This document shows, one piece after another, positions 1 through 64,000 of a stretch of 64,000 nt of DNA. Each line of letters starts with the position of its first letter. Within the stretch, counting starts at the first letter, position 1. This stretch comes from Pseudomonadota bacterium (GTDB lineage Bacteria; Pseudomonadota; Alphaproteobacteria; Rhodospirillales; Casp-alpha2): the NCBI GenBank assembly GCA_027624235.1, contig JAQBYB010000001.1, forward strand, positions 1 through 64,000. The letters run 5' to 3'. A program made the position numbers and the translations under genes. The notes below the pieces were generated by a model that was not told where the DNA came from, did not search any database, and worked only from the letters and a program-made list of their open reading frames with translations.

Positions 1-13
1 ACGGGCTAATTTT

Positions 14-74
14 TGGTTGCGGGGGTAGGATTCGAACCTACGACCTTCAGGTTATGAGCCTGACGAGCTGCCAG
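14..74 (-). pseudogene. 3' fragment of initiator tRNA-fMet (CAT)
   Basis: Read on the minus strand this matches the initiator tRNA from the D-loop (CTGGCAGCTCGTCAGG) through the CAT anticodon, the T-arm and the encoded CCA. The first 15 or so bases, which would form the 5' acceptor strand and the start of the D-arm, are missing and replaced by unrelated sequence, so it cannot fold as a tRNA. Such 3' pieces are the usual scar left by integrative elements that recombine at tRNA 3' ends. Confidence 0.8.
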
Positions 75-233
75 TGTTATATGGAGGTTCGTGAGCAGAG
101 GCGCAGTCGGGACAGCGTCGATCTGCTTGGAAAGAATGTTCAGTAACAACAAAAATGAGATTTTGGTGGTTGCTAATTGGTTGCTAGACGAATAATCGGA
201 ATTTTACAAATCCATTTAACCAATTGAAAAGAT

Positions 234-280
234 TGGCGCACCCGACAGGATTCGAACCTGTGACCTCTGCCTTCGGAGGG
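234..280 (-). pseudogene. 3' fragment of tRNA-Arg (CCG)
   Basis: The minus strand reads from the anticodon loop (CTCCGAA, anticodon CCG) through the 3' anticodon stem GGCAG, variable loop AGGTC, T-arm and CCA. The 5' half is absent: the bases before the loop do not pair beyond two positions with the 3' stem. Like the fMet fragment 160 bp away, it looks like an attachment-site remnant and not a functional tRNA. Confidence 0.75.
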
Positions 281-385
281 AAAGATCTGGATCAATCCCA
301 TTTTTCAAAGCCGGAACAAAGCGGGCCCGAATCACTCCGACCTTTGTGCCAAGCCTAACACAAACGCACCCCTACACGCACCCTG

Positions 386-424
386 AAAACAACAATGGCT
401 CAGAGAATTATCTCTAAGCCATTG
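386..424 (-). terminator. Rho-independent terminator of tRNA-Met
   Basis: A 14-bp stem (CAATGGCTTAGAGA pairing with its complement, one mismatch) with an ATTA-type loop lies seven bases past the tRNA CCA end on the minus strand and is followed by TTGTTTT. Position and T-run fit an intrinsic terminator for the tRNA gene. Confidence 0.7.
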
Positions 425-431
425 ATTTAAA

Positions 432-508
432 TGGTAGCGGAGGAGGGATTCGAACCCCCGACACGAGGATTATGATTCCCCTGCTCTAACCAACTGAGCT
501 ACTCCGCC
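432..508 (-). tRNA. tRNA-Met (CAT), elongator type
   Basis: A complete 77-nt cloverleaf on the minus strand starts GGCGGAGTAGCTCAG and ends CTCCGCTACCA, with CCA encoded. The acceptor GGCGGAG pairs with CTCCGCT except for one wobble, and the anticodon loop ATCATAA places CAT at 34-36. The body resembles alphaproteobacterial elongator tRNA-Met. A CAT anticodon could also be a lysidine-modified tRNA-Ile2, but the acceptor and arms fit Met better. Confidence 0.88.
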
Positions 509-672
509 TTACCCATTAACCATCATCCGCCTGCACTGAGGTGGGATCAAGGAACAGGGATATAGGTTGATTGGCCAAGGGGTGTCAAGATGAAGACTGC
601 AAGCCTCCGGGGGATTTTCTATCCGGCCCGGAAACCTGCAGAAGCCCCACCATCAAAGCGGGAATGGGGAGA

Positions 673-702
673 CCGCCGGATGGGTTTTGGCCCACCCGGC
701 GG
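673..702. other. Strong stem-loop in the 509-815 gap
   Basis: A 12-bp stem (CCGCCGGATGGG with CCCACCCGGCGG, one G-T type mismatch) closes a six-base loop. It lies downstream of the lipoprotein gene on the minus strand, but no T-run follows on either strand, so it may stabilise the mRNA end and is not a classical terminator. I see no convincing gene in the rest of the 307-base gap between the tRNA and the lipoprotein gene. Confidence 0.4.
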
Positions 703-815
703 CTGGCTCGTTCGGCGCTTCCCTGGGAGAGACAGGGGGGGGAGTGAGAAGCGCTTCCCGAACCCATTTGCCGGCGGCACGGGAGTCCCGCCGACAAAGG
801 GGGTAACTCACCTAT

Positions 816-1379
816 TTAAAATACGTCGACCTCGATCACCGGCGGTTTCGGCTGCGCGGCCGGCGTCGGCTGCACGGTTGTCTGCGCGGGCTGGGGCGCG
901 GGCTGGGGCGCGGGCCTCGGCGCGGGCCTGGCTTTAATGACAGTGTTCGGACCGATTCCCATATAGCTGAGCAACGCCTGGGTGCCCTTGGGGTTGGTGC
1001 TCAGGCGCGCGACTTCCTGCTTGTCGGCCTCGGCCTTGTTGAGCACCGGGTCCAGCCACGGCAGGTTGGTGAGTTGTCCGTTCGCCGCCGGGCGCGGGAT
1101 CGGTTCGGCGTCCTTGACCCAATAGTTGACCATTTTCGGCGGCGCATGCGGGGCGGCTCCCGGCGGCTCCGGCTTGTCATAGCGGCTGGGATCGGGGCCG
1201 AAATAGTTAACCAGGCGCATTTCATCCCGGTGGAAGGGCTTATTGTAACACGCCACATTGCCGATGGATTTGTAGCAATAGGTCGGTTCCATGTCGTATA
1301 CGGCCTTCTCATACTCCGAAACATAGCCGCAGGCACCGAGAACCGAGACCAATCCAAATGTCGCTAAAATTCGTAACAT
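816..1379 (-). CDS. Small lipoprotein, Pro/Ala-rich C-terminus
   Basis: The 187-residue product begins with a lipoprotein signal whose lipobox LGAC puts the lipidated Cys at residue 17, so it should be anchored in a membrane facing the periplasm. The mature part has a Cys/Tyr-rich stretch near residues 30-50 and a middle region containing NYFGPDPSRYDKPEPP; the last 40 residues are a low-complexity Pro-Ala-Gln tail with PAPRPAPQPAP-type repeats, a common periplasm-spanning linker composition. I recognise no named family. The tail ends VIEVDVF, which looks like a defined terminus. It is a single gene, not overlapping its neighbours. Confidence 0.75.
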   Translation of the reverse strand: MLRILATFGLVSVLGACGYVSEYEKAVYDMEPTYCYKSIGNVACYNKPFHRDEMRLVNYFGPDPSRYDKPEPPGAAPHAPPKMVNYWVKDAEPIPRPAANGQLTNLPWLDPVLNKAEADKQEVARLSTNPKGTQALLSYMGIGPNTVIKARPAPRPAPQPAPQPAQTTVQPTPAAQPKPPVIEVDVF

Positions 1380-1510
1380 TGTTTATCTCCCGTCGACGAC
1401 GCCCATGGAAAGACGCCGCTGATGACGGAGATAAATGCATAAACGATGCCAAATTCTGCCCGCTATGGAACCCTTAACAAGACCTTAATGATTCCAAGGG
1501 CTTGGAAAGG

Positions 1511-2524
1511 TTAATCGGTTTTGCGGGTGTCGATAACAATGCGCCCGCGGACCTGACCCTGGAGGATTTTACCGGCCAAATCGACGACATCGGCAAGAGA
1601 TGCCGAGTTTGTCACGGCGGCCAGCTTGTCCAGGGGCAGCTCTTGGGCAAGCCGGCCCCAGGCGACCAGACGGCGGCCCTTGGGGCAGGTGTTGGAATCG
1701 ATGCCCAACAGGTTAACGCCGCGCAGCAGGAACGGCATCACCGTGGTCTCCAGCTTGAACCCGGACGCCAGCCCGACGGCGGCGCAACTGGCATGGGTTT
1801 TCAGCGACGCCAACGCCGAATGCAGGGTCGCGCCACCGACGCTGTCGATGATGCCCGACCAGCGTTCCGACGCCAGCGGGCCTTTCGGCGGCACGCACAG
1901 CTCGTCGCGGCCGATGATGGCCGTCGCCCCCAGGCCTTTCAGATAGTTGTGGGTTTCGGCGCGCCCCGTTGACGCCGCCACCCGATAGCCCAGATTGGCG
2001 AGGATGGAAACGGCGATACTGCCGACACCGCCGGCAGCGCCGGTGACCAGAACCTCGCCGTCGTTTTCAGGAGTCAGGCCGTGGTCTTCCAACGCCATCA
2101 CCGCCAGCATCGCGGTGTAACCCGCCGTGCCGATGGCCATGCATTGTTCGGTGTTCAAGCCGTCCGGCACCGGCACCAGCCAGCCTGACTTGACCCTGGC
2201 GCGGGTCGAAAGGCCGCCCCAGTGAATTTCACCGACGCGCCAGCCGTTCAGCAGCACCTTGTCGCCGGGCTTGTAATCCGGCGATTGCGAAGCCTCAACG
2301 GTGCCGGCGAAATCGATGCCGGGCACATGCGGGTAATCGCGCACCAGCCGCCCGATGCCCTGGACGACCATGCCGTCCTTGTAATTCAGGGTCGAATATT
2401 CGACGCCGACGGTGACGTCGCCTTCGGGCAGGCGATCATTGGGCAACGTCTGAATACTGGCCGAAACGTTGCGCGCCTCATCTTGTTCGAGGACGATGGC
2501 GGTGAATTGGTTGGCGTCGGTCAT
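1511..2524 (-). CDS. acuI: Acrylyl-CoA reductase-like quinone oxidoreductase (YhdH/AcuI family)
   Basis: This 337-residue zinc-free medium-chain dehydrogenase has an N-terminal GroES-like domain with the family signature STLNYKDGMVVQG (residues 44-56) and PHVPGIDFAGTV, and a nucleotide-binding motif VTGAAGGVGS at 160-169. YhdH/AcuI enzymes reduce acrylyl-CoA to propionyl-CoA with NADPH and detoxify acrylate, for example from DMSP breakdown; I infer the same here from the family. It stands 24 bp downstream of pyrC on the same strand and may be co-transcribed, although the functions are unrelated. The length is normal for the family (about 325-340). Confidence 0.85.
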   Translation of the reverse strand: MTDANQFTAIVLEQDEARNVSASIQTLPNDRLPEGDVTVGVEYSTLNYKDGMVVQGIGRLVRDYPHVPGIDFAGTVEASQSPDYKPGDKVLLNGWRVGEIHWGGLSTRARVKSGWLVPVPDGLNTEQCMAIGTAGYTAMLAVMALEDHGLTPENDGEVLVTGAAGGVGSIAVSILANLGYRVAASTGRAETHNYLKGLGATAIIGRDELCVPPKGPLASERWSGIIDSVGGATLHSALASLKTHASCAAVGLASGFKLETTVMPFLLRGVNLLGIDSNTCPKGRRLVAWGRLAQELPLDKLAAVTNSASLADVVDLAGKILQGQVRGRIVIDTRKTD

Positions 2525-2548
2525 GGCTTATTCTTTCACTCTCTCAAT

Positions 2549-3595
2549 TCAATCAACGAGGGCCCAGGTCAGCGGCTGTCCGGCCAGGAACGGCTTCACG
2601 GCCACCCCACCCTCAACGGAAACGTCGCCGGGGACGCTGCCGCCGGTCTTTTTCAAGGTGATCGTTTCGTCGTTGGCGGCAAGCCCGTAAAACATCGGCC
2701 CATTCAGCGAGGCGAAGGCCTCGAATTGATCCAGCGCGCCTTCCTCATCGAAGACCTGGGCGTAGTGTTCCACTGCCGAGGGCGCCGAAAAAATACCGGC
2801 GCAGCCGCAGGCGGCCTCTTTTGCGGAAAGCGCGTGCGGCGCGGAATCGGTGCCGAGGAAGAACTTGGCCACGCCCGAGACCACGGCTTTCCGCAACGCC
2901 AGGCGGTGGGGCTCTCGTTTTGCCACCGGCAGGCAATACATATGGGGATTGAGGCCGCCCTCAAACAGGGCGTTCCGGTTAATCATCAAATGATGGGCGG
3001 TCACGGTGGCGGCCAGGGTATCGCCCGCGGCCAAGACAAAATCGACGGCGTCCGACGTGGTGATGTGTTCGAACACCACCTTGAGGCCGGGGAAGCGTTC
3101 CAGCAGCGGCGCCAGGGTGCGATCAATGAACACCGCCTCGCGATGGAAAATATCGACGTCCGGGTCCGTGGTTTCGCCATGCACCAACAGCGGAATACCG
3201 GCCTCTTGTATTCGCTCCAGCACGCCCAGCACATTGTCCATATCGGTAACGCCGTTGGCCGAATTGGTGGTCGCGCCGGCGGGATACAACTTTACCGCCG
3301 TGAAAATTCCCGCGGCATGGCCGTCAACAATCTCATCGGCGTCCGCGTCGTCGGTCAGATAGCATGTCATCAGCGGCGTGAACGACGCGCCGGGCGGCAA
3401 GGCGTCGGCAATGCGTTGGCGGTAGGCTTCGGCGGCGGCGGCGGTGGTCACCGGCGGGGCCAGATTGGGCATGACGATGGCGCGCGCGAATTGGCGGGCG
3501 GTGAACGGCAAAACCGCCCTCAACATATCGCCGTCGCGAAGGTGCAGGTGCCAGTCGTCAGGACGGCGGATGGTAATGCCGGTGGTTTCAGCCAT
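2549..3595 (-). CDS. pyrC: Dihydroorotase, class II
   Basis: PyrC cyclises carbamoyl-aspartate to dihydroorotate in pyrimidine synthesis. The chosen ATG gives 348 residues, the same length as E. coli PyrC; an upstream in-frame extension of 27 residues has no family similarity and was left out. Metal ligands are seen as DWHLHLRDG (His16, His18), the carboxylated lysine as AVKLYPAG (Lys102), and the C-terminal metal-binding part as GTDSAPH. The gene is followed closely by the acuI-like gene. The reaction and two-zinc centre are known for the family and all key residues are present. Confidence 0.93.
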   Translation of the reverse strand: MAETTGITIRRPDDWHLHLRDGDMLRAVLPFTARQFARAIVMPNLAPPVTTAAAAEAYRQRIADALPPGASFTPLMTCYLTDDADADEIVDGHAAGIFTAVKLYPAGATTNSANGVTDMDNVLGVLERIQEAGIPLLVHGETTDPDVDIFHREAVFIDRTLAPLLERFPGLKVVFEHITTSDAVDFVLAAGDTLAATVTAHHLMINRNALFEGGLNPHMYCLPVAKREPHRLALRKAVVSGVAKFFLGTDSAPHALSAKEAACGCAGIFSAPSAVEHYAQVFDEEGALDQFEAFASLNGPMFYGLAANDETITLKKTGGSVPGDVSVEGGVAVKPFLAGQPLTWALVD

Positions 3596-3879
3596 ATCGG
3601 GGCAAACGTCACACGAAAGGGGCCTTAAGAAAAGACCCCGGCGCGATGCCGGTGGTTTTGACGCCGCCGCCTTCATCGAACGTTAACCATGCTGGTTTAG
3701 GCTGTGCAAACCTTAAAATCGGCTAATAGGCTTGATTTAAAGGGTTTTCGGCTTTCGAGATGGCGAAAACCGACCCCAGAGACGAAAGAAAGAGGGCGCT
3801 AAATACGGAACCAATAACCGTAACAATATTTAAAAAGTGTCCCCCGTTGGACTGTTGAAGTAACAGAAAGGGTCACCTC

Positions 3880-4197
3880 ATGAGACGCATTTATACGGTC
3901 ATTGTAAGCACGCTGATTCTGACAATCGGTTTAGCCCTCTTCGCCCCGGCGGCCTTGGCGCAGGCGGTTTGCGGATCCCACCAAAGCATTTCCGAAAACC
4001 TGGAGAAATCCTTTACCGAGTCGCCCATTTCCATGGGCCTCACCGTTGGCGGGGGCGTTGTCGAGGTTTTCGCCTCGAGCCAAGGAACCTGGACCATGGT
4101 AATCACTCAGCCGGACGGCACCAGTTGCCTGATCGCCGCCGGCCAGGATTGGGAAAACCTGCCGAAAAAGGAAATTCTCACCGGCGCCAGAATCTAG
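3880..4197 (+). CDS. Small secreted protein of unknown function
   Basis: The 105-residue product has a clear Sec signal peptide (about residues 1-29, ending APAALAQA) and a mature domain of about 76 residues with two cysteines. Near its C-terminus is the pattern WTMVITQPDGTSCLIAAGQDW, which I recall from uncharacterised short periplasmic proteins of Rhodospirillales; this is recollection, not a search. A good Shine-Dalgarno (AAAGGG) stands seven bases before the ATG. It is transcribed towards the glycan cluster and ends 23 bp from the asnB stop codon, convergently. Confidence 0.75.
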   Translation: MRRIYTVIVSTLILTIGLALFAPAALAQAVCGSHQSISENLEKSFTESPISMGLTVGGGVVEVFASSQGTWTMVITQPDGTSCLIAAGQDWENLPKKEILTGARI

Positions 4198-4220
4198 ATT
4201 CGGAGCCAAAGGCCCGGACC

Positions 4221-6008
4221 TTACCCGCCGAACACGTCAAAGATGCCGCCTTCGGGGGCAATGCCCTGGATATGGCGGCGGTGCCAGAGCGCGTAAAACA
4301 ACAGCACCCAGGCCGCCTGCCCGATTTTTTGCCCATTCCTGTTGGCGCAAGCCGCAAAAAGGCTTTCGACGTCGCCGGGATTGCAGATTTCCTCGATTGC
4401 AGATTGCTTCGCCAGCAACGCGCCGAGCCTTTTGCCTTCCCGGCCAATCCACTCGCCAACCGGCACCGTGAAGCCTTTTTTCCTGGCGAACGGACGCGCC
4501 GCCGGCAGCGCCATTTGCAGCCATTGGCGCAGCAACCATTTACCCATGCCTCGGCGCACCTTCAAATGATCCGGCAGACTAAAGGCGAAGCTCGCCAGTT
4601 TGACATCCAGCAATGGCACCCGGCCTTCGACCCCATGCGCCATCAGGCAGCGGTCGAGTTTGGTCAGTAAATCGTTGGGCAGCCAATCGGCGCAATCAAC
4701 GGCTTGCGCCGATTGCAGCTTGGTCCGGCCCGGCGTTTTGGCGGCCGCTTCCGCCCTGGCGAAGCCGTCTCGCCATGCCACCGGGTGATCTCGCAACACG
4801 CCAAGGCCGTCGAATACGCCATTGGTGCGCATCGGCCGGCCACCGAAAAACTTAAGCCGCCGCACCCTGCGATAGCGGCCATAGCCGCCGAACATCTCGT
4901 CGCCGCCTTCGCCGCTCAACACCACCTTGAGCCCGGCCAGCCTGGCCGCCTGTGCCAGCTTATAGGTCGGCAGCACCGCGTAATCCGCGGCCGGGTCGTC
5001 CATGGCCGCCGCGATCTCCGGCAACAGCGACCAAAAATCGGACTCGGAAAAATCGACTTCGGTATGATCGGCGCCGACGGCGGCGGCGACGGCATGGGCA
5101 TGGTCACGTTCATCGGCGACGCCGGTGCCGGAAAATCCCGCCGTGAATGTCCGCACCGGGCGTTCATTCAGCCGCGCCATCATCGCCAGCAGCACCGACG
5201 AATCGATGCCGCCGGACAAAAACATGCCGTACGGCACGTCGGCGCGCTGATGGATGCCGACGCTGTCATTCAACAAGTCATCCAAACGCCTGAGCGCCAT
5301 CGCCTTGGGGATATCGGCGGGACCACCATCGGGCAGCGCCTGCATGACCAGACGGTCGCTTATCCGACCCTGGCGCACTTGCAGGGTCTCGCCGGGCAAC
5401 AGCCGTTTAATGCCTGCGAAAACCGTGTCCGCGCCGGTGGTGAATTGCAGCTGCAACAGCTCGTCTCGGGGGCCGGGGTTGAGCGCCGGTTTTACCAAGC
5501 CGGCCTGGTGCAGCGCCTGGGGTTCCGAGGCAAAGGCAAAGCCGTCTTCGGTTTCGGCGTAATACAGCGGTTTGATGCCGAACGGATCGCGCGCCAGCAC
5601 CAGGCAGTCTTCAACCGGGTCGTGGATGGCGATGGCATACATGCCGCGCAGGTGGCGGGCAAAGCCGAGCCCGTGGCGGAGATACAAATGCAACGGCGGT
5701 TCGCAATCGGACTTGGTTTGGAAATTGACCCGACCCATATCGAGGCGCAGTTCCACATAATTGTAGATTTCGCCGTTGGCGACCAGGGCCGCGGTTTCCT
5801 TGCCCTTTCCGATCGGGACAATGAAGGGCTGATCGCCGGTTTCCAGATCAATGATGGCGAGGCGCGTCTGCACCAGGCCGACACCGCCGGAAACAACGAT
5901 CCCGTCACCATCCGGGCCCCGGTGCGCCAGGGCATCGGTCAGCGAATGCAGCGCTTTCGCGTTGGGGGCATCCCCTGAAACAGTCATGATGCCGGCGATC
6001 CCGCACAT
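4221..6008 (-). CDS. asnB: Asparagine synthase (glutamine-hydrolysing)-type amidotransferase
   Basis: Class II glutamine amidotransferase fused to an ATP-pyrophosphatase synthase domain, 595 residues. The N-terminal nucleophile Cys2 (MCGIAG) and the PP-loop LSGGIDSSV at 264-272 are intact. AsnB makes asparagine from aspartate, but homologues in polysaccharide clusters often amidate sugar carboxylates. Its position as the last gene of a glycosyltransferase operon, sharing one base with the stop of the preceding gene (TGATG), argues for a glycan role; this is inference. The product can be cytoplasmic only, as there is no signal or membrane segment. Confidence 0.85.
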   Translation of the reverse strand: MCGIAGIMTVSGDAPNAKALHSLTDALAHRGPDGDGIVVSGGVGLVQTRLAIIDLETGDQPFIVPIGKGKETAALVANGEIYNYVELRLDMGRVNFQTKSDCEPPLHLYLRHGLGFARHLRGMYAIAIHDPVEDCLVLARDPFGIKPLYYAETEDGFAFASEPQALHQAGLVKPALNPGPRDELLQLQFTTGADTVFAGIKRLLPGETLQVRQGRISDRLVMQALPDGGPADIPKAMALRRLDDLLNDSVGIHQRADVPYGMFLSGGIDSSVLLAMMARLNERPVRTFTAGFSGTGVADERDHAHAVAAAVGADHTEVDFSESDFWSLLPEIAAAMDDPAADYAVLPTYKLAQAARLAGLKVVLSGEGGDEMFGGYGRYRRVRRLKFFGGRPMRTNGVFDGLGVLRDHPVAWRDGFARAEAAAKTPGRTKLQSAQAVDCADWLPNDLLTKLDRCLMAHGVEGRVPLLDVKLASFAFSLPDHLKVRRGMGKWLLRQWLQMALPAARPFARKKGFTVPVGEWIGREGKRLGALLAKQSAIEEICNPGDVESLFAACANRNGQKIGQAAWVLLFYALWHRRHIQGIAPEGGIFDVFGG

Positions 6009-7060
6009 CAGGGCGTCTCCTCATCTGGTGTTTGGTCCGTTTTCAGCAGGGATTCAAAAAAATCCAGATATTGGTTGATGACGATCTTTTCGGTGAAGTT
6101 CTTTTTGTAGGCTTGATGGCCCTGGCGGGCGATCCGTTGGCGGAGCTTGTCATCTTCAAAAAGGCTACGCAGCGCCTTACCCATGGTCGGCGCGTCGTCC
6201 ACCGGCACCAAGATTCCCGTTTCGCGGTTCTCAATCAGGGTGCCGGGACCGTAGCTGTCCGCCGCAATCACCGGCACGCCCTGGGCCCAGGCCTCAAGCA
6301 CGACATTGCCCAAGGGCTCATGGCGCGACGGACACACAAAAATGTCGGCGGCGGCCAGCAGCGCCGCCGTATCCTCACGCCAACCGAGAAACCGGGTCCG
6401 TGGCCTGACCCCAACGGCCTCCGCCAATTTCTCCAACTCTCCGCGCAACGGACCTTCACCGGCGATCCACAGATAGGCGTCGGGGATCCGGGCCATTGCC
6501 TCCAACAACACATCAAACGCCTTGTTTTCGTGCAACCGGCCGAGGGCGACCACCAGCGGCGCCCCTTCGGGGGTATAGAGTTCCCGGCGTGAGGCCGGCT
6601 CGGCCTTGTGGCTGGGAACAAAATTGGGCAGGTAATGGGCGCGGCCCGAAGGCCATCCATCGCCGATCAGGTAATCGCGAATATCTTCGGTGTTGCCGAT
6701 CAAATGATCGCAGCCTTGATAATACTTAAGGTCGTAATACCCCCCTAGCCGCCCGACATGGACAAAATCCCCTTTTGGGCACTGAGACGTGGCGCGGTTC
6801 ATCCAGGTCAGCACGACATCCGGGCGATAGGCCCGAATTTCCCGTTTCAGGGCGGCTTTGGTTTTAAAATCCAACATCCCGCCGAACGGCAATTCCACCG
6901 GCACGATGCCTTCGTCCCGAAGCACTTTCGCCCTGGCAGGGTGATTGCGGATGACGACGCGCTGATTGAGCCCGGCCCGATTGAGCGCCAGGACAAGGCG
7001 GATGAAAAACGCCTCGGCGCCACCGAATTCCGCCCCCGCCATCGCCTGAAGAACACGCAT
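6008..7060 (-). CDS. Glycosyltransferase, GT4-like (GT-B fold)
   Basis: The 350-residue protein starts MRVLQAMAGAEFGGAE, with the N-terminal Gly-rich GGAE typical of GT4 enzymes, and has the C-terminal donor-binding stretch CPSRHEPLGNVVLEAWAQG around residues 255-275, with the EX7E arrangement. It should transfer a nucleotide-activated sugar to a surface glycan on the cytoplasmic side of the inner membrane. The ATG at 7060 was chosen because it lies two bases after the stop of the upstream gene; a longer in-frame version would overlap that gene. The sugar and acceptor cannot be told. Confidence 0.85.
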   Translation of the reverse strand: MRVLQAMAGAEFGGAEAFFIRLVLALNRAGLNQRVVIRNHPARAKVLRDEGIVPVELPFGGMLDFKTKAALKREIRAYRPDVVLTWMNRATSQCPKGDFVHVGRLGGYYDLKYYQGCDHLIGNTEDIRDYLIGDGWPSGRAHYLPNFVPSHKAEPASRRELYTPEGAPLVVALGRLHENKAFDVLLEAMARIPDAYLWIAGEGPLRGELEKLAEAVGVRPRTRFLGWREDTAALLAAADIFVCPSRHEPLGNVVLEAWAQGVPVIAADSYGPGTLIENRETGILVPVDDAPTMGKALRSLFEDDKLRQRIARQGHQAYKKNFTEKIVINQYLDFFESLLKTDQTPDEETP

Positions 7061-7062
7061 GG

Positions 7063-8100
7063 TCAGGGGATCAGTCTTTCGAAGGCGGCGGCGGCTTGCG
7101 GCCAGCGCCAATTACGCTGCGTGTCCAACGACGCCAAATGCTGCGCCCGCCAAAGACCATTGTCGCTCAGCAACCGAACGGCGTTTTCGGCGAAGGCGGC
7201 GTCATCTGCGGCGACGAAGCCGGTCTCGCCGTCAATCACGCGTTCGGATACGGAGCCAAGATTCTCGACCACGGCGGGAACTCCCATAGCCTGGGCCTCG
7301 CCGACGGCCAGACAGAAGGTTTCATTGAGGTCGCCACGGTAAAGCATCACTCTGGCGGCGCGCAACTCCTCGATCAGGGCGGCCTTGGGCACCGGCCCCC
7401 GAAGCAGGACGCCGTCGCCCGTCATCCCGCGGGCACGCGTCAACACACGGTCCATGGCTTCGGCCTTCGCCTCGCCGACGCTGCCGTAGGTGGCGGCGCC
7501 GGCGAACACGTGCAGTTCGGCGCCGGGGACCTGGGGCCGGATGCGGTCCGCCCAAATATCCAGCAGCCAATCCAGGGACCGCAGCGGGTTCGACGTAAAA
7601 ACGGCGCGCGAGGGTGGCGGAGCGATCAATGGTTCGGCCCCGCAGAAGGCCTCGGGCAGCCCATAGGGAATGACCACCCGCTCGCCCGCGGGCGCCCAAC
7701 CGGGATAGGTGGTCGCATGATAATCACCGATAAAGATGATCGCTGGTTTGAGCCGCCACAGTTTTGTCAGATAGCGCCATTTCAGCAAATACCCCGCCGG
7801 GTTGTGGGTCCAGAACACGGTGCGCCGGGCCGCAGGCATCCGCCCCAATAGCTTGTCGCCCCGGTTGGCGATATACAGATCAGTGTTTTCGGGCCAGTCG
7901 TTATCGTCGATGCGCCGCCACGACACGTCTTTATGCACCAACGCGGCCTTGCACTTGTTCAGCACGATAGCCTCATGGCCGCGCGCCGCCAGTTCCTCCA
8001 TCAACGCCACTACCGAGGATTCGACACCGCCGAGCGGCCTTTCTTCAGGCGTGCGGCCATCGAATTCGATGCCGTCATCGGCAAGGACAATGCGCGCCAT
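7063..8100 (-). CDS. Glycosyltransferase, GT4-like (GT-B fold)
   Basis: A 345-residue protein with an N-terminal acceptor-binding half beginning MARIVLADDGIEFDGRTP and containing RPLGGVESSVVALMEEL, and a C-terminal half with LNETFCLAVGEAQAMGVPAV, the GT4/GT1-type donor site including the family EX7E-like spacing. It is the fourth of six genes in the minus-strand glycan cluster: it starts one base from the stop of the GT2 gene at 8101 and ends two bases before the next GT start. Substrates unknown. It is only distantly similar to the neighbouring GT4 enzyme. Confidence 0.82.
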   Translation of the reverse strand: MARIVLADDGIEFDGRTPEERPLGGVESSVVALMEELAARGHEAIVLNKCKAALVHKDVSWRRIDDNDWPENTDLYIANRGDKLLGRMPAARRTVFWTHNPAGYLLKWRYLTKLWRLKPAIIFIGDYHATTYPGWAPAGERVVIPYGLPEAFCGAEPLIAPPPSRAVFTSNPLRSLDWLLDIWADRIRPQVPGAELHVFAGAATYGSVGEAKAEAMDRVLTRARGMTGDGVLLRGPVPKAALIEELRAARVMLYRGDLNETFCLAVGEAQAMGVPAVVENLGSVSERVIDGETGFVAADDAAFAENAVRLLSDNGLWRAQHLASLDTQRNWRWPQAAAAFERLIP

Positions 8101-8874
8101 TCAATCCTCGTCTTCCAACTTTGCCTTCAAGTAGGACAGCATCGGATACAGCCCGGCGAACAACGCGATCAGAAACCCGTAGCCGCCTTCGCGGTAGCCC
8201 TTGCGGAAAAAATAGCACTTGAGGAAGCGAGAAAAGATGCGGCGCACGTTGCCGGCCATGGTGCCGATATCGCCGGACTGACGCAGATCCTTGGCCCGCG
8301 CCGTCGAATAGCTGTCGAGCCTGCGGATCATGTCGGAAATGTTGCGATCGACCAGATGGCGGATGCGGTTTTGCAGTTGCGGCCCTTTCTTTGCCCCCTC
8401 GGCCCAGGTCAGGGGCGGGTGAACGCGATTTTTACCCCAGACCTTGACGCCCTTTTTGAACAAGCCCGGATAGGCGGCCTTGCCGTAGGACGCCCCCCAG
8501 CCCCAACGCACCAGCTTGCCGCCGATGTGGTTATCGACCAGGATTTCGTGCCAGTCGAAGGGCGTCTTGGCAATGACGTCGCGGATTTCCGCACCGAGCG
8601 CGTCCGATACCCTTTCATCGGCGTCGATCTCAAGAATCCATTGCCCCCGGCAGGCGTCGATTCCGGCGTTGCGGCGGTCGCCTTCGACCTCCCAGGCGCC
8701 GTCGATGACGCGATCGGTGAAGGTGCGCGCGATATCGCCGGAGCCGTCGCTGCATTTGTCCAACAGCACGACGATTTCATCGGCGAAGCCGAGCCCCTGC
8801 AAACACTCGGCCAGTTGCGCCTCTTCATTGCGCACCGAGATCACCGCCGAAAGCTGGATAGCATCGTTGCTCAT
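8101..8874 (-). CDS. Glycosyltransferase family 2, copy B (KdtX/WaaE-like)
   Basis: A 257-residue GT-A enzyme: SAVISVRNEEAQLAECL near the start, EIVVLLDKCSDGS as the nucleotide-sugar strand, and EIDADERVS as the DXD-like metal site about residue 100. This arrangement resembles KdtX/WaaE enzymes that add sugars to the inner core of lipopolysaccharide. The ATG at 8874 overlaps the stop of the upstream GT2 gene (ATGA); the 40-residue upstream extension runs through that gene and was rejected. It is a paralogue of the preceding gene, sharing the RKGYREGG(Y/H)GF tail. A C-terminal hydrophobic stretch may contact the membrane. Confidence 0.87.
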   Translation of the reverse strand: MSNDAIQLSAVISVRNEEAQLAECLQGLGFADEIVVLLDKCSDGSGDIARTFTDRVIDGAWEVEGDRRNAGIDACRGQWILEIDADERVSDALGAEIRDVIAKTPFDWHEILVDNHIGGKLVRWGWGASYGKAAYPGLFKKGVKVWGKNRVHPPLTWAEGAKKGPQLQNRIRHLVDRNISDMIRRLDSYSTARAKDLRQSGDIGTMAGNVRRIFSRFLKCYFFRKGYREGGYGFLIALFAGLYPMLSYLKAKLEDED

Positions 8875-9632
8875 GAAGCCGGCTCCAATGCGGCTTTCAG
8901 GTGCGACAACACCGGGTACAGCGCCGCGCACAGCGCAATAACGAAGCCGTGGCCGCCTTCGCGGTAGCCCTTCCGGGCGACGTAGCACTTCCAAAACCGC
9001 GAGAAAATCTTACGCACCATATTGGGAAACGAGCCGATATCACCGGAATCGGCCAGATCAAGAGCGCGCAGCGTGGTGTACCGGTCGAGCCGCATCAACA
9101 TGTCGGAAATGTCGCGATCGACATAATGAATGATCGGCGTTTTTAAATCGGCCCCTTGGCCGCCGGAGACATGCAGATGCGGGTGCGCCCGTTCCGGCCC
9201 CCAGACCTTGACGCCTTTGCGAAACAGCCCCGGATAGGCATTCTTCCCGAACAGGCCGCCCCAACCGTGGCGGACCAGACGGCCGCCGACGTAATTGTCG
9301 ACCGGAATGTTAAAGATATCGCCATCCGCGGACCTAATCACGGCCCGGATTTCCTCAGCCAGGGCGTCGGGTGCCCGCTCGTCGGCGTCGATCTCAAAAA
9401 TCCATGTCCCGCCGCAGGCGTTGATGCCGGCGTTGCGTCGCTCGCCATCCCGATCCCAGGCGCCTTCGACCAAACGATGCGTATAGCCCGACGCAATGGC
9501 TTTCGAGCCGTCGGTGCATTTATCGAGAACGACAACGGTTTCATCGGCGAAGGCAAGACAATCCAGGCACGCGGCCAATTGCGCCTCTTCATTATGAACG
9601 ACGACAAGCGCCGAAAGCTGGATCGCGCTCAC
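8871..9632 (-). CDS. Glycosyltransferase family 2, copy A (KdtX/WaaE-like)
   Basis: The 253-residue GT2 enzyme has LSALVVVHNEEAQLAACL, ETVVVLDKCTDGS and FEIDADERAPD in the canonical GT-A order, and ends with the same RKGYREGGHGFVIALCAALY tail as its downstream paralogue. A GTG start at 9632 that overlaps the stop of the GT9 gene (GTGA) fits the translational coupling seen across this cluster better than the ATG 27 bases upstream. The pair looks like a tandem duplication that has diverged, probably to add two successive core sugars. Confidence 0.85.
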   Translation of the reverse strand: MSAIQLSALVVVHNEEAQLAACLDCLAFADETVVVLDKCTDGSKAIASGYTHRLVEGAWDRDGERRNAGINACGGTWIFEIDADERAPDALAEEIRAVIRSADGDIFNIPVDNYVGGRLVRHGWGGLFGKNAYPGLFRKGVKVWGPERAHPHLHVSGGQGADLKTPIIHYVDRDISDMLMRLDRYTTLRALDLADSGDIGSFPNMVRKIFSRFWKCYVARKGYREGGHGFVIALCAALYPVLSHLKAALEPAS

Positions 9633-10591
9633 GCCGCCGCCTCCGTGGCGCGTTGCCAAAGGGCGCGCGCCGCCACCTCCACCGTGTCCACGGTCAGGCT
9701 GTCCATCAACGTCCCGGTCGCCCGGTGATCGAAGTTTTCCGGGAAGATTTCATCGAACGACTTGTCGGCACGGACGGCGGATCCCAGCAGACCCCAAGGC
9801 GCATACAATTCAACAAGGCTCGGCCCGAACAGGCCCAGGGTCGGAATCCCCGCCGCCGCCGCCAGATGCATCAGGCCGGAATCGTTGCCGACGTAAAAAG
9901 CCGACCGCTCAAGACAGGCGCCGACTTCCAACAGGTCAAGCTGACCGACCAGATCGATGCGCCGGTCTTTTGGAATGGTGTCGATAACCCGCAAGGCCAT
10001 CGGCCTCTCATCGTCACGCCCGAACACAGCGACCCGCGCGCCGGGCAGTATGCCGCCCGGCCCCGACAGACGCTCGATCAAATCGACGAAGGAGGACGCC
10101 CGCCAGGTCTTCGCCGTCCAGTTTGCGGTGGGGCCAATGGCCAGCACCGGCGGCCCGTCGGGAATCAAGGACTTGGCGACTTCGCGAACCTGTTCCGAGA
10201 ACCATATTTTTGGAGTCGGCGGCGTTTCGGAAAGTCCCATGACCGCCGCCAGTTGAACCACCCGATGCCCCGGTGGCTTGCTACGCCCGAACCGATACCG
10301 CGTCGCCGCCGCCAAAGGATAGGACATCGGTGTATTTCTGAGATCGACAACAATGTCCCAGAACGAGCCGACGACGCTCGTCCACATGGCCACCCAATGC
10401 AGCGAAAACATCATCTTGTCGAGAACGATGATCCGGTCCAGGTTCGGCACTGCCCCGAACAACGGCGCCGCCGCCGGGCCACAGGCGATGGTGATGCGGG
10501 CCGCCGGATGATCGGCGATCAACTTGCTCAACAATCCCGACGATAGAATGGCGTCGCCGACCCGGGTCGAGGTGATAAATAAAATTCTCAT
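9629..10591 (-). CDS. Glycosyltransferase family 9 (heptosyltransferase-like)
   Basis: A 320-residue GT9 protein that starts MRILFITSTRVGDAILSS, the conserved N-terminal loop of ADP-heptose transferases, and has the C-terminal donor-site motif NDSGLMHLAAAAGIPTLGLFG around residues 245-265. GT9 enzymes build the heptose part of lipopolysaccharide core. It is the first gene of the six-gene glycan operon. A 31-residue upstream extension in frame is rich in Arg and lacks family character, so the ATG at 10591 was used. Whether the sugar is heptose or another is not shown. Confidence 0.86.
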   Translation of the reverse strand: MRILFITSTRVGDAILSSGLLSKLIADHPAARITIACGPAAAPLFGAVPNLDRIIVLDKMMFSLHWVAMWTSVVGSFWDIVVDLRNTPMSYPLAAATRYRFGRSKPPGHRVVQLAAVMGLSETPPTPKIWFSEQVREVAKSLIPDGPPVLAIGPTANWTAKTWRASSFVDLIERLSGPGGILPGARVAVFGRDDERPMALRVIDTIPKDRRIDLVGQLDLLEVGACLERSAFYVGNDSGLMHLAAAAGIPTLGLFGPSLVELYAPWGLLGSAVRADKSFDEIFPENFDHRATGTLMDSLTVDTVEVAARALWQRATEAAA

Positions 10592-10761
10592 ACCGCGCGT
10601 AGCCTCGTTCACGGACCGCCAAAAGGAGCCAAAATCGGGGTAAAACCGACCCTCAGCCTTGCACCGCCTGAAATGCCTCCCCACTTCTACACCGACGCCG
10701 ATGGTTTATTCTATATACTTCCGGTATTGCCAAGGTAGGACAAGAGCAGGAAAGACCACCA

Positions 10762-11637
10762 ATGACCGACCCCCCCCGTTTCGCGATACTCGAAGACCGC
10801 GGCGTTTTAGCCGTCTCCGGCCCTGATCGGGTGGATTTCCTGCAAGGTTTGGTCTCCAACGATATTACCAAGGTCGCAACCGGCCTCGCCGTTTACGCCG
10901 CCTTCCTGACACCCCAGGGCAAATACCTGCATGATTTTTTTATCTCCGAAGCGGAAGATGTGTTGCTGTTGGAGTGCGAACTGGGTGGCCTGGCTGCCCT
11001 GCAAAAGCGGCTATCGATGTATAAACTGCGCGCCGAGGTGAGTTTGGCGGACCAATCTCAGGATTTAGCCGTGGCCGCAATTTTCGGCGAAGGATCAGCC
11101 GACGCCACACTAGAGGGCATTGCCGTCTACGCCGACCCCAGGTTGGCGAAGGCCGGCGTGCGTTGCATCCTGAGCAAAGGCGACGCCGAAACGATTCTGG
11201 AAAAGGCCGGGTTCACCGCCACCGACCCCGCCGATTACGACCGGCTTCGTTTGAGCCTCGGCCTGCCCGACGCCAGCCGCGACCTGATCCCGGAAAAATC
11301 GATCCTGCTGGAAAACGGTTTTGACGAGTTGAACGGCATCGATTGGAACAAAGGTTGTTACATGGGCCAGGAACTGACGGCCCGGACCAAATACCGGGGA
11401 TTGGTGAAAAAGCGCCTGATGCCGGTGACCTTCGATGGCCCGCCGCCGGAACCGGGAACGCCGGTGATGCAGGGCGACAAGGAAGCCGGTGAAGTGCGCT
11501 CATGCCAGACCACCGAATACGGCGGCCTCGGACTTGCGCTGATACGATTAGACGCGCTGAAAGATGCCGCCGAACTGATCGCAGGGGGGGTCAACGTGAC
11601 CCCGCGAAAACCCGATTGGATGGCATTCCAGGACTAA
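10762..11637 (+). CDS. ygfZ: Folate-binding protein YgfZ/GcvT-like, Fe-S cluster maintenance
   Basis: The 291-residue protein belongs to the YgfZ branch of the GcvT fold: FLQGLVSNDITK near residue 30, and the diagnostic NKGCYMGQELTART motif around residue 196 with the conserved Cys. YgfZ supports tetrahydrofolate-dependent assembly or repair of certain Fe-S enzymes such as the tRNA thiomethylases. It reads away from the glycan cluster, with a 170-bp gap that must hold divergent promoters. A Shine-Dalgarno (AGGAAAG) lies eight bases upstream of the ATG. Confidence 0.9.
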   Translation: MTDPPRFAILEDRGVLAVSGPDRVDFLQGLVSNDITKVATGLAVYAAFLTPQGKYLHDFFISEAEDVLLLECELGGLAALQKRLSMYKLRAEVSLADQSQDLAVAAIFGEGSADATLEGIAVYADPRLAKAGVRCILSKGDAETILEKAGFTATDPADYDRLRLSLGLPDASRDLIPEKSILLENGFDELNGIDWNKGCYMGQELTARTKYRGLVKKRLMPVTFDGPPPEPGTPVMQGDKEAGEVRSCQTTEYGGLGLALIRLDALKDAAELIAGGVNVTPRKPDWMAFQD

Positions 11638-11674
11638 CGTCGCCTCGGCGCTTTCCTTGCGCCATAATGGGTCC

Positions 11675-12340
11675 ATGACCGAAAGCCTGACCAAAGCTAT
11701 CGAAACCCTGCAGCGCTCTCGGAGCATGCTGGAGCCGGTGCTGGCGAGCTTCGAGAAGCGCGTCGCCCAGTTTGGCGCCGACCCGAGAAGCGCCTTTTGG
11801 AAGGACGAGGAATGGCAGAAACGGCGCTATGACATCCTGAGCCGCCTGTTCGACAAACCCGACCGCCAGGGCGGCGTCAGCATTACCGATTTCGGCTGCG
11901 GCTACGGCGCCTTTTTCGACTACCTGAAAGACCGCCCGGTGATGAATGACAGCCGCTATATCGGCATCGACATGTCGGCGGCGATGATCGAAGAAGCCAA
12001 GGCCAACATCATTGACCCGCGCGCCTCTTTTCAGCGCCACCTGATCGCCACCGAGACCACCGATTACACGTTTGTCTGCGGCACCTACAACATGAACCTG
12101 GGCGCCGACAGGGAGGAATGGGCGAATTACGTCAAGGCCAGCCTCGAACAGCTTTGGTCCAGGACCACCAAGGCGATGGGCTTCAACATGCTGCGTCACG
12201 ACGCGCCGGAGCAATACCGCGGCCTCTATTACGCCGATGGCATGGAATTCGTGAAGTTCTGTAATGAGACCTTAAGCTCGGACGTCGCCTACACCGACGA
12301 CAGGCCGCTGCCGGACTGGACCATTCTCATTCGACGTTAG
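11675..12340 (+). CDS. Class I SAM-dependent methyltransferase
   Basis: A 221-residue protein with a SAM-binding motif I ITDFGCGYGAFFDYL near residue 70 and the acidic motif II YIGIDMSAAMIEEA. The N-terminal helix-rich 60 residues and the NMLRHD stretch in the C-terminal half are not diagnostic for a known substrate. The ATG at 11675 is preferred; a TTG 18 bases upstream is also in frame. It follows ygfZ by 37 bp and ends inside the 3' end of the convergent HIT gene (14-bp overlap). Confidence 0.75.
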   Translation: MTESLTKAIETLQRSRSMLEPVLASFEKRVAQFGADPRSAFWKDEEWQKRRYDILSRLFDKPDRQGGVSITDFGCGYGAFFDYLKDRPVMNDSRYIGIDMSAAMIEEAKANIIDPRASFQRHLIATETTDYTFVCGTYNMNLGADREEWANYVKASLEQLWSRTTKAMGFNMLRHDAPEQYRGLYYADGMEFVKFCNETLSSDVAYTDDRPLPDWTILIRR

Positions 12341-12758
12341 CGGCAATTTGCACCGCCAGCTTGCCGATTTCGTCCATGTCGCCGGCGACCAATCCCCAAT
12401 TCATGGTCAGGCCATCGTCCATGCTTCTCGGCACGACATGCACATGCAGATGAAACACCGATTGCTTGGCGCCGGGGCCGTTGGCCTGGAGGATATTGAT
12501 GCCATCGGGGGCCAAGGTTTTCTGCACCGCCCGGGCGGCGCGCCCGGCGCCGGCGAAGGCCTTGGCGGTCCATTCAGGCGGCGTTTCCAGAATATCCTTG
12601 GAATGATGCTTCGCGACCACCAGCACATGGCCGGGCGCGATTGGGTTGACGTCCATGAAGGCCAGGACGTCGTCGTCTTCCAGAACCTTGAAACAGGGGA
12701 TTTCGCCGCGAATGATCCTGCAGAAAATACAGTCGTCATCGAGATGTGCGTCGGTCAT
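12327..12758 (-). CDS. HIT family nucleotide hydrolase (HinT-like)
   Basis: The 143-residue protein has the zinc-type N-terminus CIFCRIIRGEIP (two cysteines four residues apart) and the histidine triad HLHVHVVP near residue 107. HinT-type proteins hydrolyse AMP-lysine and other nucleoside phosphoramidates in the cytoplasm. It ends convergently within the methyltransferase gene and lies 19 bp downstream... on the opposite side of the ppdK stop region, reading in the same direction as ppdK; co-transcription after ppdK is possible. Confidence 0.88.
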   Translation of the reverse strand: MTDAHLDDDCIFCRIIRGEIPCFKVLEDDDVLAFMDVNPIAPGHVLVVAKHHSKDILETPPEWTAKAFAGAGRAARAVQKTLAPDGINILQANGPGAKQSVFHLHVHVVPRSMDDGLTMNWGLVAGDMDEIGKLAVQIAANVE

Positions 12759-12777
12759 GGTTTACCTACTTGATTAT

Positions 12778-15467
<2,690 letters not shown>

Positions 15468-15471
<4 letters not shown>

Positions 15472-17531
15472 TTATCTCCACCTTCTATTTTTGAAAAATC
15501 TGCGACGTCATGCACACAAGACCGAATAAAATCTAACATTTCCAATCTGTTTTCTCGCAAATCCGGATCATCCACATTGATCATTACTTGATCAAAAAAT
15601 ACATCTACATGACTTCGAATCGATGCCAATAACCGCATACTCTCGCTGTATTTTTCTTCTTTTGACGCTTTCCTGATTTGATGTCCTACTTCCATAAGTT
15701 TGTCATAAAGTATTATCTCCGCAGGCTCATTTATGAAATCCAACGGAGTACCTTGGTACTCGTATTTCCTCTTATCCTTTTCTTCTTCTTTCCTCAGTAT
15801 GTTTGCGGCACGCTTATAGGCGACAATCAAGTTTTTGCCATCGCCTGTATTAAGGAATGCACCCAACGCCTCGACCCGCGCCAGCAGCCGCACCAGATCA
15901 TCCTCGCCGCCAAGGGAGAAGACGGCGTCGATATGATCGTGGGGAACGTCTTTTTCTTTCAGGTGCACCTTGAGCCGGTCGGCGAAGAAGGCGAGCAGAT
16001 CGGCGGTGTCGCAATGGCCTTCGAAATCATCATGGGCGCTTTCAAAGACCTCCAACAGCGGTGCCCGCAGACCGTTTTCGATAATCAGCCGGATCACGCC
16101 CAGGGCGGCGCGGCGCAGCGCGAACGGGTCTTTCGAGCCGGTCGGTTTCTCGTCGATGGCCCAGAACCCGACCAGGGTGTCGATCTTGTCGGCCATCGCC
16201 ACGGCGACGCTGAGCGGCGCCGATGGGCAGGCGTCGCCCGGCCCCCGCGGGGAATAGTGTTCGGCGATGGCGGCGGCGACGGCAGGCTTTTCGCCGTCGG
16301 CCAAGGCGTAATATCGGCCCATGACGCCTTGCAGGTCGGGGAACTCGGTGACCATGCCTGTCGACAGGTCGGCCTTGGCCAGCCACGCCGCCCGCTTGGC
16401 GTCCGTAACATCGGCGCCGCAGTATTCGGCCACCGCGCCGGCCAATTCCTCGATCCGCAGCGCCTTGTCCAGCACCGTGCCCAGCTTGGCGTGAAAGACC
16501 CGGCCACCGAGCGCCTGAACCCGGCTGTCGAGGCGTTGCTTTAAATCCTGATCCCAGAAAAACTTGGCGTCGGACAGGCGCGCCCGCAGCACCCGTTCGT
16601 TGCCGGCGATAACGGCCTTGCCGTTGTCCGACGTCTCGGTGTTGGCGACGACGATGAACCTGGGCGCAAGCTTTCCTTTTCCGTCGAGGAGCGCGAAATA
16701 TTTCTGATGCTGGCGCATGGAGGTGCCCAGCACTTCGTCGGGCAGGTCCATGTATTCCTTGTCGATGGCCCCCATCAACACCACCGGCCATTCAACCAGC
16801 CCGGCGACCTCGGCCAGCAGACCGGGGTCGTCCTTCAGGGACAGCTTCGCCGCCTTCGCCAGCTTCCCGGCCTCGGCCTCGATGCGGTCGCGGCGCTCGG
16901 CGGCGTCGAGAATAACATGCGCCTTTTCCAGCTTTGCCTTGTAGTCGGCGAAATTTTTTACATTTTTGATCGGCCCGGAAAAAAAGAAGCGATGCCCTGA
17001 AGACATGTTACTTGCCGGTTCATCTCCAAAAGCCACATCGTCCACGATTTTTCCATCGAATACACAAAGAAGGCTGTGCAACGGTCTTACCCATCGCTGT
17101 TTATTGTTCCCCCAACGCATGGACTTCGGCCAAGGCAAGCTTTGGAAAACATCATTGAATAATTCGGGTAAAAGTTTATTCGTCTGCCCGCCCTTCTGCT
17201 CGACCAGCGCAAAGTAGAATTCACCCTTCTCGGTTTCGCGCTTTTCAATTTTCGCGCCTGCGGGCAGGGAGCCCTTGAAGCCTCCGACGGCCTTGTCCGG
17301 GGCTGTGGTGCTGGGGCCGCGGCGTTCCTCTGAGATATCCGGGGTGCTGCCGGGGATGCCGTTCACCACCAGCGCCAGACGGCGCGGCGTGACGAAGGCT
17401 TGCGCGCCGGAAAATTTCAGCCCGGCTTTCTTGAGCCCGTCACAAACCAGCCGCTTCAAATCCTCCGCCGCGCGCGCCTGCATGCGGGCCGGGATTTCTT
17501 CGCTCAACAGTTCCAGCAGAAGTTCGGGCAT
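15468..17531 (-). CDS. glyS: Glycyl-tRNA synthetase beta subunit
   Basis: The beta chain (687 residues) of the alpha2-beta2 glycyl-tRNA synthetase, which carries tRNA-binding and HD-like regions. It starts MPELLLELLSEEIPARMQ, the family signature. It follows glyQ with a two-base gap and overlaps ppdK. By eye the DNA is a mosaic: the stretches 15480-15840 and 16955-17215 are clearly AT-richer and use codons unlike the GC-rich rest of the gene, although the reading frame is intact throughout and the protein stays alignable to the family. Confidence 0.94.
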
Positions 17532-17533
17532 GG

Positions 17534-18412
17534 TCAGGCTTCACCCTCTTGGCTGTTCAGCCACATGGCGCAGCAGTCCTTGGCCAGCGCCCGGATGCGG
17601 CCAATGTAGGACTGGCGTTCGGTCGCCGAAATGGCGCCTCTGGCATCGAGCAAATTAAACAGATGGCTGGCCTTCAGGCACTGGTCATAGGCGGGCAGCG
17701 CGATGTCGGCGGCCAGGGCGCGGGCGCATTCGGCCTCGGCGTCCTGGAAGTGGGCTTTCAGCATGTCGACATCGGCGACTTCGAAATTGTATTTGGAATA
17801 TTCCTGTTCGGCTTGCAGGAAGACGTCGCCGTATTTGACCCCGGCTCCGTTCCAATCCAGATCAAAGACGTTATCGACGCCCTGGATATACATGGCCAGG
17901 CGTTCCAGGCCATAGGTCAATTCCACCGAGACCGGATCGCAGTCAAAGCCGCCGACCTGCTGAAAATAGGTGAACTGGGTGACTTCCATACCGTCGCACC
18001 AGACTTCCCAGCCGAGACCGGCGGCGCCCAGCGTCGGGCTTTCCCAATCGTCCTCGACGAAGCGGATATCGTGGCGACCGGGGTCGATGCCGATCTGCCG
18101 CAGGCTTTGCAGATAAACGTCCTGCACGTCATCGCGGGACGGTTTCAGAATCACCTGAAACTGGTAATAGTGCTGCAAGCGGTTGGGGTTTTCGCCATAG
18201 CGCCCGTCGGTGGGCCGCCTGGACGGCTGCACGTAGGCGGCGTTCCACGGCTTGGGGCCGAGTGAGCGCAGCGCCGTCGCCGGATGGAAGGTGCCGGCGC
18301 CGACCTCGATATCATAGGGTTGCAGGATGACGCAGCCTTGCGCCGCCCAAAAGGCCTGTAGCCTGAGGATCAGCGACTGAAAACAAGTGTCGGATTTAGA
18401 CGCTGACGGCAT
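17534..18412 (-). CDS. glyQ: Glycyl-tRNA synthetase alpha subunit
   Basis: The class II catalytic alpha chain, 292 residues, with the strongly conserved start [17 protein letters not shown], the motif [15 protein letters not shown] and the [16 protein letters not shown] region. It forms the active site together with GlyS. It is the first gene of the glyQ-glyS-ppdK operon on the minus strand. Confidence 0.95.
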
Positions 18413-18500
18413 GGCACAGAGGCCTTCTTCGGAATGTTTGTGCAGGTGCGAAATTAACCGGGGGTCAAAGGCCGGTCAAGCGGCCCGACGGAGGATGCGG

Positions 18501-18782
18501 TTAACCTTGAAAAGGGCAGTTGTCCTTGCCGCAGTGCCTCGCGCCCTTGGCCGCCACAAAGGCCCCGCAGACGGCGCATTCGACCATGTCCTCAGCGTCA
18601 ATGGCCGCGCTTGACGCCGCGCCGGAACCCGCACCACCAGGCTCGGCGGCGCTACGGCGAAGGCTGTCCTTGGCCTCTTTGGCGCGAATCTCCTGCTTCC
18701 GCCCGACCCACTTGAAGCCGTACCAGATCGCGACGATGATGCCGATGGTGAACAGAAGCTTTTGAAAACTGAATCCCAACAT
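18501..18782 (-). CDS. Small membrane protein with C-terminal zinc ribbon
   Basis: A 93-residue protein: one N-terminal transmembrane helix (about residues 7-24, LLFTIGIIVAIWYGF), a charged linker, an Ala/Gly/Ser-rich spacer and a C-terminal putative zinc-binding region with ECAVCGAF and HCGKDNCPF (four to five cysteines and a His). This layout matches PP0621-like short proteins of unknown function. It lies upstream of glyQ in the same direction, 88 bp away, and faces away from the lemA gene. Confidence 0.72.
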   Translation of the reverse strand: MLGFSFQKLLFTIGIIVAIWYGFKWVGRKQEIRAKEAKDSLRRSAAEPGGAGSGAASSAAIDAEDMVECAVCGAFVAAKGARHCGKDNCPFQG

Positions 18783-18895
18783 GGAGTCTTTCTAGGGCGC
18801 GAAGGATGGAGGGTCAAGGCGTCCCGGTTGCCTTTAAACACCGGGTTTGGCAAGCTGAGGGCATGGGAACGCTTCAATAGAGGATATTGATCAGA

Positions 18896-19453
18896 ATGGA
18901 CCCCCTCACCATCCTTATCGTTATCGCCATGGCTGTCGCGTTGTGGGGGGTGGCCATCTATAACCGGCTGATTAAAAACAAGAATATGGTCAAAGAAGGG
19001 TGGAGCGGCATCGACGTGCAATTAAAACGCCGGGCCAACCTGATCCCAAACCTGATCGAAACGGTGAAGGGCTATATGGGCCATGAAAAGGGCGTGTTGG
19101 AAAGCGTCACCGAACTCAGAACCCAATCCATCAACGCCGGCAATCCGGGTGAACAGGGCCGCGCCGAGGGATTGCTGGGCGCGGCCCTGGGCAAGTTGTT
19201 CGCGGTCGCCGAAAATTATCCAGACCTGAAGGCCGACGGCACCTTTATCGAGCTTCAGAAAAATCTGGCCGAGGTCGAGGAACAGGTCCAATTATCGCGG
19301 CGCTATTACAACGGCGCCGCGCGCAACCTCAATATCCTGATCGAATCGTTTCCGTCCAATCTGGTGGCTAATTCTTTCAAGTTCCAACAGGCGGAATTTT
19401 TTGAGCTGGAGGACCCATCTGAGCGCGCCGTGCCCGGCGTCTCCTTCGACTGA
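18896..19453 (+). CDS. lemA: LemA family protein
   Basis: The 185-residue protein has an N-terminal membrane helix (residues 4-20) and a coiled helical domain with the family pattern KEGWSGIDVQLKRRANLIPN and the C-terminal NSFKFQQAEFFELED. LemA proteins are membrane-anchored with a cytoplasmic or periplasmic helical bundle of unclear role. The ATG at 18896 was chosen over a TTG nine bases earlier; AGAGGA lies about ten bases upstream. It sits seven bases ahead of the DUF2207 gene, a pairing found in many bacteria. Confidence 0.9.
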   Translation: MDPLTILIVIAMAVALWGVAIYNRLIKNKNMVKEGWSGIDVQLKRRANLIPNLIETVKGYMGHEKGVLESVTELRTQSINAGNPGEQGRAEGLLGAALGKLFAVAENYPDLKADGTFIELQKNLAEVEEQVQLSRRYYNGAARNLNILIESFPSNLVANSFKFQQAEFFELEDPSERAVPGVSFD

Positions 19454-19460
19454 CCGCCGC

Positions 19461-21377
19461 ATGCGCCGTTTGCTCGAAATCATCACCGCCGCCGTCATCG
19501 GATTGTTGCTGGCGTGGGCGCCGATTGTTCCAGACGCCCTGGCCGGCAGCCATGAAGAAATCCTGTCGTTCAAAAGCCAAATCAACATCAACCCGAATTC
19601 CACGATTACGGTGACCGAGACGATCACCGTCCGCGCCAGCGGGAATGAGATCAAGCGCGGCATCTACCGCGATTTTCCGACCGACTATAAAGACCGTTTC
19701 GGCAACACCATCCGGGTCGCCTTTCGCATCGAAGGCGCGACCCGCAACGGCGACAGCGTGCCCTATTGGGTCGAGAGCCGATCCGGTGGCAAGCGAGTCT
19801 ACATGGGCAAGAAAAACGTTTTTATTAAGCCCGGCATCTACGATTTCATCCTCACCTACACCACCGATCGCCAAATCGGGTTTTTCAAGGACTTCGACGA
19901 AATCTATTGGAACGCCACCGGCAACGATTGGTCCTTCCCGATTAAAACGGCCGAAGTGACCGTCCTCATCCCAGCCAAGGCGCACGTCGTGCAAAAATCC
20001 GCCTATACCGGACGCCGGGGCGAAAAAGGCCAGGATTTCACTTCAGCCGTCGATGCCAAGGGAGTCGTTTGGTTTCAGACCACCCGGACACTCAAACCCG
20101 GCGAGGGGCTGACCGTCGCCGTTGCCTGGCCCAAAGGCTTCGTGACTGAGCCGACGAAAAGCGAAAAAGCGGCCAGGGTGGTACACGACAACGCCTCCAT
20201 CATCGTCGGCGTGGTCGGATTGCTGGTGATCCTGGCCTATTACCTGTTCGCCTGGAACCGGGTCGGTCGCGACCCCGAGGCCGGGACCATCGTGCCATTG
20301 TTCGAGCCACCGGACGGGTTTTCTCCGGCGGCGGTAAACTACCTGACCCACCTGAAATTCAAGGACACTGCCTTTGCCGCTGCCGTCCTCAGCATGGCGG
20401 TAAAGGGGCACCTGAAGATCGACGAGAACGACGGCGAATTTACCCTGGTCAAAACCTCCGATGACGACACATCCCTGTCATCGGGGGGAAAAAACCTATC
20501 CCGGAATTTGTTTCGCTACCACCCGTCCATCGTCGTGAAACAGGAAAACCACAAGACCCTGGGGGGGGCAAAGGACGCGTTCAAGGCAAAGCTGGAGGGC
20601 GAACTGGAAAAGATCTATTTCCTGACCAACAAGCTTTATTTGATCCCCGGCACCATTTTGACATTTCTTGTGGTCATCGTCGTTGCCGTTATGGCCGGCA
20701 ACGACGAGGAAGGGGAGGCCATCGTGTTCATATCGATGTGGCTGACGGGCTGGACGTTCGGGGTTTTCGCCGTAGTGAAGGTGGCTTTGACCCAGTGGCG
20801 TTTAGTCCTTCGTTCGGGCCAATGGTCGAAGATTGGCTCCGCCCTCATTATGTCCCTGATCTCCGTTCCCTTTGTCAGCGGCGAATTCATTGGGATTTTC
20901 CTTCTTTTCGAGGAAACATCGGTGGTTACGGCGCTGCTGCTGATCAGTATCTTCACCATGCTGCCCCTATTCTACCATTTGCTCAAGGCGCCAACGTTGA
21001 AGGGCCGCAGGGTTCTGGATCAGATCGAGGGCTTCAAGCTGTACCTGTCGGTGGCCGAAAAGGATCGGCTTGCGGCTCTGCACCCGCCAGACGAAACGCC
21101 GGAATTGTTCGAACGGTTCCTGCCCTACGCCCTGGCGCTCAACGTCGAGCACCTTTGGAGCGACCACTTCTCCGGCATCCTCACCGGCGCCGGGAAGGAT
21201 TTCCAGCCGACATGGTACAGCGGTTCGTCCTGGCATAGTCACGGTATGTCGAGCCTCGGCAAAGATTTGGGGGGCTCGCTCACCAGCGCGCTCGGCTCAT
21301 CTTCGTCGGCGCCGGGAAGGGGCGGCGGAGGCAGTTCCGGCGGTGGTGGCGGCGGTGGCGGCGGCGGTGGGTTTTAG
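19461..21377 (+). CDS. DUF2207 family membrane protein with glycine-rich tail
   Basis: The 638-residue protein has a signal peptide, an extracytoplasmic DUF2207 domain (about residues 35-240, with VTETITVRASGNEIKRGIYRDF), a transmembrane helix near 245, a cytoplasmic region, two more hydrophobic helices around 400-440 and 460-500, and a C-terminus made almost wholly of Gly and Ser. Such tails are usual in this family and may be secretion or assembly signals. It is coupled to lemA. Its stop overlaps the convergent methyltransferase gene by four bases. The molecular function is unknown. Confidence 0.88.
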   Translation: MRRLLEIITAAVIGLLLAWAPIVPDALAGSHEEILSFKSQININPNSTITVTETITVRASGNEIKRGIYRDFPTDYKDRFGNTIRVAFRIEGATRNGDSVPYWVESRSGGKRVYMGKKNVFIKPGIYDFILTYTTDRQIGFFKDFDEIYWNATGNDWSFPIKTAEVTVLIPAKAHVVQKSAYTGRRGEKGQDFTSAVDAKGVVWFQTTRTLKPGEGLTVAVAWPKGFVTEPTKSEKAARVVHDNASIIVGVVGLLVILAYYLFAWNRVGRDPEAGTIVPLFEPPDGFSPAAVNYLTHLKFKDTAFAAAVLSMAVKGHLKIDENDGEFTLVKTSDDDTSLSSGGKNLSRNLFRYHPSIVVKQENHKTLGGAKDAFKAKLEGELEKIYFLTNKLYLIPGTILTFLVVIVVAVMAGNDEEGEAIVFISMWLTGWTFGVFAVVKVALTQWRLVLRSGQWSKIGSALIMSLISVPFVSGEFIGIFLLFEETSVVTALLLISIFTMLPLFYHLLKAPTLKGRRVLDQIEGFKLYLSVAEKDRLAALHPPDETPELFERFLPYALALNVEHLWSDHFSGILTGAGKDFQPTWYSGSSWHSHGMSSLGKDLGGSLTSALGSSSSAPGRGGGGSSGGGGGGGGGGGF

Positions 21378-22141
21378 GTCGAAATAGCCAACGCCCCGGC
21401 GTCGCGGAGAACCGCCTCGGCCTCGGTCGTATAAGCGCCGTCCGGCATATGCAGGACAAGCCCCGACGCTGTTTTCTGATCCCCTTTCCCGCCCTTTGGC
21501 CCGCCCTTTCTGGCCTGGACGATGACCCGTTTCGCGTCGCCGTTCTTTTGTTTCTGCCACAGCGGGAAGATCACCACATCTCCGGCGCGTTTACGCAAGC
21601 CTTGGGCAACCTCATCGGCGCGGTCAAACCGATGGACAACGGTGATGGTGCCGCCGTCGCCAACCATGACCGACAGAAATTCCAGCCAGTCATCGAGCAG
21701 GGCGTCGCTTTCGACCGTCGCCGCCCGTTTTGCTTCGTCGGGGGACGGGTTGCCGTGCCCCGCCGCCAGGTAAGGCGGATTGGCCATGACATGGTCGAAG
21801 GCGCCGGGTTTGAGACTGTCCGGAGGGCTAAGCAGATCGCCTTCAAGGAATGACACCCGGTTGGAAAGGCCGCTCTCCTCGGCGCCGCGGCGGGCCAGGG
21901 CGACCAGATCGGACTGCGCCTCCAGTCCGGTGATCCGAACGCCCGCCACCCGCGCCGCCAGCGCCAGGGCGGCGGCGCCGGTGCCTGCGCCAACGTCGAG
22001 AACCTTTTCACCAGCGCCAACGGGCACGGCGGCGGCCAACAGGATTGGATCAATAGCGGCACGGAACCCGCCCGGCGATTGGAAAATAGTCACCCGTCCG
22101 CCGAGTAGCCGGTCTTCGGTGGTATCAGGCAGGGCCGCCAT
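21374..22141 (-). CDS. TrmN6-like tRNA1(Val) adenine-N6 methyltransferase
   Basis: A 255-residue N6-adenine methyltransferase with SAM motif I VLDVGAGTGAAALAL around residue 47 and the catalytic NPPY (in HVMANPPYLAAGHGNPS, about residue 122). The family includes TrmN6, which makes m6A37 in tRNA1(Val); the exact substrate here is inferred. The C-terminal 25 residues are Lys/Gly-rich (KGGPKGGKGDQK) before a short conserved tail. The gene overlaps the DUF2007 gene by 17 bases. Confidence 0.8.
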   Translation of the reverse strand: MAALPDTTEDRLLGGRVTIFQSPGGFRAAIDPILLAAAVPVGAGEKVLDVGAGTGAAALALAARVAGVRITGLEAQSDLVALARRGAEESGLSNRVSFLEGDLLSPPDSLKPGAFDHVMANPPYLAAGHGNPSPDEAKRAATVESDALLDDWLEFLSVMVGDGGTITVVHRFDRADEVAQGLRKRAGDVVIFPLWQKQKNGDAKRVIVQARKGGPKGGKGDQKTASGLVLHMPDGAYTTEAEAVLRDAGALAIST

Positions 22142-22349
22142 TCTGAATTTCCTCGGCCTCGATCAGCAGCAGCTTGGCCCGGTTGAGGTCATCGCTTCCG
22201 ACCATGACACGGCGCTGGATGGCCGAAATGCTGCCTTCCATCACGCTGGCATGGGCATCCAGGACCACGGCCTCAATGTTCTCGCCGGCTAATTGGGCGG
22301 TCAGCCAGGATAAAAACACTGCATCGTTGGTGCGAACCAATTCTTCCAT
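22125..22349 (-). CDS. DUF2007 domain protein
   Basis: A 74-residue soluble protein with the DUF2007 pattern LVRTNDAVFLSWLTAQLAGE and RRVMVGSDDLNRAKLLL. These small proteins have a PII-like or ACT-like fold and are sometimes labelled signal-transducing, without proof. It is translationally coupled to the downstream methyltransferase gene through a 17-base overlap. Confidence 0.85.
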   Translation of the reverse strand: MEELVRTNDAVFLSWLTAQLAGENIEAVVLDAHASVMEGSISAIQRRVMVGSDDLNRAKLLLIEAEEIQNGGPA

Positions 22350-22457
22350 CGTAGCCTCCGGCCTTGCCCTAGGGCGTTCACGTTCCTAAAATTCATTATA
22401 ACAAACCCCATGCTCACCATGTCGGGCACAAGCGTCAAGCACCTGGGAGGATATCCA

Positions 22458-23474
22458 TTGGGCGTCGTCGTTAATCTGGACGGGAAACTTGGCCGCAAGC
22501 CATCGCTTGACCGGCTAAGCGAATTGGTCGCCGACGACATCAAGGCGGTGAATGCGCTGATCGTCCGCCATATGGACAGCCCGGTCGACATGATTCCGCA
22601 ATTGGCCGGCCACATCATCGCCGCCGGCGGCAAGCGGCTCAGGCCGATGCTGACCCTGGCGGCGGCGCGCATGTGCGGCTATCAGGGCAGCCGCCACTTG
22701 GGCCTGGCGGCGGCCGTGGAATTTATCCACACCGCGACCCTGCTGCACGACGATGTCGTCGACGAAAGCGATCTCCGGCGCGGGCTGGCGTCCGCCAATA
22801 CGGTTTGGGGCAACAAGGCCAGCGTCCTGGTCGGTGATTTCCTGTTCAGTCGTTCGTTCCAGTTGATGGTCGAAGACGGCTCCCTTGAGGTGTTGGATAT
22901 CCTGTCCAGTGCGTCGGCGGTGATTGCCGAGGGCGAGGTGATGCAGTTGATCACCACCAACGACACCGACACCGGCGAGACCGCCTATCTGGACGTCATC
23001 AAGGCCAAGACCGCTCAATTGTTCGCCGCCGCGTGCAAAATCGGCGCCGTCGTCGCCGAACGCCCAAAGGTCGAAGAAGACGCCCTCGATACCTACGGTA
23101 TGAACCTGGGGATCGCCTTCCAGATCATCGACGACGTGCTGGATTATTCGGCCAAACAGGCGACCTTGGGTAAAACCATCGGCGACGATTTCAAGGAAGG
23201 CAAGATCAGCCTGCCGGTGATTTTGGCGTTCCATCGTGGCAGCGACGACGACAGGACATTCTGGCGCCGCACCCTGGAAGACCTGGACCAGGCAGAAGGC
23301 GATCTGGACCACGCCATCCAACTGATGGAAAAACACGCGGCCTTAAAGGATTCAGTCGAACGCGCCCGCCATTACGGCGCCATGGCCAGGGACGCGTTGG
23401 GCATCTTCGCCGAAAGCCCGCAAAAAAAGGCCTTTATCGAACTCATCGATTTCTGTATCGAACGGGCGTATTGA
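22458..23474 (+). CDS. ispB: Polyprenyl (octa/deca) diphosphate synthase
   Basis: A trans-prenyltransferase making the long isoprenoid tail for ubiquinone. First aspartate-rich motif [12 protein letters not shown] and second motif IIDDVLDY are both complete. A TTG at 22458 is taken as the start because GGGAGG ends seven bases before it, giving 338 residues; ATGs at 22410 and 22419 are in frame but lack a ribosome site and add a non-conserved extension. The chain-length class (C40 or C50) cannot be told from sequence alone. Confidence 0.9.
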
Positions 23475-23561
23475 GCGTTCTTGCCCGGAACGCGCCTGGG
23501 CGCTATAACGCGCCAGCGGTTCACCGCCCAGCGGGCGCCGTTGACGATTTTTTTCGACTGT

Positions 23562-23638
<77 letters not shown>

Positions 23639-23648
23639 TTTTATATAA

Positions 23649-23683
23649 CCCCCGGTGAACCAAAATTCGCCGGGGGCTTTTTT
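23649..23683 (+). terminator. Rho-independent terminator after tRNA-Pro
   Basis: An 11-bp stem, CCCCCGGTGAA against TTCGCCGGGGG with one mismatch, is followed by CTTTTTT. It ends the tRNA-Pro transcript and also lies immediately past the stop of the convergent HAD gene, so it may serve both strands. Confidence 0.85.
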
Positions 23684-24480
23684 CATCCTTTCGCCGCGAT
23701 CAAGGCACGGGCGAGTTCGGCAAACCCTGCGCCGCCGGGGGCCTCGGTGACATAGGCGGGCTCGGCGGCGAGGCTAATTTCGACGTCGGCGATGTTGGCA
23801 ACACCGACCGCGTGGGGAAAGAAGTCGAACATCGGCACGTCGTTGGGTGAATCGCCGACGAAGACAAGCGTTTCCTTGTCGGCCTCCATGTCGATGCCGA
23901 AGCACTCATCCAGCATCCGCCCGGTCATCGACAGCTTGTCATAGTCGCCGAACCAGCCGTTGACGTGGATGGAACTGACCTTCGCCGTGGCCCCGGCGGC
24001 TTCGAAGATACCGACGATCCGCTGAATATCGTCCGCCGGCAAAGGCGCTACATCCTCGCAAAAATCAATGGCCAGGTCGGCTTCCCGATAGTGCTGATCG
24101 GACGCCACGGCGGTGCCGGGCACGGCTTTCAGGATTTCGCCCTTGAGGACATCAAGGCGGCGACGGTTGTCTGCCCGTTCCGCATCAGACGCCAGGAATC
24201 GTTTGGTGAAGGTCCGCGTATCATGGTCATAGCGGAAATAGAACGCGCCGTTTTCGCCGACGACGCCGTCCACCGGCCACATGCGGGCGATATGATCGCA
24301 CCAGCCGGCCGGCCGGCCGGTAATGGGAAATACCAGTAACCCCGCGTCCTGCAACGCTTCCAGGGCGACGTAGGCTTCCGCCGTCAAGTGGCCATCGGTG
24401 GTCAGGGTGTCGTCGATGTCGCACAATACCGCCTTGATGTTGCGCCGGGCGTCTTCGGTGAATTCCCTAAGAGGCAGCAT
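23683..24480 (-). CDS. HAD-IIB family phosphatase
   Basis: A 265-residue HAD hydrolase with nucleophile motif [11 protein letters not shown] (Asp near residue 21), ITGRP motif II and the C-terminal [12 protein letters not shown] motif IV, all intact. Class IIB members dephosphorylate sugar or polyol phosphates such as sucrose-6-phosphate or mannosyl-3-phosphoglycerate. Its start overlaps the glpD gene by 14 bases and it is the last gene of the phnDCEE-glpD operon, suggesting a phosphate ester derived from the imported compound; this is inference. Confidence 0.85.
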
Positions 24481-25978
24481 GATTTTTCATCATATAGCGT
24501 TTAACGGCGGCGCGCTCGTCCCCGGTCATGTGCAGGCCCGTCTTGGTCCGCCGCCACAACACATCGTCCGCCGTTTCCGCCCATTCGTGGTCGATCAGAA
24601 AATCCACCTCGCGGGCGTAAAGTCCACCGCCGAAGTATTCGCCCAGGTCCTGCATCCCCATTGCCTCGCCAATCACATCCTCGACAAGGGTTCCATGCCG
24701 CCCGGCAAGGCCGCGAAGATACTCGGGATCAATCCCCGGATGGCGACCTATCAGCGTATGTATAAATCCTAAAAACCCGTCGGCGCCTAAATCCCCGCCC
24801 GGAAGGATGGAGGTCGCGGTCCAGGGAGTGCCCAGGCCGGGAAAATGGGGCTGTAATTTATCCAGCACCTGTTCGGCCAACCGGCGATAGGTGGTGATCT
24901 TGCCGCCAAACACGGAAACCGCGGGCGCCCCGCCTTTGGTGTCGACCTCAAGGGCGTAATCGCGAGTCACCGAAGAGGGGTCGCTGGCATCATCATCAAA
25001 CAACGGCCGCACGCCGGCAAAGGCCCAACGAATGGCCGACGCCTCGATCGGGGTGCGAAAATAACCGTTTACCGCCACCAACAGATAGGCTTTCTCATCT
25101 TCGTCGACCTCTGCCTTGGCGGGATCGCCTTGGAACGCGACCTCGGTGGTGCCGATCAGGGAAAAGCGTTCCTCGAAGGGAATGACGAAAACCACCCGGT
25201 GATCGGTATTTTGCAGGATATAGGCATGGTTGGCGTCATACAGCCTGGGGACGACGATGTGGCTTCCCTTGACCAGGCGCATGGTTTTTTTGGTGGCGAC
25301 GCCGACGACATCCTCGGCGACGGCCTTGGCCCACGGTCCGGCGGCGTTGACCAGGGCCTTGGCCTGTATGGTAAATTCCCGATCATCCCTTAAATCCTTC
25401 AGGCGGGCCAGCCAGCTGGCGCCGTGACGTTCCGCCCCGACAAGCCGCGTGCGGGTCATAATACGGGCACCATTGGCGGCGGCGGCCATGGCATTCAGGA
25501 CAACCAGCCTGGAATCGTCGACCTTGCAATCAAAATAGGAAAAGCCCCTGGCGATGCCCTCTTTCAGGACCGCGCCCGCGTCATCGCGTTCAAGATTGAC
25601 CCCGCTTGAGCCCGGCAGACTGTGACGGCGGGTAAGGTGGTCGTACAGGAACAGGCCCATCCTTATCATCCAGGCCGGACGTTGGGCGTTTTGATGCGGC
25701 AGCACGAACCGCAGCGGATGGACGATATGCCCGGCCTTGGTCATCAGGATTTCGCGTTCGCTGAGCGATTCCCGAACCAGGCGGAATTCATAATGTTCGA
25801 GGTAGCGGAGCCCGCCGTGGATTAATTTGGAGCTGGCCGAGGAGGTCGCGCTGGCCAAATCGTCCTGTTCTGAAAGCGCCACCGTCAGCCCCCGGCCGGC
25901 AGCGTCACACGCGATCCCGGCACCGTTGATACCGCCGCCAATGACCAAAAGATCGACATTATCTTCGGCGTTGGACAT
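24467..25978 (-). CDS. glpD: FAD-dependent glycerol-3-phosphate dehydrogenase
   Basis: GlpD oxidises sn-glycerol 3-phosphate to dihydroxyacetone phosphate and passes electrons to quinone at the inner membrane. The 503-residue product has the FAD-binding LLVIGGGINGAGIACDAAGRG at the start, a RYLEHYEFRLVRE region and the C-terminal domain usual for the family. The ATG at 25978 was chosen; the upstream 35-residue in-frame extension is Arg-rich and lies over the operon junction. It lies 11 bp after phnE, placing it within the phosphonate-type transporter operon. No glpF, glpK or glpR is nearby. Confidence 0.92.
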   Translation of the reverse strand: MSNAEDNVDLLVIGGGINGAGIACDAAGRGLTVALSEQDDLASATSSASSKLIHGGLRYLEHYEFRLVRESLSEREILMTKAGHIVHPLRFVLPHQNAQRPAWMIRMGLFLYDHLTRRHSLPGSSGVNLERDDAGAVLKEGIARGFSYFDCKVDDSRLVVLNAMAAAANGARIMTRTRLVGAERHGASWLARLKDLRDDREFTIQAKALVNAAGPWAKAVAEDVVGVATKKTMRLVKGSHIVVPRLYDANHAYILQNTDHRVVFVIPFEERFSLIGTTEVAFQGDPAKAEVDEDEKAYLLVAVNGYFRTPIEASAIRWAFAGVRPLFDDDASDPSSVTRDYALEVDTKGGAPAVSVFGGKITTYRRLAEQVLDKLQPHFPGLGTPWTATSILPGGDLGADGFLGFIHTLIGRHPGIDPEYLRGLAGRHGTLVEDVIGEAMGMQDLGEYFGGGLYAREVDFLIDHEWAETADDVLWRRTKTGLHMTGDERAAVKRYMMKNHAAS

Positions 25979-25989
25979 GCCCCTTACCG

Positions 25990-26802
25990 TCAGGTGATCC
26001 GCTGGCGCGCGGTGGCGGAAACGAATTCGCTGATGACCACTACGCCGAGGATGGCAAAAAGCATTACCGCGACTTCCGGCCACAGGAACAGGTTGATGGA
26101 AGAATAAAGCTCGATGCCGATACCGCCGGCGCCGACAAACCCGAGTACCGTCGACTCCCGGATGTTGATATCCCAGCGGTAGATGGTGGTGCCTAAAATC
26201 ACCGGCAGCACCTGCGGCAGGACGCCGATCAACAGGACCTGCAAGCGTGATGCCCCGGTGGCTTCAATGGCCTCCACGGCACCCTCGTCGACTTCTTCGA
26301 TGGCCTCGGCGATCAGCTTGCCCATGAAGCCGATGGACCGGAAGGTGATCGCCCAAATCCCGGCCATGGCGCCGGGGCCGAAGATGGCGACGAAGATCAA
26401 CGCCCACACCACCGTGTTGATGGACCGGGACGACACCAGAATAAAACGACCGATGAACCAGGTTGCCCAGTTTGGCGTGGTGTTGCGGGCCGACAAAAAC
26501 GCCAGCGGAATGGAAATGACGAAGGTCACGATGGAGCCCAGCGTCGCAATGTGGATGGTTTCCAGCAACGGGGCTAGGATTTTGCCGGTATGCCCCCAAT
26601 CCGGCGGAAACATGCGGGTCAGCAGGTCACCGGCCTGGATGTGGGCATCAAGGAAGTATACCCAGGTGATATCCAGATTACGAAGCGACCAGACGGCGAC
26701 GAATATAACAATCACGAACCAAAAAAAGCGGACCGCGGATTCAAGGGGACTGAACCGCCGCCAGATATCAGGATAGGTCTTGGCGTGGCCGGTGGCGATC
26801 AT
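25990..26802 (-). CDS. phnE: Phosphonate-type ABC transporter permease PhnE (2)
   Basis: A 270-residue inner-membrane permease with five to six transmembrane helices and the EAA-type loop EEVDEGAVEAIEATGAS that docks to the ATPase. It ends in the conserved FVGAGGIGIELYSSIN region. It overlaps the preceding permease gene by four bases. Together the two permeases form the heterodimeric channel of the importer. Confidence 0.9.
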   Translation of the reverse strand: MIATGHAKTYPDIWRRFSPLESAVRFFWFVIVIFVAVWSLRNLDITWVYFLDAHIQAGDLLTRMFPPDWGHTGKILAPLLETIHIATLGSIVTFVISIPLAFLSARNTTPNWATWFIGRFILVSSRSINTVVWALIFVAIFGPGAMAGIWAITFRSIGFMGKLIAEAIEEVDEGAVEAIEATGASRLQVLLIGVLPQVLPVILGTTIYRWDINIRESTVLGFVGAGGIGIELYSSINLFLWPEVAVMLFAILGVVVISEFVSATARQRIT

Positions 26803-27617
26803 CTGAGCCGGCTCCGGATCCAGGTCGAAAATATCTCGCCGATAAACACCAGGGCGATGATGGTGAGCAGGATGGCCAGCGAAAAATCATAATCATAGCG
26901 CTTGAACGTCGCCGACAGGGTCATGCCGATGCCGCCGGCGCCGACGATGCCGACCACCGTGGAATGGCGGATATTGGCATCCAGGCGGTAGATGCAAACA
27001 CCCAGATAACGCGGCAGAATTTGCGGTTGGACAGCATAGACCAGGAGCTTTGTGAAACTGGCGCCGGTCGCCTTGATGGCCTCGATCTGGCCCATATTCA
27101 TGTTTTCGACATCTTCGGCGATCATCTTCGAAATAAAACTGACCGAAGCGACGATCAGCGTCAGCAACCCCGCCAGCGGCCCGAAACCGACGATCTTGAC
27201 GAAAAAGATGGCAATGATGACCTCATGGAAGGTGCGACTGAGAACGATGATCCCGCGGGCAGCCAGATAAATCGGTTTGGGGGCAAGGTTTGTCGCCGCC
27301 GCCAGGCCAATGGGGATGGCCACAATCATGCCGATGAAGCTGGCAGCAAACGCCATTTGCAGGCTTTCTATGATGCCGCGGATCAATAATTCCGAGCGGC
27401 TGAAATCAGGCGGGAACATCCGCGCCAGCATATCTCCAGCCCGGGGCAGACCACGGGCGGCGCGCGCCCAATCGATATCGAGGGAACCTGTCGACCAGAA
27501 CAGGTAAAAGCCTACCGCCAGCCAAAACCCGTAACGCAATGCAGGATTGGTGAGAAAGACCGGCGGGTTCTTCCAAACTCTAGGATAGGCCACCGGCGTT
27601 GTTGCAGGGGGGCTCAT
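26799..27617 (-). CDS. phnE: Phosphonate-type ABC transporter permease PhnE (1)
   Basis: A 272-residue paralogue of the next gene, with the coupling loop [19 protein letters not shown] and the C-terminal [12 protein letters not shown] motif. Both ends overlap neighbours by four bases, showing tight translational coupling from phnC through both permeases. Two separate PhnE genes are common in phosphonate importers. Confidence 0.9.
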
Positions 27618-28468
27618 TCGGCGATGACTGCCCGACCGATGATACCAGCTATGTTCAAAGTACTCTTGCCAGTGTTATCGTTGTCATCGTCATCATCGTC
27701 GCCCTTACGGATGGTGGCGTTCCAATCCTCCTCGCCGTAAATATCGTTGAGCACGTCAGGCGTCAGCCCGTCCGGGGCACCATCAAAAACCATCCGGCCA
27801 TCCTTGAGCGCGATGACCCGGTCGGAACTGGCCTGGGCCAGGGCGACATCGTGGATATTGACCAGCGCCGGGGTGTCGCGTTCGTGCGCCAATTCAACAA
27901 TCAGGCGCATGATTTGGCGGGACGTCTTGGGGTCCAGGCTGGCCGTCGGCTCGTCGACCAACAGCAGATCCGGTTTCTGCATCAACGCCCGGGCAATGCC
28001 GACGCGCTGACGCTGGCCACCCGAAAGGGCGTCGGCGCGGGTATCGTGGCGGCCTTCGAGTCCGACCCGGTCGAGCAGCTCGAACGCGGCGGCAACGTCG
28101 TCAGCGGGATAGTTGCGCCGGAACGCCTGCCAAAAGCTGACGGCGCCGAGACGGCCGGACAAAACGTTTTCCATCACCGTCAAGCGTTCAACCAGATTGT
28201 ATTCCTGAAAAATCATGCCGATGCGGCTTCTGGCACCGCGCAAGGCCCGCCGGTTGAGGGAAGTGAGTTCCTGTCCGCCCAGTTTGATCGAGCCGGATGT
28301 CGGTTCCACCAGCCGGTTGATGCAGCGGATCAACGTCGACTTGCCTGCCCCCGACGACCCGATCACGGCAACCACCTGGGGCTCCGACACGGTCAAGCTG
28401 ACACCGTCCAGCGCCCTCAGACCGCCCGGGTATTCCTTAATCAGATCGGTAATTTCGAGCATCGCCAT
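27614..28468 (-). CDS. phnC: Phosphonate-type ABC transporter ATP-binding protein
   Basis: A 284-residue ABC ATPase: Walker [12 protein letters not shown] near residue 37, signature [15 protein letters not shown], Walker [13 protein letters not shown] and the switch His are present. The family normally ends near residue 250-265; here an extra tail of about 35 residues contains a run of Asp ([10 protein letters not shown]) and then a hydrophobic end. The gene follows phnD after a gap of 83 bases that holds a strong hairpin. Confidence 0.92.
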
Positions 28469-28491
28469 TCAAGCCCCTCCCACGGAGACAA

Positions 28492-28523
28492 CCCGCCGCC
28501 GCCCCAATTGGGACAGCGGCGGG
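28492..28523 (-). promoter_or_regulatory. Intercistronic hairpin between phnD and phnC
   Basis: An eight-bp GC stem (CCCGCCGC with GCGGCGGG) encloses a further palindrome CCCAATTGGG. No T-run follows, so partial termination or protection of the phnD 3' end, raising binding-protein level over the other subunits, is the likely role (inference). Confidence 0.5.
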
Positions 28524-28551
28524 CCAAAGGGTTTGAGATTTATGATCGGCC

Positions 28552-29613
28552 TTATTTTTTCTTTATCTTCATCCTCTTTTTCGCCGCCTTTTCCGCCGCT
28601 TTCTTGTCCTCCGCCATGAGGGCGTCCTGGCTATAGACGACACCGTTGGTCTTCTGGATGGTGCGGATATCGGACCAGTGCTCCTTGTAGGTAATGGGGA
28701 TAAACATGTCGGCCTGCTTGCCGAATTCTTTCGCCAGCATAGTGCCCTTCCAATTGAAGCTGAGGAAGGCATCCTTGATCTTTGCTTGCAGGTCCGGGGT
28801 CAGATTGTGGGCATAGCCATAGGAGGTGGTCGGGAAAAACTTGGATTCCCAAATGATGTTCAGGTCCTTCTTGTTGACGACGCCCTTGTCATGCATGCGG
28901 TCCAAGACGCTCGACGCCACCGGCGCCGCGTCATAGTCCTTGTTGGCGACACCCATGATGGAGTTGTCGTGCTTGCCCGAATAGGTGACCTTGTAGTCCT
29001 TGTCCGGCACGATCCCCATGGACTTGAACAACGCCCGCGGCGCCTGGTTGCCGGAATTGGACGATGGCGTCACGTGGGCGACCTTACGGTCCTTGAGGTC
29101 GGACACCTTCTTGATATTGGAGGATTTGTGGGTGATCAGCTGCAGCTTATAGCCGAAGCGGCCATCGGCCTTGCCCATGATGGAGATCGGCACGTATCCG
29201 GCCAGATTGACGCCGAACACGGTCGGGCCGGTGGAAATGCCGGCCACATGCAGACGACCAGAGCGCAGGGCTTCGACCTGGGCGGCGTAGGAATCGGCAC
29301 CGTACCATTTGACCTTCTTGCCGGTCTTCTTCGACAGGTAGGTCATGAATTCGGTAAAGACGTTTTCATAGACGGACGGGTCTTCGACCGGCGTGTACGA
29401 GAAAACAAGAGTGTCGGGATCGAGCAATTTGCTCTTGTCTGTCGGCGTGTCGGCGACTAAGTCGCCGTTATCATCGCAAAAACGCTGATCCAGATCGCCA
29501 CGGTTCTTGCAAGCCGCGGAGGCTGGATTGAGGGCGCCGGCCACCAAGGCCAACGCAAAAACACCTGAGATGCCGGCAAGCATCTGTCGGCGGAATAAAG
29601 GTAATGAAAACAT
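28552..29613 (-). CDS. phnD: Phosphonate-type ABC transporter substrate-binding protein
   Basis: A 353-residue periplasmic binding protein with a signal peptide (about residues 1-33) and the PhnD fold signature, including VFSYTPVEDPSVYENVF, the ligand-site stretch GADSYAAQVEALRSGRLHVAG and VTPSSNSGNQAPRALF. Such proteins bind phosphonates, phosphite or phosphate esters. The last 20 residues are an unusual Lys/Ala-rich tail (KKAAEKAAKKRMKIKKK). It heads the operon, with about 190 bp before the divergent TRAP-like gene. Ligand not determinable by sequence. Confidence 0.9.
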   Translation of the reverse strand: MFSLPLFRRQMLAGISGVFALALVAGALNPASAACKNRGDLDQRFCDDNGDLVADTPTDKSKLLDPDTLVFSYTPVEDPSVYENVFTEFMTYLSKKTGKKVKWYGADSYAAQVEALRSGRLHVAGISTGPTVFGVNLAGYVPISIMGKADGRFGYKLQLITHKSSNIKKVSDLKDRKVAHVTPSSNSGNQAPRALFKSMGIVPDKDYKVTYSGKHDNSIMGVANKDYDAAPVASSVLDRMHDKGVVNKKDLNIIWESKFFPTTSYGYAHNLTPDLQAKIKDAFLSFNWKGTMLAKEFGKQADMFIPITYKEHWSDIRTIQKTNGVVYSQDALMAEDKKAAEKAAKKRMKIKKK

Positions 29614-29808
29614 GGTTATTCTCCCTGGAATTTTTCAGCATTCCCGATATGGGGCTGAAAATAGTTTTTAGACTGAGATATTGCCCCCCTCCTGGCCTGA
29701 TTGCAATGAGTTACAGGCGCCCAAAGAAACAAACTTAACCGCCCCCGAACAACCGGCTTGACTGACGGCAAGCCGAAACTCACCCTAGGCGGAAATAATC
29801 AGGGGGAT

Positions 29809-31122
29809 ATGGTGCGCAACACCATAATCGGCATTGTTATCGGTATCGTGATCGGCGTCGTCGTTGGGGCGACCGTCGTCGCCCCACGGCTGAAACCGGT
29901 GGATGGGCGGATCGCCGCCGTCCCTATTCTGTCCGTCGAACAACCTAAAATCAGGCCCACCGTCGAAATCGCGCTGGCTCCAATCGAAAAGCCGGATGGC
30001 AAAGACGATCCCACCACCAAGGCCGCTGAAAAGCCAGGCGACACCAAGCCACCCGAGACCGAAAACGCCATCCCCCTTCCCGTCAAGCCGGAACCGGTGC
30101 GGCCACCCGTTATTCCACCCCATGACCATCCAGCACCGCCGCCGCCCGCTGAACCCAACGCCGTCCACTGGAAAATGGGCAGCGCCTATGCCAGTACCTT
30201 GCCGCAATTGGGCTCCCTGGCGAAGAGGCTGGAACGGGATATCTGGAGGGTTTCCAACGGCATGCTGGAAATCAAGTTCTTCGAGCCGGGCGCCCTGGTG
30301 CCGCCGTTGGAAATGTTCGACGCCGTGCGCGCCGGGGTCATCGACGCGGCTTTTTCCTCGCCCGGTTTCTGGGGCAACAAAATTCCAGCCCTGCAATTGT
30401 TCGCCGCCATTCCTTTTGGGCCATCGGCAAAGGAATTTCTGGCCTGGATTTACTTCGGCGGCGGCCAGAAAATGTTCAACGAAATTTACAAAGCCAATGG
30501 CATCCACAGCATCTTTTGCGGGTTGATCGCACCCGAAGCCGCCGGTTGGTTCCGCAACCGCATCCGCACCGTCGAGGAGTTTAAAGGGCTGAGGATGCGG
30601 TTTTTCGGCCTCGGCGCCAAGGTCATGAATAAACTTGGTGTTGTCACCACCCGATTGACCGCTGGCGATATTTTTGTCGCATTCGAGAGCGGTGACATCG
30701 ACGCCGCCGAATTTTCAATGCCGGCGATCGACCTGAAGCTGGGGCTTCACCGCATGATAAAAAACTATTATTTCCCCGGCTGGCATCAGCCCTCGACGCT
30801 GTTCGAATTGATGATCAACCTGAAAAAGTGGGAGGCGCTGTCGGCCTCGTCTAAAGCCCAGATCGAGGCCGTCTGCGGCGACAACATCCGCTACGGGTTG
30901 GCGGAAGGCGAAGCGTCGCAATTTCAGGCGTTAAAGGCCCTTCAATCCCAAGGCGTCGTTATCCGCCGTTGGCCGGGAGAAATTCTCGATGCCCTAAAGG
31001 CGGCATGGGTCCAAGTCGCCAAGGAGGAATCCAAAGCGGACAAGGACTTCAACCGGGTCTGGAAATCGTTAAGCGACTTTCGCGATACCTACACGATCTG
31101 GCGGGAGTTGAATCAGCCTTAG
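29809..31122 (+). CDS. Membrane-tethered TRAP (DctP-type) substrate-binding protein
   Basis: A 437-residue protein: an N-terminal hydrophobic helix rich in Gly, Ile and Val (IGIVIGIVIGVVVG), a Pro/Lys/Glu-rich linker of about 85 residues (PPVIPPHDHPAPPPPAE), then a DctP domain with the ligand-site arginine region KGLRMRFFGLGAKVMNKLG and FESGDIDAAEFSMP. Normal DctP proteins are free in the periplasm, cleaved from a signal peptide; here no clear cleavage site is seen, so a tethered form is inferred. No DctQ/DctM lies next to it. The ATG at 29809 follows CAGGGGG; an in-frame TTG 51 bases upstream lacks a ribosome site. Confidence 0.8.
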   Translation: MVRNTIIGIVIGIVIGVVVGATVVAPRLKPVDGRIAAVPILSVEQPKIRPTVEIALAPIEKPDGKDDPTTKAAEKPGDTKPPETENAIPLPVKPEPVRPPVIPPHDHPAPPPPAEPNAVHWKMGSAYASTLPQLGSLAKRLERDIWRVSNGMLEIKFFEPGALVPPLEMFDAVRAGVIDAAFSSPGFWGNKIPALQLFAAIPFGPSAKEFLAWIYFGGGQKMFNEIYKANGIHSIFCGLIAPEAAGWFRNRIRTVEEFKGLRMRFFGLGAKVMNKLGVVTTRLTAGDIFVAFESGDIDAAEFSMPAIDLKLGLHRMIKNYYFPGWHQPSTLFELMINLKKWEALSASSKAQIEAVCGDNIRYGLAEGEASQFQALKALQSQGVVIRRWPGEILDALKAAWVQVAKEESKADKDFNRVWKSLSDFRDTYTIWRELNQP

Positions 31123-31131
31123 GCGGCGGCC

Positions 31132-32274
31132 TTAAGCGGCCTCATCGGTTTCTAGATTATCACTCGGCAATTCGCTCATCTTGGTCAGCAGGTAATTTAA
31201 ATCAGCGGATTCAAATTCAACGCCGAGGTCGTCATACTGGGTCATAATCCGCTCAATCATGCGCCGGGAATACCGTTCGCGATCATGCGCGCGGCCGTCG
31301 TAATCCATTTCCTGGGAGACATCGATGGCGGCCCTGACCGCAACCAGCTGAGGCAGCGGAATTTTGGCCTGCCGGCAAAGTGTCCTGAGCCCCAACTTGC
31401 CTGAATCATGGATCAGGGATCGTGCGTTCATTAACGACACACCGGCCAATTCCGCCATCCCCGCCTCGAAAAATGTTAAATCCCCCATGCACAAGCCGCG
31501 CAGAATGATCGACGGTGTCAGTCGCCCATTTTCGTGCAATTGCTTGACCAGGGTTTCAACGTCGCCTTCGTCGGAATCCGAAGACAGCGAAATAACCGCC
31601 CGTTCGCGGGTTTGCAGGATCAAATCGGTTACCATGTTGTCTGGCAGGTCTGGGCGGCCGATCAGGTCCGCCGCGAATTTTTCCGACACCACCGTAACCA
31701 ATCGTTCGGAAACCCTGACCGGTAGCTTGGGACGGTGGACCATGGCGTCCTGGACATCCTCATTTTTGCCGAAGTTATCGACCGCCTTAAGTAAGGCGCT
31801 TTCCGAAATCCGGGCACCTTCGTTGGCGATCAGGCTGACGACGGCTTGTTCATTGCCGGAGTCCACCAAATTCTCCGATACGGACTCCGATACGACTGTT
31901 CGTTTGGCGATGGCGACCTGCTTTTCCGATGATTGGCTGGCGATGATCTCGATCAGATCGGCATCGGTCAGGACATCTGAGAACTGCAAAACCGGCAGCG
32001 CCACCTGTTCCACGTCCTTGGCAAGACTGACCGCCACGTCGTGGGGAATGGAGGAATTGTCCTTCAGGTTCAACGCCAGGGCCTCGCGGACGCGAACCTC
32101 GGCGTCCTTAACCATGACGCGGAAGATATCCTCGGCCATCCGGCGCTCCCCGTCGCTCAGGGTGCCGGCACTAAAGCCTTCGGCGATCTTGGTTGCGGTC
32201 GCGACGCGGGTGTCGGATGAAGGATCCGCCAACAGCCTGGAAACGTCATCCTTTGTCAGTTCATTATTGGCCAT
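31132..32274 (-). CDS. DUF2336 domain protein (HEAT-like repeats)
   Basis: A 380-residue, largely helical cytoplasmic protein starting MANNELTKDDVSRLLADPSSD. The repeated alpha-helical units, for example DAEVRVREALALNLKDNSS and RAVISLSSDSDEG, have the look of HEAT-like repeats and match DUF2336 proteins, which are frequent in alphaproteobacteria; in Caulobacter a DUF2336 protein has been linked to stress or cell-cycle signalling, which I do not extend to this gene. The ATG at 32274 is used; 17 upstream in-frame residues are not conserved in character. It is divergent from the cytochrome gene. Confidence 0.8.
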   Translation of the reverse strand: MANNELTKDDVSRLLADPSSDTRVATATKIAEGFSAGTLSDGERRMAEDIFRVMVKDAEVRVREALALNLKDNSSIPHDVAVSLAKDVEQVALPVLQFSDVLTDADLIEIIASQSSEKQVAIAKRTVVSESVSENLVDSGNEQAVVSLIANEGARISESALLKAVDNFGKNEDVQDAMVHRPKLPVRVSERLVTVVSEKFAADLIGRPDLPDNMVTDLILQTRERAVISLSSDSDEGDVETLVKQLHENGRLTPSIILRGLCMGDLTFFEAGMAELAGVSLMNARSLIHDSGKLGLRTLCRQAKIPLPQLVAVRAAIDVSQEMDYDGRAHDRERYSRRMIERIMTQYDDLGVEFESADLNYLLTKMSELPSDNLETDEAA

Positions 32275-32339
32275 GGGAAGGTTCTCACTTGTTTTTCGCC
32301 ATACCGGAACAAAAAAACACACCAACTGAGGCGTGATGG

Positions 32340-32355
32340 ACCCTATATATAGGGT
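32340..32355. promoter_or_regulatory. Perfect 16-bp palindrome ACCCTATATATAGGGT
   Basis: A perfect 16-bp inverted repeat lies in the 294-bp gap between the divergent DUF2336 and cytochrome c genes, 66 bp upstream of the DUF2336 start. A related but imperfect CCCATATATAGAGG lies near 32507, just upstream of the cytochrome gene. Dyad symmetry in a divergent promoter region fits an operator, but no regulator is known. The rest of the gap is AT-rich and probably holds the two promoters. Confidence 0.45.
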
Positions 32356-32568
32356 GATGCTACATTATTTTCTAATACTTACGGATAAAAACAACTCATT
32401 CAGTGATGCTCATCACATTTATGGATAATTAAACCCATTAATTATTGAGTTGATTTTACGCTGATTGATTTTGCCCCATCGAAATGGTTGCAAGGGCTGG
32501 GCCGAGCCCATATATAGAGGCCGAGTTTATGAAACCACTATTCACCCCCCACTATTTAGAGGCTCCCC

Positions 32569-32955
32569 ATGAATAAAGTAAAATTTGCCGCCGTGGCCCT
32601 GGCCGCTGCAATGGCCCTGACAAGCGCAACGGCGATGGCTGACCGCGATGCCGGCGATGCCGAAAAGGGAAAAAAGGTTTTCAATAAGTGCAAGGCTTGC
32701 CATGACATTAGAGCCGGTAAGAAAAAGATTGGGCCAAGCATGTTCGGCATCGCCGGTCGCCCGGCGGGAACAGTAGAAGGCTTCCGGTACTCCGAGGCGA
32801 TGAAATCAAGCGGCGTCACCTGGAACGACGATAACCTCGACAAATACCTGGAAAAGCCGATTAAGTTCGTTCCCAAGACGAAGATGAGTTTCCCCGGTCT
32901 TAATAAAAAAAATGACCGGGCCGATGTCATCGCCTATTTGAAGACCCTCAAATAG
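32569..32955 (+). CDS. Periplasmic class I cytochrome c (c2-like)
   Basis: The 128-residue precursor has a signal peptide ending ATAMA (residue 24), one haem-attachment motif CKACH near residue 42 and the distal Met ligand in KTKMSFPGL near 107. This is the layout of small soluble electron carriers of the c2/c550 type that move electrons between the bc1 complex and oxidases. A GAGG ribosome site precedes the ATG. It is monocistronic, with its own terminator. Confidence 0.9.
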   Translation: MNKVKFAAVALAAAMALTSATAMADRDAGDAEKGKKVFNKCKACHDIRAGKKKIGPSMFGIAGRPAGTVEGFRYSEAMKSSGVTWNDDNLDKYLEKPIKFVPKTKMSFPGLNKKNDRADVIAYLKTLK

Positions 32956-32980
32956 AGCCTTTTCACGATCAAGAATCTAA

Positions 32981-33016
32981 AACGCCGCCAGGTACTAACC
33001 CGGCGGCGTTTTTTTA
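32981..33016 (+). terminator. Rho-independent terminator of the cytochrome c gene
   Basis: Stem AACGCCGCC / GGCGGCGTT with a 12-base loop followed by TTTTTTT, 25 bp after the cytochrome stop codon. Confidence 0.88.
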
Positions 33017-33139
33017 TGGGGGATGGTGAAAGGGGCGCTCATGGATGTCGGCCTTTCATAACCTCTGACAAGATTATAATAGTAACCTTACAAACCGCTG
33101 ACGGTATACGAAAACCCTACCACCGCCAAAGGATTCGAC

Positions 33140-33658
33140 ATGGACCTGAAAGACCACATTCGCGCAATTCCGGATTTCCCGAAGGAGGGAATTTTGTTTT
33201 ACGACATTTCAACCCTGCTCGCCCATGCCGATGCCTGGCAGGTGGCGCTGGGGCGGCTGTCCAAAATCGTCGGTCAGTACCGGCCCGATGTTCTGGCGGG
33301 AATCGAATCCCGGGGCTTCCTGGTGGCGGCGCCGTTGGCGTCGCGGCTTGGCCTCGGCTTCACCATGATCCGCAAGAAGGGCAAGCTTCCGGGCGAAACC
33401 ATCGGCTACGAATACGACCTGGAATACGGCACCGACACCATCGAAATCCAATCCGACGCGGTCGAGAAAGGCCAGCGCGTGGTCATCCTCGATGATCTGT
33501 TGGCCACCGGCGGCACCATGGCCGCCTCCATTGAACTCCTCAACCAGGTCGGTGCCGATGTCGTCGGCTCCGCCTGCATTATCGAACTGACGTTCCTGAA
33601 CGGGCGCGACAAGCTGAACGGCGTGCCCTTCGGCGCTTTGATGGCTTACGACGAATAA
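33140..33658 (+). CDS. apt: Adenine phosphoribosyltransferase
   Basis: APT salvages adenine to AMP with PRPP. The 172-residue product begins with [18 protein letters not shown] and has the adenine-site [14 protein letters not shown] and PRPP motif [14 protein letters not shown] near residue 117. Length and motifs are typical. Its last 13 bases overlap the 3' end of the convergent mutY gene. Confidence 0.94.
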
Positions 33659-34710
33659 TCGGATACGTGTTTCGCGACTTTCTTCATCACCGTCGGCAAA
33701 GCGTATTCCGAAAACCTTGAAGGCAGGCACCAAAGCGAGTCCTTTGGCCCTCTGTTGATCTCCGCCGTCAACACCGTCAGTTCCAGATGGAAATGGGTAA
33801 AGGTATGGCGGACGACGCCTGCCAGAGGATGCCACGCTGCCGTAACCGGCGCGGTAACGGTGGCCTCAGTCAAATTCCATTTTTTGTCCCGCCAGTCGGT
33901 TGATGGAATTTCCATCATCCCGCCCAACAGGCCTTTTTCCGGCCTTTGCCGCAGTAACACCTGACCATTGCCCCGGCGCGCCCAGAACACCATGCCATGA
34001 CGAACAGACCGCGGCTTTTTCGGCGCCTTCACCGGATACCGGGCAGCGTCTGCCGACTTGGCGGCGAGGCATTCCGTGGTCAACGGACAGGCACCGCATT
34101 CGGCGGATTTGGGCATGCAAATGGTGGCGCCCAGGTCCATCATCGCCTGCGCCAAGTCTCCGGGGCGGCTGTGGGAGGCTAATTCACGGGCCAAACCGGA
34201 AATCCGCTTAGCCCCACCGGGCAACGGGGTGGCGACGGCATAAAGCCGCGCCGTCACTCTTTCAATATTGGCATCGACAGGCATCGTCTTGCGGCCGAAG
34301 GCAATGGCGGCGATGGCGGCGGCGGTGTAGGCGCCAACGCCGGGAAGCTGCCGCAGCCCGTCTTCCGTATCCGGGAAGCACCCGTTCAGTTCGCCGCCAA
34401 CAAGGCGGGCGCATTTGTGCAGGTTGCGGGCCCGAGCGTAATAGCCCAACCCCTGCCAGGCGTGCAGGACATCGCCCAGATCCGCCGCCGCCAACTCCCC
34501 AAGGCTTGGCCAGCGCCGTAAAAATTCCTCGAAATAGCCTTTTACCGTCGCCACCGTAGTCTGCGCCAACATGATCTCAGACAGCCATACACGGTATGGG
34601 TCCGGTGGCTCGCCCTGTTTGTAACGCCACGGCAGATCCCGCGCATTCCGGTCATACCAGCGCAGAAGCCGGCGGCGGACGGATACGGGATCGGGGAGAG
34701 AACGGGTCAA
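33646..34710 (-). CDS. mutY: Adenine DNA glycosylase MutY
   Basis: MutY removes adenine mispaired with 8-oxoguanine. The 354-residue product has the helix-hairpin-helix [18 protein letters not shown], catalytic Glu in [10 protein letters not shown], catalytic-region Asp in DANIERV, the four-cysteine 4Fe-4S loop [17 protein letters not shown], and a C-terminal NUDIX-like 8-oxoG recognition domain. The usual family start falls near a TTG at 34710, giving E. coli-like length; longer in-frame starts would run over the divergent DUF721 gene. The TTG is inferred, since no good ribosome site is visible; a TATAAT sits 16 bases upstream. Confidence 0.88.
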
Positions 34711-34783
34711 GGTCAGGGCCGAATCATTATATGGGCATTTTGTCCGATTGCCCTCAGGGGCCAGCAATCCTAGCATCCCCCCC

Positions 34784-35287
34784 ATGACCGCAAAAACCAT
34801 CAAACATAAAAAACGCGGCGGCGGCCCCCGCGCCCTGGCGACGTCGTTGTCGGCGGCCACCAAAGCAGCCTTCGGCAAGCGCGGATTCGCCGACGGCGCC
34901 ATCCTCAAGGACTGGGCCGTCATCGCAGGCGATCACTTGGCCGGCCACAGCCAGCCTGAAAAAATCTCCTACCCGACCGGCGCCGGCGATGACGGCACGC
35001 TGCATCTTCGCATCAACAGCGGCAGCATGGCGACCGAACTGCTACACTTGGAACCGCTTCTGATCGAACGTATCAACGGCTATTTCGGGTTTAAGGCCGT
35101 TGGCCGCCTGAAAATCACCCAGGGGCCATTGCCCGACACCGGCGAAAAACCGGCATGGACCCCCAGACCGCTGAAAACAGAGGAAGAATCCATACTGGCC
35201 GAAAGCCTGATCGATGTTGAAGACGAAGACTTGCAACGTTCCTTAAAGGCCTTGGGACAGGCGGTCATCGGCAGAAATGTGGATTAA
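34784..35287 (+). CDS. DUF721 (DciA-like) protein
   Basis: A 167-residue protein with a basic N-terminus (KHKKRGGG) and a DUF721 core around residues 20-110 (ILKDWAVIAGDHLAGHSQPEKI; LHLRINSGSMATELLHLE). DciA-type DUF721 proteins load the replicative helicase in most bacteria that lack DnaC, so that role is plausible. The tail (residues 120-167) is acidic and probably disordered. The neighbourhood mutY - DUF721 - thioredoxin-fold protein - smc is one I recall from alphaproteobacteria. Confidence 0.82.
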   Translation: MTAKTIKHKKRGGGPRALATSLSAATKAAFGKRGFADGAILKDWAVIAGDHLAGHSQPEKISYPTGAGDDGTLHLRINSGSMATELLHLEPLLIERINGYFGFKAVGRLKITQGPLPDTGEKPAWTPRPLKTEEESILAESLIDVEDEDLQRSLKALGQAVIGRNVD

Positions 35288-35386
35288 ACGGGGATAAAAG
35301 CAGGGTTATCCCCTGCAAAATGAGTCGACTCTGGGATATAGGCGATATTATTATCGCCTCAATATTTAGTGTTTAGGGAGACAGGT

Positions 35387-36004
35387 TTGCCGCGTTTTAT
35401 ACTAAGTCTTGCGTTTATCGCCACCCTGACTGCGTCTCAGCTGTTCTCAGTGACGGCAATGGCCGGCATCGTTAGCATTGAAGAGTCCAAGGTCGAGATG
35501 GTGCTCGGCAAAGCCGACGCGCCGGTGACCATGATCGAATATTCGTCGCTGGGCTGCCCCCATTGCGCCGCCTTCCATCGTGAGACCCTGCCCAAAATCC
35601 AAAAAGAATACATCGATACCGGCAAGGTGCGCTTCGTCTATCGGGACTTCCCCTTGGGCACGCCGGCGTTGGCGGCGTCCATGATCGCGCGATGCGCCGG
35701 GCCTAAAAAATTCTTCGGCTTCGTCGAAATTCTGTTCCGGGCCCAGGCGCAATGGTCGCAAAGCAAAGACCCCATGGCGGCGCTGACCAAGATAGCGCGG
35801 TTCGGCGGCCTGTCCGGGGATGACGTCGATGCCTGCCTGAAACAACAAACGCTGCTCGACCACATCCGCAAAGGCGCACTGGTCGGTCAGGAAACCCACA
35901 AGGTCGACTCGACTCCATTTTTTATCATCGGCGATGAGACCGTCTCCGGCGCCCAGCCGTTCGAGGCATTCAAGAAGGTGCTGGATAAGGCCCTGAACAA
36001 ATGA
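35387..36004 (+). CDS. DsbA-like periplasmic thioredoxin-fold oxidoreductase
   Basis: A 205-residue precursor with a signal peptide (about 1-26, ending VTAMA) and a DsbA fold whose redox site is CPHC in YSSLGCPHCAAFH, plus the cis-Pro loop STPFFIIGDE. It should oxidise or isomerise thiols in exported proteins. A TTG at 35387 with AGGGAG six bases before it is the best start; a GTG 18 bases upstream has none. It lies 38 bp before smc. Confidence 0.87.
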   Translation: MPRFILSLAFIATLTASQLFSVTAMAGIVSIEESKVEMVLGKADAPVTMIEYSSLGCPHCAAFHRETLPKIQKEYIDTGKVRFVYRDFPLGTPALAASMIARCAGPKKFFGFVEILFRAQAQWSQSKDPMAALTKIARFGGLSGDDVDACLKQQTLLDHIRKGALVGQETHKVDSTPFFIIGDETVSGAQPFEAFKKVLDKALNK

Positions 36005-36042
36005 GCGCCCAAATGACTGCCAACATAGGGACGATCTAGGCC

Positions 36043-39000
36043 GTGCTGCGATTTAACAAACTCAGGCTTTCGGGCTTCAAGTCTTTCGTCGATGGCGGCG
36101 AGCTTCAGATCGATCTCGGCCTGACCGGGATCGTCGGGCCCAACGGTTGCGGCAAGTCAAACCTTGTCGAGGCGCTACGCTGGGTGATGGGGGAAACGTC
36201 GGCCAAGCAGATGCGCGGCGGCGAGATGGACGACGTCATCTTCGGCGGCACCCGCGACCGCCCGGCCCGCAATATCGCCGAGGTCGTCCTCAGTCTCGAT
36301 AATTCCGCCCGCGTCGCCCCGGCTCAATTCAACGACACCGATGAATTGGATATCAGCCGCCGCATCGAACGCGAAAAGGGATCCACCTACCGGATCAACG
36401 GCCATGAGGTTCGGGCCAAGGATGTGCAACTGCTGTTCGCCGACAGCGCCACCGGCGCGCGGTCCACGGCATTGGTCAGCCAGGGCAAGATCAGCGCCGT
36501 CATTGCCGCCAAGCCGACGCAACGCCGAATGATTCTGGAAGAGGCGGCGGGCATCACCGGCCTGCATTCGCGCCGCCACGAAGCCGAATTGAGGCTGCGC
36601 GGCGCCGAAACCAACCTTGAACGTCTCGACGATATTCTGATCACCCTGGACACGCAGTTGGCGCACCTTAAAAAGCAGGCCCGTCAGGCCAACCGCTACC
36701 GCGGTCTTTCCGATCACATCCGCACGGCGGAGGCGACCCTGTTCTTCCTGCGCTGGACCGCCGATGAGAAGACCCTTGAGGCGGCGAACAAGGAATTGAC
36801 TGAACTGGCGAACATGGTAACGACCCTCACCGGCACTGCGGCGGCCGCCGCCACGGCGCAGGCCGAACACGCCGCCGAGCTGCCGAAACATCGACACGCC
36901 GAGGCCGAGGCCGCTGCTGAGCTGCAACGCCTGACCCTGGCCCGCGACAGCCTTGCGGCGGAAGAACAACGCATCGAAGCGCAAACCACCGAAACCCGGA
37001 ACCGGATCGAGGAGACCACCGCCGACAAAGCCAGGGAAGACGCCCTTGTCCGCGACGCAGACGCCGCCCTCACCCGCCTGCAGGAAGAACGCGCCCGCAT
37101 CCAGACCCCCACAGAGGGCGAGGAAAACGCCATCGCCGAGGCCGTTGAAGCCCTGGCTGCCGCCAATAAAGCGGTCGAGGAATTGGACGCCAAACTGACA
37201 GCGCAAAGCGAACAATTGTTCAACAACGAAGCCCGGCGCACCGCCCTTGAGTACAAGCTGGTCGATTTAACGAATCGCAATGAACGGCTTCAGACCCGCC
37301 GCCGCGTGATCACCGGCCAGCGCGATGAAGTGCTGAACAAAACGCCCGAGGCTTCCGATTTGGACGCGGCGCAGCAACATTTGGATGACGCCCGCGCCAC
37401 CTTGGAGCAGGCCCGCAAAACCGCCGAGGCGGCGGAGCAGGGTCGCACCGAGGCGATCGGCAAAACCAATGCCGCCGCCGCCGGCTCGCACGCCGCCGCC
37501 GCCACCTTGACCCACCTGCAAGCCGAAGCCGGCGCTTTAAGCGAAGTCCTCAACGCGGACGATCAGGATCAATGGCCGCCGGTGTTCAATGCCCTTGGCG
37601 TCGAGGAAGGATATGAGGCGGCGCTGGCAACCGCGCTCGGCGAAGACCTGACGGCGTCGGACAACGAAGCCGCGCCCAGCCATTGGCGCGCCTTAGGCGC
37701 CATGGACAACCCACCGGCGCTGCCCATGGGCGTCCGTCCGTTGAGTGATTTCGTCCGCGCGCCTGAGGTGCTCGGCCGCCGCCTTTCACAAATAGGCGTC
37801 GTCGATGATGAAGACCAAGGCCGCCGTCTATCCGCCGGTTTGGCCCAGGGACAACGTCTGGTCAGCCGTGCCGGTGGCCTCTGGCGTTGGGACGGCTATA
37901 CCGTTTCCGCTGACGCCGTGACCGCGTCCCAAGCCCGCCTGGAACAACGCAAACGCCTGAAAGCGGCGCGCGAGAAGCTGTCCGAAGCCGAGACCGCCGC
38001 CACCGCCGCGGAACAACGGCTGACTGCCGCCAAGGCCGCCGAAGCACAAGCTATTGAGGCCGAACAAACTGCCCGCGAAATGGTAGCCACGGCGGACACG
38101 GCCTATGACCAGTCCCGCGACAGGGTCGCCGAAATCAAGGAACGCTCGACCGGACAACTCTCCTTACTCGCCTCCCTGCAGGATCAGGAGGTCGCCATTG
38201 TGGCCGACCTTGAACACCTGGAGATTGAGCACAACGACGCCGTCAAGACACTGGCGGACATTCCCGACGCCGACGGACCAAGGCGGGAGATCGCCGCCAA
38301 CCGCGAGGAATTGGCGCGTCGGCGTTCAACCCAGGTGGAATGCCAAAGCCGCCATGACACCCTCGAGCGCGCTGCCGAGGAACGCGCCCAACGCCTCGCC
38401 GCCATCAACACCGAGATAACCTCTTGGCAGGCCCGCACCGAAACCGCCCAGGCCCACATCCGGCACCTGGATGAACGCCGCCAGGCCATGGACGCGGAAC
38501 TCGTTCGCCTTGCCGCCCGTCCGGCGGAAATCGCCGAACAACGCCAAGCGCTATTCAGCGCCCATGAAAATGCCGAACAAAAGCGCAAAGGCCTGGCCGA
38601 CACCCTGGCCCAGTCCGAAATGGCGCTGGCCGTGGCCAGCAAGAACCTGCGTGCTGCCGAGGCGGAATTGGCGGCGGCCCGTGAAAACATGGTTCGCGCC
38701 GAAGGCCTTGTCGAGCAGGCCAAGCAGTCCTGCCTGGCCATCGCCGAGCGGATCAAGGATCGTCTGAATTGTCGCCCCGACCAACTGTTCGAGATTTCCG
38801 GTCTCAATCCGGACGCCGACCTGCCCGACCTGGAATCTGTTGAGCGCAAAGTCGAACGCCTCAACCGGGAGCGCGAAACCATGGGGCCGGTCAATCTGCG
38901 CGCCGAGGCCGAAGCCGAGGAAATGAAAGAGCAGATCGACACGCTGATTTCCGAACGCGATGATCTGCTGAAGGCCATCGACAAGCTGCGCCGCGGCATT

Positions 39001-39507
39001 TCCGAGTTGAACCGCGAAGGCCGCAAGCGCCTGTTGGAGTCCTTCGAAGAAGTGAACAAACATTTCCAGGAACTTTTCGTGCAACTGTTCGGCGGCGGGC
39101 GGGCGCATCTGGAACTGACCGAATCGGACGATCCGCTCGACGCTGGACTGGAAATCATGGCCAGCCCACCGGGCAAACGGATGCAGGTGCTGTCCTTGCT
39201 GTCCGGCGGTGAACAGGCGCTGACGGCGCTGGCCTTGTTGTTCGGGGTGTTTCAGACCAACCCGGCGCCGATCTGCGTCCTTGATGAGGTCGACGCACCG
39301 CTGGACGATGCCAACGTCGATCGGTTCTGCGCCCTGGTCGAGAAAATGGCCCGCACGGATACCACCCGGTTCATTATCATTACCCACCACCGCATGACCA
39401 TGGCCCGCATGGACCGTCTTTACGGCGTCACCATGACCGAGCGCGGCATCTCCCAATTGGTGTCGGTGGACCTTCAACGCGCCGATGAATTACGGGCGAC
39501 GGCCTAA
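36043..39507 (+). CDS. smc: Chromosome segregation protein SMC
   Basis: SMC compacts and organises the chromosome with ScpA/ScpB. The 1154-residue product starts at GTG (MLRFNKLRLSGFKSFVDGG) with Walker A GPNGCGKSNL near residue 33, long coiled coils (about 170-480 and 680-1000), a hinge at about 500-660, the ABC signature LLSGGEQALTALALLF and Walker B CVLDEVDAPLDDANV near the end. scpA and scpB are not in the window. Confidence 0.96.
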   Translation: MLRFNKLRLSGFKSFVDGGELQIDLGLTGIVGPNGCGKSNLVEALRWVMGETSAKQMRGGEMDDVIFGGTRDRPARNIAEVVLSLDNSARVAPAQFNDTDELDISRRIEREKGSTYRINGHEVRAKDVQLLFADSATGARSTALVSQGKISAVIAAKPTQRRMILEEAAGITGLHSRRHEAELRLRGAETNLERLDDILITLDTQLAHLKKQARQANRYRGLSDHIRTAEATLFFLRWTADEKTLEAANKELTELANMVTTLTGTAAAAATAQAEHAAELPKHRHAEAEAAAELQRLTLARDSLAAEEQRIEAQTTETRNRIEETTADKAREDALVRDADAALTRLQEERARIQTPTEGEENAIAEAVEALAAANKAVEELDAKLTAQSEQLFNNEARRTALEYKLVDLTNRNERLQTRRRVITGQRDEVLNKTPEASDLDAAQQHLDDARATLEQARKTAEAAEQGRTEAIGKTNAAAAGSHAAAATLTHLQAEAGALSEVLNADDQDQWPPVFNALGVEEGYEAALATALGEDLTASDNEAAPSHWRALGAMDNPPALPMGVRPLSDFVRAPEVLGRRLSQIGVVDDEDQGRRLSAGLAQGQRLVSRAGGLWRWDGYTVSADAVTASQARLEQRKRLKAAREKLSEAETAATAAEQRLTAAKAAEAQAIEAEQTAREMVATADTAYDQSRDRVAEIKERSTGQLSLLASLQDQEVAIVADLEHLEIEHNDAVKTLADIPDADGPRREIAANREELARRRSTQVECQSRHDTLERAAEERAQRLAAINTEITSWQARTETAQAHIRHLDERRQAMDAELVRLAARPAEIAEQRQALFSAHENAEQKRKGLADTLAQSEMALAVASKNLRAAEAELAAARENMVRAEGLVEQAKQSCLAIAERIKDRLNCRPDQLFEISGLNPDADLPDLESVERKVERLNRERETMGPVNLRAEAEAEEMKEQIDTLISERDDLLKAIDKLRRGISELNREGRKRLLESFEEVNKHFQELFVQLFGGGRAHLELTESDDPLDAGLEIMASPPGKRMQVLSLLSGGEQALTALALLFGVFQTNPAPICVLDEVDAPLDDANVDRFCALVEKMARTDTTRFIIITHHRMTMARMDRLYGVTMTERGISQLVSVDLQRADELRATA

Positions 39508-39548
39508 GCTCGACAACCATTTCCAGCAGGCCGGGGAAGGGCTTCGCG

Positions 39549-39926
39549 ATGAGCGACCAGGTGCCTGAACAGGACCTCGAAAAGCTGGAATCCCGGCTGC
39601 GCGACGCGCGCGCGCGAAGCCACGGCCCGATCCACGAAAAAAAGGACAATAATCAACCCCCAAACAATGCCCTTGGCCTTGCTTTCCGCGTCGGTGTCGA
39701 GTTAGTTTCTGCCATCGCCATCGGGGTGGGGATCGGCTGGTTGTTGGATCAGTGGCTTGATACCCGTCCGTGGTTGATGTTGGTGTTTATTTTTCTTGGC
39801 GGAGCCGCAGGAATTTTAAACGTTTATAGAATGGCCAGCGGTTTCGGATATGCCGTCGGCTACCAGAAGGGAAGTGATCCCGGGGTCAAAAAAGCTCCGG
39901 ATCAGAGACCAGGGATCGAGGAATAA
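39549..39926 (+). CDS. atpI: ATP synthase assembly protein AtpI
   Basis: A 125-residue protein with an acidic N-terminus, two transmembrane helices (residues about 45-65 and 73-92) with GVGIGWLLDQWLDTRPWLML between them, and a short tail. AtpI assists assembly of the c-ring and is the usual first gene of alphaproteobacterial F0 operons. It precedes atpB by five bases. Confidence 0.9.
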   Translation: MSDQVPEQDLEKLESRLRDARARSHGPIHEKKDNNQPPNNALGLAFRVGVELVSAIAIGVGIGWLLDQWLDTRPWLMLVFIFLGGAAGILNVYRMASGFGYAVGYQKGSDPGVKKAPDQRPGIEE

Positions 39927-39931
39927 AGACG

Positions 39932-40663
39932 TTGGCTGAGGCGCATAGCCCCCTTTCTCAATTTGAAATCAAACGATGGGTGCCGATTGAAATCGGTACC
40001 CTGGATATTTCGTTTACCAATTCGTCCACCTTCATGGTGTTGACGGTGATCTTCGTCAGTGGCTTCCTGGTGCTGGGCATGCGCCGAACCGCCCTGGTCC
40101 CCGGTCGCTGGCAGTCGATGGTCGAACTTTTATATATTTTTATCGCCAATCTGGTGAAGGACACCGTCGGTAACGAAGGCCGGCCCTATTTTCCGTTCAT
40201 CTTCACGGTGTTCATGTTTATTCTGGTCGGCAACCTGTTCGGCATGGTGCCCTATAGTTTCACTTTCACCAGCCACATTGCGGTCACCTTCGCCATGGCC
40301 CTGGTCGTCTTTATCGGCGTCACCATCATCGCCATCGCCAAGCATAAACTTCATTTCTTTAGCTTTTTCATGCCGCCCGGCGTGCCTCTGCTGATGGCGC
40401 CGTTGTTGGTGCCCATTGAAATCATTTCCTACCTGTCCAGGCCGATCAGCCTGAGCGTGCGATTGTTCGCCAACATGTTGGCCGGGCACACGCTGTTGAA
40501 GGTGTTCGCCGGCTTTGTCATCTCGATGGGAATGTTCGGGGTTTTCCCGCTCGCCTTCATTGTCGCCCTGACCGGGCTGGAAATCGTCATCGCGCTTCTT
40601 CAGGCCTTTGTCTTTACGATCCTGACCTGCCTGTATCTTAACGACGCATTGCATCTGCACTAA
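39932..40663 (+). CDS. atpB: F0 ATP synthase subunit a
   Basis: The 243-residue proton-channel subunit has five to six helices; the essential arginine is in RPISLSVRLFANMLAGH near residue 177, and the C-terminal helix contains the family GLEIVIALLQAFVF pattern. Translation starts at a TTG, five bases after atpI. It cooperates with the c-ring encoded next. Confidence 0.95.
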   Translation: MAEAHSPLSQFEIKRWVPIEIGTLDISFTNSSTFMVLTVIFVSGFLVLGMRRTALVPGRWQSMVELLYIFIANLVKDTVGNEGRPYFPFIFTVFMFILVGNLFGMVPYSFTFTSHIAVTFAMALVVFIGVTIIAIAKHKLHFFSFFMPPGVPLLMAPLLVPIEIISYLSRPISLSVRLFANMLAGHTLLKVFAGFVISMGMFGVFPLAFIVALTGLEIVIALLQAFVFTILTCLYLNDALHLH

Positions 40664-40682
40664 ATTGAACCTGCCTACCTAA

Positions 40683-40931
<249 letters not shown>

Positions 40932-40952
40932 TCGCCGCTTTAAAAGCCAACG

Positions 40953-40977
40953 GGGCCGGATGATACCGGACCCCCGG
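40953..40977 (+). promoter_or_regulatory. Hairpin between atpE and atpF'
   Basis: GGGGCCGG and CCGGACCCC can pair (with a one-base bulge) around ATGATA in the 62-bp gap. No T-run follows, so it would act as an mRNA stability or pausing element to favour subunit c, which is needed in many copies. The role is inferred. Confidence 0.3.
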
Positions 40978-40993
40978 TGGCCGGAATAACGTA

Positions 40994-41485
40994 ATGCCGC
41001 AACTCGATTTTTCAACGTATCTGCCGCAGGTTTTCTGGCTGGTTGTGACGTTCATCGCCCTCTTCCTGATCATCTGGAAGATTGCCGTGCCGCGCATCGC
41101 CAATTCCCTGGAGGCCCGCCAGAAGCGTATCGAGGACTTCCTGGACAGAGCCGCCGACGCCAAAAAAGAAGCCGAGGAAACCCTGGCCGCTTATGAGGCG
41201 GCGATGAGCGAGGCCCGCAGCAAGGCGCAGGCCATAATCGGCAAGGCATCCCTGAAAATTGCCGAACAGGCCGAGGCGCGGAAAGCCGCGTTGACCGAAG
41301 AACTCAACCGGAAATTCGCCGACAGCGAAGCCGAGATCAAACAGGCCATCGACGGCGCCATGAACAATATCCGCGACATTGCCGTCGACGTCGCCGCCGA
41401 GGCGCTTAATCGCCTCACCGGCGAACAACCGGATGACAAAAACCTCGCCAAGGCCGTCGATCGGGCCATGAAGGCCGAAGGGTAG
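40994..41485 (+). CDS. atpF': F0 ATP synthase subunit b' (AtpF')
   Basis: The 163-residue stalk subunit has one N-terminal membrane helix (YLPQVFWLVVTFIALFLIIW) followed by a long charged helix rich in Glu, Ala and Lys. Alphaproteobacteria carry two b-type subunits, b' and b, as here. It is followed 16 bp later by atpF. Confidence 0.9.
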   Translation: MPQLDFSTYLPQVFWLVVTFIALFLIIWKIAVPRIANSLEARQKRIEDFLDRAADAKKEAEETLAAYEAAMSEARSKAQAIIGKASLKIAEQAEARKAALTEELNRKFADSEAEIKQAIDGAMNNIRDIAVDVAAEALNRLTGEQPDDKNLAKAVDRAMKAEG

Positions 41486-41501
41486 AGAGGGGAGCCGAAA
41501 G

Positions 41502-41990
41502 ATGGCCATTCTGCAAGATCCCAGCTTTTGGGCGTCCGTCGCCTTCGTCATCTTCATTGCCGCGGCGGCGAAGCCGATTTCGCGTTTGGCGGTCGCCGGG
41601 CTGGATAAGCGCGCCGACAAAATCCGCGACGACCTCGATGAAGCCGAAAAGCTGCGCGAAGAGGCCCAGGACCTGTTGGCCAATTACCAGCGCAAGCAGC
41701 GCGACGCCATCGCCGAAGCCGAAGCCATCGTCGCCCACGCCGGCGAAGAAGCCGAACGTCTTGCCGGACAGGCAATCATGAGCCTTGAAGCATCCCTGGA
41801 AAGACGCCGCAAACTGGCCCTGGAACGGATTGCCCAGGCCGAAGCCCAGGCGTTGGATAGGGTTCTGACCATGACCGTCGACATCGCCCTCGACGCGACC
41901 CACGATTTCCTGGCCAATGAACTCAAAGACAAGCAAGCCAACGCCCTGACCGACGCCGCCATCAAAGACCTGGCCGGCAACCTCCACTAA
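41502..41990 (+). CDS. atpF: F0 ATP synthase subunit b
   Basis: The 162-residue second stalk subunit: a short membrane helix near residues 9-24 (FWASVAFVIFIAAAAK) and a long amphipathic helix (DDLDEAEKLREEAQDLLANYQRK). It ends the F0 operon; the F1 genes are not next to it, in line with split ATP synthase loci in this class. The accessory patch starts just after its stop. Confidence 0.92.
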   Translation: MAILQDPSFWASVAFVIFIAAAAKPISRLAVAGLDKRADKIRDDLDEAEKLREEAQDLLANYQRKQRDAIAEAEAIVAHAGEEAERLAGQAIMSLEASLERRRKLALERIAQAEAQALDRVLTMTVDIALDATHDFLANELKDKQANALTDAAIKDLAGNLH

Positions 41991-42019
41991 TAATCCGCTG
42001 AAACCGTTCCCAGAAGTGG

Positions 42020-42105
42020 TCCTAGAAATTCGGACAGTGGTCTAAGGTGTATCCCGAACCTGAGAAAGGGATACGACATGGCAAAACGACGGAACTTTAA
42101 ATACC
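42020..42105 (+). mobile_element. Remnant of an IS3-family left end
   Basis: The stretch with TGGTCCTAGAAATTCGGACA, then a leader GAACCTGAGAAAGGGATACGAC and an ATG opening MAKRRNF, looks like the terminal region and first codons of an IS3-type orfA, whose products typically start MAKRRNF/MSKRRTF. The reading frame stops after 13 codons. No transposase body or right end is seen. Assignment to IS3 rests on recollection of typical ends. Confidence 0.4.
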
Positions 42106-42115
42106 AAGTTCAGCA

Positions 42116-42727
42116 CTAGCCCTTCTTGCCGTATTTACAGCTAACTGTCGGCGAAAATGGGTTCAACCCATCCTTAAGGTTCGCGTGCTTCCGGAAATAA
42201 ACATGTTGATCATGATGAGGCTGAAACATATGGGCTTCATCTTGGGGGGTGTTGGCATCATCCATCATTGTATCCCATGTACGACCCATGCTTTTGGGCG
42301 GATTATGATGTCCTGCCTCTTTCCATGCCTTCATGAAAACAAGGTTTTCAGCCCCGACAAGGATAAGGCCGCCATTCGCCTGCGGCTCATACAACAAGAT
42401 TGCGGGTTTCATAAAGTCGGTATGGGTGCTCATCCCATCCACACGCGGGTCTGTTGCCGTAATTTTCAACACATCGGGCCTGATATAATGGATGCCCATG
42501 CCACCCCATTCCGGCGGCAACCCCTCGCTGGCCGCATCAATGCAATGGCCAGGTGGCGCTGGAACATAACCTTCAGCCAAGGCAACATTGACATCACTGT
42601 ATTTCGAGGTCGCCTGCTGAATTTTTTTAATCTCTGCGGAAATGTCATGGGCGACAACATTCGACGGCAGCGCCAAGACAAACAAAGCAACGAAGGCACT
42701 GATTAATCCAGAATAAATCATTCTCAT
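42116..42727 (-). CDS. His-rich secreted protein of unknown function
   Basis: A 203-residue protein with a signal peptide (about 1-26, ending NVVA) and a mature part with motifs GGMGIHYIRPDVL near residue 76, a PAILLYEPQANGGLILVG block, and the histidine cluster HMFQPHHDQHVYFRKH near 168-183, ending FSPTVSCKYG. I recall similar secreted proteins with GMG(I/F)HY, LLYEP and a C-terminal HYDLHVW-type block in many bacteria; they have no assigned role. The His-rich face suggests metal binding (inference). It is isolated in the accessory patch, with AT-rich flanks. Confidence 0.75.
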   Translation of the reverse strand: MRMIYSGLISAFVALFVLALPSNVVAHDISAEIKKIQQATSKYSDVNVALAEGYVPAPPGHCIDAASEGLPPEWGGMGIHYIRPDVLKITATDPRVDGMSTHTDFMKPAILLYEPQANGGLILVGAENLVFMKAWKEAGHHNPPKSMGRTWDTMMDDANTPQDEAHMFQPHHDQHVYFRKHANLKDGLNPFSPTVSCKYGKKG

Positions 42728-42881
42728 TCCCCTTTTATGAAACAGTCATTTCAAACACCAAGTCACAAAAAACACTACCTTGATCGGAGCTGGTGGAATA
42801 CCTATAATCAGACAATGAATATAGAAAATCTGCCAAATTTTAAGCCCATTGATTACGGCAATGTTTCAGATGTCGACCGCC

Positions 42882-42932
42882 TGTCAACGCCGGAGTAAAA
42901 ACACACCAGCGGCCGGAGTAAAAATGTTCCAT
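42882..42932. mobile_element. Possible IS21-family terminal repeats
   Basis: Two direct copies of GCCGGAGTAAAAA (42889-42901 and about 42912-42924) with intervening CACACCAGCG and a leading TGTCAAC resemble the multiple short end repeats of IS21-type elements. No transposase gene is present and the other end is not seen. The rest of the 42728-43009 gap is AT-rich and seems to hold only the promoter of the next gene. Confidence 0.3.
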
Positions 42933-43009
42933 CTGCGTTCTTTTTTCTTGCTTTTTAGTCCTAATAATGATATTATTCCTTTATATCAATTTGTAAAAGG
43001 TTTAATATC

Positions 43010-43471
43010 ATGGATTTACCCCTTCCCCGCCGCCCCCTGAACCTGCGCCAGGAGCGCTTTTGCCACTACTTCGTGCTCTATGCGTGCGCCGCCGTCGCCG
43101 CCATCGAAGCCGGCTACGGGCGCAAGTCGGCCAAGCATCAGGGCTATCGCCTGCTGCACACCGGCCGCGTCCGCGAGCGCATCCGCGCCATTCACACCGG
43201 CCATGCGCTCGGCACCGACGCCGACGCGCTGATCGGCAAGCTTGAGACCGTCTATCGGCGCGCCGTCCAGGACCACCATTTCCATACCGCGGCGCGCTGC
43301 GTCGAGTTGCAGGCGCGGCTGACGGCGATGAAGGAGCGCCGCGACGATATTGCAACGATGCCGGCCCTGCCGACCCTGACGGCCCAGCCGCCGGCGATAA
43401 ACCTTGGCGTCCTCAAGGCCGAGGCGGAAGCGGTGATCGACCGGATGGCGGTCTCAAGCCGGCGAAAATGA
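43010..43471 (+). CDS. Terminase small subunit-like protein (orphan)
   Basis: A 153-residue protein whose first 60 residues match the DNA-binding helix-turn-helix region of phage terminase small subunits (LRQERFCHYFVLY..AAVAAIEAGYGRKSAKHQGYRLL). The rest is helical with a conserved-looking TAARCVELQARLTAM region. TerS proteins mark pac or cos sites for packaging. No large terminase, portal, capsid or integrase gene is nearby, so it is a relic or a domesticated DNA-binding protein. Its stop codon falls in the first unit of the 11-bp repeat array. Confidence 0.75.
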   Translation: MDLPLPRRPLNLRQERFCHYFVLYACAAVAAIEAGYGRKSAKHQGYRLLHTGRVRERIRAIHTGHALGTDADALIGKLETVYRRAVQDHHFHTAARCVELQARLTAMKERRDDIATMPALPTLTAQPPAINLGVLKAEAEAVIDRMAVSSRRK

Positions 43472-43573
43472 CCACCCGATGGCCACCTGATGTCTACCCA
43501 ATGTCCACCGGATGTCGACCCGATGACCACCGAATGTCCACCGAATGCCGACCAATGCCCACCAATGCCTACC
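43466..43573 (+). repeat. Array of ten 11/10-bp units, core ATGNCNACC
   Basis: From the terminase-like stop codon onward, the sequence reads as units such as CGATGGCCACC, TGATGTCTACC, CAATGTCCACC, GGATGTCGACC, CGATGACCACC, GAATGTCCACC and GAATGCCGACC; the last two are ten bases. ATG, C and ACC are fixed in every unit while positions 4 and 6 of the core vary. The period is not a multiple of three, so no single protein reads the repeat. It lies in the convergent gap before anmK. Confidence 0.85.
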
Positions 43574-43594
43574 GTTGATTTTCCAGGCGCCGGT

Positions 43595-44686
43595 TTAGGC
43601 GGGATGATGCAGGACGCCGCCGCGCATCGGCTCGGCCACGCCGGTGGTGCCGGGCAGGCTGAGCGGTTGGCCGTTCAGCGAGCGCACGGCGAGGAACGCG
43701 AACGCCTGGGCTTCCAGGGCGTCGCCCTGCCAGCCGGCCATTTCCGCCGGTTCCACCGGTTGCAGCAACAGCCCGCGCAAGGCCGCCATCAAGGCCGGAT
43801 TGTGCCGGCCGCCACCGCACACCAGCCAGCGGTTGGGCAACGCCGGGAACTGATGCGCCGCCGCGTCGATGCTGGCGGCGGTAAACGCGACCAGGGTGGC
43901 GGCGCCGTCGGCGGTCGACAGCCCGGTGGCGGCAATGACATCAAAATCCTCGCGGTCGAGGGATTTCGGATAGGGCAGATCAAAATATGGATTGTCCATC
44001 AATTGCTCCAGGACCGCCTGATTGACGGTGCCCGCGTGGGCCAGCTTGCCGCCTTCGTCCATGGCCAGGCCTTCCCGGTCGCGCACCCAATCATCGATGA
44101 GCGCGTTGCCGGGGCCGGTGTCAAACGCGATCAGGCCGCCGTCGGGGCTGATCCAGGTGACGTTGGCGACGCCGCCGATATTGAGCACCGCCAGCGGCTT
44201 CTCGAATTTCACCGACAGCGCCGCGTGATACAGCGGCGCAAACGGCGCGCCCTGGCCGCCGCCGGCGACATCATTGGCGCGAAAGTCATTGACCACCTTG
44301 ATTCCGGTTTGCCGCGCCAGCCGGCCGCCGTCGCCGATCTGGCGGGTGATGCCTTTTTCCGGTTGGTGAAAAACGGTATGGCCGTGAAAGCCGATGACAT
44401 CGATATCGCTTGGCCCCAGACCATTGTCGGCGAGCAGGCGGTTGACGGCCTCGGCGTGGCGGTCGGTCAGTTCTTCACCGATGGCGGTGGCGTCTTCGTT
44501 ATGATCCGAATCACGACCCAACAGGGCGCGCAATTTGTCGCGGAAATTTTCGTCATAGGGCTGGCTCAGCGACGGGCCGAAACCGGACACCGTGTCGCCA
44601 TCGGTTTGCAACAACGCGGCGTCGATGCCGTCCATGGAGGTGCCGCTCATCAATCCGATTGCCGTCATTATTTTCGCCGCCGCCAT
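43595..44686 (-). CDS. anmK: Anhydro-N-acetylmuramic acid kinase
   Basis: AnmK opens and phosphorylates 1,6-anhydro-MurNAc to MurNAc-6-phosphate in cell-wall recycling. The 363-residue product has the nucleotide motif IGLMSGTSMDGIDAAL near the start, HGHTVFHQPEKG and the catalytic DTGPGNALIDDW. The ATG at 44686 has GGGGAG six bases upstream; alternatives at 44707 and 44668 are in frame. It is divergent from tyrS. Confidence 0.93.
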   Translation of the reverse strand: MAAAKIMTAIGLMSGTSMDGIDAALLQTDGDTVSGFGPSLSQPYDENFRDKLRALLGRDSDHNEDATAIGEELTDRHAEAVNRLLADNGLGPSDIDVIGFHGHTVFHQPEKGITRQIGDGGRLARQTGIKVVNDFRANDVAGGGQGAPFAPLYHAALSVKFEKPLAVLNIGGVANVTWISPDGGLIAFDTGPGNALIDDWVRDREGLAMDEGGKLAHAGTVNQAVLEQLMDNPYFDLPYPKSLDREDFDVIAATGLSTADGAATLVAFTAASIDAAAHQFPALPNRWLVCGGGRHNPALMAALRGLLLQPVEPAEMAGWQGDALEAQAFAFLAVRSLNGQPLSLPGTTGVAEPMRGGVLHHPA

Positions 44687-44766
44687 CGCCTGCTCCCCAT
44701 CCGACAACGTCGGGATTGCGCCTTCGATACTGATAGCATAAACCCATTGAGGAAATCGGGGAACCT

Positions 44767-46053
44767 ATGAGCAGCCACAAATCGCAATTTATCCAAAGTG
44801 TCGAAGAACGCGGCTTCCTGCACCAGTGCACGGACCTCGGCGGGCTCGACGCGCTTGCGGCTGGCCAAAACAAGGATAAGACTCCCGTCACCGCCTACAT
44901 CGGGTTCGATTGCACCGCGCCCAGCCTGCACGCCGGATCGCTGGTCTCGATCATGCTGCTCCGGCTGTTTCAGCAGGCCGGGCATAAGCCGATCGTGCTG
45001 ATGGGCGGCGGCACCACCAAAGTCGGCGACCCGTCCGGCAAGGACGAAGCCCGCAAGTTTCTCAGCGACGACGATATCGCCGCCAACATGGCCGGCATCA
45101 AGGACGTGTTCGCCAAGTTCCTGACGTTCGCCCCGGATGGACAAAAGGGTGGACCCACCGACGCGGTCATGGTCAACAACGCCGACTGGCTTGATGATCT
45201 CGATTACATTGCGTTCCTGCGCGATTACGGTCGCCACTTTTCCGTCAACCGGATGCTCGGCCTCGAAAGCGTCAAGCAGCGCCTCGATCGCGAGCAACCG
45301 CTGAGCTTCCTCGAATTCAACTACATGATTCTACAGGCCTACGATTTTCTCGAACTGGGCCGCCGCCACGGCTGCGCCCTGCAAATGGGCGGCTCCGACC
45401 AATGGGGCAACATCGTCGGCGGCGTCGATCTCGGCCGCCGCGTCGAGGGGCTGGAGCTGTTCGGGCTGACGACGCCGCTGCTGACCACCAGTTCCGGCGC
45501 CAAGATGGGCAAGACCGCCGACGGCGCCGTGTGGCTCAACGAAGACATGCTGTCGGCCTATGACTACTGGCAATACTGGCGCAACACCGAAGACGCCGAC
45601 GTCGGTACGTTCCTGAAGCTGTTCACCGAGCTGCCGCTCGACGAAATCGCGCGTCTGGAAAAACTGGCGGGCGAGGACATCAACGAGGCCAAGAAGGTAT
45701 TGGCCGACCAGGCGACGGCGCTTTGTCATGGTGCGGAAGCCGCCAAGGCGGCCGCCGAGACCGCGCGCAAAACCTTTGAAGAAGGCGCGCAAAGCGCGGC
45801 GGGCCTGCCGACCGTTGAGGTTGCGCGCGGCCTTTTGGACGGCGGCATCGCCGCGTTCGAGTTATTCAAGATTGCCGGACTGGCGCAATCCAACGGCGAG
45901 GCGAGGCGATTGATTAAGGGCGGTGGCGGGCGCGTCAATGACACCGCCATCAGTGACGAGACACAAAATATCACCAGCGCCGACCTGGGCGACGACGGCA
46001 CGATCAAATTGTCGGCGGGAAAAAAACGCCACGCGCTGATCAAAGCGGGATGA
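44767..46053 (+). CDS. tyrS: Tyrosyl-tRNA synthetase
   Basis: A class I synthetase of 428 residues. The HIGH-type site is [15 protein letters not shown], the KMSKS-type loop is KMGKT in [14 protein letters not shown], the tyrosine pocket YDFLEL is present, and the C-terminal S4-like RNA-binding domain has [15 protein letters not shown]. Pairing with divergent anmK is one I recall from alphaproteobacteria. Confidence 0.95.
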
Positions 46054-46074
46054 TCAGGGCGGGCTGAATTCGGG

Positions 46075-49000
46075 TTATTGAAGACCGCCGTCCGCGCCGC
46101 CGGGTTTGTCGCCGCCGAAGATATCGAAGACGTTGCGGAAGATCCCCGGCGTCAGGGCGGACAGCGGGTTAAGCGTGATCTTGGGGTCGTCGGTGGGGCC
46201 GCTCATGGCGTAGTTGACCGCGAACACACCGCCGCCTTTCTTGCCGCCGGTGAATAGTTCGCCCAACACCGGAATGTTGCCCAAGGCGCTGTTGATGGCA
46301 TAGGCAGGCACCACCGTGCCGGTAATATCGACGATGTCGGCATAGGTATAGACGGTTCCAGAGGCGGTAAAACCAAGCGACGTTCCGGTGGCGCTGGCGT
46401 CCTTGACCTGCAAGGTGCCGGAGCCGAGGACAAACGGGATGTCCAGATTATTAAAGACAAGCCCGCCACCTTCCAGCGCATCCAGGATGCCGGTCAGCGC
46501 CATGATGCTCAGCACCCGGGCCAGGACCGGCGCCTTGGTGACCCGGTAATCGGTGACCTTGAGTTTCCCGATCAGCGGATTGCCGACGGCCTTGTCATCA
46601 TATTGTCCGGCGATTTCCAATATTCCGCCGACCATGGCATTGTAGAAATCCATGGTTTTCAGGACCGCCCCCGCATCCGACGAGGTCATCACAAAATTCC
46701 GGTTGCCATCCTTGCCGGGGCGGATGCTCAACTCGAAGGATTTATTTTTTCCCACCTCGCCTTTCAGAAGAACCGTTCTCCAAAGGTCGTCCTTGTGGGC
46801 GAAGGTGCCGGAAATATTCTCCAGAGACTTATCCGGTCCGATCCAGACGCGCCCGAGTTCCACAGCCATGGTCAGGTAAGGGAGTTTGAAGTCCTCAAAA
46901 ACCCCACCCTCCTGGTTTTTGTGAAAAAGGTCTTCCCAGATTGACGTCATATCGAAACTGGGGCCGTGGAAGCCCGCGTCCCAGCCGCCGTCTGGCCTGG
47001 AAATCAGCGCTCCCTTGATGTCGGTTCGGCCATAGGAAATTTGCTCAAAATCGATCCGCTGAAGACCAATCTCGCCGTTGCCATACCGCGCGGCGCCGCG
47101 CACCTTCAAATCATCGGCGGCAATGGCGAAGGCGGGAACGGCGGTGATTTTATCGCCCTTGAAATCCACGGTAATGCTGGCAACGCCAGGTGTATTGCGC
47201 CGTTTTCTCCAACCGAAGGCATCCGCCGAAAGCTCGGCGTTGGTAATGTCGGCCTTAACGTCAAGACGCCGATCAATATCGTTGAAAATGGTATAGTTGA
47301 CATCGGCGTCCAGCGCGCCTTTGACAAATCTGTCGGTGAAGGGCGCGATATCCAGGCCCATCTGGGCGATCTGGCGGGTGTCGGCGATATGTGCTTTCAG
47401 GTCATAGCGTCTCTTGAACGGCGGTTTGACGCCAAAATTTTCCCGCCAAGCCAAGGTCGCCGGAATATTGCCGATGTTGACCTTGCCGGTAATATCCATG
47501 CCCTTTTTATCGACCAGGATATCGACATTACCGCCGGTGATGTCGCGACCCAACACCGCCTTGGCTAAAGATAGTTCGCGAACATTCGATTTGGCGGATA
47601 CCTTGATGCCGTCCAGCGTGAGGGCGTTCTCAACAATAAAATTCAGCTTCAGCTCGGTTTTCGCCTTTCCCTTGGCCGTGGCCGGGTCGACTCCGATCGC
47701 CTTGGCGTACCGCAACGGATCGTTATTCAGGTATGCCAACTTGTCCCCGAAGGCCCCTTCGATGCCGACGGTGACGTCGGCGATTTGATCGTATCCATCA
47801 AGACCGGAAATCAGAACCGCGGCGTCGGTAATTTTCAGGGCTTCGGATTCCCCTTTGGAGATGAAGATGTTGAATTCTTTTTCATCGAACTTCATATATG
47901 CGGCGGCATTTCGGATCTTTGGCATGGGCGGCAGGTAATCGACACTGACGCCGCTGACATCCATATCACCGTCCAGCGATACCAATTCGAAGGTGCCGTT
48001 TTCAAACCAAAGTTGCATTTCGGCGCGAGCCTGATGAAGAACGCCGTCGGAAAAATGCGCCACCACCCAGCGGTGCGTGTCCTTACCCAATGCCGCCGGC
48101 CAGTACCGGTCAAGCTGATCGACGGCCATGCCTTCGATCGAGCCTTTGAAATCGATAGACATTTTGGCGGCGGCAAGATCACCAATGCCGTTAAAGCCGT
48201 CCACCACCGCGCTGGCCTTTGCCGTGGGGCCTCTGAGATCGGCTTCAACATTGGTAATCTCAAGGCGCTGGGTTTTTCCCAGGTATCGGCCTTTGAGTTT
48301 GAGCGACGCCACCGGCATCCGGTGGCCGATGGGCGCCGGTAGCGCCACAAAGCCCTTAGGGCCAAGGTCGATGTTGATTTCTGCGATGTCGAGTCGGTCC
48401 TCGCCACCTTCATAGATCCCTTTCAGCGACACCCCGTTAACGGGCAGCGATTGTTCGAAGGGGCTGGGCAAATTAAGCACGCCGCGCCCGCCCGACAGAT
48501 CGAATTTGGCCGCCTCGATAATACCGTCCAGGGACATCCCTACCGTCACCGTGCCCTTCAACGGCAACGCCAGGGCACGAAGCGGCCCCAGTTCGTAATA
48601 CAACGACGAAAAAACCGCCGGCGAGACCTCGGAAAAATTAACCGTCATATCGAGACGCCGAGCAGCGGATTGATAGCCTACGGTCGTCGAAAATTTTGAT
48701 TCCCGACCATCGATGCCCAGCGCAAGGTTGATGTCTCCGAACAGGCCGACTGCGTCACGGCGCAGCCGAACATTGGCGGACTGCGTCACCCAGGATTTTC
48801 CCAACAACTGGTCGTCCAGGGTAATCTCAGCGTTAACAACCTCTAGCCGGGTCAGGTAGCTCATGGGGTTGCCCTTGTCCGGCTTCGCCAGAAGCTGATC
48901 AAGGAGTCTGAGCGCAAAATCCTTCGACTGCGCTTCGGTGTCCATAAAGCCGATGCCGATGTCACCGCCCAGACCCCGGCTAACCCGCAACCGCGGGCCG

Positions 49001-49356
49001 AACAACTCGATGCTCCTGGGCGCCAACAAGCCACTGATCAGGGCCTGGCCGCTCAGTGAAAAGGACACCTCGGGCACACTACCGACCAAAGAACCGTCCG
49101 GCCTCAAGACCTTGACCTCAAGCACGCGGATATCCAGGGTCCTGTCCCACCCCGCCCAGGTCAGAATGGTGTCCTTCATGGTTAGTTGGAAATTTTGCTG
49201 CCCGGCATTGATGGCGTTTTGAATGTGGGCAGACAGAAAGCCCAACGAGATTGGACCCGAGGACAACTGCCAAGCCGCCACCATTAACATGATGGCCAAG
49301 CCCGCGCCTAATCCGCCAACTAATTGGACGATTCCCCGAAACGTGCGCCTGATCAA
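46075..49356 (-). CDS. AsmA-like/YhdP-type large envelope protein
   Basis: A 1093-residue protein with an N-terminal membrane anchor (about residues 12-30, GGLGAGLAIMLMVAAW), a long beta-rich body with DUF3971-like stretches, and an AsmA-like C-terminal domain near residues 850-1060. This is the architecture of the YhdP/TamB group of bridge-like proteins that carry phospholipids between the inner and outer membranes; assignment to that process is inference by family. It is divergent from glnE by 86 bp. Confidence 0.85.
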   Translation of the reverse strand: MIRRTFRGIVQLVGGLGAGLAIMLMVAAWQLSSGPISLGFLSAHIQNAINAGQQNFQLTMKDTILTWAGWDRTLDIRVLEVKVLRPDGSLVGSVPEVSFSLSGQALISGLLAPRSIELFGPRLRVSRGLGGDIGIGFMDTEAQSKDFALRLLDQLLAKPDKGNPMSYLTRLEVVNAEITLDDQLLGKSWVTQSANVRLRRDAVGLFGDINLALGIDGRESKFSTTVGYQSAARRLDMTVNFSEVSPAVFSSLYYELGPLRALALPLKGTVTVGMSLDGIIEAAKFDLSGGRGVLNLPSPFEQSLPVNGVSLKGIYEGGEDRLDIAEINIDLGPKGFVALPAPIGHRMPVASLKLKGRYLGKTQRLEITNVEADLRGPTAKASAVVDGFNGIGDLAAAKMSIDFKGSIEGMAVDQLDRYWPAALGKDTHRWVVAHFSDGVLHQARAEMQLWFENGTFELVSLDGDMDVSGVSVDYLPPMPKIRNAAAYMKFDEKEFNIFISKGESEALKITDAAVLISGLDGYDQIADVTVGIEGAFGDKLAYLNNDPLRYAKAIGVDPATAKGKAKTELKLNFIVENALTLDGIKVSAKSNVRELSLAKAVLGRDITGGNVDILVDKKGMDITGKVNIGNIPATLAWRENFGVKPPFKRRYDLKAHIADTRQIAQMGLDIAPFTDRFVKGALDADVNYTIFNDIDRRLDVKADITNAELSADAFGWRKRRNTPGVASITVDFKGDKITAVPAFAIAADDLKVRGAARYGNGEIGLQRIDFEQISYGRTDIKGALISRPDGGWDAGFHGPSFDMTSIWEDLFHKNQEGGVFEDFKLPYLTMAVELGRVWIGPDKSLENISGTFAHKDDLWRTVLLKGEVGKNKSFELSIRPGKDGNRNFVMTSSDAGAVLKTMDFYNAMVGGILEIAGQYDDKAVGNPLIGKLKVTDYRVTKAPVLARVLSIMALTGILDALEGGGLVFNNLDIPFVLGSGTLQVKDASATGTSLGFTASGTVYTYADIVDITGTVVPAYAINSALGNIPVLGELFTGGKKGGGVFAVNYAMSGPTDDPKITLNPLSALTPGIFRNVFDIFGGDKPGGADGGLQ

Positions 49357-49442
49357 AGGTTTTCCTCTGAAATTTAAAACTCAGCCTGTCTTGACCGAAC
49401 CCACAGATTCCCTCAGTCTGCGGTTGTCCGGAGGCGGTCATT

Positions 49443-52400
49443 ATGCATGATTTCACCTTTCTAAACACTAAATGCGCGCTTCCGGAGCCAGCGTCCGCCG
49501 AGAAGGCGGCGCTGGGGCTGGAACGTTGGTTGGAAGCCGCGGAAACCGCCGGACTCACCGATTTTGCCGAACAATCCGCCACCGACCCCCTCGCCCGTAA
49601 AACCCTTACGGCAATTTTCGGCAACAGCCCGTTTCTGACCGATTCGATTCTCCGGGATCCCGGCTTCACGCACAAACTTCTGACCATGGATCCCGCCAAG
49701 ACCTTCGAAGCCATTATCGAAGGCTTGAACCAACACCACCCCGCCCGCCTGGATGATGAAGCCTTATCCCGATTGCTCCGGGTCGCCAAACGGGAAATGG
49801 CGTTGACGGTGGCTTTGGCTGACATCGCCGGACTCTGGCCGCTGGAGAAAATCACCGGCGCCCTTTCGGATTTTGCCGAGACGGCGCTCAGCCTAACCGC
49901 GGCCCATGTCCTTCGGGAAGCCGCCGCACAAGGGGCGTTTTCGCTTACCAACCCTGAAAACCCCGAACAGGACTCCGGCCTGGTTATTCTCGCCATGGGA
50001 AAACTGGGCGGGCGAGAGCTCAATTATTCAAGCGACATTGATTTGATCGTCCTCTACGACCCGGTAAAAATCGACACCCAAGACCCCGGCGGCCTGCAAA
50101 ACCATTTCGTTCGCCTGACAAAAAAATTGGTGCGCCTGATGGATGAGCGCACTACCGATGGATACGTTTTCCGCACCGATCTGCGCCTTCGTCCCGACCC
50201 TGGGGTGACGCCCATCGCCTTGTCGGTGATGGCGGCGGAAACTTATTACGAAACTCTGGGTCAGAACTGGGAGCGGGCGGCGATGATCAAGGCGCGCCCG
50301 GTCGCCGGTGACATCGACGCCGGACACGCCTTCCTGAAGCAATTGACGCCCTACGTTTGGCGCAAGAATCTTGATTTCGCGGCGATCCAGGACATTCACT
50401 CCATTAAACGTCAAATTCACGCCCACCGGGGCGGCGCCACCATCGCCGTCGCCGGGCATAATATTAAGCTGGGGCGCGGCGGCATCCGTGAAATCGAATT
50501 TTTTGCCCAAACCCAGCAATTGATCTGGGGTGGGCGGGACGCAACCCTGCGTTCCTCCATGACCACGGAGACGTTGACCGCCTTGGTGGCAAGCGGCCAT
50601 TGCAAGAGGGACGTCGCCGACGAACTCATCAGCGCCTATGAATTTCTGCGCCGGCTGGAACACCGCCTGCAGATGGTCAACGATGAACAGACCCAGAGCC
50701 TGCCAGACGATCCCATTGAACTGGAAAAGATCGCCGTTTTTATGGGCTACCCCGGCACCGCAGATTTTGCCGACGACCTGACTCGCCACCTGAATGCTGT
50801 TCAGACTCATTACGGAGAATTATTCGATAACGCCCCTTCCCTTGGTGCTGATGACGCCCTCACCGACGCCGGCAATCTGGTGTTTACTGGCGGCGATCCG
50901 GACCCGGAGACCCTGACAACCATTCGGGGATTGGGTTACGGCAATCCGAAGATCGTCGATCAGACGGTGCGGGGCTGGCACCACGGCCGTTACCGGGCCA
51001 CCCGCAGCACCCGGGCAAGGGAAATTCTAACCGAATTGATGCCGGTGCTGTTGAAGGCGATCGGATCGACCTCGGCCCCGGATGTTGTGTTTCTCCGCTT
51101 CGACAATTTTCTGTCGCGACTTCCATCCGGGGTGCAGCTTTTTTCAATGTTCCACGCCAATCCGCAATTGCTGGATCTGGTCGCCGAGATCCTGGGCAAA
51201 GCGCCGCGTCTGGCCGAGCACCTAAGCAACCGCCCCGCCGTCCTGGACAGTGTTCTGACCCAGGATTTTTTCGACCCGCCGCCAGCCCGGAAGGCCTTGC
51301 AGGAAGAATTGAACGGGCTTCTCGGGCGCACCGATAATTTAGAACAAAAGCTCGACATCAGCCGCCGCTGGAACCACGACCGCCGCTTTCAAATTGGTGT
51401 GCAGTGCCTGCGGGGGGCCATTCAACCCGGTGATGCGGGCTTAGCCTTTTCCAACATCGCCGAGGCCGCGCTGTCTGGCCTTTATCCTGTCGTCGAAGAT
51501 GAATTCGTCCGTCAACACGGGCGTATCCCCGGCGCCGGTATGGCGGTCCTGGCGCTCGGCAAACTCGGTAGCCGTGAAATGAGCGCGTCGTCCGATCTCG
51601 ACCTAGTTTTTATTTATGCAACGCCCGAGGGCGACAGCCAACCATCAGACGGCGAACGCCCGCTCGACTCGCTTCGGTATTTCGCCAGGCTTAGCCAACG
51701 GCTGATCAATGCGCTGACGGCGTTGACCTCGGAAGGCCTACTCTATGAGGTCGATATGCGGCTGCGTCCGTCCGGCGCCAAAGGCCCCATCGCCTCCACC
51801 CTGGAAGGATTTATCCAATATCACAACGACGCGGCCTGGACGTGGGAGCGCATGGCGTTGACCCGGGCCAGGGCGTTGCTGGGTCCAGATGACCTTTGCC
51901 AACGCATCACCGAGACGATCCGCGCCATTCTGTCGGCACCCCGTGACGAAGACGACCTGCTGCGAGATGTCGCCGCCATGCGCCAGCGCCTGGATGATGA
52001 AAACCACACCGAATGCATTTGGGCCTTGAAGCACCTTCGTGGCGGTCTTGTCGATATCGAATTCATCACCCAATACCTGACCCTGAAATACGCCCACGCC
52101 CATCCGAAAATTCTCGGCCTCGGCACCCGGGGAACCTTGAGCGCGCTGATGGAGGCCAAACTCCTGGATGCCGATAACGGGCGAAGCCTGACCGATGCCC
52201 TGGATTTGTGGCAGGGATTGCAGGGCTTATTATCACTGACCATCGATGGCGAAATCACGTCTAAACGCGAGGAAGAAATCTCGTCCGCCCTAAAGAAAGA
52301 CCTGGTCATGGTCGCCGGCGGCGACCCCTTTCAACCCGCCGATTTCGCCGCCCTTAGGAAATCTATTGAAGCCAGGACGGAGACGGTTTACGGCCTTTTT

Positions 52401-52478
52401 AAGAACCTCATAGAAGACCCGGCGGCGGCACTGCCGCCACCGAAAACGGAACCTAAATTTAAGGATGCCAGCGAATGA
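49443..52478 (+). CDS. glnE: Glutamine synthetase adenylyltransferase/adenylyl-removing enzyme
   Basis: GlnE adjusts glutamine synthetase activity by adding or removing AMP under the control of PII. Both nucleotidyltransferase domains are complete: GKLGGRELNYSSDIDLIVLYD near residue 185 (deadenylylation, N-terminal) and GKLGSREMSASSDLDLVFIY near 702 (adenylylation, C-terminal). The 1011 residues match the usual length. Its stop overlaps the next gene start (ATGA). Confidence 0.96.
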   Translation: MHDFTFLNTKCALPEPASAEKAALGLERWLEAAETAGLTDFAEQSATDPLARKTLTAIFGNSPFLTDSILRDPGFTHKLLTMDPAKTFEAIIEGLNQHHPARLDDEALSRLLRVAKREMALTVALADIAGLWPLEKITGALSDFAETALSLTAAHVLREAAAQGAFSLTNPENPEQDSGLVILAMGKLGGRELNYSSDIDLIVLYDPVKIDTQDPGGLQNHFVRLTKKLVRLMDERTTDGYVFRTDLRLRPDPGVTPIALSVMAAETYYETLGQNWERAAMIKARPVAGDIDAGHAFLKQLTPYVWRKNLDFAAIQDIHSIKRQIHAHRGGATIAVAGHNIKLGRGGIREIEFFAQTQQLIWGGRDATLRSSMTTETLTALVASGHCKRDVADELISAYEFLRRLEHRLQMVNDEQTQSLPDDPIELEKIAVFMGYPGTADFADDLTRHLNAVQTHYGELFDNAPSLGADDALTDAGNLVFTGGDPDPETLTTIRGLGYGNPKIVDQTVRGWHHGRYRATRSTRAREILTELMPVLLKAIGSTSAPDVVFLRFDNFLSRLPSGVQLFSMFHANPQLLDLVAEILGKAPRLAEHLSNRPAVLDSVLTQDFFDPPPARKALQEELNGLLGRTDNLEQKLDISRRWNHDRRFQIGVQCLRGAIQPGDAGLAFSNIAEAALSGLYPVVEDEFVRQHGRIPGAGMAVLALGKLGSREMSASSDLDLVFIYATPEGDSQPSDGERPLDSLRYFARLSQRLINALTALTSEGLLYEVDMRLRPSGAKGPIASTLEGFIQYHNDAAWTWERMALTRARALLGPDDLCQRITETIRAILSAPRDEDDLLRDVAAMRQRLDDENHTECIWALKHLRGGLVDIEFITQYLTLKYAHAHPKILGLGTRGTLSALMEAKLLDADNGRSLTDALDLWQGLQGLLSLTIDGEITSKREEEISSALKKDLVMVAGGDPFQPADFAALRKSIEARTETVYGLFKNLIEDPAAALPPPKTEPKFKDASE

Positions 52479-52939
52479 TGCTTACCATCGGCGACAAGGC
52501 CCCCGATTTTAATCTGCCAACCGACGGCGATGGCATGCTCAAGCTCAGCAGCCTCAAGGGTAAAAAGGTCGTGCTCTATTTTTACCCCAAGGATTCGACG
52601 CCCGGCTGCACCACCGAAGCCCAGGATTTTCGCGACCACATCAAGGCCTTTGATACATCCGGCGCCGTCATCGTCGGCGCGTCTAAAGACACCGTCAAAC
52701 GGCATGACACCTTCAAAGCCAAACAATCGCTGCCATTCGCCTTGGTCGCCGATGTCGACGGCACGCTGTGCGACGCTTATGGAGTCTGGATACAGAAGAA
52801 ACTTTATGGCCGCGAGTACATGGGGATTGAGCGGGCGACGTTCCTGATCGACGCCAAGGGTGTCATTCGCGAGATTTGGCACAGGGTCAAAGTTAAAGGC
52901 CACGCCGACGCCGTCCTGGAAGCCGTCAAAGCCTTGTGA
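52475..52939 (+). CDS. bcp: Thiol peroxidase Bcp/PrxQ
   Basis: A 154-residue peroxiredoxin with the peroxidatic Cys in FYPKDSTPGCTTEAQDF (about residue 44-50). The resolving Cys that many PrxQ members hold five positions later is absent here (Gln instead), so it may act as a one-Cys enzyme or use a partner thiol. The start overlaps glnE. It reduces hydroperoxides in the cytoplasm. Confidence 0.92.
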   Translation: MMLTIGDKAPDFNLPTDGDGMLKLSSLKGKKVVLYFYPKDSTPGCTTEAQDFRDHIKAFDTSGAVIVGASKDTVKRHDTFKAKQSLPFALVADVDGTLCDAYGVWIQKKLYGREYMGIERATFLIDAKGVIREIWHRVKVKGHADAVLEAVKAL

Positions 52940-53751
52940 CGTCTCCCTTGTCTTCCCGACCTGATACGCTGACAGAAGCCGCCTGTGTTGTCCTGGGTGA
53001 GCCGAGCCCGGCGGCCAAGGTTGACTGGAGCCGCCGGTTCGCCGCCGCCTGGGCCGATGGTCGCCTTACCGTCATCGGCCAGGCACAGCCCCCGGACCGA
53101 CCGAGCCGCCCACCAAGCCCCCAACTGCGCCCGCCCCGCGACATGCCGAAGCGCAAACCGGGCGGTGCCGAGGGCCGCATCGCCTTCATCCACGCCATCG
53201 CCCATATCGAACTGAACGCCATTGACCTTGCCTGGGATATCGTCGCCCGCTTCACCGATGAGAATATGCCACGCGCCTTCTTCGACGATTGGGTTCGGGT
53301 CGCCCGCGACGAAGCCGAACATTTTGACCTTCTCAACCGGCGGCTCCAAGACCTTGATGCGGCCTACGGCGATCATCCCGCCCACGACGGGTTGTGGGAA
53401 GCAGCCGAAACCACCGCTGATGATTTGTTGGCGCGATTGGCCCTGGTGCCGATGGTGTTGGAAGCCCGCGGGCTTGATACCACGCCGGTAGCGGTGCGGC
53501 GGTTCAGGGCCGGCGGCGACGACGCCACCGCCACTATCCTCGAGCGTATCGGCAATGAGGAAATACCCCATGTCGCCGCCGGGGTGCGGTGGTTCCGGTT
53601 TCTTTGCGAACGCCGGAATATAGACCCGGTGGCGACCTTTCACGCCCTCACCCGCCGGAACTTCAATGGCCGATTGAAGCCGCCTTTCAACGACGTCGCC
53701 AGAACGCGGGCCGGTTTCGGTGAAGAATTTTATCGGCCCTTGAGCGCGTAG
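52936..53751 (+). CDS. DUF455 ferritin-like protein
   Basis: A 271-residue helical protein with EGRIAFIHAIAHIELNAIDLAWDI, RVARDEAEHFDLL and GNEEIPHVAAGVRWF, which supply the Glu/His pattern of a ferritin-like di-iron four-helix bundle, as in DUF455 (MiaE-related) proteins. Its exact reaction is not known. It starts at a GTG that overlaps the bcp stop (GTGA), so it is coupled to that gene. Confidence 0.87.
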   Translation: MTSPLSSRPDTLTEAACVVLGEPSPAAKVDWSRRFAAAWADGRLTVIGQAQPPDRPSRPPSPQLRPPRDMPKRKPGGAEGRIAFIHAIAHIELNAIDLAWDIVARFTDENMPRAFFDDWVRVARDEAEHFDLLNRRLQDLDAAYGDHPAHDGLWEAAETTADDLLARLALVPMVLEARGLDTTPVAVRRFRAGGDDATATILERIGNEEIPHVAAGVRWFRFLCERRNIDPVATFHALTRRNFNGRLKPPFNDVARTRAGFGEEFYRPLSA

Positions 53752-53844
53752 TATTTCGGCAAGGCCGCCAGAGGACTTCCCGCAGCCTAGTAAACTGCGT
53801 TACCCTCTTGAACCCGGTTCCGCCAGAATAAGATGGAGAACGCC

Positions 53845-54378
53845 ATGAGCGAAGAAATCCCCGAAGACAAAAATGCCGAAGCCGAAGAGTACTCGGAACA
53901 AGTGGAAGACGCCGGGGATGACCTCCGGGTCACCAAAGGCAGGCGCATCGCCCTGATCGCCGTCGCCTTGGTGGTGGTGGTGCTCGGCGCTAGTGGCGGG
54001 GCGTATTTCTTCGGCGTTTTTGACTCACTTCTCGGCATAAAAAGCAGTTCCAAGATCGCCTCCATCGACTTGGGCGTTCCCATCCGCCATGAACTGCCGA
54101 TGATTAAGGCCGACTTAAAAACCGGCGCCTGTCGATCCCCTCTGCTGAGGGTGGTGATGGTCGTTGAGATCGGCTCCAAGGACCTGCCGCGCCTGGAGGC
54201 CATGCAGCTTAGAATAAACGACGCGGTGGCGACCTATCTCCGTGATTTTGAACGCCAGGACATGGTCGGCAAGAAAGGATCGGACAGATTCCGTGCGGCC
54301 GCCGCCAACATCATCAACAACAAGATCGCGCCGGCCAGAATTGAGTCGCTTCTGTTCAAGGAATTTATCATTCAGTAG
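53845..54378 (+). CDS. fliL: Flagellar basal body-associated protein FliL
   Basis: A 177-residue protein: acidic cytoplasmic N-terminus, one membrane helix (ALIAVALVVVVLGASGGAYFFG, about 36-57), and a periplasmic stomatin-like domain with a typical FliL C-terminus (KIAPARIESLLFKEF). FliL surrounds the stator in the flagellar motor. The ATG at 53845 has a GGAG six bases before it. No other flagellar gene is near. The last 92 bp, from 54291, recur at 58335, and the BASS-type permease gene stops within them. Confidence 0.88.
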   Translation: MSEEIPEDKNAEAEEYSEQVEDAGDDLRVTKGRRIALIAVALVVVVLGASGGAYFFGVFDSLLGIKSSSKIASIDLGVPIRHELPMIKADLKTGACRSPLLRVVMVVEIGSKDLPRLEAMQLRINDAVATYLRDFERQDMVGKKGSDRFRAAAANIINNKIAPARIESLLFKEFIIQ

Positions 54379-54382
54379 GCGG
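54291..54382 (+). repeat. fliL 3'-end repeat, copy 1 (parent)
   Basis: From CCGTGCGGCC to TTCAGTAGGCGG this 92-bp stretch, the end of fliL plus seven bases past the stop, is matched by 58335-58426 with five substitutions (about 95% identity by hand alignment). Homology stops abruptly at both ends. The two copies are about 4.04 kb apart and in direct orientation. Confidence 0.85.
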
Positions 54383-55300
54383 TTGCAACCTTCCATAAAG
54401 TGGCTTCCACACCAGTGGAAAGAGGTAGATCGGAAACTGCGCCAAGGCAATATACAGAACAATGTCCGGGTGCAGCCCCGCCGGTAACACCGCCAGCAAT
54501 AGACCCATGTTGCGGTTGCCGGAAACAAACCCCAGGGTGAGGGCTTGAAAACGTCCCATCCAAGCAAAAATTTTTGACGTGATGAGCTGAAACAACGCAT
54601 AGGCGGCAAAGGCGATCACCAGAATTTTGAAAAAATGACCGGGCGCATCGATCAGTCTGGCGGTGACGCCGTCCATAATGGCCACGGCAAACACCAACAT
54701 CATCAACACCACCAATCCGTCAACAGACGCCGTAGCGGTCGCAAGCCGTGCCGGTGTCAACACCTTGCGGACAATAAACGCGGCGAGAAGAGCCGAGGTA
54801 ATGAGCCCCAGCAACCGGAGCGAAAGCGTTAAGGAGGAAATTTCCAGATCGAGGCCGAGCAACCCCAACGTCAACACCGGAAGAATGAAGGGACTCAAAA
54901 ACGTCGACGCGATCATCACCACAAGCGCAAACGCCCCATCCAGTCCAATGATCATCGCCAATGCCGGCGTCGACATCAACGGTGGCGCCGCCGCCATTAA
55001 AATCAGCGCCGAGGCAATCCCGGGTCCCATAACGCCCAGCACTTTGAAAAACGCCCACAAAACCACCGGAGACAGAACCAAAAGCCAGGCCACGGAAACG
55101 GCGGTAACATGAAGCCGTCTCACATGGCCGCCGATGGAGTCCCAGTCTGTCCGCAATAGGGCAAGAAACAATAGCCCCCAGACCGCCGGCGCCAACAACG
55201 GACGCATTTCCGACGCCAGCCCGGGCACCGCCAAAGCCAGAAAAATGCTGGCGGCAATGAACTTGGTCGCATGCTTGCCCAGGAACGCCAATAATTTCAT
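54368..55300 (-). CDS. BASS-type (bile acid:Na+ symporter-like) permease
   Basis: A 310-residue membrane protein with about ten hydrophobic helices. The LGFVSGNRNMGLLLAVL motif near residue 262 and the layout of short loops resemble BASS-family transporters of organic anions. It ends within the last 11 bases of fliL, so its final five residues and stop are encoded by the fliL repeat. It follows dctM by nine bases as the last gene of the TRAP operon, suggesting a shared or related organic-acid substrate. Confidence 0.78.
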   Translation of the reverse strand: MKLLAFLGKHATKFIAASIFLALAVPGLASEMRPLLAPAVWGLLFLALLRTDWDSIGGHVRRLHVTAVSVAWLLVLSPVVLWAFFKVLGVMGPGIASALILMAAAPPLMSTPALAMIIGLDGAFALVVMIASTFLSPFILPVLTLGLLGLDLEISSLTLSLRLLGLITSALLAAFIVRKVLTPARLATATASVDGLVVLMMLVFAVAIMDGVTARLIDAPGHFFKILVIAFAAYALFQLITSKIFAWMGRFQALTLGFVSGNRNMGLLLAVLPAGLHPDIVLYIALAQFPIYLFPLVWKPLYGRLQPPTE

Positions 55301-55309
55301 GGCTTCTAC

Positions 55310-56611
55310 TTATGACGCCATGCGGTCGGGAAGGTACGTCACGATTTCCGGGAAAACGACGATCAGGCCAACGGCCCCGAGAAGCAGAAAAAAGAACGGC
55401 ACAGCGGCGCGCGCGACTTCCAGGATATTGCGCCCCGTCAATCCCTGAAGGACGAACAGGTTAAAACCGACGGGCGGAGTGATTTGCGCCATTTCGACGA
55501 CGATGACCAGAAATATCCCGAACCAGATGCGGTCGATCCCGGCCTGTTCGATCATCGGCTGGATCACCGATGTCGTCAGCACGACAACGGAAATACCATC
55601 GAGAAAACATCCCAGCACGATAAAAAAGACCGTTAGCGCCAGCAACAATTGACTCGGCGTTAGCTGATACGTCCCGATCCATTCGGCAAGCAATCGGGGA
55701 ATGCCCGTGAACCCCATGGCGATGGTCAGGAACGCGGCGCCCGCCAGGATGAAGGCGATCATGCACGACGTTCGCATTGCCCCCATTAAGGCGGCCACGA
55801 AGGTTTCCCGGTCCAACGACCCGGACAACCAGGAGAACCCCAGGGACAGCACCACGCCGACCGAGGCGGCGTCCGTCGGCGATGCCCAACCGGCAAAAAT
55901 GGAGCCGATGATGCCGACGATCAGCAGGGTCACGGGGATCAGGCTCCGGGTCAACTTGATCCGCTCCCAGAGGGGAATGGGGGGATCCTTGGCCGGCATC
56001 CGGTGGCGGTTAAATAATGCCCAGACGGCGATATAGCCCATAAACATGCCGATCAGGACCAGGCCGGGGAAAATACCCGCCACGAACAACCGGGCGATCG
56101 ATTCCTCAATGGCGACACCGTAAACGATGAGGATGATCGACGGCGGGATCAAAAGCCCGAGCGTCCCCGAACCGGCAAGGGTGCCAATAATCATGTTTTC
56201 GTCGTACCCGCGCTTTTTCAATTCCGGGATCGCCATCTTGCCGATGGTCGCCGCCGTCGCTGCCGAGGATCCTGAAACGGCGGCAAAAATACCGCAGCCT
56301 AAAACATTGACATGCAACAGCCGCCCTGGAAGGCCGTTCATCCAGGGCGCCAGGCCGGTGAACATGTCTTCGGACAACCGGGATCGGAATAATATTTCAC
56401 CCATCCAGATAAATAGCGGCAAGGCGGCAAGGGCCCAGGAATTACTGGCGCCCCAGACGGTCGTCGCCAGCACCGAGCCGACCGGCGCATCGGTGAAGAA
56501 AACCATGCCGACCATGCCCGCCGCCAACAACGACAAGGCGACCCACAAGCCGCTGGCCAGCAAGGCAACCAACACAACGACCAGCAACGCCGTCAGATAG
56601 ATCGGCTCCAT
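55310..56611 (-). CDS. dctM: TRAP transporter large permease DctM
   Basis: A 433-residue membrane protein with about twelve helices, including the conserved GCGIFAAVSGSSAATAATIG region and LLIPPSIILIVYG. DctM is the Na+-driven transport subunit. It lies two bases after dctQ and nine before the BASS gene. Length and motifs are typical. Confidence 0.94.
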   Translation of the reverse strand: MEPIYLTALLVVVLVALLASGLWVALSLLAAGMVGMVFFTDAPVGSVLATTVWGASNSWALAALPLFIWMGEILFRSRLSEDMFTGLAPWMNGLPGRLLHVNVLGCGIFAAVSGSSAATAATIGKMAIPELKKRGYDENMIIGTLAGSGTLGLLIPPSIILIVYGVAIEESIARLFVAGIFPGLVLIGMFMGYIAVWALFNRHRMPAKDPPIPLWERIKLTRSLIPVTLLIVGIIGSIFAGWASPTDAASVGVVLSLGFSWLSGSLDRETFVAALMGAMRTSCMIAFILAGAAFLTIAMGFTGIPRLLAEWIGTYQLTPSQLLLALTVFFIVLGCFLDGISVVVLTTSVIQPMIEQAGIDRIWFGIFLVIVVEMAQITPPVGFNLFVLQGLTGRNILEVARAAVPFFFLLLGAVGLIVVFPEIVTYLPDRMAS

Positions 56612-56613
56612 GG

Positions 56614-57195
56614 CTAAGGGCTTTCCTTGTTCACGGGGGCGCTTAGCTCTCCTTCATCGCCTTTCGCATAATCCGGCAGGCGGCCTCTCAGCACGGTGAC
56701 GAATTCGTCGGCAAGGGCGATGGCCAAAACGATCAACCCGATCGCCATGGCCGATTGAGGTATCCATAACGACACCGGCACAATCCCCGCCGAAACGTCG
56801 TTGAACCTGTAGGAATCGATAACCATCCAAACCGCGTGCCAGGCAAAATAGGCGCTAAACGCCAGTCCGACCGCCGTGCACCACAATTCAGCCCAGCGCC
56901 TGGGGGCGGGGCCAAGCCCTTTGATTAGCAGCGATACCCGAATATGACTGCCGGCGCGAAGCGTGTTGGCCAACGCCAGAAACGAGGCCGCGACCAGGAA
57001 AAAACCGGTGAATTCAGCATAGGACGAAACCACCAGCCCGACCGGTTCGCCCAACACCGCCAAGGAGATCGTGTCGATGATATTGGCGCCGACCTGGGCA
57101 ATAACGATGGCGCAGATCGCCGCCAGGAAAAAAGCGGCGAGCCCTCCACTCAGTCGATACAGCGTGTCGAGCGCGCGGCGCACCATAATCCTCAA
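56614..57195 (-). CDS. dctQ: TRAP transporter small permease DctQ
   Basis: A 193-residue protein with four helices and the Arg/Trp positions (SHIRVSLLIKGL) typical of DctQ subunits, which pair with DctM. The long hydrophilic tail (about 25 residues) is acidic. It is separated from dctP by a 47-bp gap holding a strong hairpin. Confidence 0.9.
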   Translation of the reverse strand: MRIMVRRALDTLYRLSGGLAAFFLAAICAIVIAQVGANIIDTISLAVLGEPVGLVVSSYAEFTGFFLVAASFLALANTLRAGSHIRVSLLIKGLGPAPRRWAELWCTAVGLAFSAYFAWHAVWMVIDSYRFNDVSAGIVPVSLWIPQSAMAIGLIVLAIALADEFVTVLRGRLPDYAKGDEGELSAPVNKESP

Positions 57196-57199
57196 GGCA

Positions 57200-57228
57200 G
57201 GGCCAGCGCCAGTTTAAGACGCTGGCCC
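57200..57228 (-). promoter_or_regulatory. Intercistronic hairpin between dctP and dctQ
   Basis: A nine-bp perfect stem, GGGCCAGCG with CGCTGGCCC, around an 11-base loop. No T-run follows. It probably protects the dctP message so that more binding protein is made than permease; a similar element lies in the phn operon. Confidence 0.55.
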
Positions 57229-57242
57229 GTCCGAGATATCTA

Positions 57243-58226
57243 CTACTTGTAGGCTTTCAGCAGCATTTGGCCTTCGTCGCCGGCCTTCGCCGCCCATTCG
57301 GCGCTCATCGTCGCGCCGATTTTTTTCAGCGAGCCCATCAGGGCGGCGCTGGGGGTGACGATGGTCACGCCGTTTTTCTTGAGCTCGGCAATTTTCGAAT
57401 CGGTTTCCGCCTTGCTCATGTCCCAGCCGCGTTTCTCGGCTTTTGCGGCGGCGGCCAGAACGGCCTTTTGCGTCGCCGGGCTGAGTTTCGCGAGCGCCGC
57501 CTTGTTAATAACGACGACGTTTTTCGGAATCCATGCCTGGGTGTGATGAAAGTGGGACAGATAATCCCAGGCCTTACCGCTGACGCCCGTCGAGGGCGAC
57601 GTAATCATCGCCTCAATACGACCCGTCGCAAATGCCTGGGCCAAATCGGCGACCTCGATCTGGGTCGGCACCGCACCGGACAGTTCGGCCAAGCGGGTGG
57701 TCGAGGCGTTGTAAGCACGGAATTTAATGCCCTTCAGATCGCTGGCCTTATCGATCAGCTTCTTGGCGTACAAGCCCTGTGGCGGCCACGGCACCGAGAA
57801 CAAAACCATCAACCCCTGTTTATCCAACAGGGCATCGATCTTTGGCTTGGTTGCCGCCCACAATTTCGTCGCCTCACCGTAATTGCTGGCCAGGAACGGC
57901 AGCGTGTCCATGGCGAACACCGGGTCTTCGTTGGCCAACAGCCCCATGAAGAGCTCCCCGATGGGAACCTGGCCTGAACGGACGGCCTGCTTGATTTGCT
58001 TGTGCTTGAACAGCGACCCGGCGCTGTGAACCTTGATCGTCAGATCGCCGTTGGTCGCCGCTTTCACGTCTTCGGCGAATTTATTGATGTTGACGGTGTG
58101 GAACGTTGCATCCGGATAAGGCGTCGGCATATCCCACGACGCCGCGAACGCCGAACCGGCGCCGATCACCAATGCCAGCGCAGCGGCCAGACCGGCCCGC
58201 AGGCCATACTTAAATACTACCTTCAT
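57243..58226 (-). CDS. dctP: TRAP transporter substrate-binding protein DctP
   Basis: A 327-residue periplasmic protein with a signal peptide (about 1-28, ending GSAFA) and the DctP ligand-site arginine in LKGIKFRAYNASTTRLAEL near residue 168. The substrate is not evident; DctP proteins mostly bind carboxylates. It starts the operon dctP-dctQ-dctM-BASS. Confidence 0.93.
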   Translation of the reverse strand: MKVVFKYGLRAGLAAALALVIGAGSAFAASWDMPTPYPDATFHTVNINKFAEDVKAATNGDLTIKVHSAGSLFKHKQIKQAVRSGQVPIGELFMGLLANEDPVFAMDTLPFLASNYGEATKLWAATKPKIDALLDKQGLMVLFSVPWPPQGLYAKKLIDKASDLKGIKFRAYNASTTRLAELSGAVPTQIEVADLAQAFATGRIEAMITSPSTGVSGKAWDYLSHFHHTQAWIPKNVVVINKAALAKLSPATQKAVLAAAAKAEKRGWDMSKAETDSKIAELKKNGVTIVTPSAALMGSLKKIGATMSAEWAAKAGDEGQMLLKAYK

Positions 58227-58334
58227 AACTCAATCTCCCTGGTGGTCTCTCAACCTGTTAATTGATAACACCCATTTTATTTAGGGCGATTGATAAGGTA
58301 AGCCCGCACGGCAAGGCCTGGCAAGGCGGATAAA

Positions 58335-58426
58335 CCGTGCGGCCACCGCCAACATCATCAACACCATGATCGCGCCGGCCAGAATTCAGTCGCTTCGGTT
58401 CAAGGAATTTATCATTCAGTAGGCGG
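58335..58426 (+). repeat. fliL 3'-end repeat, copy 2
   Basis: The 92-bp partner of 54291-54382. It keeps an open reading frame to the same TAG, but all five substitutions change the amino acid (Ala to Thr, Asn to Thr, Lys to Met, Glu to Gln, Leu to Arg), as expected of an unconstrained piece. It lies 108 bp upstream of dctP on the other strand. The 58227-58613 gap contains this repeat, the short 11-bp array, the RAYT upstream repeats and the dctP promoter; no gene is seen. Confidence 0.85.
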
Positions 58427-58432
58427 CGGGCG

Positions 58433-58476
58433 GAAGTCGCCCTGATGTCGTCCTGATGTCGTCCTGATGTCGTCGG
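58433..58476 (+). repeat. Short 11-bp array (four units)
   Basis: GAAGTCGCCCT, GATGTCGTCCT, GATGTCGTCCT and GATGTCGTCGG follow each other without gap; the two middle ones are identical and the outer two differ at two positions. The core ATGTCGTCC resembles ATGNCNACC in the array near 43.5 kb, with the same 11-bp period. Confidence 0.75.
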
Positions 58477-58613
58477 TTTTGGCCGCCTTTTTCGACCTAA
58501 CATGTTGATCTAAAACAATTTAGGGCCGATGTGATCAATTGGGGGACAGGATCAATTGGGGGACAGTATACTTATTTCTTCCCCCGATATCGGACTCCCG
58601 TTAGTGTATCCCC

Positions 58614-59315
58614 ATGGCAAGAATAGCCCGCGTCGTCGTTCCCGGCATCGCCCATCACGTCACCCAACGGGGCAACCGGCGGATGGAAACCTTTTTCAGC
58701 GCCGATGATTGCAGGCTCTACCGCGATCTGCTGGCCGACCATTGCGCCCAGGCGGGGGTCTCGGTGTGGGCCTATTGCCTGATGCCCAACCACGTGCACC
58801 TGATCATGGTTCCCGCCCACGAGGACGGCCTGCGCCAGGCGCTCGGCGAAACCCATCGCCGCTACACCCGCCAAATCAATTTCCGCGAAGGCTGGCGCGG
58901 GCATCTTTGGCAGGAGCGGTTTCACTCATTCCCCATGGACGAAAACCATTTGGCGACGGCGGTCCGCTACGTCGAACTGAACCCGGTCCGCGCCCGGCTG
59001 GCCGAGGCCGCCGCCGATTGGCCCTGGTCCAGCGCCCGCGCCCATGTCGAGGGCCGCGACGATGGCCTCGTTCTAACCGCGCCGATGCTGGAACGGTTCG
59101 GCGACTGGCTGGCGTTCCTGGGTCAGGAGTCCAGCGAACCGGAATTGGTATCCCTGCGCCAGCACCAGCGCACCGGTCGGCCATGGGGCGGCGCGGACTT
59201 CGTCGAACGGCTGGAGACGACGCTTGGCCGTCGGCTTAAACCAGGCCGGGCAGGACGCAAGCCGAAACGCCGGGAGGGAGAGGGGAAATTAGGATTAATT
59301 GGGGGACAGGATTAA
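58614..59315 (+). CDS. REP-associated tyrosine transposase (RAYT, IS200-like)
   Basis: A 233-residue Y1 transposase with HVTQRGNRRMETFF, the histidine motif MPNHVHLIM near residue 60 and the catalytic Tyr in HRRYTRQIN near residue 87, then the family block VRYVELNPVRARL. The last 25 residues are basic. RAYTs act on the REP hairpins beside their genes. The frame is intact, so it may be active. No ribosome site is clear before the ATG. Confidence 0.9.
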   Translation: MARIARVVVPGIAHHVTQRGNRRMETFFSADDCRLYRDLLADHCAQAGVSVWAYCLMPNHVHLIMVPAHEDGLRQALGETHRRYTRQINFREGWRGHLWQERFHSFPMDENHLATAVRYVELNPVRARLAEAAADWPWSSARAHVEGRDDGLVLTAPMLERFGDWLAFLGQESSEPELVSLRQHQRTGRPWGGADFVERLETTLGRRLKPGRAGRKPKRREGEGKLGLIGGQD

Positions 59316-59371
59316 TTTGGGGACAGTATACTTATTTTAAGTTTAACATACTGATTTAATTATATTTTTTG

Positions 59372-59470
59372 TTAAATAAGTATACTGTCCCCCAATTAAC
59401 ATCCTTAAATAAGTATACTGTCCCCCAATTAACATCCTTAAATAAGTATACTGTCCCCCAATTAACATCC
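59372..59470 (+). repeat. Three tandem 33-bp repeats
   Basis: Identical units of 33 bp (TTAAATAAGTATACTG followed by TCCCCCAATTAACATCC) occupy 59372-59404, 59405-59437 and 59438-59470. Each contains the palindrome AGTATACT. The first unit forms a 19-bp perfect inverted repeat with 59319-59337. They lie just past the prfB stop, within its probable 3' transcript. Confidence 0.92.
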
Positions 59471-59504
59471 CTCGCCCCGCAAGTGGTCAGGATTTACCCT
59501 ACCC

Positions 59505-60615
59505 CTACCCCCCATCCTTCTTCACCCGCGCCGCCAGCGCGGCGGCCATGAAATCGTCGAGGTCGCCGTCCATGACGGCCTGGACGTTGGAGGTCTCGAC
59601 ATTGGTGCGGGTGTCCTTGACCAACTGATAGGGCTGCATGACGTAGGACCGGATCTGGTGGCCCCAGCCGATGTCGGTCTTCTCGCCGCGTTCGGATTCC
59701 GCCTTGGCCTCGCGGTCGCTCAGTTCCTTCTCATACAGCCGCGCTTTCAGCATATTCATGGCGGTGGCGCGGTTTTTATGCTGCGACCGGCTGCTTTGGC
59801 ATTGCACGACGATGTTTGTCGGCAGGTGGGTCAGGCGGATGGCGCTGTCGGTTTTGTTGACGTGCTGGCCGCCGGCGCCGGACGCGCGGTAGGTATCGAC
59901 GCGCAGGTCCTTGTCATCGATGGCGATGTCGATTTCATCATCGATGGCCGGATAAATCCAGGCCGACGCGAATGACGTGTGGCGGCGCGACGACGAGTCA
60001 TAGGGCGATATCCGCACCAGCCGGTGAACGCCGCTTTCGGTCTTCATCCAGCCATAGGCGTTATGTCCGGCGATTCTAATGGTCGCTGATTTCAACCCGG
60101 CTTCTTCCCCGGCGCTGGCTTCCAGCCATTCGACCGTGTGGCCATGGGCCTCGGCCCAGCGCGTATACATGCGCAGAAGCATTTCCGCCCAGTCCTGGGC
60201 CTCGGTGCCGCCGGCGCCGGCATGGATTTCCAGATAACAATCGTTGGCGTCGGCCTCACCGGACAGCAGGGTCTGCAATTCCGCCTTGGCGGCGCGCGCC
60301 TGAACGTCCCTGAGCGCCGTTTCCGCCTCTTCGGCGACCGCTTGGTCGGCTTCGGCCTCGGCCAGTTCCAGCAGTTCCAGATTATCGGCGAGGCCGCTTT
60401 GCAGCCCATGAATTTCGGCAAGGCTCGATTCCAGCCGCGTCCGCTCGCGCATCATTGCTTGCGCTTTTTCGGCGTTGTTCCAGAAACCGGCGGCTTCGCT
60501 GAGGGCGTTTAGTTCGTCGAGACGGCTTTGGGCGCTGTCATAGTCAAAGATGCCTCCTCAGCAGTTCCAGAGACTGCTTGATTTCGGAAGCCATTGTTTC
60601 GATTTCCGCGCGCAT
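59505..60615 (-). CDS. prfB: Peptide chain release factor 2, programmed +1 frameshift
   Basis: RF2 releases peptides at UGA and UAA. The first part runs from ATG at 60615 for 23 codons to an in-frame TGA at 60546-60544; reading continues after a +1 shift at GAC (60545) to the TAG at 59505, giving 369 residues, close to E. coli's 365. The GGQ catalytic motif is in [12 protein letters not shown]. The stop-recognition tripeptide reads SPY, in [14 protein letters not shown], where E. coli has SPF. The stop lies 34 bp from the 33-bp repeats. Confidence 0.94.
60543..60558 (-). promoter_or_regulatory. prfB +1 programmed frameshift site
   Basis: The minus strand reads AGGAGG CAT CTT TGA C: an internal Shine-Dalgarno-like hexamer three bases before the slippery CTT, then the UGA stop followed by C. 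This is the classical autoregulatory site at which low RF2 level favours the frameshift and more RF2 is made. Confidence 0.93.
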
Positions 60616-60692
60616 GGGGGAGTGCTCCTAAGACCCGGTCATGGCCGGTTTGTAGTCGGGATTGTGGCTTCGAACAAGTCCACAGTTAGGCG

Positions 60693-63137
60693 TCAATACA
60701 GACCGCCGGTCCCCGTTGCCGGTTGCCGCTCGTCGCCCTCGGCGGACCAGCTTTCGCCTTCGAGGACTTCGGTGCGTCCGGTCGGCACCGTGCCCGGCAT
60801 AAAGGCCTCAAGAATGACATTCTTATCCCCGAGCCGCGCCAGCTCGCCAGTTGACGCATTCACCCGCACCAGGCGAATGCCCGGCGGAATACGGAACGGA
60901 ATCGCTTTCTTTTTTTCTAGCGCCGCGGCCATGAAGTCGCGAAACAACGGCGCCGCCACACTGGACCCGGTTTCCTGGCGGCCCAGCGTCTTGGGCGTGT
61001 CGAAGCCGACAAAAACGCCGACCGCCAAATCCGGCGAAAAACCGATGAACCAGGTGTCCTTATCCGCATTGGTGGTTCCGGTTTTTCCGGCCAACGGCTT
61101 GCCGACGGTGCTGATCCGCCGCCCGGTTCCCCGCTCGACGACGCCCATCAACATGCTGACCACCTGATAGGCGCTGCCGGGTTTGGTCACCGGTTTACGG
61201 GTGTCGGCGATCACCGGCGTTTCCTGGCGGGTCCAGAAGGTGGCCCGGCAGTTGACGCAATTACGCCGGTCGTGGCGGAAAATGGTCTCTCCGTGGCGAT
61301 CCTGTATCCGGTCAATCAAGGTCGGCGTGATGAGTTTGCCGCCGTTGACCAACATCGCATACGCGGTGGTGATTCTCAGCAACGTGGTTTCGCCTGAGCC
61401 CAACGCCATCGACAATGTTTCCGGCAATAAATCGACGACCCCAAATCGCTGGGCGTATTCCGAGACGGTCTCCATGCCAATCGTCTGAGCCAGGCGCACG
61501 GTCATCAGGTTGCGTGATTTTTCGAGGCCCAACCGCATCGTCGACGGGCCGTAGAATTGTTTGGTGTAGTTAGCGGGCCGCCATTTCGGCAACCCCGGTC
61601 CCTGGTCGATTACAAAAGGCGCATCCAGGATCAGGGTCGAAGGCGTATAGCCGTGATCCAGCGCCGCCAGATAAACAAACGGCTTGAACGCTGAGCCCGG
61701 TTGCCGCATCGCCTGGGTGGCACGGTTGAACTGGCTGCGCTCGTACGAATAGCCCCCGGACATCGCCAGAATACGGCCCGTATGGGGATCCAAGGCGACG
61801 ATGGAACCATCGATGTCGGGCAATTGCCTGAGAGCGTAGGTCCCCGCCGGATAGGCGACTCCCTTCGCATTGGCGATGATGGGATCAACGATGATGACAT
61901 CGCCGGGAACCAGGACGTCGGCCGGGCTGGTCACCTTGGCGCCGCGATTTTGATTCTCCAGCCAGGGCCGCGCCCACGTCATTTCAGCCAGCGGGATACG
62001 CCCATTGGCGCCATCTGCTAAGCCGATCAGGGCATCGTCCGGGCGAAGCCCAACAACGACGGCCAACAGGTGGGCGCCGATCCCCTTAACGGCAGGAATT
62101 TTGGCCAGCGCGCGCTGCCATTCGATCTTGATATCAAGCCGGGTTCCCTCTGCCAATCGGGCAACCGGCCCGCGCCATCCGTGGCGGCGGTCATATGTCT
62201 CCAGCCCATCGCGAAGAACCTTGTCGGCGATCGCCTGCAGCCTGGGATCCATGGTCGTGCGCACCGACAGACCGCCCTTGTACAGTTTTTTCTCGCCATA
62301 TCGGGTGTCCAGCTGGCGGCGGACTTCCTCGGCAAAATATTCAGCCGTGATGTATTCGGTGGCCGAGCGCTGCCGCACCTCCAGGGGCAGCGCCATCGCC
62401 TGTTCCGCTTCGGCCTGGGTGATAAGGCCGTCGGCCTGCAGGCGGCCGATGACCCAGTCGCGACGCGCCTTGGCCGCCTCCGGCTTTTTCAGGGGATTAT
62501 AGTTATTGGGCGCCTTCGGCAGGGCCGCCAGGAAGGCCGCCTCGTCGATGCTCAGCTCATCCATGGATTTATCGAAATAGTTGAGCGCCGCCGCCGCCAC
62601 GCCGTACGAACCGAACCCCAGATAAATCTCATTCAGGTACAACTCCAGAATCCTGTCCTTGCTGAGCGCGCGTTCAATCCGAAACGCTAAAATCGCTTCC
62701 TTGATCTTTCTTTGCCACGACACTTCGTTGGTCAACAGGAAGTTCTTGGCCACCTGCTGGGTGATCGTCGAGGCGCCGACCGGACGTTTTGACCTTCCCA
62801 GGTTCCGAACATTGGTGAGCGCCGCGCGAATGACACTGAAAACATCGACGCCGGGGTGGAGGTAGAAATTCTTGTCCTCGGCGGCGAGAAACGATTGGAC
62901 GACGCGCCTCGGCATCGCCTTGATCGGCACAAAAACCCTCTTTTCAGTCGCGTATTCAGCCAACAGCCGCCCATCACCCCCGTATACCCTGGTCATGACC
63001 GGCGGTTCATAATCAGCGAGTTGGCGGTATTCGGGAAGGCCACGGCCGTAGTTTTGGAAGATAAATAGAACACCGCCGGCGCCGACAACGGCAACAACCA
63101 GTAAAATTCCAAAAATGGTCAGAAGGACTCGGAGCAT
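60693..63137 (-). CDS. mrcA: Penicillin-binding protein 1A
   Basis: A bifunctional peptidoglycan synthase of 814 residues: membrane anchor near 5-28, glycosyltransferase domain with EDKNFYLHPGVD and GASTITQQVAKN (about residues 90-145), and a transpeptidase domain with the active SXXK in GSAFKPFVYL near residue 480, SRN and the KTGTT box near 665. An insertion with two cysteines, NCVNCRATFW, lies near residue 625. The ATG at 63137 was used; a TTG lies one codon before. Confidence 0.94.
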   Translation of the reverse strand: MLRVLLTIFGILLVVAVVGAGGVLFIFQNYGRGLPEYRQLADYEPPVMTRVYGGDGRLLAEYATEKRVFVPIKAMPRRVVQSFLAAEDKNFYLHPGVDVFSVIRAALTNVRNLGRSKRPVGASTITQQVAKNFLLTNEVSWQRKIKEAILAFRIERALSKDRILELYLNEIYLGFGSYGVAAAALNYFDKSMDELSIDEAAFLAALPKAPNNYNPLKKPEAAKARRDWVIGRLQADGLITQAEAEQAMALPLEVRQRSATEYITAEYFAEEVRRQLDTRYGEKKLYKGGLSVRTTMDPRLQAIADKVLRDGLETYDRRHGWRGPVARLAEGTRLDIKIEWQRALAKIPAVKGIGAHLLAVVVGLRPDDALIGLADGANGRIPLAEMTWARPWLENQNRGAKVTSPADVLVPGDVIIVDPIIANAKGVAYPAGTYALRQLPDIDGSIVALDPHTGRILAMSGGYSYERSQFNRATQAMRQPGSAFKPFVYLAALDHGYTPSTLILDAPFVIDQGPGLPKWRPANYTKQFYGPSTMRLGLEKSRNLMTVRLAQTIGMETVSEYAQRFGVVDLLPETLSMALGSGETTLLRITTAYAMLVNGGKLITPTLIDRIQDRHGETIFRHDRRNCVNCRATFWTRQETPVIADTRKPVTKPGSAYQVVSMLMGVVERGTGRRISTVGKPLAGKTGTTNADKDTWFIGFSPDLAVGVFVGFDTPKTLGRQETGSSVAAPLFRDFMAAALEKKKAIPFRIPPGIRLVRVNASTGELARLGDKNVILEAFMPGTVPTGRTEVLEGESWSAEGDERQPATGTGGLY

Positions 63138-63211
63138 CAAACAATTCTACCACATGTCGACGGATCGACCCGACACACTATAAGAGGTAAATATGGCGAG
63201 GGTATGGCCGC

Positions 63212-64000
63212 TTATTTTCGAGTCGCTTCCTCGATAAGAACAAAAAATTCGCTGACGGCCTTGGTCACCGCCGACGCCAAGCGGGCGCGGTAGCCACTGG
63301 AACGCAGCGCCCGTTCGTCTTCTGGGTTGGACAAAAAACCTATTTCCAGCAGCACCGAGGGGATGTCCGGCGCTTTCAACACCGCAAAGCCGGCGAATCG
63401 GTGGGTATTGCGGAGCACCGTCGTCTTACGCTTCAGATCCTTGATCAGCATCGTCGCAAAACGAGACGACTGGTTCATGGATTCCCGCTGCGCCAAATCG
63501 ATCAGGATATTAGTGACTTCCGGTGTCTCAAAGGTCAGGTCGACGCCGGCGATCAGGTCCGCCTTGTTTTCCTTCTCCGCCAATTCCTGGGCTTCCTTAT
63601 CGGATGATTTTTCCGAAAGCGTGTAAATCGCCGGACCCTTGATGGCGATGTTCCTGACCGAATCCGCGTGAATGGAGATAAACAGATCGGCCTTGGCGTC
63701 GCGCGCCATCCGAACCCGGTCGCGAAGCCGGACAAAAATATCCCTGTCATGGGTTAGCTGAACCTCGAACCGCCCTGTTTGTTCAAGCTGTCGCTTGAGT
63801 TCGCGGGCCATGGCCAAGGTGATGTGTTTTTCATAGATGCCGGAAACACCGATGGTGCCGGGATCGACGCCACCGTGGCCGGGGTCGATCATCACGACAT
63901 ATTTTTTGCCGCGGTGTTTCGGTTCCGGTTTACGCGGCGCCAAACGGAAGGGCGAAGCCTGTTCGGGGGCCGAAACCGGTCCCTTAACCAAAACCATTTT
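63212..64000 (-). CDS. N-acetylmuramoyl-L-alanine amidase (AmiC-type), 5' end outside window
   Basis: The 3' part (at least 262 codons) of a zinc-dependent amidase: VVMIDPGHGGVDPGTIG holds the first His, and LFISIHADS and LLEIGFLSNPED supply the further zinc ligand and catalytic Glu. Such enzymes cleave peptidoglycan at cell separation. The frame is open through the window edge, so the start and any signal or AMIN domain are not visible. It lies 75 bp upstream of mrcA on the same strand. Confidence 0.92.
   Translation of the reverse strand, partial: KMVLVKGPVSAPEQASPFRLAPRKPEPKHRGKKYVVMIDPGHGGVDPGTIGVSGIYEKHITLAMARELKRQLEQTGRFEVQLTHDRDIFVRLRDRVRMARDAKADLFISIHADSVRNIAIKGPAIYTLSEKSSDKEAQELAEKENKADLIAGVDLTFETPEVTNILIDLAQRESMNQSSRFATMLIKDLKRKTTVLRNTHRFAGFAVLKAPDIPSVLLEIGFLSNPEDERALRSSGYRARLASAVTKAVSEFFVLIEEATRK

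Follow-up and report, generated by a model that had tools for sequence, protein, structure and literature searches.

How does a complete transporter operon come to lie between two copies of the 3′ end of one and the same gene? This is the question raised by a locus in an alphaproteobacterial genome (3.03 Mb in 159 contigs, 94.7% complete), and the first part of the answer, that this is a small insertion and that the gene end is duplicated around it, is well supported. The second part, which concerns the manner of its arrival, has to be argued from several sides, and here we hold our favoured reading with some reserve.

What lies between fliL and prfB?

The window, by which we mean the whole stretch of 64,000 nucleotides that was analysed, belongs to a 96-kb contig. 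Along it one meets glnE, bcp, a gene that we take to be of DUF455 type and a fliL-like gene (+), followed by BASS-like, dctM, dctQ and dctP genes (-), a gene for a REP-associated tyrosine transposase, or RAYT (+), and then prfB and a minus-strand gene beyond it that is presumably mrcA (-). The fliL-like gene (53833-54378, plus strand; fliL from here on) is intact and encodes 181 amino acids; its product matches PF03748 above the cut-off (E 9e-8), and the NCBIfam FliL models score below their own cut-offs. Convergent to it is prfB (59505-60455, minus strand; TIGR00020 above cut-off). Among the best 80 named prfB loci, the RF2 proteins come from Rhodospirillales and other Alphaproteobacteria, with a best identity of 71%. 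The prfB gene also has a CTTTGAC downstream of an AGGAGG (minus strand, window 60455-60600), which we take to be the frameshift site usual for release factor 2. A promoter and terminator scan returned 3 promoter-like sites where 2.5 were expected and 15 terminator-like sites where 7.0 were expected, and Rfam over the window stretch gave three weak matches only, all below the gathering score and taken as chance.

The end of fliL (copy 1, 54291-54382, plus strand, found by self-comparison) recurs in the spacer before prfB (copy 2, 58335-58426, plus strand), and what a preliminary description had said of the DNA in between holds: it contains only a four-gene transporter operon, antisense to fliL. 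All four genes are on the minus strand, namely the BASS-like gene (54368-55300, assigned through its homologues), dctM for the TRAP large permease (55310-56611; PF06808, E 1e-84; TIGR00786 above cut-off), dctQ for the small permease (56614-57195; PF04290, E 2e-18) and dctP for the solute-binding protein (57243-58226; PF03480, E 1e-33). With DctP, DctQ and DctM all above their cut-offs, the TRAP subunit set is complete.

How alike are the two copies?

The repeat was first described as lying about 4.04 kb away, in the same orientation and with five differences, and it was recovered as just that: 92 bp, a spacing of 4,044 bp and 87 of 92 bases identical (self-BLAST E 2e-34). Beyond these two copies, the genome offers nothing closer to the 92-mer than a 32-bp match (E 0.003). 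The total length given earlier was right and its division into 85 bp of fliL plus seven bases was wrong, the stop codon having been counted in the seven; copy 1 is made up of the final 88 bp of fliL, stop codon included, plus 4 bp. Target duplication by an ordinary transposon was set aside, 92 bp being far above the usual lengths of such duplications.

At the repeat's edge, identity against the genome's own fliL drops abruptly from 95% to background. The upstream flanks of the two copies do not align above shuffled sequence (214 of 1,000 shuffles do as well), nor is there an alignment between the downstream flanks. This bears on whether the arrangement might be a mis-assembly of a metagenome-derived contig. 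The genome is indeed in 159 pieces, and several contig ends are near repeats, yet copy 2 has an upstream sequence of its own, unlike the fliL flank, and is well inside the 96-kb contig, so that we regard an assembly artefact as the least probable of the explanations weighed here. The same flanks speak to the idea that copy 2 is the remnant of a second, full fliL gene, the operon having landed between tandem copies. A weak likeness between the upstream flank of copy 2 and the fliL flank of a congener (G003; 10 of 1,000 shuffles as good) would agree with it, but that flank is unlike the genome's own fliL, the fall in identity at the edge is sudden, and none of the loci of 29 relatives has a second fliL end; we give this reading a very slim chance.

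The five differences between the copies fall at repeat positions 11, 30, 33, 53 and 63. Each of them alters a FliL residue, which is unremarkable, given that random changes in the same codons do so at 77% (P about 0.27). Judged by eye against four relatives (G003, G005, G007 and G020), the derived base seems to be in copy 1 at 54323 and 54343 (positions 33 and 53) and in copy 2 at 58364 and 58397 (positions 30 and 63), position 11 (54301/58345) not being polarised; G007 departs from this by sharing the copy-1 base at 54343 and having a third base at 58397. With apparently derived bases in each copy, the distal one does not account for all five differences. What survives of the earlier claim, that all five had altered residues in the distal copy as in a fragment without function, is thus the alteration of residues and not its placement. 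Either both copies would have changed since the duplication or the two may be of different source.

One rival is a Campbell-type explanation, in which a circular DNA entered by a single homologous crossover through a short piece of fliL end that it had from a close relative. The outcome would be the layout seen here, five differences might suit two alleles, and both copies look changed. However, all five differences change the protein (a result with P about 0.27 if changes were random), where functional alleles should mostly differ silently, and 92 bp is little homology for single-crossover recombination. We consider this route improbable.

Was the site once empty, and which copy is the original?

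A comparison of relatives had been proposed for finding an empty site, and it did find one. Among the fliL loci of the 29 best relatives, all of other species than that of the window, 12 have convergent fliL and prfB genes about 50 bp apart or less; prfB lies 150-1,400 bp from fliL in six more, and 11 have no prfB within the short locus. None of the 29 has a second fliL end at a threshold of E 0.001, many of these loci having only 1.5 kb of flank. Eighteen of them could be followed in longer stretches, where fliL and prfB are adjacent in seven, separated by 1-2.6 kb in eight (one with prfB inverted) and without prfB in three; no second fliL end appeared there either, and the extra matches to the fliL end were at most 33 bp long, with the limit that a distant second copy could be missed where a stretch ends soon after fliL. 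A FliL reading frame occurs in two of the best 80 named prfB loci, neither with a second fliL end, and one of these is probably the G016 locus (L139). The closest relative by prfB (G004, 89%) is of no use as a test of the empty site because there is no such fliL in its assembly. Searching the genome contigs with the FliL protein brought up no relative, and the fliL end had no match among plasmids. Separately, another genus of the family likewise has a RAYT-type gene in its fliL-prfB interval (L065 of G018, 6193-8027).

If the site was empty, which of the two copies was there first? In G003, fliL runs straight into an array whose 11-bp units are of TCGTC type. In the window, an array of 11-bp units (GTCGTCNNNNN), part of a truncated dispersed repeat (58433-58520, plus strand), adjoins copy 2, not copy 1. 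Further on, beside prfB, the window has a hairpin arm and three 33-bp tandem units (59312-59470); a hairpin akin to this one (73% over 82 bp) also adjoins prfB of G003, which is on a separate contig. The stretch to the right of copy 2 aligns weakly with the one downstream of fliL in G003 (42 of 500 shuffles reach its score) and members of the array family also occur at other places, so the argument from context rests on architecture and position. Because what follows copy 2 resembles what follows the congener's fliL, copy 2 looks like the older gene end; on the repeat and its context, then, it is probably the displaced original 3′ end of fliL, and the newly arrived DNA would be the 4,044 bp on its left-hand side.

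The three tandem units (59372-59470) are identical to one another, and each has a REP-like GTATACTGTCCCC. Between them and the truncated repeat is the RAYT gene (58614-59315, plus strand), set between two 45-bp direct repeats (whole feature 58533-59337); its product scores 80.2 bits with NF047646, for which the cut-off is 80, and matches PF01797. We tried the transposase as the mover of the operon and rejected it: the gene is outside the fliL repeats and apparently interrupts the dispersed repeat, which makes it look like a later neighbour.

The dispersed repeat itself is a non-coding family in which the 11-bp units are followed by a spacer of about 80 nt and then by GTCGTCATTTGTCGTCAT, after which many copies have a promoter-like stretch and a GAAC-N7-GAAC motif that we take to resemble the alphaproteobacterial LexA box. 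Members are found, besides the window, in the same genome (G000) on contigs C60, C11, C106, C115, C50 (two), C77, C13 and C21, as well as at loci L239-L262. The exact core of the family has 24 matches in six of ten genomes of the genus, 10 of them in G000, and several copies adjoin the 5′ ends of genes, among them polA, secA, guaB and the tmRNA gene (identified by eye except for the last). Over six loci, comprising own-genome arrays and the fliL locus of G003, only tmRNA models reached the Rfam gathering score, and none did so in the arrays.

Where did the operon come from?

The operon would be expected to import an organic acid or a similar solute. Its least familiar member is the BASS-like gene, whose product has about the normal length for its homologues and no Pfam or NCBIfam match of its own; of four homologues scanned, two match PF01758 (L073 and L076) and two do not (L072 and L074). 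The stop codon and last four codons of this gene are inside copy 1, so the junction is at or in its final codons.

Over 2.9 kb, the dctPQM DNA is 85.5% identical to that of another congener (G006), whereas secA of the same two genomes is 77% identical. TRAP genes this much closer than secA suggest that the dctPQM-BASS operon was probably acquired horizontally. The distribution of its parts is patchy: a close DctP (over 90% identity) occurs in two of the ten genus genomes, the window's own included, and homologues at E 1e-60 or better in the same number of genus genomes and in 81 of 317 genomes of the order; for the BASS-like protein, the nine congeners yield no homologue at E 0.001 (one genome of ten, that is, has the gene). 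Unlike those of the window, the TRAP genes of G006 adjoin other genes, and there is no BASS match on their contig, of which about 0.7 kb remains beyond dctM.

Was the combination put together at this site? A BASS-like gene lies behind dctM in 2 of 15 TRAP loci of other genomes, some of them cut by contig ends. It follows dctPQM within about 40 bp in G080 (L119; its BASS-like protein reaches only E 0.001 with TIGR00841, far below the cut-off) and at about 0.4 kb in G180 (L128). Both stretches differ from the window in having no fliL match. Given these two cases, the four genes fit a pre-existing operon type. The low share of such loci is a point against the integration reading discussed below.

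Does the genome contain similar duplications?

We scanned 1,176,446 bases of the genome (39%) for non-tandem direct repeats of at least 40 bp and 80% identity, spaced 300-30,000 apart; the stretches were not random, ten of them having been picked for copies of the dispersed repeat, and one of those ten holds the thiC case below. Twelve repeat pairs were returned: three duplications of gene 3′ ends around inserts, one of a gene 5′ end, one RAYT flank and one paralogous pair (L318), the other six (three on C123, then C159, C145 and L315) being paralogous or dispersed by eye.

The textbook-like example is a tRNA-Glu gene (L301 on G000:C37, 7544-7591 and 12385-12460), whose last 45 bp are duplicated 4.84 kb away with 100% identity. 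The DNA so enclosed carries an ABC-transporter operon, also a hemerythrin gene, and no recombinase; this is the classic integrase signature, and it parallels fliL in being a transporter operon without an integrase. In the thiC case (L235 on G000:C13, 8411-9327), a 203-bp segment is duplicated at 88.7% identity around a 468-bp insert that contains an 11-bp-repeat array. The insert starts inside the gene, and the intact thiC takes its last residues from it (the family model ends at 576 of 634). In the far copy a cysteine of the CxxCxxxxC motif is gone, and a frameshift leads on to a separate stop codon, as one would expect of a displaced, decaying original end. The fourth case departs from the rule: on G000:C16 (38409-38474 and 49074-49139) a 67-bp piece with the 5′ end of a gene of SDR type (by eye) is duplicated 10.7 kb apart, which means that gene pieces are also duplicated in another way in this genome and weakens the 3′-end pattern.

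How might the operon have arrived?

We lean, at a little short of an even chance, towards site-specific recombination as the process that integrated the dctPQM-BASS operon at the 3′ end of fliL; the enzyme would have acted in trans or have disappeared afterwards. The sequence of events would be as follows. Incoming DNA carrying the operon would have joined the fliL end in the spacer between the convergent fliL and prfB and supplied a copy of that end (now copy 1), so that fliL stayed intact; the original end would have been displaced by 4 kb and would now stand, as copy 2, in front of the operon. Comparison with relatives supports the insertion, the intact gene and a probable foreign origin and, more weakly, copy 2 as the old end. 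An unbroken gene, a copy of its 3′ end on either side of the insert and an empty site in relatives are what an integrative element leaves.

The layout is of a known kind at an unusual address. Phage 21 makes the same kind of arrangement at the 3′ end of icd in E. coli. The closest parallel that we can cite is e14, which supplies the 3′ end of icd and leaves a 163-bp duplicate of the original end (PMC6379469), just as the element at fliL would provide the gene end and leave the old one behind. The likeness has its limits, e14 being a 15-kb cryptic prophage that moves by site-specific recombination, in contrast to 4 kb with four transporter genes and no recombinase. Islands and islets at tRNA ends likewise have an intact gene at one end and a duplicated 3′ piece at the other, but they target tRNA genes, whereas fliL encodes a protein and its repeat is 92 bp long. 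Within the literature searched, no paper came up on fliL as a place where genomic islands integrate, or on TRAP transporters paired with a bile acid:sodium symporter.

What speaks for another process? As had been noted at the outset, none of the four genes in the cassette encodes a recombinase, and no phage-type enzyme was found in the assembly: its one Phage_integrase match fits a XerC model best, though below that model's cut-off, and its three Resolvase matches are on other contigs. This is what one would see had no recombinase ever been involved, the operon fragment having been pasted into the fliL-prfB spacer by illegitimate capture, during repair of a staggered break or template switching, with 92 bp of the target copied on both sides. 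The edge of the cassette at the last BASS-like codons is such as a random breakpoint could give. The interval also turns over fast in the genus (gene types by eye): in G003 the sequence after fliL is different and prfB is on a separate contig, prfB of G004 is followed by other genes, and G008 has no fliL between glnE and prfB. Neither the thiC duplication nor that of the 5′ end on C16 looks like a site-specific target. Against capture stand the integrase signature of the tRNA-Glu case and the target itself, with fliL intact and its end exactly restored. Because the duplicated 5′ end falls outside the 3′-end rule, we keep break-repair capture close behind integration, as a serious possibility at roughly one chance in three.

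The reading proposed in the preliminary description, integration at a gene 3′ end, therefore comes through in part. It gains from the empty site, the probably foreign cargo, the context of copy 2 and the tRNA-Glu parallel; it loses by the missing recombinase, by the duplicated 5′ end elsewhere and by a lack of recurrence, in that the suggested search for cargo at the fliL 3′ end found none in the loci of 29 relatives or in one further locus (neither of the two FliL loci among the best 80 prfB loci shows reuse of the site). A broader idea is that this lineage harbours several recombinase-free islets bounded by 3′ pieces of their target genes (fliL with TRAP-BASS, tRNA-Glu with ABC, thiC with the 11-bp array), all moved in trans by one enzyme that spreads transporter operons; we find it rather doubtful.

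Why does it matter?

With the layout found again at a tRNA gene and, somewhat altered, at thiC, one may ask which enzyme or repair process makes duplications of 45-203 bp in this genome. Integration at the 3′ end of fliL, if confirmed, would add a further protein gene to the targets of such elements, and it would mean that bare transporter operons can travel as integrase-free islets.
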